Assembly (NCBI GenBank): GCA_040752815.1
Contig: JBFMGC010000028.1
Coordinates: 1 to 35,958 of the forward strand
Origin: Candidatus Zixiibacteriota bacterium
GTDB lineage: Bacteria; Zixibacteria; MSB-5A5; GN15; FEB-12
Reading direction: 5' to 3'
Length of the DNA: 35,958 nt
A program made the position numbers and the translations under genes. Below the pieces are notes generated by a model. It was not told where the DNA came from. It searched no databases and was given only the letters and a program-made list of their open reading frames with translations. Every line of letters starts with the position of its first letter. The stretch's first letter is position 1. Shown piece by piece: positions 1-35,958 of the stretch.

Positions 1-1
1 G

Positions 2-307
<306 letters not shown>

Positions 308-340
308 TTTCAACACAGTCGCTACGATACTTGCTCACAC

Positions 341-393
341 TTGTCAAAACCACGTCTCGCGCCTGCGCGCTCGCCTCAGGGGTTTTGACCTAC
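341..393 (+). repeat. GTAG-type hairpin repeat, GTCAAAACC/GGTTTTGAC family
   Basis: A 9-bp inverted repeat (343-351 with 381-389) is followed by CTAC at 390-393, which is GTAG on the other strand. A second copy lies in opposite orientation at 14928-14980, with the same outer arms and the same CTCAGGGGTTTTGACCTAC edge. It is therefore a dispersed repeat rather than part of the IS110 gene. Confidence 0.7.
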
Positions 394-412
394 ATTCTTC
401 ATCTTCCACACT

Positions 413-474
413 CGTAGGGCAGGACCCCTGCGGTCCTGCTACACATGGCAGGAGTACAGGACTCCTGCCCTACG
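413..474. repeat. Twin-hairpin REP-like element with GTAG feet, next to the glyA stop
   Basis: The outer arms CGTAGGGCAGGA (413-424) and TCCTGCCCTACG (463-474) are perfect complements. Inside are two hairpins: GCAGGACC/GGTCCTGC (419-426/432-439, 5-base loop) and GGCAGGAGT/ACTCCTGCC (447-455/461-469, 5-base loop). GTAG occurs at both outer ends. The element begins 4 bases downstream of the glyA stop codon. There is no T-run, so it resembles a REP pair (BIME) more than an intrinsic terminator, although it may still protect the 3' end of the mRNA. Confidence 0.75.
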
Positions 475-477
475 ATA

Positions 478-1731
478 CTAATCTTTCATCCGCTCCGCAT
501 AGAGCGGATATTTCTCGCACAAGGTCGCAACCTCGCGCGCAATACCCTCCAGCACGGCGTCATCTTTGCGATTCTGAATGGCACGGTCAATGAACTCGGC
601 AATCTGCTTCATGGCATCAGTCCCCATCCCGCGTGTGGTTACCGCCGGCGTGCCGATACGAATGCCCGAGGTCACAAACGGCTTTTCCGGATCGAACGGG
701 ACGGTGTTTTTGTTGACCGTGATTCCGGCCTTGTCCAGCGCCTGCTCCACTTTCTTGCCGGTCAGTTTGGGGATGTCAATAAACGATACGAGCATCAGGT
801 GCGTGTCGGTTCCACCCGCAACCAGACGATAACCCCGCTTCTTGAGCCCTTCAGCAAGTGTTTTCGCGTTGTCTACAATCTGCTTCTGGTACGTTTTGAA
901 TTCCGGCCGCAGCGCCTCTTTGAATGCGACTGCTTTGGCGGCGATCACGTGCATGAGCGGTCCGCCCTGGATACCGGGCATGATCGTGCGGTCGAGATCG
1001 GCGGCGTATTTCTCCTTGCACATAACCATCCCGCCGCGCGGCCCGCGAAGAGTTTTGTGCGTGGTTGTGGTGACAAAATCCGCGTACGGAATCGGCGACG
1101 GGTGCAGGCCCGCGGCAACCAGGCCCGCGATATGAGCGATATCGACCATCATGTATGCGCCACAGGCATCGCATGCCCGGCGAATCGCCTCGAAATCCCA
1201 GAAGCGCGGATAGGCCGATGCCCCGGCGACTATCATTTTCGGCTGGTACTCTTTGGCGGCATCGATCAGCCTGTCGTAGTCGATAACCTCGGTCTCTTTG
1301 TCGACCTGGTAACCCTTGAACTGGTAGAGAATGCCGGAAAAATTGATCGGGTGGCCGTGGGTCAGATGGCCGCCGTGGGAAAGATCGAGCCCCATCACCT
1401 TATCGCCCGGTTTGAGGACCGTGAAATACGCCCCCATGTTGGCCTGCGAACCGGAGTGCGGCTGAACGTTGGCATGCTCACAACCGAACAGCTCTTTGGC
1501 GCGGTTGCGGGCGAGGTCTTCGGCGACATCGACAAACTCGCACCCGCCGTAGTACCGCTTGGCCGGATACCCCTCGGCGTACTTGTTGGTCATCACCCCA
1601 CCCTGGGCCTCGAGCACCGCCTCGGAGACGAAATTCTCGGACGCAATCAGTTCGAGCTTGGTCGCCTCGCGGCGGGTCTCATTGAATATGGCTTCGTATA
1701 TTTCAGGGTCGACTTGCTTAAGGTATGACAT
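478..1731 (-). CDS. glyA: Serine hydroxymethyltransferase
   Basis: A PLP enzyme that interconverts serine plus tetrahydrofolate with glycine plus methylene-tetrahydrofolate in the cytoplasm, the main source of one-carbon units. The 417-residue protein has the normal family length. It shows LIASENFVS near residue 28, the [13 protein letters not shown] substrate region near 51, and the PLP lysine in [11 protein letters not shown] (about K226). The frame could start 9 codons earlier. However, AAGGAG lies 5 bases ahead of the ATG at 1731, and [10 protein letters not shown] is the usual kind of N-terminus, so this start is preferred. A hairpin with arms CCCACCC/GGGTGGG (1754-1770) lies just upstream in the leader. 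The gene follows rpiB in the same direction, with a repeat hairpin between them. Confidence 0.97.
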
Positions 1732-1837
1732 AGGAACTCCTTCGCGTCCTAAACCCACCCGTTGGGTGGGGTACCGGTACAGCCGCGATCAATGTAGGAA
1801 AAAGGGGGACGGGGGTCAATTGGTAGTGGGTGGTCGA

Positions 1838-1857
1838 GCAGGACGGTCCCGCCCTAC
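1838..1857 (-). repeat. GTAG-foot hairpin overlapping the rpiB stop codon
   Basis: On the minus strand GTAG (1857-1854) is followed by a GCGGG/CCTGC hairpin with a 5-base loop (1852-1838). The TAG of this GTAG is the rpiB stop codon. The arrangement is the same as at the end of clpB. Confidence 0.55.
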
Positions 1858-2291
1858 CGCTCCGCCGCCTTGATCTTGTTCAGGCGGGCGACATGACGGC
1901 CGCCCTCAAACGGTGTATCCAGAAACGTTTTGAGGATGGACTCGAGCTCGCCCTCAGGCGTGAACTTGCCGGATAGAATGAGTACGTTAGCATCGTTGTG
2001 AAGTCTCGTCAGGCGGGACATTTCGGTATTCAAGGCCAGCCCGGCCCGCACGCCTTTAACTTTGTTGGACGTAATCGCCATGCCGTTGCCGGTCCAGCAG
2101 ATATTGACACCGTAGTTGACTTTGCCGTCGGCGACCGCGTGGGCGACCTTCAGGCCATAATCGGGATAGTCGACTGATTCCTCCGACGTGGTCCCCATGT
2201 CAATCACCCCGTAGCCCCACTTCTCGAGCAGCGCCTTGACTCGCTCCTTGAATAGATACCCATTATGGTCAGCGCCGATTGCGATTTTCAT
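1854..2291 (-). CDS. rpiB: Ribose-5-phosphate isomerase B (RpiB/LacAB family)
   Basis: Interconverts ribose 5-phosphate and ribulose 5-phosphate in the non-oxidative pentose phosphate pathway. The 145-residue length is typical. The N-terminal IGADHNGY phosphate/ring-opening motif is at residues 5-12, the catalytic cysteine is C65 in NICWTGNGM, and RLHNDANVL lies near residue 96. The usual ICGTG motif reads ICWTG here; as recalled, some RpiB lineages carry this variant, so an active enzyme is still expected. AAGGAG lies 11 bases before the ATG. The TAG stop coincides with the GTAG foot of a repeat hairpin. The gene sits between ilvE and glyA on the same strand, but repeats in both gaps mean co-transcription is uncertain. 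Confidence 0.93.
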   Translation of the reverse strand: MKIAIGADHNGYLFKERVKALLEKWGYGVIDMGTTSEESVDYPDYGLKVAHAVADGKVNYGVNICWTGNGMAITSNKVKGVRAGLALNTEMSRLTRLHNDANVLILSGKFTPEGELESILKTFLDTPFEGGRHVARLNKIKAAER

Positions 2292-2333
2292 CTATGCGAT
2301 GGCTCCTTCGTTTAGTACTCCTCATTCGTGGGC

Positions 2334-2421
2334 GGCAGACCTCCTGGTCTGCCCCTTAAGATGGAGCGGCAGACGAGGACGTCTGCCGGCCACGAAACGG
2401 CGGGTTAGAGACGGACCCGCC
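2334..2421. repeat. Three consecutive hairpins between rpiB and ilvE
   Basis: GGCAGACC/GGTCTGCC (2334-2341/2346-2353, loop TCCT) is followed by CGGCAGACG/CGTCTGCCG (2367-2375/2380-2388, loop AGGA) and GGCGGGT/ACCCGCC (2399-2405/2415-2421). The last two modules recur in the same order at 10183-10256 and 24059-24107. The first module also appears as a half-copy at 35820-35830. Confidence 0.75.
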
Positions 2422-2430
2422 ATACGTTAC

Positions 2431-3381
2431 TTATGCCGGCACTCCCAGCTTCTTGTTCGCCTTCTCGCGTACATAGGTCAGCCAGCCGTATTTGTCCGGC
2501 GTGCGACCCTCGACAATGTCGAAAAATGCCTTCTGTAATTTCTTTGTGATCGCTCCGCGTGAGCCGGTCCCCACTTGCAGACCGTCTACTTCCGCCACGG
2601 GTGTTATTTCGGCGGCGGAACCAGTGAAAAAGACCTCGTCGGCGATGTACAAATACTCGCGCGGGATGTTGTGCTCGCGGACCTCGTACCCAAGATCGCG
2701 CGCCATGGTGATTACTGTGTCGCGCGTGATTCCCGGCAGCACCGATGCCGACAGCGGCGGCGTGATCAGCACGTCACCTTTGATGATAAACACGTTTTCG
2801 CCTGAGCCTTCGGAAACATGACCGTTGTAGTCGAGACCAATGCCCTCGTCGAAACCGAGCCGCCGCGCCTCAAGCCTGATTAGCTGGCTGCTGAGATAGT
2901 TGCCGCCGGCCTTGGCCATTGCTGGAAGCGTATCGGCGGCCAGGCGCCGCCAGGACGACACACAGACCCGCACTCCACGTTCGACAGCACCGTCGCCAAG
3001 ATACTGGCCCCACGGCCAGACAGCGATAGACATCTCGATCGGGCAATCCGACGGATCCACTTTCAGAGCCCCGTAGCCCCGGTATGCGACCGGGCGGACA
3101 TAGCAGGCCTCGAGTTTGTTAGCGTCGATCAGATCGATGATCGCCTGATCGATCTGTTCAGCCGTGTAGTTGAGCGGCATACGGTAGATTTTGGCGGAGT
3201 TCAAGAGTCGGACAGAATGATCGCGCAGACGGAACAGGATTGGGCCACGGTCGGATTTGTAGGCCCGCATCCCTTCGAATACCGATGAACCGTAATGAAC
3301 TACGTGCGACAGCACGTGTATTTTGGCGTCGTTCCATTTAACCAGTTTGCCGTTCATCCAGATGAGTTCGCTGGTCTGCAT
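2431..3381 (-). CDS. ilvE: Branched-chain amino acid aminotransferase
   Basis: A PLP fold-type IV transaminase that transfers the amino group between glutamate and the keto acids of leucine, isoleucine and valine. The 316 residues include the N-terminal HYGSSVFEGMRAY substrate region (about 29-41), the PLP lysine in AKAGGNYLSS (about K157), and EGSGENVFIIKG near residue 190, all hallmarks of IlvE. GGAGG lies 9 bases upstream of the ATG. The reaction is reversible, so the enzyme can provide the first step of leucine breakdown ahead of the methylcrotonyl-CoA carboxylase genes at 10289-14725, as well as the last biosynthetic step. D-amino-acid transaminase or aminodeoxychorismate lyase belong to the same superfamily but fit the motifs less well. 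Confidence 0.93.
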   Translation of the reverse strand: MQTSELIWMNGKLVKWNDAKIHVLSHVVHYGSSVFEGMRAYKSDRGPILFRLRDHSVRLLNSAKIYRMPLNYTAEQIDQAIIDLIDANKLEACYVRPVAYRGYGALKVDPSDCPIEMSIAVWPWGQYLGDGAVERGVRVCVSSWRRLAADTLPAMAKAGGNYLSSQLIRLEARRLGFDEGIGLDYNGHVSEGSGENVFIIKGDVLITPPLSASVLPGITRDTVITMARDLGYEVREHNIPREYLYIADEVFFTGSAAEITPVAEVDGLQVGTGSRGAITKKLQKAFFDIVEGRTPDKYGWLTYVREKANKKLGVPA

Positions 3382-3515
3382 TAGAGAAGTCCTCCAGGGT
3401 ATTCCAGGTCTCCGTTCACTGAGGGCAAAATACCAAAAGCCGGCGACTATTTCAACCGGTTTCTAAGGTCGGAAGAGTAACGATTCTGCTGAGACCGGGG
3501 TCTGATCGTCTCGTG

Positions 3516-4151
3516 TCAAGTGGCTCTGGAGGTCTGCTTCTCCAACAGAAACCACACAATGTCGTCCTGGCGGAAGTTATTGTCCCGATGATATACAAAA
3601 CCGTAGTCCCGCAACACCAAATCGGGAAAGCGGTCAAGCATCTCCCCCGCGAAGTCTCTCTTGAACAGTTTCTTCGTGTGGCCGCGATAGATAAGTTCTA
3701 CCGGTGACGGATTGTAATACTCTGCGATTAGTACATAACGGGTACTGCAGCGGTAGAGCAGATCGTATACATCCGGGAGCATGTCGGGGTTCATGTGGAT
3801 GAGTACCCCTTTGGTGAGCGCGAGATCCCAGGTGCGAGTGGGCCGGAACTCCAGCACCGTTTGGCGGAATACCTCGGCCTCCGGCATGTTGGTTTTCAGT
3901 TCGTCGGCTGCTTTCTGATTGATTTCCACACCCGCCAATTCTACTCCCGGTAGCAGCCTCTGAAGGGCCATCAGGTTCAAACCGATATTGGCGCCCAGCT
4001 CTATTATGGATTTTATTCCCACCGCCCGTTTGAGAACCTGGCCGAAGAAAGCGGTGTTGGACGCCACCCAGGATGAACCCCGGTTGCGCTCGGTGTATTC
4101 GTCACCGAACCTGCCGTTCCAGAATTCTTCTTGTTCCGTCTTGTAGCCCAA
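3516..4151 (-). CDS. Pseudaminic acid biosynthesis-associated type methylase (SAM-dependent)
   Basis: A class I methyltransferase of about 211 residues. The N-terminal YKTEQEEFWNGRFGDEY, the SAM-binding glycine motif IELGANIGLN, KGVLIHMNPD, AEYYNPSPVELIYRGH and the C-terminal QDDIVWFLLEK match the family named for pseudaminic acid biosynthesis (TIGR03587-like). Members occur in sugar nucleotide or flagellin-glycan clusters, and the substrate is not firmly known. No other pse/neu genes are present here. The frame extends to a TTG at 4184, which overlaps bioY by 23 bases. The TTG at 4151 is preferred because GAGAGG lies 6 bases upstream of it, straddling the bioY stop. Translation is probably coupled to bioY. 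Confidence 0.82.
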   Translation of the reverse strand: MGYKTEQEEFWNGRFGDEYTERNRGSSWVASNTAFFGQVLKRAVGIKSIIELGANIGLNLMALQRLLPGVELAGVEINQKAADELKTNMPEAEVFRQTVLEFRPTRTWDLALTKGVLIHMNPDMLPDVYDLLYRCSTRYVLIAEYYNPSPVELIYRGHTKKLFKRDFAGEMLDRFPDLVLRDYGFVYHRDNNFRQDDIVWFLLEKQTSRAT

Positions 4152-4161
4152 GCCAATCCTC

Positions 4162-4743
4162 TCAATTGCGGCGACGGTCGACAAGTTTCCACACCGATGG
4201 CAGTATCACTGCCGCCAGCGCTATTTTGACGATGCCCCCCGCGATGAACGGATAGAGGCCCAGCGCGAGAACCGATCCGGCCGGCACATACATCGAAAGC
4301 TGCGCCAGCCCGCAGGCGAAGATCACGACATTACCGGCGAGCATCGCCACCACTGATTTTACGTATCCCTTATCCCACCCCAGATCGGCCAGCCAGCCGG
4401 CGACATAAGCCGCAGCCAGAAATCCGATCAGGTACCCGCCCGTCGGACCGGCCAGTACACCGACTCCGGCCGCGCCACCGGCAAACACCGGAAGTCCGGC
4501 GGCGCCCTCGGCGAGATAGGCGAGAACTACCGAGCTGCCTCGCACTCGTCCAAGCGCCATGGCGACCAAAAGCACACCGAAAGTTTGCCCAGTCACCGGC
4601 ACCGGCGAAAACGGAAGGTTGAACGACAGGTATGAGCAGGCTACCAGCAAGAGGTTAAACGCGAGCAGCAGCGGCGCCTCCATCCATCGGGCGGAGGGGC
4701 GGATCACATCATAAATAGTTAGGGAATGAATTGTATTGTTCAC
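4162..4743 (-). CDS. bioY: BioY-family biotin transporter (ECF substrate-binding component)
   Basis: A 193-residue integral membrane protein, the S component that binds biotin for energy-coupling-factor uptake. Several hydrophobic helices are evident. The motifs PFSPVPVTGQTFGVLL (about residues 45-60), YLAEGAAGLPVFAGG (about 75-90), and GPTGGYLIGFL near residue 105 are diagnostic of BioY. Translation starts at GTG, with AAGGAG 8 bases upstream. The partner genes ecfA/ecfT (bioMN) are not nearby, so a shared ECF module or solo function is implied. Biotin import fits the biotin-dependent acyl-CoA carboxylase encoded at 10289-14725. A palindrome 65-83 bases upstream may be an operator. Confidence 0.93.
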   Translation of the reverse strand: MNNTIHSLTIYDVIRPSARWMEAPLLLAFNLLLVACSYLSFNLPFSPVPVTGQTFGVLLVAMALGRVRGSSVVLAYLAEGAAGLPVFAGGAAGVGVLAGPTGGYLIGFLAAAYVAGWLADLGWDKGYVKSVVAMLAGNVVIFACGLAQLSMYVPAGSVLALGLYPFIAGGIVKIALAAVILPSVWKLVDRRRN

Positions 4744-4783
4744 AGACAGTACTCCTTATGCTTCTGAGGTCGTCGACGAGACG

Positions 4784-4826
4784 ATTGTAAATCATCAGCT
4801 CGACACAAATCACGTTCAGCGTGATT
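4784..4826 (-). promoter_or_regulatory. Putative bioY promoter with overlapping palindrome
   Basis: On the minus strand TACAAT at 4789-4784 resembles a -10 box. The position expected for a -35 box falls inside a perfect palindrome, AATCACG-TTCAG-CGTGATT (4808-4826). A repressor site over the -35 region is inferred from this layout alone. It does not match the spacing of a BirA box. Confidence 0.3.
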
Positions 4827-4857
4827 CCCTTGTTACAACTCTACGGCGCGGCTTACG

Positions 4858-6003
4858 TCACACCGTCTGCATCGTCCTCAGCAGATCGCGCGCGATAACG
4901 AGACGTTGAATCTCCGATGTCCCCTCGCCGATCTCGCACAACTTGACATCCCGCCAAATCCGTTCCACCGGATACGGGCCGGTAAGGTAACCCACGGCCC
5001 CAAGTATCGTCATAGCGCTGGCCGCCGCGCGCGTGGCAACTTCCGACGCGAACAGCTTGCACATGGCCGACTGGCGGCTGAACGGCAGACGAGCGTCCTT
5101 CAGCACTGCAGCTTCGTAAATCATGAGCCGCGCCGCCTGGATTTCCGTGGCCATGTCAGCCAGACGGTGTTGTATCGCCTGGTTGTACGAGATCGGCTTG
5201 CCGAACTGGACGCGGTCGGCCGAGTACTTGAGAGCTACGTCGAGCGCCCCTTGCCCGAGGCCGAGTGCCATCGCGCCTATCGAGATGCGGCCACCGTCGA
5301 GGGTGATCAGCGCCTGCTTGAAACCGTCGCCAACCTTGCCGAGCTGGTTCTCAAACGGTACGCGCATCTCGTCAAAATGCAGGAATGCGGTATCCGACCC
5401 GCGCAGGCCGAGCTTATTCTCTTTCTTGCCGACCGCATACCCTTGCCAGGCCTTCTCGATAATGAAGCTCGTTATGCGTTTGTCCTCGGGATCGTCGTTC
5501 GTCCGTGCCGTGGCGATTGTCGCGAACGCTTTCGTCGCCGATGTTATCCAGCACTTGGAGCCGTTCATAACCCAGCAGTCGTCGCGCTTGATTGCGACTG
5601 TGCGCATACCGCCGGCATCGGAACCGGCATCGGGTTCGGATAACCCGAACGCGATCAGTTCCCCCTGTGCGGCGCGCGGAAGATACCTGCGTCGCTGCTC
5701 CTCGGTACCGAATTCGAGAATCGGGAAGCAGCCAAGCGAATTATGCGCCGCCAGCATGATGCCGGTGGATCCACAGACCCGCGAAGCTTCTTCCACTGCG
5801 ATTATGTAACTTAGCGTATCGACAGGAACGCCGCCATATTCTTCAGGAATCAGGCAGGAGAACAGCCCCTGCTCCTGCAGCGGCTTCATGTGCTCTTCCG
5901 GAAAGCGCTGTTCCAAATCGAGCTGCGCCGCCATCGGTTCGATCTGCTCCAGGCAAAAAGCCCGGATCTTCTCCCGGTATTCCTGGTGTTTTTTCTCCAG
6001 CAA
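4858..6003 (-). CDS. Acyl-CoA dehydrogenase (second of pair)
   Basis: An FAD flavoenzyme that forms the alpha,beta double bond of an acyl-CoA and passes electrons to electron-transfer flavoprotein. The 381 residues are full length for the family. Seen in order are PEEYGG (about 54), the FAD-binding GLSEPDAGSDAGG (about 119-131), WITSA (about 152), DRVQFGKPI (about 263), and near the C-terminus CEIGEGTSEIQRLVIAR with the catalytic-base glutamate. The start is TTG with AAGGA 7 bases upstream, 3 bases after the stop of the preceding dehydrogenase gene, so the two are co-translated. Substrate length cannot be read from sequence. Butyryl-, isobutyryl- or isovaleryl-CoA would all fit the neighbourhood. 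EtfAB genes are not in the window. Confidence 0.92.
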   Translation of the reverse strand: MLEKKHQEYREKIRAFCLEQIEPMAAQLDLEQRFPEEHMKPLQEQGLFSCLIPEEYGGVPVDTLSYIIAVEEASRVCGSTGIMLAAHNSLGCFPILEFGTEEQRRRYLPRAAQGELIAFGLSEPDAGSDAGGMRTVAIKRDDCWVMNGSKCWITSATKAFATIATARTNDDPEDKRITSFIIEKAWQGYAVGKKENKLGLRGSDTAFLHFDEMRVPFENQLGKVGDGFKQALITLDGGRISIGAMALGLGQGALDVALKYSADRVQFGKPISYNQAIQHRLADMATEIQAARLMIYEAAVLKDARLPFSRQSAMCKLFASEVATRAAASAMTILGAVGYLTGPYPVERIWRDVKLCEIGEGTSEIQRLVIARDLLRTMQTV

Positions 6004-6006
6004 TGT

Positions 6007-7149
6007 CTAATCCTTCAATAGATCGCGCGCGATGACCATTCGCTGCGCCTCGGAGGTTCCTTCATACAGCTCAGTCACGCGAGCATCGCGGAAATACCGC
6101 TCCACCGGATACTCCTTGATATAACCGTACCCGCCGTGCACCTGCACCGCCTCATTGCAGACGAAATTGGCCATCTGCGAGCAAAACAGCTTGGCCATCG
6201 AGGATTCCCGGTGGCACGGCTTGCCCTGGTCCTTCAGCTGCGCCGCGCGGTACGCCAGCAGGCGTCCGGCGTCGATCCGCGTGGCCATCTCGGCCAGCTT
6301 CCACTGAATCGCCTGGAAGTTGCTGATCGTCTGCCCGAATTGTACGCGCTGTTTCGAGTACTTTATGGCCTCACTGAGGGCCGCCTGGGCGATGCCGATC
6401 GCCTGGAACGACACGCCAATTCGGCCCGAATTCAGGATGCCGACACACATCCTGAACCCGTCACCCGGGTTGCCGATCATGTTCTCTTTCGGCACCTTGA
6501 CGTCGATGAGATTGATCTCGCGCGTATCCGACGCCTTGATCCCGCACTTCTTCTCCGGCTGGCCTATCGACAGTCCCGGTGAGCCGGCATCAACCACGAA
6601 CGCCGACATCCCCTTGTGTTTGCCCTCCGGATCGGTCTTGGCAAAAACAACGAACACGCCCGCAAATCCGGCGTTGGTCACGAATGTTTTGGTGCCGTTC
6701 AGAAGATAATGATCGCCCTTGTCCACCGCGGTGGTCTTGATCGACGCCACATCGGTGCCGGCGTCAGGCTCGGTGATACAGTATGCGCCGATTTTTTCGC
6801 CGGTCGCCATGACCGGCAGGTACTTCTTCTTGAGCGCCTCCGAGCCGTACACTTTGATAATCTCGCAGGTGAGCGAGTTGTGTACGGACAGCAGGATGCC
6901 GAACCCGGCGCAAGCAGCGCAGATTTCCTCAAGGACGCCCATAAAGGCGGTGGCGCTGAGGCCCAGGCCACCGTATTCCTCGGGAACAGTGAAGCCGAAA
7001 TACCCCAGCTCGGCGCATTCCTCGATCAGGTCCTGGGGCGTGCGCCCTTCTTCATCCATATCCAGAGCCAGCGGATAGATGCGCTTCTCGGCGAGATTGC
7101 GGGCCATCTTTTTCAGCTCTAAGTCGTCATCGGTCAGATTGAAATCCAT
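6007..7149 (-). CDS. Acyl-CoA dehydrogenase (first of pair)
   Basis: A second acyl-CoA dehydrogenase, 380 residues, clearly diverged from its neighbour. Landmarks are MDFNLTDDDLELKK at the start, PEEYGGLGLSA near residue 58, CITEPDAGTDVAS near 120 (FAD/substrate motif), RVQFGQTISNFQAIQ near 267, and LYEGTSEAQRMVIARDLL at the end with the catalytic glutamate. The frame is open 18 codons further upstream, but that would run into the previous gene. The ATG at 7149 has AAGGAG 6 bases ahead and gives the normal N-terminus. It follows the 3-hydroxybutyryl-CoA dehydrogenase gene by 10 bases. By motif similarity it resembles short-chain (butyryl-CoA) dehydrogenases, which suits the thiolase and hydroxybutyryl-CoA dehydrogenase upstream. 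Confidence 0.93.
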   Translation of the reverse strand: MDFNLTDDDLELKKMARNLAEKRIYPLALDMDEEGRTPQDLIEECAELGYFGFTVPEEYGGLGLSATAFMGVLEEICAACAGFGILLSVHNSLTCEIIKVYGSEALKKKYLPVMATGEKIGAYCITEPDAGTDVASIKTTAVDKGDHYLLNGTKTFVTNAGFAGVFVVFAKTDPEGKHKGMSAFVVDAGSPGLSIGQPEKKCGIKASDTREINLIDVKVPKENMIGNPGDGFRMCVGILNSGRIGVSFQAIGIAQAALSEAIKYSKQRVQFGQTISNFQAIQWKLAEMATRIDAGRLLAYRAAQLKDQGKPCHRESSMAKLFCSQMANFVCNEAVQVHGGYGYIKEYPVERYFRDARVTELYEGTSEAQRMVIARDLLKD

Positions 7150-7159
7150 CCGCCTCTCC

Positions 7160-8053
7160 TTACTGCTGGTAATTATAGAACCCGCGGCCGGTTTTCCGGC
7201 CAAGATACCCCGCCTGCACCATCTTCCTCAGAAGCGGACAAGGTCGGTACTTCGGGTCGCCCAAACCATCGTGCATAACTTCAAGAATCGCCAGGCACAC
7301 GTCAAGCCCGATAAAATCGGCCAGCGTGAACGGCCCCATCGGATGCCCCGCACCCAGCTTCATGACTTCATCGATTGCCGGGATCGTCCCGACCCCTTCC
7401 ATGTGCGCGTAAATCGCTTCATTGATCAGCGGCATCAGAATGCGATTGGCTATAAAGCCGGGGTAATCGTTCGCCTCCACCGGCACTTTACCCAGCCTTT
7501 TGGCCAGCGCCACCGCGACATGACAGGTGTGATCCGAAGTGGCAATCCCGCGGATCAATTCGACCAACTTCATCATCGGCACCGGGTTCATAAAGTGCAT
7601 TCCGATAAAATTCGCCGGATTGTGAGTCGTCGCCGCCAACTGGGTGATGGGCAGCGACGACGTGTTTGAGGCCAGGATCATGTCGGGCGAGCAGATATCG
7701 GCCAGCTTCTTGAAGAGGTCCAGTTTCACCTGGAGACTCTCGGTGATCGCTTCGATCACCAACTGCGAATCACGGGCCGAACGAAGGTCGGTGCTCGTTT
7801 CAATTCGCGCGAGCGCCGCCTGTTTGTCGGTGTCAGTGATAACGCCCTTCTTGATCTGGCGGTCCATCGAACCGGACATGGTAGCCATCGCCTTCTCGAG
7901 GAAGGTCTTGTCGATGTCGATCAGATGAACCGGATACCCGTTCTGGGCAAACACTTGGGCGATACCGTTGCCCATGGTGCCGCTGCCGATCACGGTCACT
8001 TTCTTGATGTCATCCAAATTCAAAGTTTCAGCTCCTTCCACAATTCGCATCAT
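7160..8053 (-). CDS. hbd: 3-hydroxybutyryl-CoA dehydrogenase
   Basis: An NAD(P)-dependent enzyme reducing acetoacetyl-CoA to 3-hydroxybutyryl-CoA, or the reverse. The 297 residues show the Rossmann motif VIGSGTMGNGIAQVFA (about residues 21-36), the catalytic region LASNTSSLPIT (about 126) and FIGMHFMNPVPMMKLVE (about 148), then DYPGFIANRILMPLINEA (about 196) and the C-terminal GHPMGPFTLADFIGLD. The N-terminus is about 15 residues longer than usual, so an internal start is possible. However, the ATG overlaps the thiolase stop codon (ATGATGA), which supports coupling at this site. It lies between the thiolase and two acyl-CoA dehydrogenases, forming most of a C4 beta-oxidation or butyrate module. 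The matching enoyl-CoA hydratase could be the one at 12318-13106. Confidence 0.95.
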   Translation of the reverse strand: MMRIVEGAETLNLDDIKKVTVIGSGTMGNGIAQVFAQNGYPVHLIDIDKTFLEKAMATMSGSMDRQIKKGVITDTDKQAALARIETSTDLRSARDSQLVIEAITESLQVKLDLFKKLADICSPDMILASNTSSLPITQLAATTHNPANFIGMHFMNPVPMMKLVELIRGIATSDHTCHVAVALAKRLGKVPVEANDYPGFIANRILMPLINEAIYAHMEGVGTIPAIDEVMKLGAGHPMGPFTLADFIGLDVCLAILEVMHDGLGDPKYRPCPLLRKMVQAGYLGRKTGRGFYNYQQ

Positions 8054-9243
8054 CAGACAATTTCTATGGCCAGGGCAACCGCGTTGCCGCCCCCAAGGCA
8101 GAGTGTCGCCAGACCCTTTTTCAGCCCGCGATCTTTGAGCGCATAAATCAGCGTCACGAGAATACGAGTGCCCGAGGCACCGATCGGATGGCCGAGCGCC
8201 ACCGATCCGCCGTGGACGTTAACTCGATTCCAGTCCCAGCCCAGCTCTTTCCCGTCGGCGAGCGCCTGCACGGAAAACGCCTCATTGGCTTCGATCAGGT
8301 CCCAATGGCCGATATCCACCTTCATCTTTGCCATTAGCTTACGCACCGCAAAGATGGGTGAGAAAAACAGATCAATCGGATCGGTCCCGGCGGCGGCATA
8401 ATCGACAATTCGAGCCAGCGGCTTGAGGCCCTTCTCTTTCAAGTACTGCCCGGATACGACAATCGTAGCGGCGCTGCCGTCGTTCAGGCCGGGGGCGTTG
8501 CCCGCAGTCACAGTTCCGTCCTTCTGGAACGCAGGGCGAAGCTTCGCCAGGCTTTCGACCGAAACATCCGGGCGCGGACATTCATCTTTCTTGAATACTA
8601 CCGGATCACCTTTGCGCTGGGGGATTTCGATGGCGAAAATTTCCTTGTCAAATTTCCCGGCCTGCTGGGCCGCCACCGCCTTGCGATGGGAATTGTAAGC
8701 GAACTGATCCTGTTCTTCACGCGAAATGCCGGCCTTCTTCTGCGTATACTCAGCAGCATTTCCCATGTGGAAATCATTGAAGCTGTCCCAGAGACCGTCG
8801 GAAATCATAATATCATCCAGCTTGCCGTGGCCGAACTTAGTGCCGGTCTTGGCGCCGCGAATCACATAGGGCGTGCTCGACATGGACTCCATGCCTCCGG
8901 CGACAATGACATCCTGGTCACCGGCCCGAATCGACTGTGCCGCCAGCATGACCGCCTTGAGTCCGGAACCGCAAACTTTGTTGATGGTGATACAAGGGAC
9001 CTGCGACGACACTCCGCCGTGGATCGCCGCCTGCCGGGCCGGCGCCTGACCGGCGCCTCCCTGCACCACCTGACCCATGATGACCTCGTCGATGTCCTTG
9101 CTGTCGATTCCCGACCGCTTTACCGCCTCTTTGATCGCCAAAGCGCCCAACTGAGGGGCCGAAAGGGAGCCCAGTCCGCCGTGAAGCGTGCCAATCGCGC
9201 TGCGGCAGGCTGAGACGATGTATGCGTCTTGTCTGTCAGCCAT
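8053..9243 (-). CDS. Acetyl-CoA acetyltransferase (thiolase)
   Basis: Condenses two acetyl-CoA to acetoacetyl-CoA, or cleaves it. The 396 residues carry the nucleophile region NKVCGSGLKAVM (about C89), GGMESMS (about 116), the substrate loop EANEAFSVQALA (about 319), GGSVALGHPIGASG (catalytic His about 351) and CLGGGNA (second Cys about 382), a complete degradative/biosynthetic thiolase set. GGAG lies 8 bases before the ATG. It is the first gene of a four-gene minus-strand operon (thiolase, hydroxybutyryl-CoA dehydrogenase, two acyl-CoA dehydrogenases). The 264-base gap to the divergent outer-membrane protein gene must carry its promoter. A second, unrelated thiolase of archaeal type lies at 16142-17302. 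Confidence 0.96.
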   Translation of the reverse strand: MADRQDAYIVSACRSAIGTLHGGLGSLSAPQLGALAIKEAVKRSGIDSKDIDEVIMGQVVQGGAGQAPARQAAIHGGVSSQVPCITINKVCGSGLKAVMLAAQSIRAGDQDVIVAGGMESMSSTPYVIRGAKTGTKFGHGKLDDIMISDGLWDSFNDFHMGNAAEYTQKKAGISREEQDQFAYNSHRKAVAAQQAGKFDKEIFAIEIPQRKGDPVVFKKDECPRPDVSVESLAKLRPAFQKDGTVTAGNAPGLNDGSAATIVVSGQYLKEKGLKPLARIVDYAAAGTDPIDLFFSPIFAVRKLMAKMKVDIGHWDLIEANEAFSVQALADGKELGWDWNRVNVHGGSVALGHPIGASGTRILVTLIYALKDRGLKKGLATLCLGGGNAVALAIEIV

Positions 9244-9465
9244 ATCTCATTCTCCATCAAAACGTTTCAAAAGCCCGAACCACAAATGGCCGTATATAAC
9301 CAAATCACCGAATCAAATCAAGCATGGCCCCCGATTTGACTTGGCGCTGACTGGAAATACCCAACCGATCGCGCATCAATCACCCCTTCATCTACCTCTA
9401 TTGCCTATGTCTCTGGCTCCAAGCCCCACCCAGACGGGCTAAAGGAAACCGGGCAAGGTGTCGAT

Positions 9466-9503
9466 CTTAGTTTCTTGAGATAACTAAGCTCCCACTTTGG
9501 AGG
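9466..9503 (+). promoter_or_regulatory. Leader hairpin and strong ribosome binding site of the 9508 gene
   Basis: Arms CTTAGTT (9466-9472) and AACTAAG (9482-9488) can form a hairpin. It ends 10 bases before GGAGG (9499-9503), which is 4 bases before the ATG. A role in mRNA stability or translation control is inferred. Nothing else recognisable was seen in the rest of the divergent gap 9244-9465. Confidence 0.3.
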
Positions 9504-9507
9504 AAAC

Positions 9508-10107
9508 ATGAAGAAAGTCTTTACCGTCCTCGCGATTCTGCTGGCCTTCGGCTCGACCCTATCGGCCCAGGTGCCCGGCAGCCCGGTGAGTATCTACGCC
9601 GGTGGGGCGCTGTCGATTCCGACCGCGCCGGAAAGCTTCAAATCATACTACAAAAACGGCTACCATGGCTTTGTCGGCATTGGTCTGCCGGCCAGCCCGG
9701 TGATCGAACTGGTAGGCAAGGTTGAATACCATACCTTCAGCTTCGATTTCGACCAGGCCTACTCGGAGTACTCCGGCGGCACCAACAAAGTCTGGATGTT
9801 CGGCGGCGACGTCAAAGTCAACCCGAGCCTGCCGGCGTTCCCGGTAAGCCCGTACCTGCTCGGCGGTCTCGGTTTTGCCGCCATTCAGCAGACCGAATTC
9901 GACGGCCCGCCGTCGTTGACACTGAGCCTTCTGAACGAGTCGGTTTCTGAGAACCAGACCAAGCTGTTCTGGAACATCGGTGGCGGTTTCTCGCTGGCGA
10001 CCAGCCCAGTGTTCAGTCTCTTTGCGCAGGTGCGATATGTCAATATCGCGACCGACAATGAGTCATCGGCGTTCATCCCGGTGACAGTCGGCTTGAAGTT
10101 CTTTTAG
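9508..10107 (+). CDS. Outer-membrane beta-barrel-type protein, unknown role
   Basis: A 199-residue exported protein. Residues 1-21 (MKKVFTVLAILLAFGSTLSA) form a signal peptide with an AXA-type cleavage site. The rest alternates short polar and aromatic strands with glycine-rich turns (YAGGALSIPTA, YLLGGLGFA, NIGGGFSLA, LFAQVRYVNI) and ends in VGLKFF with a terminal Phe, as in small outer-membrane barrels. No enzymatic motif was found. It is the only plus-strand gene between two acyl-CoA operons and has its own leader hairpin and intrinsic terminator, so it is a single transcription unit. High expression is inferred from the strong GGAGG site. Function is not assignable; a structural porin-like or OmpW/OmpA-type barrel is possible. 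Confidence 0.8.
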   Translation: MKKVFTVLAILLAFGSTLSAQVPGSPVSIYAGGALSIPTAPESFKSYYKNGYHGFVGIGLPASPVIELVGKVEYHTFSFDFDQAYSEYSGGTNKVWMFGGDVKVNPSLPAFPVSPYLLGGLGFAAIQQTEFDGPPSLTLSLLNESVSENQTKLFWNIGGGFSLATSPVFSLFAQVRYVNIATDNESSAFIPVTVGLKFF

Positions 10108-10132
10108 TCGAATTACACACGGAGGGGAAAAG

Positions 10133-10160
10133 GCCGGAGCGTCCGCTCCGGCTTTTTTTT
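10133..10160 (+). terminator. Intrinsic terminator of the 9508 gene
   Basis: A perfect 8-bp stem GCCGGAGC/GCTCCGGC (10133-10140/10145-10152) with a 4-base loop is followed directly by eight T residues (10153-10160). It starts 25 bases after the stop codon. This is the clearest rho-independent terminator in the window. Confidence 0.95.
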
Positions 10161-10182
10161 GCTCGGTTCACGCGCCTGGCAG

Positions 10183-10256
10183 CCGGCAGATGAGGGCATT
10201 TGCCGGGCACGGTTCACCAAGTATCCGTTGGCGGGTTCGAGGCGGACCCGCCCTAC
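10183..10256 (+). repeat. Composite repeat: CCGGCAGATG hairpin plus GGCGGGTTCG hairpin
   Basis: The first hairpin is 10183-10192/10197-10206 (loop AGGG). The second is 10230-10239/10243-10252, followed by CTAC (GTAG on the minus strand). The first hairpin with its GGGCACGG flank recurs inverted at 14894-14917. The same pair of hairpins in the same order occurs at 24059-24107, and in weaker form at 2367-2421. Confidence 0.7.
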
Positions 10257-10288
10257 CGTTCATCCCGTGGGTTTAATGCAAATCCAGC

Positions 10289-10786
10289 CTACTTCGCCAA
10301 CTCCAGCTCCACTATCGGTTCCTCGGTCGTCACCTGGTCGCCGACTGAAAAGTTGATCGCCTTCACCGTCCCCTTAGCACGTGCCGGCACCGGGTTCTCC
10401 ATCTTCATCGCTTCGACAATCACCACCTGCTGTTTCGGCTCCACCGTGTCCCCCACCGCTACCATCAGCTTGACGATTTTCCCCGGCATTGGTGCAAATA
10501 TCTTGTCAGGCGCCTCGGCATGATCACTTGCGCCGCCGGCGAATCCGTCATGCGACGGCTCCTGTAGCTCCACTACAACGGAGTCGATATCGACAAATGT
10601 AGTGCCGTTTACTGTAGCCGCGGCGATGATCTTCCTGCGTCCGTCAACCGCGACCGAGAACAGCCCTTCCGAGATCTGTTGAATGTTGTACGACTGATTG
10701 CCGACACGGACGGTATACCCCTCGGAACTCTTCTCGGTTTGTGTCTCGATCTGTTTACCACCGACCAGAAACTCGTGCTTATTCAT
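10289..10786 (-). CDS. Biotin carboxyl carrier protein of acyl-CoA carboxylase
   Basis: A 165-residue carrier that shuttles carboxybiotin between the biotin carboxylase and the carboxyltransferase. The C-terminal lipoyl/biotinyl domain (about residues 92-165) contains IFAPMPGKIVKLMV and the biotinylation motif EAMKMENPV (K128). The N-terminal 80 residues form a separate domain typical of detached acyl-CoA carboxylase carriers. The frame continues 30 codons upstream inside the biotin carboxylase gene. The ATG at 10786 is preferred because it overlaps that gene's stop (ATGAATAA, 8 bases). A biotinylated product ties the operon to BioY. In most MCC enzymes this domain is fused to the carboxylase; here it is a separate polypeptide. 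Confidence 0.92.
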   Translation of the reverse strand: MNKHEFLVGGKQIETQTEKSSEGYTVRVGNQSYNIQQISEGLFSVAVDGRRKIIAAATVNGTTFVDIDSVVVELQEPSHDGFAGGASDHAEAPDKIFAPMPGKIVKLMVAVGDTVEPKQQVVIVEAMKMENPVPARAKGTVKAINFSVGDQVTTEEPIVELELAK

Positions 10787-12302
10787 GGATCGAGTCCCCA
10801 ATCTCCCACGCGCCCAGCGCTTCCCACGGCGACGGCACCACCGCGGGGCCATCGCCGCTACCCACAGTGATACCACGCCGCGTCGTCAGCGACGCCACCG
10901 ATGCCACAGCCGCCGCGAGTGCGACGTGATCGTCGACTGCAGATAACCTCTCGCCCATGTGCCTGCCTAGGAAGTTGGTGTATGTGCGTCCGGCCTGGAA
11001 CTCCGGATGTCCGAGCACATCAACCATGAATCGCTTGGAAGTTTTGACGCCGAGGATTTTGTACTCATGCAGCGCGTTTATCATCTTGCGTATGGCGCCG
11101 GGACGATCGGGAGCGTGGACGATCAGTTTTGCCATTATCGGATCATAGTCAATGGTGATCTCAGATCCCCTGGTGATACCGGAGTCGACACGTATGCCCG
11201 GCCCGATCGGCTCGGTGTAGTGCAGGATACGCCCGGTGCTCGGCATAAAACTGTTCTCGCCGTCCTCGGCATAGATACGGCACTCAATCGCGTGTCCCCG
11301 CTGAGTCAGGTGGTGCATCTGCTCCGACAACGGCAGCCCGGCGGCGATTCGTATCTGCTCAACTACCAGGTCGGTGCCGGTGACCATTTCGGTGATCGGA
11401 TGCTCTACCTGGATACGGGTGTTCATTTCCAGAAAATAGAATGCGCCCTTTTCGTCTACGAGGAATTCAACCGTGCCCGCGTTGACATACCCGGCCGCTT
11501 TGGCCACCGCCACCGCCGCATCGCCCATGCGTGTGCGAAGCTGCTCGTTGAGTGCCACCGACGGGGTCTCTTCGATAATCTTCTGATGCCGCCGCTGAAT
11601 CGAGCACTCGCGCTCGAAGGCATGGACACAATTGTCGTGTGAATCGGCCAGCACCTGGAACTCGATATGGCGGGCGTTGGCGATATACTTTTCGAGGTAG
11701 ACCGAATCATCATTGAACGCATTCAGCGCCTCGCGGCGAGCCGCCTCGAGGGCGTCGTTCAGTTCGTTCGGCTGATGAACGATCCGCATCCCCTTGCCCC
11801 CGCCGCCGGCGGCGGCTTTGATCATCACCGGGTACCCGGCCTTATCGGCCGCCTCGCGAAACACTTTGGGGTCAACAGCGGACGCTGTCATGCCCGGTAT
11901 CAACGGGACACCGGCGCCTGACATCTTTATGCGCGATTCGACTTTGTTCCCCATAAGCAGCATCGCATCCGGTGGCGGGCCGATAAAAACGATACCGGCA
12001 TCGCGGCAGGCCTTAGGGAACTCAGAATTCTCGGCGAGAAAGCCGTAACCGGGATGAATCGCCTCGCAGCCGGTCTCTTTGGCGGCCTGAATGATCTTCC
12101 CGATATCGAGATACGACTGCCTCGGCGGCGGCGGGCCGATAAACACTGACTCGTCGGCTGCGAACCGATGTTTGCTGCCGCGGTCGGCCTCGGAGAATAC
12201 CGCCACCGACTTTATGCCCAGCACGCGGCAGGCGTTTATCACGCGGACCGCAATTTCGGAGCGATTGGCTACAAGTACTTTCTTGAACAGTTTGTCTGAC
12301 AT
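10779..12302 (-). CDS. Biotin carboxylase subunit of an acyl-CoA carboxylase (methylcrotonyl-CoA type)
   Basis: An ATP-grasp enzyme that carboxylates biotin on the carrier protein using bicarbonate. The 507 residues show KVLVANRSEIAVRV (about 8-21), AIHPGYGFLAENSEF (about 80-94), the ATP lid KAAAGGGGKGMRIV (about 163-176), RHIEFQVLAD, ERECSIQRRHQK, EMNTRIQVEHPITEM (about 292) and DPIMAKLIVH. The core ends near residue 450, and the last 55 residues are a poorly conserved tail before the separate carrier gene. It lies between the hydratase and carrier genes. The acyl-CoA specificity comes from the carboxyltransferase at 13118-14725, which is most like methylcrotonyl-CoA carboxylase. Confidence 0.94.
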   Translation of the reverse strand: MSDKLFKKVLVANRSEIAVRVINACRVLGIKSVAVFSEADRGSKHRFAADESVFIGPPPPRQSYLDIGKIIQAAKETGCEAIHPGYGFLAENSEFPKACRDAGIVFIGPPPDAMLLMGNKVESRIKMSGAGVPLIPGMTASAVDPKVFREAADKAGYPVMIKAAAGGGGKGMRIVHQPNELNDALEAARREALNAFNDDSVYLEKYIANARHIEFQVLADSHDNCVHAFERECSIQRRHQKIIEETPSVALNEQLRTRMGDAAVAVAKAAGYVNAGTVEFLVDEKGAFYFLEMNTRIQVEHPITEMVTGTDLVVEQIRIAAGLPLSEQMHHLTQRGHAIECRIYAEDGENSFMPSTGRILHYTEPIGPGIRVDSGITRGSEITIDYDPIMAKLIVHAPDRPGAIRKMINALHEYKILGVKTSKRFMVDVLGHPEFQAGRTYTNFLGRHMGERLSAVDDHVALAAAVASVASLTTRRGITVGSGDGPAVVPSPWEALGAWEIGDSIHE

Positions 12303-12317
12303 AGCGGCATCACTGAA

Positions 12318-13106
12318 TCACTTGTCACTCACCCAGCGCGGCTTTCGTTTGTTGAGAAACGCGTCCATCCCTTCCTGACCCTCACTCGAAACGCGCAGTT
12401 TCGCGATCATCTCGGCAGTAAACGGCTTAAACTGAGCAGGTGACATCATAGGCACTTCGCTGACCAGCCTCTTGGCCATCGCCACCGCTTCGGGACCCGA
12501 CGAAAGTATCGACTCAATCAGGTTGTTGATCTCGGCGTCGAGCTTGTCATCATCCACGACTTTGTTGACCAGGCCGACCTCGCACGCCCGCTCCGCGCTC
12601 ATCCGTTCGCCAGTGATGAATAACTCGCGCGCTTTCCCCTCGCCCATCTTGCGAATGACATACGGGCCGATACAGGCCGGCACTACGCCGATCTTGACTT
12701 CGGAGAACGAGAATTTCGCCGAGCGCGCCGCAATCGCGATGTCGCACACCGCGACAAAACCCGTACCGCCGCCTATCGCCGCGCCATTGATACGGCCAAC
12801 GACAGGACGCTTGAAGGTGTAGATCTGATAGAATAGATCAGCGAGGGCATTCGATTCGGCCAGGTTTTGCTCGTACGACTGATCGATTACCTCACGCATC
12901 CAGTTAAGATCGGCGCCTGCGCAGAACGATTTCCCCTCACCGGTCAGCAGAATCACGCGCAGATCGTCTCCTGTTGCTAACTCCGCGAACAGGTGGGACA
13001 TTTCGGTAATGACCGTCCCGTTGAAGGCGTTATGTATCTCCGGACGGCAGAACGAGACCCGTCCGATCCGCCCGTCCTCCGTGTATTTCAAGGTCGTGTA
13101 ATTCAT
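12318..13106 (-). CDS. Enoyl-CoA hydratase, 3-methylglutaconyl-CoA hydratase-like (LiuC type)
   Basis: A 262-residue crotonase-fold enzyme. The oxyanion-hole motifs FCAGADLNWM (about residues 61-70) and NGAAIGGGTGFVAVCDIAIA (about 107-126) are intact. The stretch EVKIGVVPACIGPYVIRK (about 137-154) resembles methylglutaconyl-CoA hydratases of the leucine (liu) pathway more than short-chain crotonases. It is placed between the carboxyltransferase and biotin carboxylase genes, as in liu/mcc operons, with 11 and 15 base gaps. It would hydrate 3-methylglutaconyl-CoA to HMG-CoA, or run in reverse. It might also serve as the missing hydratase for the C4 module at 4858-9243. No clear Shine-Dalgarno site precedes the ATG, suggesting coupling to the preceding gene. 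Confidence 0.86.
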   Translation of the reverse strand: MNYTTLKYTEDGRIGRVSFCRPEIHNAFNGTVITEMSHLFAELATGDDLRVILLTGEGKSFCAGADLNWMREVIDQSYEQNLAESNALADLFYQIYTFKRPVVGRINGAAIGGGTGFVAVCDIAIAARSAKFSFSEVKIGVVPACIGPYVIRKMGEGKARELFITGERMSAERACEVGLVNKVVDDDKLDAEINNLIESILSSGPEAVAMAKRLVSEVPMMSPAQFKPFTAEMIAKLRVSSEGQEGMDAFLNKRKPRWVSDK

Positions 13107-13117
13107 AGCGTACCGAT

Positions 13118-14725
13118 CTACATGCGGAACACACCATACTGCTGATCCGGGAACGGCGCGTTGAGCGACATCGATATCGCCAGCGCCAGCGCCTGACGCG
13201 TCTCGGTAAAGCCGAGCATGCCGTCGTCCCAGAGCCGCGCGCCTGAATAATAGGGCGTCGACTGCGATTCGTAATTGTCTATGATGGGCTGACGGATCGC
13301 TTTGATTTCCTCGGGCGTCAGCTTGCGGCCTTCGGTTTCAAGCTGATTGATCTTGACCGTCGCGAGCACATCAGCCGCCTGCTCGCCCCCCATAACACAG
13401 ATCTTCGCATTGGGCCACATCCACATTAGTCGCGGGAAATACCCCCGCCCGCACATGGCGTAGTTGCCCGCACCGTAGGAACCGCCGATCACGACCGTAA
13501 ACTTCGGTATCTGCGCGTTGGCGACTGCATGAACCATCTTGGCACCGTCGCGGGCGATACCCCCGGCCTCGTACTGACGTCCAACTATGAACCCCGAAAT
13601 GTTCTGCAAAAACAGCAGCGGGATTCTCCGCTGCGTGCAGAGCTCAATAAAATGCGCCCCTTTCAGCGATGATTCACTGAACAGCACACCGTTGTTGCCG
13701 ATTATCCCGACCGGGTACCCCATGATCCGCGCAAACCCGGTCACCAGCGTGATCCCGTACAGCTCCTTGAACTCATGAAACCGCGAACCGTCCACCAGCC
13801 GAGCGATAACTTCGCGCACATCATACGGTTTGCGCAAATCGTTTGACACTACTCCGTACAACTCTTCGGGGTCGTAATGCGGCTCTTCAGGGATCGAACG
13901 CTCGACCGGCTCGCGATACGGCTTGTCGAGATTCTCCACAATGTTGCGCGCCACCTGCAGAGCATGGGTATCGTCCTGAGCATAATGATCGCTCACACCG
14001 GAGACACGGCAGTGCACATCGGCACCACCAAGCTCTTCGGCAGTGACAACTTCGCCGGTGGCGGCCTTCACCAGCGGCGGCCCACCGATAAAGATCGTCC
14101 CCTGCTTGCGGACAATCACCGTCTCGTCTGACATCGCCGGCAGGTACGCGCCCCCTGCCGTGCACGAGCCCATTACAATCGAGATCTGCGCGATCCCCTG
14201 CGCCGACAGCCGCGCCTGGTTATAGAAGATGCGGCCGAAGTGATCCTTGTCGGGAAACGTGCCCGACTGGAGCGGCAAAAAAATCCCGCCGGAATCGACA
14301 AGATAGACACATGGCAGCCGGTTTTCCTCAGCGATTGCCTGAGCGCGGGCGTGTTTCAAGATCGTGATCGGATAGTACGTGCCTCCTTTGACCGTGGCGT
14401 CGTTGACCACAACCATCACCTCGCGGCTATGCACGACTCCGATACCTGTGATGATTCCCGCCGCGGGTGCCTCGTTGTCGTACATGTCGTAGGCAGCCAG
14501 TGGGCTCAATTCGAGAAACGGCGTATTCTTATCCAGCAGACCAGCCAGGCGGTCACGCGGCAGCAGTTTTTTCCGTTCGACATGACGCTGGCGTGACTTT
14601 TCCGGCCCGCCCAATTTGTTTTGTTCTAGTCGTTCCTTGAACAGCCGATGCTGCTCGCGATTCTTTTGCTCGTTTTCTTTGAATTGGGAGGATTTGGTAT
14701 CGATCTTGGACTCGATGCGAAACAT
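13118..14725 (-). CDS. mccB: Acyl-CoA carboxylase carboxyltransferase, methylcrotonyl-CoA carboxylase beta type
   Basis: Transfers the carboxyl group from carboxybiotin to an acyl-CoA. The 535 residues match the usual MCC beta length. Characteristic stretches are [20 protein letters not shown] (about 131-150), [44 protein letters not shown] (about 205), [20 protein letters not shown] and [16 protein letters not shown] (about 415). These resemble methylcrotonyl-CoA rather than propionyl- or acetyl-CoA carboxylases. A longer frame begins at a TTG (14815). The ATG at 14725 ([18 protein letters not shown]) matches the family N-terminus, with a weak GAGAAG upstream. It is the first gene of a four-gene operon: carboxyltransferase, hydratase, biotin carboxylase, carrier. 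Confidence 0.93.
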
Positions 14726-14893
14726 AAGCTTCTCAATACGGGTATCGTTCTGGGCGGCCGCGTCCCGCTTAAGTTGTTGTAACTCAACAAACAGGCCCGT
14801 CTCCGGGCACACCAAGGCCGAATATATGCGCGCCAGGCGGATTTGTAAAGAGAGTAGATTGTTGATCAGACCCCAGAGTAAACCAAGCCGTGC

Positions 14894-15025
14894 CCGGCAG
14901 ATACCCTCATCTGCCGGCTTAGCGGTTGTAGGTCAAAACCCCTGAGTCGACCGCCATTGGGCGGGCGACGCGGTTTTGACAACGGTACAAGACAGAATGT
15001 CGAAACCACAGGGGTTTCGACCTAC
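14894..15025. repeat. Three hairpin repeats with GTAG feet
   Basis: CCGGCAGAT/ATCTGCCGG (14894-14902/14909-14917) is an inverted copy of the 10183 element. GTAG at 14928-14931 leads into GTCAAAACC/GGTTTTGAC (14932-14940/14972-14980), the family seen at 341-393. GTCGAAACC/GGTTTCGAC (14999-15007/15013-15021) plus CTAC (15022-15025) recurs at 15710-15736 with one or two changes in the loop. The repeats have replaced the 3' end of the gene remnant at 15026-15440. Confidence 0.8.
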
Positions 15026-15440
15026 AAGACCCTGAAAAGAGCGCAAGTCCCACCAAGATGTAGAGCCACGACTTGGTAGTCCAAGAAGCTACAGCTCCTA
15101 CACCAAGCGCCAAGAATTCTGCAAGAAGAACCAACAGAACCCTAGGATTGATTAAAGGTCGTAAAAGCGGATCGAGCGCATCCAGAGCCGACAAGAGACC
15201 TAAATAGAGGACAGCTAATCCAGCAGGTAACCAGACCAGCTTCACCGGATCGATTCGGATGAACTCTGAAGGTACTCCGAAGTAGCTACACTATCCCATC
15301 TCATAGAAGTACAGCAGAAAGTAGCCGTAGCCAGTAATGACTGCAATCAGTGTAGCACCATCCACCAAGGCGTTCCCAGTGAACGCAATCCCACTCTTCT
15401 TCTCAATTGACCGCGGCACGCTATCTTCCTGATCGGTCAC
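14919..15440 (-). pseudogene. Membrane-protein gene interrupted by an in-frame amber codon and truncated by repeats
   Basis: Reading from a GTG at 15440, with GGAGG 7 bases upstream, there are 49 codons ending in GYGYFLLYFYEMG. A TAG follows (15293-15291), and the same frame continues CSYFGVPSEFIRIDP and then VKLVWLPAGLAVLYLGLL, with further hydrophobic helices to about 15030. The joined stretch YEMG-X-CSYFGVPSEFI resembles a motif remembered from membrane proteins of unknown function (E-x-G-[FY]-x-x-YFGIP), so the stop replaces an expected aromatic residue. After codon 138 the frame runs through GTAG-type repeats, so the original C-terminus is missing. TAG is an ordinary stop elsewhere here (glyA, rpiB, clpB), so decay is likelier than recoding. 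Function unknown. Confidence 0.7.
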
Positions 15441-15518
15441 ACCCTATCCTCCAATTGTTAGTGTAAATCACCTGTTTTCAAGATAATGCCACTCCCGCGA
15501 AAGACGAAACACAAAACC

Positions 15519-15736
15519 GGCAGGCGCGGAGGCCTGCCGATCAATTGTTGGATCCCCCGGTCGAGCCGGGGGATGACTTTTTGGGGGCGGACGATGACCG
15601 TAAGTCGCCCTTCTTCAGGCTCAGGGTGACTTTGAAGGTGGAGACCGGGAGGTCTGCCGCCCACTGGCACCCTTCGACCCTTCGACGAGCTCAGGGCTCA
15701 GGGTGACTTGTCGAAACCGCAGAGGTTTCGACCTAC
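15519..15736. repeat. Mixed repeat block downstream of the DUF35 gene
   Basis: The 300-base gap 15441-15740 holds no supported gene. It contains GGCAGGC/GCCTGCC (15519-15525/15532-15538), ATCCCCCGG/CCGGGGGAT (15552-15560/15566-15574) and a CTTCGAC-CTCAGGGTGAC type repeat (15672-15707). It ends with GTCGAAACC/GGTTTCGAC plus CTAC (15710-15736). The last element lies 5 bases past the DUF35 gene's stop codon. Confidence 0.75.
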
Positions 15737-15740
15737 AAGC

Positions 15741-16142
15741 CTAATACCACTTCGGCACGAATTTGTACCCGTAGCTCAGCACGCCGTGTGAGCCCTCTTT
15801 CTGGACCAGGCGGAACTCGATTCGCACCTCCACGCCGATCTTCACCTGGTTGACATCGCAGTCGGTCATCTGGCCGAAAATGCGCGTGCCGTCAGTGAGT
15901 TCGACAATCGCCAGCGCGTACGGCGACAGGTCGCCCCACTGCGATGGGGCCACGCGAATCACGGTGTAGGTGACAACCTTGCCGGTTTCCGGCAGAACTA
16001 CCGGTTCGGACTGGGTGTCGCCGTTGGTCGGATCGACCTGGCGCGGCGGGAAGTAAGTCTTCCCGCTTTTTTTGAACTTCACTGCTTCGAGACGATACCG
16101 TTGCGGATATTCACGCCATACCCGTGAAGGAAATATCGACAT
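15741..16142 (-). CDS. DUF35 OB-fold protein of the archaeal-type thiolase/HMG-CoA synthase complex, zinc ribbon lost
   Basis: 133 residues: an N-terminal rubredoxin-like region (about 1-45) followed by an OB fold. VWREYPQRYRLEAVKF, FPPRQV, GKVVTYTVIRVAPS, PYALAIVELTDGTRIFGQM and the terminal LSYGYKFVP are typical of the DUF35 partner of archaeal-type acetoacetyl-CoA thiolase and HMG-CoA synthase. In that complex it holds the two enzymes together and helps channel acetoacetyl-CoA. The usual four zinc cysteines around KCKKCG and CPKCG are absent: the protein reads KFKKSGKTYFPPRQVDPTNGD with Phe, Ser, Asp and Asn in their places. The ATG overlaps the thiolase stop (TAATG). The three genes form one unit. 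Confidence 0.88.
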   Translation of the reverse strand: MSIFPSRVWREYPQRYRLEAVKFKKSGKTYFPPRQVDPTNGDTQSEPVVLPETGKVVTYTVIRVAPSQWGDLSPYALAIVELTDGTRIFGQMTDCDVNQVKIGVEVRIEFRLVQKEGSHGVLSYGYKFVPKWY

Positions 16143-17302
16143 TATGCCACCTCCATGATGTGGACCACCGATGAGGCCCCGGTGCCGCCCATGTTCTGGG
16201 TCATGGCCAGTTTCGGCGAGCCTTTGATCTGGCGGCCGTTCTCAGCCTTGCCGGTCAGTTGCTTGTAGACTTCGACCACCTGGGCTACACCGGTCGCGCC
16301 GACCGGATGACCTTTGGACTTCAGGCCGCCCGACGGGTTGATCGGGAACTTGCCTTCGAGCGCGCTCTCACCCGCGAGAAACGCCGGACCGGCCTGCCCC
16401 GGTTTATAGCGACCGATAGATTCGGCGACCATGATCTCGGCGATCGTAAAACAGTCATGCACTTCGGCAAACTGCATGTCGGTAATCTTCTTGCCGGCCA
16501 TCTGCAGCGCCTTAGCCGACGCCAGCGTGGCTGATTTGATCGTCGTGATGTCCTCGCGCTGCGCCAACTGGAAGAGATCGGTAGCGACCGCCGAACCAAT
16601 TACCTTGATGTACGGCTTCTTCAGCATCTTCGCGACCTCTTCGCTGCAAACGATCACAGCCGCTGCGCCATCGGTGATAGGCGAGCAGTCAAGTATCCGA
16701 AGCGGGTCGGCGACCATGACCGATGTCTCCACCGTCTCAGGCTTCACCTTGAACGGATACTGCGCGAACGGGTTCCTGGAACCGTTATGATGGTTCTTGA
16801 CCGACACGGCCGTAAGCATGGCTCGAGTCGTGCCGTACTTATGCATATGCGCGTTAGCCATCATCGCATAAAGGCCGGGGAAAGTCGCGCCGTTGAAGAC
16901 TTCGTACTCGGCATCGGCGGCGGTCGCCAGCGCTTGGGTGGCGTCATCGCCGGAACAGTCAGTCATCTTCTCCACACCGGAAGCCATGACAATCTCCGCC
17001 TGCCCGGCGCCGACTTCGAGATACGCCTGCCGGAACGCCAGCCCGCCTGATGCGCACGCCGATTCGACATGCGCCGCCGGAATCCCCGGCATGCCGAGAT
17101 AATCGGCCATCAGCGCGCCGACATGCTCCTGCCCGACAAACAGACCGCCTGACATGCAGCCGACATATAGCGAGTCGATATGGTCCACGCCGGCATCGGC
17201 AATCGCCGCCCGGGCCGCATCGACAAACAGCTCTCTAAAGGATTTGCGCCAGACCTCGCCCCACTGACTCATTCCGGCGCCAACAATACAAACAGGTCTC
17301 AT
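16142..17302 (-). CDS. Archaeal-type acetyl-CoA acetyltransferase (SCP-x-like thiolase)
   Basis: A 386-residue thiolase of the archaeal/SCP-x branch that makes acetoacetyl-CoA for HMG-CoA synthase. The nucleophile is in HVESACASGGLAF (about C82). ASGVEKMTD lies near 107, the branch-specific EVHDCFTIAEI near 281, and GGLKSKGHPVGATG near 335 carries the catalytic His. The C-terminal NMGGTGASSVVH lacks the second cysteine of ordinary thiolases, as expected for this branch. AGGAG lies 11 bases before the ATG and overlaps the HMG-CoA synthase stop. It is encoded between HMG-CoA synthase and DUF35, the conserved archaeal gene order, and is distinct from the bacterial-type thiolase at 8053-9243. Confidence 0.93.
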   Translation of the reverse strand: MRPVCIVGAGMSQWGEVWRKSFRELFVDAARAAIADAGVDHIDSLYVGCMSGGLFVGQEHVGALMADYLGMPGIPAAHVESACASGGLAFRQAYLEVGAGQAEIVMASGVEKMTDCSGDDATQALATAADAEYEVFNGATFPGLYAMMANAHMHKYGTTRAMLTAVSVKNHHNGSRNPFAQYPFKVKPETVETSVMVADPLRILDCSPITDGAAAVIVCSEEVAKMLKKPYIKVIGSAVATDLFQLAQREDITTIKSATLASAKALQMAGKKITDMQFAEVHDCFTIAEIMVAESIGRYKPGQAGPAFLAGESALEGKFPINPSGGLKSKGHPVGATGVAQVVEVYKQLTGKAENGRQIKGSPKLAMTQNMGGTGASSVVHIMEVA

Positions 17303-17316
17303 TATCGTCCCATCTC

Positions 17317-18366
17317 CTACTTGTTCTTGATGATTTTGTGCCGGAACTTGGCATAGGTGCCGTATTCAACATACGCCAGATTCTCGTCCAGCAGCTTATG
17401 CGTGCGCACGGCCAGGTCGCGGACTTTGTCAATCCGGTCGGTGACTTTCCAGATGAACGCGTCCGATCCCGACCCGGAACCGTACGAGCACATGAAAATC
17501 AGATCGCCCTCCTTGGCGACATCGAGACAGCCCGTCAGACCAATCGGCGATGCCCCGGAGTACGTATTGCCCAGCCTTGGCGCCAGCCAACCCGGATCGA
17601 TCTGTTCCTGAGTGAATCCCAGCTCGAACGCGATTCGCTGCGGAAACTTGCCATTCGGCTGGTGGAAGACGGCGTATTTGAAATCCGACGGCTTCATGCC
17701 GGACTTCTTCAAGATCGCCTCCGACGCGCCGCGCGTGGTGGAGAAATACGCCTCCTCGCCCGTGAATCGGCCCCCATGCTGGGGATAGAACTCGTGTTCC
17801 CGGCGCCAAAAATCGGGCATGTCCTGCATCCAGGAATGGGTGAAAAGGCACTCGGCGACCAGGTTCTCGGTACCCATGATAAACGCTGCTGCGCCGGCCG
17901 CCGCTGAGAATTCGAGTGCGTCCGACGGGGCCCCTTGCGACGTATCCGCGGCTATCGCGAGGGCGTATTTCATCTCGCCCGCCTTGACATGCGAGAGCGC
18001 CACAAACATCGCCTCGGAGCCGGCCTTGCAGGCGAACTCGAAATCGGCACAGTGGCAATCGTTGAAAATCCCCATCGCCTCACCCACCACTGTCCCCGAC
18101 GGTTTCACCGCGTACGGGTGGGACTCGGAGCCGATATAAATCGCGCCGACTTTTGACCGGTCAATATTCCCCGCCCGCTTAAAAGCGTTCCGAGCCGCCT
18201 CAACCGACAGAGTTATAGTATCCATGTCCGGGGGTGGAACCGATTTTTCGCGCAGTATTAGCCCTTTTTTGTAGCTGGGCGCGTCGGCTCCCCAGACCTT
18301 GGCGATTTCTTCAACTTTGATACGGTGCCTCGGCAAATGAGCGCCGTAGCCAACAATTCCTGCCAT
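17317..18366 (-). CDS. Hydroxymethylglutaryl-CoA synthase, archaeal type
   Basis: Condenses acetoacetyl-CoA with acetyl-CoA to HMG-CoA. The 349 residues match the archaeal family (TIGR00748-like). MAGIVGYGAHLPRHRIKVEE opens the protein, GSESHPYAVKPSG (about 79-91) holds the catalytic Glu, EFACKAGSEAM (C113) is the acyl nucleophile, and FHQPNGKFPQR (H235) the catalytic His. YGSGSGSDAF near residue 305 closes the active site. GAGG lies 6 bases upstream of the ATG. It is the first gene of the trio with thiolase and DUF35. HMG-CoA could feed a mevalonate route, or connect through the hydratase at 12318 to methylglutaconyl- and methylcrotonyl-CoA. No HMG-CoA reductase or lyase is in the window. 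Confidence 0.94.
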   Translation of the reverse strand: MAGIVGYGAHLPRHRIKVEEIAKVWGADAPSYKKGLILREKSVPPPDMDTITLSVEAARNAFKRAGNIDRSKVGAIYIGSESHPYAVKPSGTVVGEAMGIFNDCHCADFEFACKAGSEAMFVALSHVKAGEMKYALAIAADTSQGAPSDALEFSAAAGAAAFIMGTENLVAECLFTHSWMQDMPDFWRREHEFYPQHGGRFTGEEAYFSTTRGASEAILKKSGMKPSDFKYAVFHQPNGKFPQRIAFELGFTQEQIDPGWLAPRLGNTYSGASPIGLTGCLDVAKEGDLIFMCSYGSGSGSDAFIWKVTDRIDKVRDLAVRTHKLLDENLAYVEYGTYAKFRHKIIKNK

Positions 18367-18569
18367 TTTGTACCTCGGTTAATAGTTCTTTCTTATCTCG
18401 AAACAGTCCATTCCAGCCATAGTTCTAAGCAATCGGGCGGGATTATACGGGGATTTTCGAGGGATGTAAAGGCCGCCAAGGCCGGATTTTGAACAGGCTT
18501 CGGCTCCGGCCCGTGACTTTGGAATTCTCAGCCAAAGGGGTAACCCAACGGGGTCGATATTGTGAGAAT

Positions 18570-19142
18570 ATGAGATCACATGCCCTTTTGGTTGCCGGCC
18601 TGACACTGGCGCTCTGGTCGCCGGCTGGCGCAGCCACCGAGATCAAAGTCGACAGCAACACCGCCTTCTACAAGGGCGAGACGCTCAGTTATGTGGTTTA
18701 TCCGCCGGACCAATGCCGGATGGTCGAACAGGAGGCCACTGCGGACGGGTATTCCTTCGGGTTTATCCCCGAGGCTCAGGCGTACGAAGACGCTGATCTC
18801 CTTATCGGCGTGAACATATTCAAAATCCGCGGCCTGAAGTTCTCGGAGGTTTTGAGGCAGGATACGGTCGCGCTTCGCGACCACTACGGTCCCAGGGTCG
18901 CCATTTGGCCGATTGACTCGGTCAGGGCCGCAACCGGGCAGCTTTTACCGACCTTTTTCATAAACGACACGACTCGTTTCATCCCCAACGTGATGATCGC
19001 ATATGTCGACGGCCGCACCGAAATGCTCGTGTTCGAACTGGTCATCAGCGACCGCATGACCCGGATCAAGGCCGAGGATGCCTTCGTCCAATGCCTGAGA
19101 CGGCTGAAAATCATGCCTATCGGCGAGCTGGGCCGAAAATAG
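18570..19142 (+). CDS. Exported protein of unknown function
   Basis: 190 residues with an N-terminal signal peptide (MRSHALLVAGLTLALWSPAGA, cleavage after about residue 21). The mature part, rich in mixed alpha/beta segments, includes YVVYPPDQCRMVEQEA, DADLLIGVNIFKIRG, ALRDHYGPRV and FELVISDRMTRIKAEDAFVQC. It has two cysteines that could form a disulfide. No known domain was recognised. The frame is open 27 codons further upstream, but the ATG at 18570 gives the proper signal peptide. It is divergent from the HMG-CoA synthase gene across a 203-base gap in which nothing distinctive was seen. A periplasmic location is inferred. Confidence 0.72.
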   Translation: MRSHALLVAGLTLALWSPAGAATEIKVDSNTAFYKGETLSYVVYPPDQCRMVEQEATADGYSFGFIPEAQAYEDADLLIGVNIFKIRGLKFSEVLRQDTVALRDHYGPRVAIWPIDSVRAATGQLLPTFFINDTTRFIPNVMIAYVDGRTEMLVFELVISDRMTRIKAEDAFVQCLRRLKIMPIGELGRK

Positions 19143-19367
19143 GCCCTTCCGCGCCGGGAGCCGGCCTCCGGTCGTGTCGTCCATTTATCCATAATTCCAG
19201 TATTATCCTGCGTATCACCTCAGGTATCGCGTGACCGCCCCGAGGGTTCGGTTTTTGCTTGCTTTAATCGGCGGCAGAATCCATAATGGGGTAGCGTTCA
19301 ACTCGATTCGCAAATGTCTGATTTGCCAAAGTGTAGCAGGCAGGGTAACTTACATAAGGAGGTTTTG

Positions 19368-19688
19368 ATGAAAAATCTTTCCGCCGTGCTTTTTGTGTGT
19401 GCTCTGCTGGCCGTTTTCGGGAGTTCCTGTGAGAAGCGAACTGCCGATGCCGACGCCAGCAACGAACTAATGGTGCCGCTGACAGAAATCCCGGCATCCT
19501 ACGGTGACCTCGAGGCAGTGACAGTCATGCCGGAATATCTCGGCTGGCAGCAGCTTTGGTTTCAGGATGACGCCGGGACAATCCGCATCGTGAGAATTAA
19601 TATGGCTCGGAACATTATGCACAAGCAGATCAAAACCATCAACAGAGCCCCGGCTATGCAGGGGGAGGTAGGCGACAATGAAGAGTAG
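19368..19688 (+). CDS. Small lipoprotein of unknown function
   Basis: 106 residues beginning with a lipoprotein signal peptide; the lipobox FGSSC places the lipidated cysteine at residue 21. The mature domain is about 85 residues, contains PEYLGWQQLWFQDDAGTI and IRIVRINMARN, and matches nothing recognised. GGAGG lies 5 bases before the ATG, so the upstream in-frame ATG at 19314 is not preferred. The last 11 bases overlap the start of the next gene (ATGAAGAGTAG), so the two are co-translated. A candidate -10-like TAATGG lies in the 225-base gap before it, but no convincing promoter was found. Confidence 0.75.
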   Translation: MKNLSAVLFVCALLAVFGSSCEKRTADADASNELMVPLTEIPASYGDLEAVTVMPEYLGWQQLWFQDDAGTIRIVRINMARNIMHKQIKTINRAPAMQGEVGDNEE

Positions 19689-19899
19689 TTACTACAGCCT
19701 GGTTAGCCGGCTCTTTTTCTTCGCCGCCGGCATTCTGCTGCTTCTTGCAGTTTGGGATTGGGTTCTGGGATGGTTCGGCTATCGCATGACCTGGCTGCCG
19801 TACCAGCCGGGCCGACTCCTGGAGTTCGCCGCCATCCTCGTGATATTCGTAATGGCCCTATTGCTGCGGCAAATTCGGGACCAGCTCAAACAGAAGTAG
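19678..19899 (+). CDS. Small two-helix membrane protein
   Basis: 73 residues with two predicted transmembrane helices (about 10-31 and 46-64) separated by a short WFGYRMTWLPYQPGR loop, and a positively charged tail (RQIRDQLKQK). A GGGGGAGG site lies 9 bases before the ATG, inside the preceding lipoprotein gene. It has no recognised family. The overlap suggests it acts with the lipoprotein, perhaps as an inner-membrane anchor; this is inference. Confidence 0.7.
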   Translation: MKSSYYSLVSRLFFFAAGILLLLAVWDWVLGWFGYRMTWLPYQPGRLLEFAAILVIFVMALLLRQIRDQLKQK

Positions 19900-19905
19900 T
19901 TATGC

Positions 19906-19991
19906 CGTGGTGGACGTCTCCGTCCACCACGCACAGACAGGTTGGGACAGTCATTATCCCAACACCGCGTCGGGACCCTCAAGGTCCCGGC

Positions 19992-19995
<4 letters not shown>
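19906..19995. repeat. Three hairpins at the clpB 3' end
   Basis: CGTGGTGGACG/CGTCCACCACG (19906-19916/19921-19931, perfect, 4-base loop) lies 7 bases after the membrane-protein stop. Next are GTTGGGA/TCCCAAC (19941-19947/19957-19963) and CGGGACC/GGTCCCG (19971-19977/19983-19989, 5-base loop). The last is preceded on the minus strand by GTAG (19995-19992), whose TAG is the clpB stop. The block lies between convergent genes and may act as a two-way transcription barrier, though no T-run is present. Confidence 0.75.
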
Positions 19996-22592
<2,597 letters not shown>

Positions 22593-22612
22593 AGTCGCAT
22601 CACAGTTTCTTC

Positions 22613-22893
22613 GTAGGTCGGGTTCGGCGCTTTGATTACTTGAGCGCCAAACCCGACATTCTTGTACCGACGGCCGGCAAGGCCGTCACACCTGCGGAGG
22701 CAGGTGTCCAGACAAGCTCGCGTAGGCAGTACGTTTGATCGTCTGCACGTCGCTCGTGAATCAGGTCTCATCGAAAAATAGACATCTCTGAACTTCCGTC
22801 TTGTCTGGATTCCCGCCGCCGCGGGAATGACGGAACTTGACGTTCCGTCCAGTTCGGCAGAACCACTCGGCCGAAGCGGCCGAGGGTTCTGCC
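22613..22893. repeat. Array of hairpins in the clpB-dnaJ gap
   Basis: In order: GTAG then GTCGGGTT..GCGCT paired with AGCGC..AACCCGAC (22617-22631/22643-22657); GACGGCC/GGCCGTC (22669-22675/22681-22687); ACACCTGC/GCAGGTGT (22688-22695/22700-22707). Then CCAGACAAG (22708-22716) pairs with CTTGTCTGG (22800-22808) across 83 bases. Next are ATTCCCGC/GCGGGAAT (22809-22816/22821-22828) and GACGGAAC/GTTCCGTC (22829-22836/22842-22849). The last is GGCAGAACC/GGTTCTGCC enclosing CGGCCG/CGGCCG (22856-22893). The 348-base gap holds no supported gene. Confidence 0.75.
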
Positions 22894-22922
22894 CTATGCC
22901 TTTCGCGCTAATAGTTGCCTGC

Positions 22923-22958
22923 TCACTCCTCCCACTCCTCTTACTCCTCCCACTCCTC
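22923..22958 (-). repeat. 18-bp tandem duplication of the dnaJ 3' end including the stop codon
   Basis: On the minus strand GAGGAGTGGGAGGAGTRA occurs twice in a row (22958-22941 and 22940-22923). The first copy encodes the terminal EEWEE and TAA. The second repeats EEWEE in frame and ends in TGA. Only the stop base differs. Confidence 0.9.
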
Positions 22959-23903
22959 TATCAACCGCCTCTGTTTCTCCGTCAGTGTCGTCGGCAGCGT
23001 CACCTTCACCTCGACATACTGGTCGCCGGTCTGGCCGCCGACATCCAGGCCCATGCCCTTCAGCCGAAGTCTCGTCCCCGGCTGCGTGCCGGGTGGAATG
23101 GTCAAAGACACCGTACGAGTCAGCGTGCGCACCTCGCGCTTGCAACCCTTGATCGCCTCGATAAACGACACTTCAACGGTCGTGTGAATGTCGTTGCCCT
23201 CGCGTCGGAAATACTGATCCGGCATGACTCTCACCGTAATTATCAGGTCGCCGTTACGACCGCCGTAGAGCCCGGGCCGCCCCTGGCCCTTCAGGCGGAT
23301 TCTGCCACCGTCCTCGATCCCGGCCGGGATTTTCACCCGTATGGTCTTGTTTCCCCCCGCTATACGCAAACTCTTTGTGACCCCCGTGGCCGAATCCATG
23401 AAGGGGATAGCGATAGTAGTCGCTACATCAGCACCCCTCTGGGTACGACCGGTGTTGCGGTCGGCAAGTATATCCTCGACAGCTTCGCCGTCGTCAGCCT
23501 CCCCACGCCCACCGAAAAACGACTCAAACAGATCGCCGAGGTCTTCCGCCCTCTGGCGATTCCCCGGCCTGCCAAAGCGGAACACGCGACTGCCGGAACC
23601 CTCCCCGCCGCCTCGAAACAGCTCCGAGAAATCGAATCCGCCCATGCCGCCTGGGCCGTACCCAGACTGACCCGCGCCGGCAAAATCGCCGTACTTGCGC
23701 ATCAGGTCGTACTGTTCGCGTTGTTTGTCGTCGGAAAGCACCGCGTACGCTTCCTGCAGCTCCTTGAATTTCGCCTCAGCCGTCTTGTCGCCTTTGTTGC
23801 GATCGGGATGATACTTCTTGGCCAGTTGGCGGTAGACCTTGCGGATTTGCTCCTTGGAGGCGTCCTCGCTCACGCCGAGTACTTTGTAGAAGTCTTTGTT
23901 CAT
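22941..23903 (-). CDS. DnaJ-type co-chaperone without zinc finger (CbpA-like)
   Basis: 320 residues. The J domain is at about 4-70, with the HPD motif at 32-34 (KKYHPDRNKGD), needed to stimulate the ATPase of DnaK. A Gly/Phe/Arg-rich linker follows (GGMGGFDFSELFRGGG, FESFFGGRGE), then two C-terminal substrate-binding domains (about 155-310) with IKIPAGIEDGGRIRLKGQG-like and IPPGTQPGTRLRLKGMG motifs. The CXXCXGXG zinc repeats of true DnaJ are absent, so this is the CbpA (class B) type. It lies between hsp20 and clpB on the same strand. A hairpin (23922-23962) related to the one ahead of clpB lies 19 bases upstream of the start. The extreme 3' end is tandemly duplicated. Confidence 0.94.
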   Translation of the reverse strand: MNKDFYKVLGVSEDASKEQIRKVYRQLAKKYHPDRNKGDKTAEAKFKELQEAYAVLSDDKQREQYDLMRKYGDFAGAGQSGYGPGGMGGFDFSELFRGGGEGSGSRVFRFGRPGNRQRAEDLGDLFESFFGGRGEADDGEAVEDILADRNTGRTQRGADVATTIAIPFMDSATGVTKSLRIAGGNKTIRVKIPAGIEDGGRIRLKGQGRPGLYGGRNGDLIITVRVMPDQYFRREGNDIHTTVEVSFIEAIKGCKREVRTLTRTVSLTIPPGTQPGTRLRLKGMGLDVGGQTGDQYVEVKVTLPTTLTEKQRRLIEEWEE

Positions 23904-23921
23904 CGGTTTTCGCCCTCGTAT

Positions 23922-23962
23922 GTCGGGTTCCGCGCATTGTCCAATTGAGCGCGAAACCCGAC
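23922..23962 (-). repeat. Leader hairpin of the dnaJ-type gene, same family as the clpB leader hairpin
   Basis: GTCGGGTTCCGCGC (23922-23935) pairs with GCGCGAAACCCGAC (23949-23962), leaving a 13-base loop. On the minus strand it is followed by ATACGAGGG and then the start codon. The clpB copy has the same AACCCGAC arm followed by CTACGAAG. Confidence 0.75.
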
Positions 23963-24012
23963 ATAGTCTTCCATGTCACCCCTACGGTTGGTATAGTGGG
24001 CAACAGAGCTTG

Positions 24013-24107
24013 CCCCGGACTTGATCCGGGGTCCTCGTCTGCCCCATTACCGTGCCCCGCAGATGCCCAAATCTGCCGCTCTAGGGCAGGTTCGAAGCGG
24101 ACCCGCC
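24013..24107. repeat. Repeat block downstream of hsp20
   Basis: CCCCGGA/TCCGGGG (24013-24019/24025-24031) is followed by GCAGAT/ATCTGC (24059-24064/24071-24076) and GGCAGGTTCG/CGGACCCGCC (24085-24094/24098-24107). The last two reproduce the two-hairpin composite seen at 10183-10256. The 310-base gap between the dnaJ-type gene and hsp20 (23904-24213) otherwise holds only a leader hairpin and a terminator-like stem. Confidence 0.7.
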
Positions 24108-24148
24108 CGTCGGCACCATGTTCACGCCACTGCTTCTCAGCATGACAA

Positions 24149-24176
24149 AGGGCCAACCGCCAGGCGGCCAGCCCTT
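24149..24176 (-). terminator. Possible terminator of hsp20
   Basis: On the minus strand AAGGGC opens and GCCCTT closes a stem of about 11 pairs, with some G-T pairs inside, 38 bases after the hsp20 stop. Only three T residues follow, so termination may be partial. Confidence 0.45.
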
Positions 24177-24213
24177 CCACTTCCGAGCATGGAGGAACAT
24201 TGTCTCACGTCAC

Positions 24214-24651
24214 TTAGGAGACCTTGACCTCGATTTCCTTCGGTTTGACCTCTTCCAGCTTGGCCAGCCTGATCTCCAGAAGACCGTTGGTGTAGTCCGC
24301 TGCGATCTTGTCGCTGTTGACCGTGTCCGGAATCGTGAACGAGCGGCTGAACTCGCCCGAGCGAATCTCGCGCCTCACGACACTGTCACCCTTGGACTCG
24401 TTCTTTAGCTCGCGCTTGCCGGAGACCGTCAGAACGCCGTCCTGGACCGTGACCTTGATGTCCTTCTTGTCCATGCCGGGAAGTTCGAACGTCAGGCGGA
24501 CCTCGTCATTGGTCTCGGCGACATTCACCCTCGGCAGGAAGCCGTCCTGATGGTCGCGCATCCGAATCGGCCAGTGGAAGAAATCTTCGAACCAGTTGTC
24601 AATCTCGGTGGTCCAGGGATCTCTCCTCGGTCTTACAGTTAGGTACGTCAT
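24214..24651 (-). CDS. Hsp20 family small heat-shock protein
   Basis: 145 residues, an ATP-independent holdase that keeps unfolding proteins soluble. A short N-terminal arm (WFEDFFHWPI) precedes the alpha-crystallin domain (about 38-135), with FLPRVNVAET, FELPGMDKKDIKVTVQDGVLT, the GEFSRSFTIPDTVN stretch (about 98-111) and YTNGLLEIRLAKLEE. The C-terminal anchor is PKEIEVKVS, where IEV takes the role of the I-X-I/V motif. GAGG lies 8 bases before the ATG. The leader has a sigma-54-like promoter and two upstream palindromes. It heads the hsp20, dnaJ-type, clpB block, but the repeats and a possible terminator suggest separate transcripts. Confidence 0.95.
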   Translation of the reverse strand: MTYLTVRPRRDPWTTEIDNWFEDFFHWPIRMRDHQDGFLPRVNVAETNDEVRLTFELPGMDKKDIKVTVQDGVLTVSGKRELKNESKGDSVVRREIRSGEFSRSFTIPDTVNSDKIAADYTNGLLEIRLAKLEEVKPKEIEVKVS

Positions 24652-24728
24652 GTTGGAAACCTCACTTTCTTATTGTTACCTTACGTTGGCTTTTCTCTAC
24701 CTTGTCCTTTTTCTCTGCTCGACGTTGG

Positions 24729-24744
24729 ATCAAGTGGCGTGCCA
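24729..24744 (-). promoter_or_regulatory. Candidate sigma-54 (-24/-12) promoter of hsp20
   Basis: The minus strand reads TGGCACG-CCAC-TTGAT, compared with the sigma-54 consensus TGGCACG-N4-TTGCW. Only the -12 C is replaced by A. Transcription would start near 24718, leaving a leader of about 66 bases. The match is good, but the changed -12 base lowers certainty. Confidence 0.5.
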
Positions 24745-24810
24745 ACTTCTGTAAGGCCAAGAACGACCCAATGTTATGAATCACGTCGACCAGTGGGGAA
24801 TGGGCGATGT

Positions 24811-24843
24811 GCCATTATGGCTTACTTATGCGCCAAAATGGCG
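24811..24843 (-). promoter_or_regulatory. Two palindromes upstream of hsp20, possible activator sites
   Basis: GCCATTATGGC (24811-24821) and CGCCAAAATGGCG (24831-24843) share the GCCA-TGGC core. Their centres are 21 bp apart, two helical turns, and lie about 98 and 119 bp upstream of the predicted start. This is where enhancer-binding activators of sigma-54 promoters usually sit. A third inverted repeat, CGTAT/ATACG, lies at 24870-24883. Confidence 0.5.
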
Positions 24844-24920
24844 TGATGTATACGGCCACAATGACAGTACGTATGCCGATACGGCAGTGTCGGACTTGCT
24901 CTTTGGCTGACTGAGATGAC

Positions 24921-24946
24921 GCTGTCGGGCAGAATCGCCCGACAGC
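24921..24946. repeat. Perfect 10-bp hairpin between hsp20 and the HEAT-repeat gene
   Basis: GCTGTCGGGC/GCCCGACAGC with a 6-base loop lies 53 bases after the HEAT-repeat gene's stop. There is no T-run on either strand. Nearby TGCCCGACAGGGACGTCCGACA (24965-24986, degenerate inverted repeat) suggests the same repeat class. The 347-base gap 24652-24998 holds no supported gene. Confidence 0.6.
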
Positions 24947-24998
24947 ACAAAACACGGACCTATATGCCCGACAGGGACGTCCGACACCAACTGGTGGG

Positions 24999-27206
24999 CT
25001 AATGCTTCAAGAGTACTTCGGATATCGCTTTGTTCACTGCCGAGTTTTTGAAGAGAATCTTCTGCGTGGCTGACTGGCTGTCACGAAATTGACGGATGTG
25101 TTCAATTGCCTCCGGTCTGCCGATCTGCCCCAGCGCCCTGACCGCCGCCACACGCAGTTCGTCTTTGGAAACCACGCCGTGAGTCAGTTCGCCGCCCAGT
25201 TGAGGATCGTTAAGGAGTCGGCCGAGGAACTCGTGCGCCTCACTGCCGCCCAGTTTGCCCAGCGCGGTGACTGCCTTAATCGAATTGCGCGGGTCACGGC
25301 GGGCAATATCTATGAGGACCGGGGCCGATTCCGGCCTTCCCACCAGGCCGATGGCTATGATGGCCGCGTCGCGGACTTCGTTGATCGGATCCTCGGCCAT
25401 CAGTGTCAGGCAATCGATAGCTTCTTCCCCACCGATCTTTTCCAGCGCGCCGACAATCTCGCGGCGCACCCGTATGTCGGTGTCGTCGATTCGCGCCCGC
25501 AGCGGCCCCACTCCCTGCGGGTCGCGTAGAGAGCCGAACACGAATATCGAGTTGCGTACGACATACCATTTCTCGTCGGGCAGCTCGTGGCGCTGGGGAT
25601 CGCGCACGAACATCTTGTCATCGTTTAGAATCCGGGAGAAGACTTTCAATGAGGCTTTGCCCAGGTCAGCGAGGATTCTCAGCGTCAATTGGCGCACCGA
25701 ACGCTGCGGATGGGAGATGATCTGGCTGAGAGCGAGCGCGATCTCCTCCGATCCGATTGCCACCAGTATTTCTTTCAAATAGACGGCGGTCTCGCCGCCG
25801 GCGCCGATTAGCTCGCGAACGAGGGCATCGATGGTCTTCTTGCGGCCGATATTCTCGAACCCTTTTTTGATCGCCATAGAGTCGTAGATCGTGACATTCT
25901 CATCGGTGCTTCGGCGAGCCGCCATCGCCTTGGTCAGCTTTGCGGCCAGATCGTAGCGGCCGGCTCCCTGACACGCGGCGAAGACTTGCCAGAGGAATTC
26001 CGAGTACTCGTAGGTCTCGCTCTTGGTCTGAAGGCGCATGACCACGTCAAGAATTGCCGCTTCCAGTACCACCGTGTTGACAGCCTGAGTCAACTGCGGA
26101 GTGGCCAGGCCGAGCAGATTGAGTGCGCGCTGGCGGTACTCCGGTTCCGGGGCGCTCATGAGATCGATCAGGCGGCTGACAATCTCCGCTGCCTTGGTCT
26201 GCTGGCCGGTCTTGAGCAGACGCGCAAAGGCATCGACGAATGCTTCATTGTCGCCCTCGGCGGGCTGCATGGAAAACTGACGTTCGAACAACTGATCGAT
26301 CTGCGCGCTGGTCTGAATCTTGATCGCCCCGGTCTCAGTGAGGCCGTCGCCGCGATGCTCCGACGTCTCGCGCCGGTCATCGAGATTCTCGACTATCCGT
26401 TTCTTCTCCGGATGAAGCTCAACCAGCTTGAAAAGCGACATGTAATCGACCGTGGCGTCATGTGCGGGCTTAGGGCCGGAACCGGCGGAACTAATCTGCG
26501 CGGCCAGTTCCGTGAGCACACGGCGGAAGGCCATGGCATCGATTGCCGCCACTCGTTCAGGCAGAAGAAACGCGACCACCGCGGGATCGAAGTCTATCCC
26601 CAAGTCGAGCAGCCCTTGCTCGTTGACATTCCGGATTCGCGCCAGCCTGATCGGGTCATCACCGAGCTGGTCCATCGCCAAGCGGCGTACCGAAAAGTCC
26701 CCGTCGACATCTCCCCGGTACTGCCTGCGATTCTCGAATAGCTCGTACGCCTGTTCCGTGTTGAGCTGAATCGTGTCGATCTGCCGCTTAACGAGCTCGT
26801 CGGCCAGGCTGAAATTCGAGTCGTAGTGCGACTGGCGGTCGACCATGGTCTGCACGAAGAAACTGAAGTCGTTCACCCTCATGCGGCGGTCGAACAGAAC
26901 GGCATTGATATCAAGCAGTTGCAGGAATTGGAGAATCTGCGCGTTGAACGGCGAGTCCTTTAGACGCAGGTTGAGCAGGAAGAGCTCACCGCGACGGACA
27001 TTCAGGTTAACGAAAATCTTGTAGCGAAGGATCGCACTGAGGACAAAGAACGGCCTCTCGACCGACTTCAGCGCGAGCGGATGGCCGGTGCCGTAGATCG
27101 CCGCCTTGCGGCAGGCCATGGCCATTTCACGGACAAAGTTGTGGGCTTCTTCATTGAGATTGAAGCCCAACATCGATTCTCTGATCGGCAGCGACGGCTT
27201 GCTCAT
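24999..27206 (-). CDS. HEAT-repeat protein of unknown function
   Basis: 735 residues with no signal peptide or membrane helix, so cytoplasmic by inference. The N-terminal 250 residues are a helical/mixed domain (NLNEEAHNFVREMAMACRKAA, VERPFFVLSAIL, VNLNVRRGELFLLNLRLKDS) of no recognised family. A low-complexity, charged linker lies at about 265-300. The C-terminal half, especially 480-735, has repeated HEAT/PBS-lyase units such as IRVRREIVGALEKIGGEEAI, NEVRDAAIIAIGLVGRPESA and LRVAAVRALGQIGRPEAI. These usually make protein-protein scaffolds. The start at 27206 is preferred because GGAG lies 6 bases ahead. The first 56 bases overlap the preceding BamB-like gene, so the pair is translationally linked. 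Confidence 0.85.
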   Translation of the reverse strand: MSKPSLPIRESMLGFNLNEEAHNFVREMAMACRKAAIYGTGHPLALKSVERPFFVLSAILRYKIFVNLNVRRGELFLLNLRLKDSPFNAQILQFLQLLDINAVLFDRRMRVNDFSFFVQTMVDRQSHYDSNFSLADELVKRQIDTIQLNTEQAYELFENRRQYRGDVDGDFSVRRLAMDQLGDDPIRLARIRNVNEQGLLDLGIDFDPAVVAFLLPERVAAIDAMAFRRVLTELAAQISSAGSGPKPAHDATVDYMSLFKLVELHPEKKRIVENLDDRRETSEHRGDGLTETGAIKIQTSAQIDQLFERQFSMQPAEGDNEAFVDAFARLLKTGQQTKAAEIVSRLIDLMSAPEPEYRQRALNLLGLATPQLTQAVNTVVLEAAILDVVMRLQTKSETYEYSEFLWQVFAACQGAGRYDLAAKLTKAMAARRSTDENVTIYDSMAIKKGFENIGRKKTIDALVRELIGAGGETAVYLKEILVAIGSEEIALALSQIISHPQRSVRQLTLRILADLGKASLKVFSRILNDDKMFVRDPQRHELPDEKWYVVRNSIFVFGSLRDPQGVGPLRARIDDTDIRVRREIVGALEKIGGEEAIDCLTLMAEDPINEVRDAAIIAIGLVGRPESAPVLIDIARRDPRNSIKAVTALGKLGGSEAHEFLGRLLNDPQLGGELTHGVVSKDELRVAAVRALGQIGRPEAIEHIRQFRDSQSATQKILFKNSAVNKAISEVLLKH

Positions 27207-28341
27207 GGACGTCTCCAAAACAGTAGATCTTGCCTGCCTGCGTGGCTACAAACAACCGCCTGCCATCAGTGACCGGTGGAACCTCAATAGCTCCCGAGAG
27301 GGTAGTCGAATCGACTACGGCGCCGTCCTCGGCTTTCAGCACAAACAACTGTCCGGTCATGGTGCCGAAAACGACCTTGTCGCCCACAGCGAGCGCCGAT
27401 GCCCGAATGACGTGTCCGGTGGCGTGCCGCCACAAGATTTGTCCGTCGGCAGCGTCCAGCGCCACCAGTTCGCCGCCGCTGTGGCCTACAAATAGCCTGC
27501 CGTTGCAAACCGCGGGGCTGGTCCAAGTCGGGCCGCCGATCTCGGACTGCCAAACAACGCGACCGTCGTCCGGGTCCACCCCATATACCTGGCCGGTCAT
27601 CACTGCGGCATAAATCAGATCGCCCACCGCAACTGGGCTGACCAGGGGGCCGTCCACCCGAACTTCGTAAAGCTCTCGACCACTGTCGGCCGACAATGCG
27701 TACAGCCGTCCGCGATCGCAGGGCTGAAAAATCCGCCCGTGGCCGTAACTGGCTGCCGCTGACGGCCGCCATTCGGGCCGCGTCTCCCAGGCCGTTTCAC
27801 CATCGCCAAGCTCCAAAGCCAGCACACGGCCGTCTGCGGAACTCACGATAAGGCGGTTACCCACTATTATCGGCCCAGGGCGGACATCCTTGACGTTCCT
27901 CTGCCAAAGGCGCTTGCCGGTCAGGAAATCAACTGCCCTCAGGAAATCCTTGCGCGGAGAAACACCATAGATAGCCAGACTGTCAGCCACCGCGACACCC
28001 GTCTGAGGTACACCATTGGCGCGCCACCGCCCCGGTTGATCGCCGCTTGCAACTTCAAAAAACCGTATCTTCTTCTTACTTTCCGGGAAGATTATGAGAT
28101 CATTATGGATCGCCAGCGGCCCCGCCGGCTTCCCTGACAGCCCCTCTGACCAGAGCAAACTCAAGCGCCCGCCGAATTCGGCACGGTCATCGGCCCCAAG
28201 CTGAGCCGCCGTGCCTCGCGAAATGGCATATCCTTCGGCAGAGATTCGCTCGCGCTCAAGCCGCATGACCCGCCCGCACGAGGCGACGATCAAGGCCAGC
28301 CCGACTATTAGGACAATCGATACTGTGAGCGCTCGACTCAT
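27151..28341 (-). CDS. BamB-like PQQ-type beta-propeller lipoprotein
   Basis: 396 residues. A lipoprotein signal peptide ends in the lipobox LIVASC (Cys at about residue 22). The mature protein is a series of PQQ-like propeller blades, seen as repeats such as GRVLALELGDGETAWE, GRLYALSADSGRELYE, GQVYGVDPDDGRVVWQ, GELVALDAADGQILWR and GQLFVLKAEDGAVV. BamB, the scaffold lipoprotein of the barrel-assembly machine, has this architecture, but so do PQQ dehydrogenase-like sensors. No PQQ-catalytic residues were identified. The ATG overlaps the stop of the Omp85-barrel fusion gene by one base (TGATG), and the 3' end overlaps the HEAT-repeat gene by 56 bases. Linkage to an Omp85-type barrel supports a BamB-like role; this is inference. 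Confidence 0.87.
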   Translation of the reverse strand: MSRALTVSIVLIVGLALIVASCGRVMRLERERISAEGYAISRGTAAQLGADDRAEFGGRLSLLWSEGLSGKPAGPLAIHNDLIIFPESKKKIRFFEVASGDQPGRWRANGVPQTGVAVADSLAIYGVSPRKDFLRAVDFLTGKRLWQRNVKDVRPGPIIVGNRLIVSSADGRVLALELGDGETAWETRPEWRPSAAASYGHGRIFQPCDRGRLYALSADSGRELYEVRVDGPLVSPVAVGDLIYAAVMTGQVYGVDPDDGRVVWQSEIGGPTWTSPAVCNGRLFVGHSGGELVALDAADGQILWRHATGHVIRASALAVGDKVVFGTMTGQLFVLKAEDGAVVDSTTLSGAIEVPPVTDGRRLFVATQAGKIYCFGDVHEQAVAADQRIDVGLQSQ

Positions 28342-31154
28342 CAGAAATTCCACCCGAAGAAAAAGTCGAAATCGAAGCCGGGACTGGTTGTCTCAAAATC
28401 GGTGGTGCGCGCGAAATCAAAGCGAAGCAGCACTACGTAGCCCAGATTCACTCTAAAGCCAAAGCCGTACGAACCGAGCAGTTCGTCAAAGTCATCGTCC
28501 CAGGCCGAACCGAGATCAAAGAAAAGCGCCCCGCGTATGCCCCGGAAGCCGATATCGCCGAATGGCAGGCCGATCAGAAGATCGTCTATCAGTGGAAAGC
28601 GAAGCTCATGAGACGCGAAGATTACTTTGCGGGTGTAGAATTCGCGACGGTCGAACCCTCGGAAGGTCCAGCTTCCCCCGAAATAAATCCGCTGCGGCTC
28701 AAGACCACCAGACGTGAATCCGAACAGCCTCTGGGCAATGGCCGAATTAGCGCCCAGCCGCAGATAGTGACGGATATCGGCCAGAGCGATCCGGTTCCAT
28801 GCCCGGCCGTGAGTGAGCGACTGAGATATGCCCGCAGAAAGATTATAGCGCCGTCCTTCGATAGGCCCGCTAATATCCCAGATGGAGTTATCATAGACCC
28901 AACTGACGAAGGACGAAACCAGAAACCCTTCCCGATCCTCCAGACCAAACCTGCGGTCCTTTTTGTCATAACGAACGAAACTGGTCAAATCGAACCGGCT
29001 GAATTTGGACACCGGATAGCTGAAGAACCCAAGGGCACCGGCCTGGCGTCTGAAGTAGTAGAGATCCTTGCGATCATAATACTCGTCGTAGAGATGGAAC
29101 AGCCCGGTGCCCCAATTGAGACGGTGCGCCCGATTGACATACGTAACCCCCAAGTTGAATGACTCCAGCAGATCGTCTTTGGTTTCCGCCGTGTTGGTCA
29201 GCAGGAAGTAATAAGCATGATTGCCGAGGATGTCGGAAAACGACGCCTGCAATCCGCCGGCCGATCCATATATCGGATCATAGGCGATGGTCGATTGGGC
29301 AATGTCAAACGAATAGTCGGTCTCGTACTTGACCGTCGATTTGCTCACTCCTCGGTCAATCTGGCGCGGCGCCCAGGCAGAGTGAGCAAGCGCGGCGGTA
29401 TTTGCCACGGGCGGCGTGCTGTCCCTGAGCTTCATCTCGTACACACGAAATTGAAAGTCTTCGTAACCGGTGTATACGAGATGTTTCCCATCGGCAGTCA
29501 TCCTCGGATCGAACGAGCCGGTCGCAACGGCTGATTGCCGGGTAATCGCCCCCGATGAATCCAGCAGAAAGAGATTGTATGCTCCGCCGCGGTTCGATGC
29601 GAAGAAGGTCCCTCGCCGGGTGATATCGGGTGTCTGATCGTGAAAATCTCCCCAGGTAAGCTGGTGAATCTCGGTCGGGTCTTCGAGGAAGACCTCAAAC
29701 AGATTTGTCGCTCCGACGGCGCCGCGGTCACACCGATCCGATGCAAAGATGATGGCCGATCCATCAAGTGAAAAGACCGGATCAATGTCATGATAGATGT
29801 CATGGGTAACGGCTGTCAGTGATCTGTCAGCCAGATTCAGCAAGTAGACATCCGTGTAGCCGCTCCTGCGAATGCCGCTGAAGACGATTCGTTTTCCGTC
29901 CGGAGAGAATCTCGGCGAGCGGGCGGCAATCAGCTCGCCGAGGCGGTACTCGCCCACGATCCGGCCCTCGGCCAGACTATAAGTGTAAATGACATCCTGC
30001 TCCTGTGATTTGGACGAAAAGGCGATCAATCCGTCGCGGTTAGAATCGATCCCGGACCGCAGTAAGTGCAGCGACTCGAAACGACTGGATCGCTCGCCTT
30101 TGACCAGCGTGCGCAACTCGTCACCGTTGGAGTGTCGGGGCTTCATGTAGATGCCGGTGTAGCCGCGACGGTAGGCCATGAAGACGATCCAGTCGCGCTT
30201 GCCGGAGCCGTCATCCCACGTAATCGGCACCCCTTTGACGGAATAACCGTCGAAGGTAAGCTGTTCCGACTCCATGCGGGGCAGGCCGAGTTCGGCGATC
30301 TCGGGGAAGTACTTCTTCTTGAGCCAGTACTGCCACTCGTCGGAGGCTTTATCGATCGGTCGACCCAGGGTCAGGTGCAGAACCTCCTCGAAACTGCGGC
30401 CCTTGGTCCAGTTCTCGAAAACCAAAAGCAGTTTCTCGGGGCCGTACTCTTCACTTATAAACTTACACACCGACTGGCCGAGCTTGTACATGAAGTACGT
30501 ACCCTGAATCTTCCAGAACTCGGTTATGGGAAGGATATCGCCGCGGAGGACCATGTCCTTGACGATCATGTCGGCTTCCGTGTCCCACTCCTCGGACCAG
30601 TGCTCGGCCAGGCCCTCGGTGAACCAGAGGGGAAGACCGGTAAAGCGGATTACGCTCTGGCGGCGGGTGATTTCGTCGAGCTTGGCCAGCGTGAACACGT
30701 GCACCAGTTCATGCACGATGACATGCTCGAAATCGAAATACGACCCGTGGAAAGGAACAACCACCCGTCCCTTCAGAAACTCGGTGAACCCGGCCACTGA
30801 TTCGGGAAGCAGCCCGGGGACTATATTAGTCTGTGAAAAGTACATCGGTGACGAGTAAATGATCAGCGGAATGTTGCGCTTGATTTCGAGATTGAAGCGC
30901 GCCGCCAGTTTCGGATAGCTGTCCTCGGCAATTCGGGCCGCCACCTGGGCGATTTCGGTCTCCTCGGCGTAGAAATAAATATGGAAGTGGTCGGTGGTCA
31001 TCACCTGCCAGTCAAAATCGGTATACTGAACCTTGTTCTTGCCGAAATAGAACTGCGCAGACGCAGGAACCGGCAGCAGACAAGTCAAACTTGCCGCCAG
31101 AAGGGTAATGACAACCTGGGAGATTGTCCGGCAGGATCTTAATTGAACGACCAT
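28341..31154 (-). CDS. Zinc-peptidase / TolB-type propeller / Omp85-type barrel fusion protein
   Basis: 937 residues in three modules. Residues 1-33 are a signal peptide ending VPASA. Residues about 50-330 form a gluzincin (peptidase MA-like) domain. It has HELVH at 148-152 and a downstream WFTEGLAEHWSEEW (178-190) whose glutamate is the expected third zinc ligand. Residues about 330-620 are WD40/TolB-like propeller repeats (SPRFSPDGKRIVFSGIRRSG, DPVFSLDGSAIIFASDR, DPRMTADGKHLVYTG). Residues about 640-937 resemble an Omp85/BamA C-terminal barrel: alternating aromatic strands, GGSWTFRGFDRREF (the RGF/Y motif), LRFPLIDD, FFDLGSAWDD and a terminal FFFGWNF with a C-terminal Phe. The protein should sit in the outer membrane with peptidase and propeller in the periplasm or outside. 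It heads the operon with the BamB-like lipoprotein and the HEAT protein. No clear Shine-Dalgarno site precedes the ATG. Substrate unknown. Confidence 0.88.
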   Translation of the reverse strand: MVVQLRSCRTISQVVITLLAASLTCLLPVPASAQFYFGKNKVQYTDFDWQVMTTDHFHIYFYAEETEIAQVAARIAEDSYPKLAARFNLEIKRNIPLIIYSSPMYFSQTNIVPGLLPESVAGFTEFLKGRVVVPFHGSYFDFEHVIVHELVHVFTLAKLDEITRRQSVIRFTGLPLWFTEGLAEHWSEEWDTEADMIVKDMVLRGDILPITEFWKIQGTYFMYKLGQSVCKFISEEYGPEKLLLVFENWTKGRSFEEVLHLTLGRPIDKASDEWQYWLKKKYFPEIAELGLPRMESEQLTFDGYSVKGVPITWDDGSGKRDWIVFMAYRRGYTGIYMKPRHSNGDELRTLVKGERSSRFESLHLLRSGIDSNRDGLIAFSSKSQEQDVIYTYSLAEGRIVGEYRLGELIAARSPRFSPDGKRIVFSGIRRSGYTDVYLLNLADRSLTAVTHDIYHDIDPVFSLDGSAIIFASDRCDRGAVGATNLFEVFLEDPTEIHQLTWGDFHDQTPDITRRGTFFASNRGGAYNLFLLDSSGAITRQSAVATGSFDPRMTADGKHLVYTGYEDFQFRVYEMKLRDSTPPVANTAALAHSAWAPRQIDRGVSKSTVKYETDYSFDIAQSTIAYDPIYGSAGGLQASFSDILGNHAYYFLLTNTAETKDDLLESFNLGVTYVNRAHRLNWGTGLFHLYDEYYDRKDLYYFRRQAGALGFFSYPVSKFSRFDLTSFVRYDKKDRRFGLEDREGFLVSSFVSWVYDNSIWDISGPIEGRRYNLSAGISQSLTHGRAWNRIALADIRHYLRLGANSAIAQRLFGFTSGGLEPQRIYFGGSWTFRGFDRREFYTRKVIFASHELRFPLIDDLLIGLPFGDIGFRGIRGALFFDLGSAWDDDFDELLGSYGFGFRVNLGYVVLLRFDFARTTDFETTSPGFDFDFFFGWNF

Positions 31155-31295
31155 AGCAGAAAGTCCGTCGTCCCGCGGCTATACGTCCTCAACAAACCGT
31201 AAGACGAACCGGTTCCGACACCTGTTTACCGTCACTGCTGCCAGTGCCTCATTACCGATATATCGGCAGGCATGAGCCGGCGTTCGCGCCCTCAT

Positions 31296-32891
31296 TCAGG
31301 ACAAAGCCGTCTCTCCTTGCAGAAGTAACCTGACGGCCGCCGCAAGATCGTCGGCCACGTCGACACCAAACCCGCGCAGGCGATCCGGCCGTCTTGTTTC
31401 AACTGTCGCGCCGTAACCGGTCCGCACTAGTATCGGCCGCGCACCGATTACCCGCGCCAGGGCAATGTCAGGTACGGAATCACCGATTACCACCGAGCGC
31501 CGCAGATCGAGCCCGAGCTCCAGAGCGGCCTGTTCGGCCATGCCGGGCGACGGTTTCCGGCAGCGACAGGACTGGTTCATCGAAGCCGGCCGGCTCTTCG
31601 AACTATGATGCGGGCAATAATAGATGGCGTCAAAATCAGCGCCGCGATCACGCAACTGCTCGCGCACACGGGCATTGACACGCTCAACATCGTCGATAGT
31701 ATGCAGTCCCCGAGCGACCCCTGACTGGTTCGAAACTACGACGACTTTGTAGCCAAGCTGTCGCGCCTGACGCAGCGCCTCCGGTACGCCGTCGATAAGC
31801 TCCACGCCCTCGGGATCGGCGAGATAATGCTTGTTGTGGATTAGGGTCCCGTCGCGATCAACAAACAAACAAGGCGTCAGTCGGGCTGTCTCGTCGAGCA
31901 TTTCAACCGCAACTCCCGCCACGCTCTCGGATGTTAGTTTCGTGAAACAGTAACGCTCCTCGCGCCAGCAGGGTTTCTTCCCATGGCGCGAGCAGGGGCG
32001 GCAGAACTCGTCCACCTGCATGATCCGATCACGCAGCCCGCGCGGCGCAAAACCAAGCACCGGGTGGGTCGGTCCAAACAGGGCGAGAACCGGTGTTCCC
32101 ACCGCGGAACCGATATGCCCGACCCCCGAATCGTTGCATATGACCAGGGCGACCCGCGACACTATCGCCGCGAGCTGATCGAGGGGACAATCAACAAGTT
32201 CGGTGAGGCCCCGTTGCCGCAAGTCATTCGGCGCACCGTAAGCGGACCTCTCCGACGATGTAACAGCCCACACGATACTTACCGATTTCGCGACCTGTAA
32301 CTGGCGCGCTACTTCGGCGAAGCGCTCCACCGGCCAGGCTTTGGTGGGGTGCGCCGCGCCCGGAGCGATTAGAACAACCGGGCGACCTGTGTCTACAACT
32401 GCTGCAAGATCTGGTGCCAGCGGCGGGGCGGCCATGAGCGGCCGGTCACACGGCGCGCGTTTATCCTGCCGGATCAGAACGTCATTGTACAAATCAATCG
32501 TATGCGGATATTCTGACGGTAGGGTCTTCTTCCTGCGTGTGAGTACCCACCTCTCCCAACGTCTCTTCGGATATGTGTAAATGCTATTAGTTCTCAATAC
32601 CGAGCGCGCAAACCACGATCGCAGGTTGCCGTGCAGATCCACTACCTGTTCGAAACCAGAACCCTCGATATTGAGAAGCATCTCAAACAGGGTTCGCACC
32701 GTGATTCGATCCGGCACGGTCTCGACCGTATCGACCCCAAAAAAAAGGTCAACTAACGGCCGGAAGCGCTCCCGCGTGAGATAGACAATCCGGCTGTCAG
32801 GATGGGCAAGCTTGAGATTGACTACGGTCGCCGACGTTAGGACCACGTCGCCCAGTGATCCAAATCGAATTACCAGGGTGCGGCTCTGCAT
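31296..32891 (-). CDS. Glycosyltransferase family 9 (heptosyltransferase) fused to GmhB-type HAD phosphatase
   Basis: 531 residues. Residues 1-335 are a GT9 domain (ADP-heptose:LPS heptosyltransferase family) with RFGSLGDVVLTSATV (9-23), VVDLHGNLRS (83-92), IAPGAAHPTKAWPVERF (175-191) and CNDSGVGHIGSAVGTPVLALFGPT (252-275). Residues 340-531 are a histidinol-phosphate/GmhB-type HAD phosphatase. It has VDRDGTLI (nucleophile D345), VVVVSNQSGVARG (383-395), the zinc loop C426-P-H428 with C442-R-C444, RKPSPGM and GDSVPDIALA. GmhB removes the 1-phosphate from heptose 1,7-bisphosphate on the way to ADP-heptose, so the fusion couples donor synthesis with heptose transfer. The ATG directly abuts the uppP stop (TAAATG) with no own ribosome site. 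Confidence 0.93.
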   Translation of the reverse strand: MQSRTLVIRFGSLGDVVLTSATVVNLKLAHPDSRIVYLTRERFRPLVDLFFGVDTVETVPDRITVRTLFEMLLNIEGSGFEQVVDLHGNLRSWFARSVLRTNSIYTYPKRRWERWVLTRRKKTLPSEYPHTIDLYNDVLIRQDKRAPCDRPLMAAPPLAPDLAAVVDTGRPVVLIAPGAAHPTKAWPVERFAEVARQLQVAKSVSIVWAVTSSERSAYGAPNDLRQRGLTELVDCPLDQLAAIVSRVALVICNDSGVGHIGSAVGTPVLALFGPTHPVLGFAPRGLRDRIMQVDEFCRPCSRHGKKPCWREERYCFTKLTSESVAGVAVEMLDETARLTPCLFVDRDGTLIHNKHYLADPEGVELIDGVPEALRQARQLGYKVVVVSNQSGVARGLHTIDDVERVNARVREQLRDRGADFDAIYYCPHHSSKSRPASMNQSCRCRKPSPGMAEQAALELGLDLRRSVVIGDSVPDIALARVIGARPILVRTGYGATVETRRPDRLRGFGVDVADDLAAAVRLLLQGETALS

Positions 32892-33665
32892 TTAGAGGAA
32901 AAGATACAGCCCCAGAGCGCCGACGGCAAAGCAGTAATAGGCAAACCAGTCGAATCTGCCCCGCTTAACGGTGGTCAGCACAACGTACACCGACAGCAGC
33001 CCGAAAACGAGCGAGAAGAGAAACCCGGCCAGGTAGGGGCCGTACAGTGCCGCCGGTGCGCGAACTATCTCACCGGACTTGAGCAGCACCGCGCCGGCGA
33101 TGGCCGGAATTGACAATAAGAACGAAAACTCGGCCGCCACCGACGGCTTCACCCCGGCGAACAGGCCGGCGGCGATGGTGGTCCCGGAACGGGATATTCC
33201 CGGCATGATCGCCACCGCCTGACCAATACCCATCCAGATTGTCGGCATGAGCGAAATGGGCCGCTGTCCGGCCCGCACGAATCTTGTAGCCAGGAGGATC
33301 AAGCCCGTCACGATCAGCTCCCATGACGTGCTTACCGGACTGCCGAAGGCCTGTTCGAAGTACTCCTCGAACAGCACGCCGATGACCCCGGCCGGTATGG
33401 TCCCGATAACCAGCCAGATGATCATCTTGCGGTCATCGGGTGTACCGCTTCCAAAAAGCGCCCGGATCAGGCGCCAAATGGCGCTTCTGAAGTATATGAA
33501 CACGGCAACCAGGGTGCCGAGATGTAGCACGAGGTCAAACGCCAGATCGGCCTCGTGGACCCTTAGGTACTCCTGCACGAGCACCAGGTGCCCGGACGAG
33601 GAAACCGGCAGGAATTCGGTCAGCCCCTGGACTACGCCCAGCAGGGTCGCGTCGAAATAAGTCAC
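32892..33665 (-). CDS. uppP: Undecaprenyl-diphosphatase (UppP/BacA family)
   Basis: A polytopic inner-membrane enzyme that recycles undecaprenyl pyrophosphate to the lipid carrier for peptidoglycan, LPS and glycan assembly. The 257 residues include the catalytic motif GLTEFLPVSSSGHLVL (about 13-28) and AIMPGISRSGTTIA (about 155-168), both diagnostic, and about eight hydrophobic helices. The GTG at 33665 gives the normal N-terminus; the frame would otherwise begin at a TTG inside a terminator stem. The GTG starts immediately after the U-tract of that terminator with no free Shine-Dalgarno site. The expression route is therefore unclear: read-through, or a promoter within the upstream gene. It is followed without gap by the heptosyltransferase-GmhB fusion, a sensible pairing for envelope glycan work. 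Confidence 0.94.
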   Translation of the reverse strand: MTYFDATLLGVVQGLTEFLPVSSSGHLVLVQEYLRVHEADLAFDLVLHLGTLVAVFIYFRSAIWRLIRALFGSGTPDDRKMIIWLVIGTIPAGVIGVLFEEYFEQAFGSPVSTSWELIVTGLILLATRFVRAGQRPISLMPTIWMGIGQAVAIMPGISRSGTTIAAGLFAGVKPSVAAEFSFLLSIPAIAGAVLLKSGEIVRAPAALYGPYLAGFLFSLVFGLLSVYVVLTTVKRGRFDWFAYYCFAVGALGLYLFL

Positions 33666-33692
33666 AAAGCAAAAGCCCCGCAACGCGGGGCT
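33666..33692 (-). terminator. Intrinsic terminator of the 33722 gene
   Basis: On the minus strand AGCCCCGC/GCGGGGCT (33692-33685/33681-33674) with a 3-base loop is followed by TTTGCTTT. It begins 30 bases after the stop of the outer-membrane protein gene and ends against the uppP GTG. Confidence 0.85.
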
Positions 33693-33721
33693 GCCTTCTT
33701 TATGCTCGAGATGAGCCGGTT

Positions 33722-34372
33722 CTACATCACGTTGAAGTCAATACCCAGAAAGATGCCGTTGTTGCCGTCGATCTGGAACTCTATATACGACGCCACCGTT
33801 GAGGTCATCTGCCACTGCATACCGCCATTGAGACCGACCTCGAGATTGCTATCGGAGTCATCACCGCGCCATCCTGGCGGAAGGTCGTAACTAAGCCATT
33901 CAATGCGGGCATTGAAACGGGCGTAGGGAGAGATCGTGCCGCCGCGCTTCAAAACAACCGGATAGGAACCGATCAACTGTCCGCCGAACTGGAGAACCGA
34001 CGTAACGCCAAAGTCAGCGTACTCGAAAATGAAGCCAGTGGCGAAATCGAACGGATGATTGGAATTGGCCCCGCGATTCCAAAACTGCCACTTATAATCC
34101 ACGCCGAACGTGATCTCGGTGTCGGCGCCGTCGTTATCAATCAAACCGAATTTCAGACGGCCATCCGAATACTGAGACAGCCCGTAGGCGAACGTGCCCA
34201 CGAACGACGTGGCGTCGGCAATTCCCACTCCAAATCCGAACGTCCCTTTCCCCTGACCCAGCGCCTGGGCCGTAGTCAACGTGCCGAATGCCGAGCCTAC
34301 CGCGAAGTCGGCATAGGTGGGCGTGACAAACAGAACAAGCACCAGTGTGAATGCGGCTGCGAACTTTCTCAT
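33722..34372 (-). CDS. Exported outer-membrane beta-barrel-like protein, unknown role
   Basis: 216 residues with a signal peptide (MRKFAAAFTLVLVLFVTPTYA, cleavage at about residue 21). The mature part is composed of short amphipathic strands and glycine-rich turns (GTFGFGVGIADATSFVGTFAYG, EITFGVDYKWQFWN, VLQFGGQLIGSYPVV, NLEVGLNGGMQW) and ends FLGIDFNVM. This fits a small outer-membrane barrel. AGAGGA lies 7 bases before the ATG at 34372; the frame is open 21 codons further upstream but lacks a site there. It has its own terminator, so it is a single-gene unit. It is similar in style, but not obviously homologous, to the protein at 9508-10107. Confidence 0.8.
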   Translation of the reverse strand: MRKFAAAFTLVLVLFVTPTYADFAVGSAFGTLTTAQALGQGKGTFGFGVGIADATSFVGTFAYGLSQYSDGRLKFGLIDNDGADTEITFGVDYKWQFWNRGANSNHPFDFATGFIFEYADFGVTSVLQFGGQLIGSYPVVLKRGGTISPYARFNARIEWLSYDLPPGWRGDDSDSNLEVGLNGGMQWQMTSTVASYIEFQIDGNNGIFLGIDFNVM

Positions 34373-34523
34373 CGTGATTTCCTCTGCGGTCAAACGGTTT
34401 TCCCAATTGTACGTCCAAGTTAGATTTCCGCTCATTCAAGTCAACAAAAAGCGGGCGGCCCCGGCACTGCCAGACTCGCTCCAACACACTACCCCGCAAC
34501 ATGGTAAGGTGCCCGGCCCGCCG

Positions 34524-34585
34524 CGGCAGGACCTTATCTGCCGGCTCGTAAGACAAACCCTCGCTGGATCTGCCCCCCCGGGCAG
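34524..34585. repeat. Degenerate hairpin repeats between the SbcD-type gene and the 33722 gene
   Basis: CGGCAG/CTGCCG (34524-34529/34538-34543) and CTGCCC/GGGCAG (34570-34575/34580-34585) resemble weakened copies of the two-hairpin composite at 10183-10256. The gap 34373-34617 holds no supported gene. Confidence 0.5.
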
Positions 34586-34617
34586 GCTCGCCCGCCAGCA
34601 CTGCGCCCAGCCGACGC

Positions 34618-35742
34618 TCACAACGCCTGTTCACCCGCGCTCAGGTACCGCAGCGCCTCGTTGACTATGCGTTCCTTGTCGAACCCCTGCAGGTCGCAGG
34701 CCTCCAGAAAGTGAATGAAACTCTGATCGAGCCGCCCAACCGCGGAGCGGCCGAATCGCGCCGTTTCCCCCTCAATCGCACTCTTCTCGAAACGGACATC
34801 GAGCGAATACGCACTCTGTTTTAACTCAGCGAGCACTCCCGCCGGCAGCGTCTTGAGCGTCTCTTCCGATACGTTGGCAATTCTCACGCGAACGATCTTG
34901 TCACCGACTCCTACCTCGTCAAGCCTCGCCTTCAGTAGTTGCGCTACCTCATCGCCGCGCTTTCCGGAGGCATCGATTTCCGACAAATCGACCATGCCCC
35001 GACTGTGCACCGGCAGGAATTCGACATTAAAAGGCTCCAAATCAACTACCGCGAACCCCTTGGCGACTTCGCGCTCAGCCTGAGACAGTCGCTCTGTCGA
35101 ACCGGCATACCAGGCCCTCGGCCCGACCTGACAGAAATTGTGATAATGACCGAGAGCCGTATAGTTGAAACGCTGCATCACATCCAGCGGCAACTCTTGC
35201 TCGCCCAGATCGGCCATCGAGAATTCCGGCATCCCGGCTGCTACCCCGTGCATGACGAGCACATTGTAGCGCGCATCAGAATCGGGAAGGCACAGCGCCA
35301 ACTGCTTCTTCAACTCCGAGGTCGTGAGACAGTGCGGCAGGGCATGGAAACATACCTCCCCGAGACGGAACTTTTCGAGTCGCCCCGAGGCCGCGACAAA
35401 CAGATTGCGAATCTGCTTGAACACTTCGACTGCAGCCCCGACATGTGGTTGCCGGGGTGCGTCATGGTTGCCCGCTATCAGAATCGTCGGAATACCGGCC
35501 TCGGCGGCCAGACGATGAAGCTCCCGCCCCGCCCGTGCCATGATGCTGTTGTATGGGCGGACCGAGTCAAACAGATCACCGGAGTGAATGCAGTAGTCCG
35601 GGCGCAGCTCAATGATGCGATCCACGGCCTCGACAAACGCAGCGATTATGTCTTCCTGGCGTTCGGTCAGACCGCTCGGCGCGCGTCGGCGATGGCTCTC
35701 CCCCGCGCCGAGATGACTGTCCGAAAAGTGGCAGATCCTCAT
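34618..35742 (-). CDS. SbcD/Mre11-type metallophosphoesterase (DNA repair exonuclease family)
   Basis: 374 residues. The five phosphoesterase motifs are visible in the first 210: FSDSHLGAGE (D8/H10), IHSGDLFDSVRP, AGNHDAPRQP, VMHGVAAGM and TALGHYHNFCQ. A capping region and a charged C-terminal domain follow (SRGMVDLSEIDASG, ARFGRSAVGRLDQSF). This layout fits the nuclease subunit of SbcCD/Mre11-Rad50, which trims DNA hairpins and blocked ends with two metal ions. No SbcC/Rad50 ATPase gene lies in the window; it would be expected beyond 34618 on the same strand, but other genes are there, so the partner is elsewhere or absent. The ATG at 35742 starts at the family N-terminus; an upstream TTG at 35778 is less likely. 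No clear ribosome site was seen. Confidence 0.87.
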   Translation of the reverse strand: MRICHFSDSHLGAGESHRRRAPSGLTERQEDIIAAFVEAVDRIIELRPDYCIHSGDLFDSVRPYNSIMARAGRELHRLAAEAGIPTILIAGNHDAPRQPHVGAAVEVFKQIRNLFVAASGRLEKFRLGEVCFHALPHCLTTSELKKQLALCLPDSDARYNVLVMHGVAAGMPEFSMADLGEQELPLDVMQRFNYTALGHYHNFCQVGPRAWYAGSTERLSQAEREVAKGFAVVDLEPFNVEFLPVHSRGMVDLSEIDASGKRGDEVAQLLKARLDEVGVGDKIVRVRIANVSEETLKTLPAGVLAELKQSAYSLDVRFEKSAIEGETARFGRSAVGRLDQSFIHFLEACDLQGFDKERIVNEALRYLSAGEQAL

Positions 35743-35831
35743 AGGCGGGAATATATGCGCTGGTCTCAGGCGGCTCAATTACAATGATTCGAGACTGTGG
35801 CCAGAGTTTATCCGTGCGCGGCAGACCTCCC

Positions 35832-35958
35832 GAGGCTGTCCCAAAAGTTTTGGTTTGAGTTGCGTCAGGCCCTTAGCCCGCCACTCCCGGGGACCGGGAG
35901 TAATAGGGCGGTGACCTGACGCCATTGGAGATAGGAGAATTACGGCGGAGGTCTCCGT
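35832..35958 (+). mobile_element. Probable insertion-sequence end (runs off the window)
   Basis: GAGGCTGTCCCAAAAG starting at 35832 resembles the terminal inverted repeats of several DDE insertion sequences. It directly follows a half-copy of the GGCAGACCTCC repeat arm (35820-35830), whose complementary arm GGTCTGCC is missing, as expected if an element inserted into the repeat. GGAGGTCT at 35947-35954 could be the displaced arm, which would make the insert only about 115 bases. No transposase is visible. Confidence 0.4.
35864..35920. repeat. Nested hairpin inside the putative IS end
   Basis: Three nested stems: GTCAGG/CCTGAC (35864-35869/35915-35920), CCGCC/GGCGG (35878-35882/35907-35911) and ACTCCCGG/CCGGGAGT (35883-35890/35894-35901). 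CCAAAA-G-TTTTGG (35841-35853) is a further palindrome just upstream. It may block outside transcription into the element; this is inference. Confidence 0.55.

Follow-up and report, generated by a model that had tools for sequence, protein, structure and literature searches.

A peptidase-propeller-Omp85 barrel fusion without POTRA domains and its BamB-like lipoprotein neighbour in Zixibacteria: a possible accessory device of the outer membrane

Omp85 proteins are usually thought to require POTRA domains for receiving their substrates. The window analysed here (the whole stretch of 35,958 nucleotides from a Zixibacteria contig) encodes a protein in which a peptidase and a propeller precede an Omp85-type barrel, with a gene for a BamB-like lipoprotein starting in its stop codon. 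What might such a barrel do with no POTRA in front of it, and does the lipoprotein belong with it? The original prediction, made from the letters alone, had proposed a self-contained outer-membrane machine that recognises, processes and exports or inserts its substrate. The features on which the following analysis relies are:

28341..31154, minus strand: peptidase MA-propeller-Omp85 fusion (hereafter type A), 937 aa
31056..31154, minus strand: signal peptide of the fusion, residues 1-33, with the cleavage site between ASA and Q
31011..31055, minus strand: mature N-terminal tail, residues 34-48 (QFYFGKNKVQY..FD), from conservation
30267..31010, minus strand: Peptidase MA (gluzincin) domain, residues 49-296, from Pfam PF13485 and the helices and strands of the model
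30699..30713, minus strand: HELVH zinc-binding/catalytic motif, residues 148-152, with H148, E149 and H152 invariant
30603..30617, minus strand: EGLAE, residues 180-184, with E180, G181, A183 and E184 invariant in 73 sequences
29430..30245, minus strand: TolB-like six-bladed propeller, residues 304-575, from PD40, TIGR02800, fold and strand pattern
29316..29429, minus strand: linker, residues 576-613, without a POTRA fold
28344..29315, minus strand: 16-stranded Omp85-type barrel, residues 614-937, ending in Phe, from the model and BamA fold matches
28629..28706, minus strand: loop 6, residues 817-842, between strands 11 and 12, with RGF at 832-834
28339..28343, minus strand: TGATG stop/start overlap coupling the fusion and lipoprotein genes
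27151..28341, minus strand: BamB-like PQQ-propeller lipoprotein, 396 aa from the ATG, eight-bladed, from PQQ_2, model and fold
28276..28287, minus strand: lipobox VASC, with Cys22 as the predicted lipidation site, from conservation

Both reading frames lie where the original prediction had put them, and the junction reads TTC TGA TG, with the ATG of the lipoprotein gene using the A of the fusion's stop codon (1-base overlap). The signal peptide, HELVH zinc site, TolB-like repeats and Omp85-like barrel ending in Phe that had been read from the sequence were all borne out by Pfam, AlphaFold and conservation, in the order signal peptide, Peptidase MA, TolB-like propeller and Omp85-type barrel. 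Briefly, the structure was predicted by running AlphaFold on an alignment of 73 sequences, and the model of the 937-aa protein has a mean pLDDT of 84.8 and a pTM of 0.81. Pfam assigned Peptidase_MA_2 to residues 76-279 (39.1 bits versus a cut-off of 32.4) as well as PD40 (42.2 bits versus 20.9), and NCBIfam gave TolB, Omp85-family and BamA matches, each under its equivalog or subfamily cut-off. The mean column identity per domain is 0.65 for the peptidase, 0.63 for the barrel, 0.54 for the propeller and 0.30 for the linker.

The Pfam scan of the fusion retrieved neither an M48 nor a TPR match, the assigned family being Peptidase_MA_2. The hallmark of the Peptidase MA/gluzincin group, HExxH with a downstream Glu, is present, and H148, E149, H152, E180 and E184 are identical in 73 of 73 aligned sequences, a set which takes in three entries of a distant paralogue group, two of them from one genome. 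The invariance of H148, E149, H152 and E180 is far beyond chance. The analogy with gluzincins places the third zinc ligand at the Glu downstream of HExxH, which we take to be E180 here. On that analogy the third ligand is likely E180, which lies within the WFxEG motif (HExxH-x27-E), and the FTEGLAEHW stretch pointed out by the original prediction downstream of the zinc site would most likely supply it through this residue. Zinc-dependent catalysis by the domain is likely, judging from the conserved residues. Ahead of the peptidase, 70 of 73 homologues have A, G or S just before Q34, and residues 34-48 form the best-conserved part of the fusion (mean 0.86). AlphaFold confidence is low about residues 27-39, overlapping this conserved tail, and it is possible that QFYFGKNKVQY acts as an autoinhibitory or plug segment. 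The host genome also encodes a third Peptidase_MA_2 protein (G000:C2:126129-126521, L131; 301-aa frame).

In the AlphaFold model, the propeller strands of residues 304-575 sort into six blades, as in TolB. TolB was the top match both in the fold search, for the propeller (E 1e-11), and in the search of the family profile against PDB sequences (1e-37), and the TolB equivalog score of the fusion is 87 bits, far under the cut-off of 343.

For the C-terminal part, a closed barrel of 16 strands had been anticipated, and AlphaFold predicts exactly that number over residues 614-935. For the barrel, the fold search retrieved those of BamA, with target-normalised TM-scores of up to 0.62, and among PDB sequences the family profile matched TamA (3.5e-5) and 9ccg (1.5e-6), a POTRA protein described by the fold search as Fusobacterium BamA. 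In the genome search, Pfam Omp85 scored 29.0 bits on the C-terminal part of the fusion (cut-off 24). As Omp85 is absent from the full-length hmmscan listing of the protein, the barrel assignment also rests on the profile and structure matches. RGF lies in the long loop that joins strands 11 and 12, the place of the loop-6 motif in BamA; R832 and G833 are invariant in the 73 sequences and the next residue is Y, W or F in 72 of 73. In the same alignment D880, G934 and F937 are invariant too, and R832/G833, D880 and G934/F937 resemble lid and gate features of BamA. In BamA, G807 sits at the lateral seam (PMC8655018), and G934, three residues before the C-terminus of the fusion, would match its place, which we take as a lead only. 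In several barrel strands the less hydrophobic side, presumably facing the lumen, is the more conserved one. This lumen-side conservation, together with a barrel that is conserved like the peptidase, mildly disfavours a role of the barrel as a mere anchor.

The proposed lack of POTRAs was upheld. No POTRA was found in the fusion by hmmscan at E<=1, the model shows only the linker before the barrel (poorly conserved over residues 576-609), and the POTRA search of the host genome gave matches confined to three other proteins. Whether the fusion counts as an Omp85/TpsB protein depends on the definition: PMC4104836 names the barrel as the defining feature of the superfamily and does not demand a POTRA, and both the barrel and the RG(F/Y) motif are found in the fusion, whereas the definition by at least one POTRA (PMC11116518) leaves it outside.

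The downstream gene encodes a lipoprotein with an eight-bladed PQQ propeller, as expected of a BamB. Pfam PQQ_2 matches it with 131.9 bits, the structure model (pLDDT 93.1) has eight blades, and its nine best PDB fold matches are all BamB; the NCBIfam BamB equivalog reaches 122.9 bits, under the cut-off of 285.2. Cys22 is invariant in 17 lipoprotein sequences (A2), and over a set of 39 (A4) its conservation is 90% or more. The protein is the only one with PQQ_2 in the host genome.

The closest homologues with a named source come from Candidatus Zixiibacteriota MAGs, which places the host genome in Zixibacteria. Some match to the fusion was obtained in 132 of 132 Zixibacteria genomes. By our reading, 122 of them have a type-A match with an E-value below 1e-100, and most of the remaining ten are incomplete MAGs. 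Outside the phylum, type A is found in 73 of 119 genomes of the Ignavibacteria class (36-44% identity), as well as in Calditrichota. A paralogue, type B, adjoins a murA-like gene in the host genome (L117:8254-11547, G000:C1; 1097 aa) and is widespread in Zixibacteria and Ignavibacteria. It has the peptidase, propeller and barrel in unchanged order, with a long Ser/Thr/Asp-rich linker ahead of the barrel. Since type B carries all three domains, the fusion event probably predates the A/B split. A relative of the peptidase-propeller part without the barrel is encoded on the Salinibacter ruber plasmid pSR116 (L087:5935-7836, 633 aa, 27% identity) and annotated as "basic secretory protein-like"; the gene after it was considered as a separate barrel and gave no NCBIfam match. 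Two further candidates for separated forms were set aside. A truncated homologue (L028/L123) was rejected as a natural barrel-less form because a run of masking Ns covers that part of it, and a Calditrichota homologue that could be taken for a split gene is most likely a single gene interrupted by contig ends.

The lipoprotein follows the fusion closely through these genomes. The original prediction had counted on homologues being found beside the BamB-like gene, and in 54 of 57 type-A loci the lipoprotein gene comes right after the fusion, a count in which some genomes figure twice, from two collections; of the remaining three, two are cut by a contig end and one is masked. Within the 119 genomes of the Ignavibacteria class, the partner accompanies the fusion in 73 of 73 and occurs in 1 of the 46 that lack the fusion; in that lone genome (G175) the signal consists only of partial matches in larger ORFs. 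The partner is adjacent to the fusion in 52 of the 73, and in the other 21 the best match is non-adjacent, several of these pairs being on long contigs. On a species-proxy tree, built from the type-B protein, the fusion label changes about 7 times, and in a well-supported clade (G164, G200, G253 and G192) both fusion and partner are missing, with sister genomes carrying both unlinked. This pattern is the best evidence that the two proteins act together, to be read with the caveats that related genomes are non-independent, that gaps in MAGs can look like loss, and that the tree is that of a paralogue. The association thus survives the unlinking of the genes, and linkage and co-inheritance support the lipoprotein as a dedicated partner of the fusion, with which it would presumably be in physical contact. 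The possibility that the lipoprotein's real partner is the type-B paralogue was rejected, no PQQ gene being found near type B.

Zixibacterial loci run UppP, heptosyltransferase/HAD-phosphatase, fusion, lipoprotein, HEAT and HSP20; in another lineage, the fusion is preceded by TatC and NrdR-like genes. Loci of Ignavibacteria run PtsI, phosphoglucose isomerase, fusion, lipoprotein, (PEGA), CRP, PHP, RibH and PorZ-like, so that only the fusion and lipoprotein pair is common to both neighbourhoods. The survey for conserved substrates suggested with the original prediction retrieved no conserved neighbour that would qualify, the flanking genes changing between phyla. What does recur in Ignavibacteria is a PEGA-domain protein with a hydrophobic C-terminus, encoded after the lipoprotein gene even when the latter is unlinked from the fusion. 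In Calditrichota a similar protein, without a Pfam match, follows the lipoprotein gene. The loci are:

L135, L136, L137, L138, L143, L145 and L019: PEGA-domain follower of the lipoprotein gene
L125 (Calditrichota): similar follower without a Pfam match

It is possible that the PEGA-domain protein is a third component. With this follower in Ignavibacteria and a partner co-inherited even when unlinked, the claim of a "self-contained" machine becomes doubtful.

Two other genes of the window flank the pair. At 31296-32891 (minus strand), a single ORF combines a family-9 heptosyltransferase (residues 78-304) and a HAD phosphatase (about 343-517), the latter GmhB-like by pathway position, and many Zixibacteria carry this ORF ahead of the fusion. 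At 24999-27218 (minus strand), a HEAT-repeat protein of at most 739 aa, in which no signal peptide is obvious, is encoded in a gene whose longest reading overlaps the end of the lipoprotein gene; many Zixibacteria have it beside the pair, and the versions in L016, L017 and L032 are very divergent. Elsewhere, the host genome encodes a canonical BamA with five POTRAs near an LpxD-like gene, a TamA adjoining a TamB-like gene, and LptD (the LpxD-like and TamB-like labels being readings of sequence and position). Given this separate BamA and the TamA/TamB-like pair, the fusion is accessory rather than the main insertase.

The anatomy of the fusion and its partnership with the lipoprotein have good computational support, and from them we infer, tentatively and at a little under an even chance, an accessory machine for the assembly or quality control of outer-membrane proteins. 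The 16-stranded barrel would seat the fusion in the outer membrane, and the zinc metallopeptidase and TolB-like propeller would hang in the periplasm under the mouth of the barrel, in the position that POTRAs have in BamA. The BamB-like lipoprotein, presumably anchored in the outer membrane, would serve the fusion as its partner. Both propellers might capture unfolded or stalled outer-membrane or surface proteins, which the barrel would then help to insert, or which the peptidase would trim or destroy. The domain content and model, the invariant zinc site, the conservation of the barrel and the linkage and co-inheritance of the partner support this reading. It is weakened by BepA being an M48 peptidase and the domain of the fusion a Peptidase_MA_2, by the existence of the barrel-less Salinibacter relative, and by neighbours that reveal no substrate. 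It is weakened further by the precedent of PlpD: an enzyme-bearing Omp85 barrel does not have to be an assembly factor (PMC11116518). A stronger version, rather unlikely in our view, would have the pair as a second dedicated outer-membrane assembly and quality-control machine of Zixibacteria, Ignavibacteria and Calditrichota, in which peptidase and propeller do the substrate handling of POTRAs, the BamB relative serves the fusion rather than BamA, and the tail QxYFGxNKVQY is a regulator of the enzyme or a plug for the barrel.

The main rival is a scaffold like that of PlpD, in which the barrel merely anchors and positions a periplasmic peptidase-propeller at the outer membrane, with no insertion or transport, while the enzyme would act on envelope proteins, maturing or degrading them, with the lipoprotein as its substrate adaptor. 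We regard this as possible, if on the doubtful side: PlpD keeps its enzyme domain periplasmic, with an apparent role in lipid homeostasis (PMC11116518), and a peptidase-propeller relative does exist without the barrel, but the barrel is conserved like the peptidase and its loop-6 and C-terminal residues are invariant, which a pure anchor would not obviously need. Secretion of the TpsB/type V kind, with a surface protein recognised and cut by propeller and peptidase in transit through the barrel pore, could draw on a propeller able to bind substrates and on barrels such as FhaC, which can translocate proteins (PMC4104836). However, there is no conserved linked substrate gene, the neighbours differ between Zixibacteria and Ignavibacteria, and the near-universal presence in the phylum fits housekeeping better, so we find this improbable. 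That the fusion replaces BamA as the main insertase of the phylum is very improbable; the host's only BamB homologue is encoded beside the fusion rather than beside BamA, but the same genome has a canonical five-POTRA BamA, as well as TamA beside a TamB-like gene.

The pair suggests, in a poorly known phylum, an unrecognised outer-membrane assembly or quality-control device, and the accessory machine remains our preferred reading of it. A lineage-wide POTRA-less Omp85 protein with a protease, and a BamB homologue that tracks the fusion and not BamA, make the roles of POTRAs and BamB directly testable. Moreover, for phyla in which cultured members are few or absent, they offer a concrete lead on function in envelope biogenesis.

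Of known systems, the closest in architecture was described in 2014 by Heinz and Lithgow, who defined ten Omp85/TpsB subfamilies, including a POTRA-less "WD40-Omp85" with a TolB-like propeller that they likened to a BamA-BamB fusion (PMC4104836). Its defining architecture, a WD40/TolB-like propeller and an Omp85 barrel without POTRA, is also that of our fusion. The original prediction had taken a propeller in place of POTRAs to lie outside known biology; this part did not stand, propeller-Omp85 proteins without POTRA having been known since that study, while the domain order, the Omp85-type barrel, the lack of POTRAs and the BamB-like association did. What appears new is the peptidase and the partner. 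Neither a peptidase domain nor a separate BamB-like partner is described for WD40-Omp85 in the main text of PMC4104836, and subfamilies of this type have a scattered, genus-level distribution there, whereas the fusion is near-universal in its phylum. Literature searches for Zixibacteria with Omp85, or PD40 with Omp85, found nothing, and a peptidase and BamB-like partner on a WD40-Omp85-like protein appear undescribed in the searchable papers, among them the main text of the WD40-Omp85 study. The "Metallo" subfamily is defined in that study by PF00149, a different domain from the peptidase of the fusion.

With PlpD, the fusion shares an enzyme domain N-terminal to an Omp85 barrel, but PlpD has a patatin lipase and a POTRA where the fusion has a zinc peptidase and no POTRA. 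The PlpD enzyme domain stays periplasmic, its barrel may be a scaffold, and the protein apparently acts in lipid homeostasis (PMC11116518); by analogy, this precedent disfavours export of the fusion's own peptidase. The propeller is like TolB in being six-bladed, with TolB as top sequence and fold match, and differs in lying between a peptidase and a barrel. BepA is a metallopeptidase acting on barrels at BAM (PMC8423444), and a similar role for a periplasmic zinc metallopeptidase on outer-membrane barrels is proposed for the fusion, although BepA is of the M48 family, with TPR repeats, and a separate soluble protein without propeller or barrel. The likeness to BamA and BamB lies in the 16-stranded barrel, the RGF of loop 6, the aromatic C-terminus and an eight-bladed PQQ lipoprotein as the likely partner; in BAM, however, POTRAs dock BamB, whereas the fusion has the peptidase and a second propeller instead, and its partner scores below the BamB equivalog cut-off. 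Overall, the pair might best be likened to BamA and BamB with a built-in protease of the BepA type.
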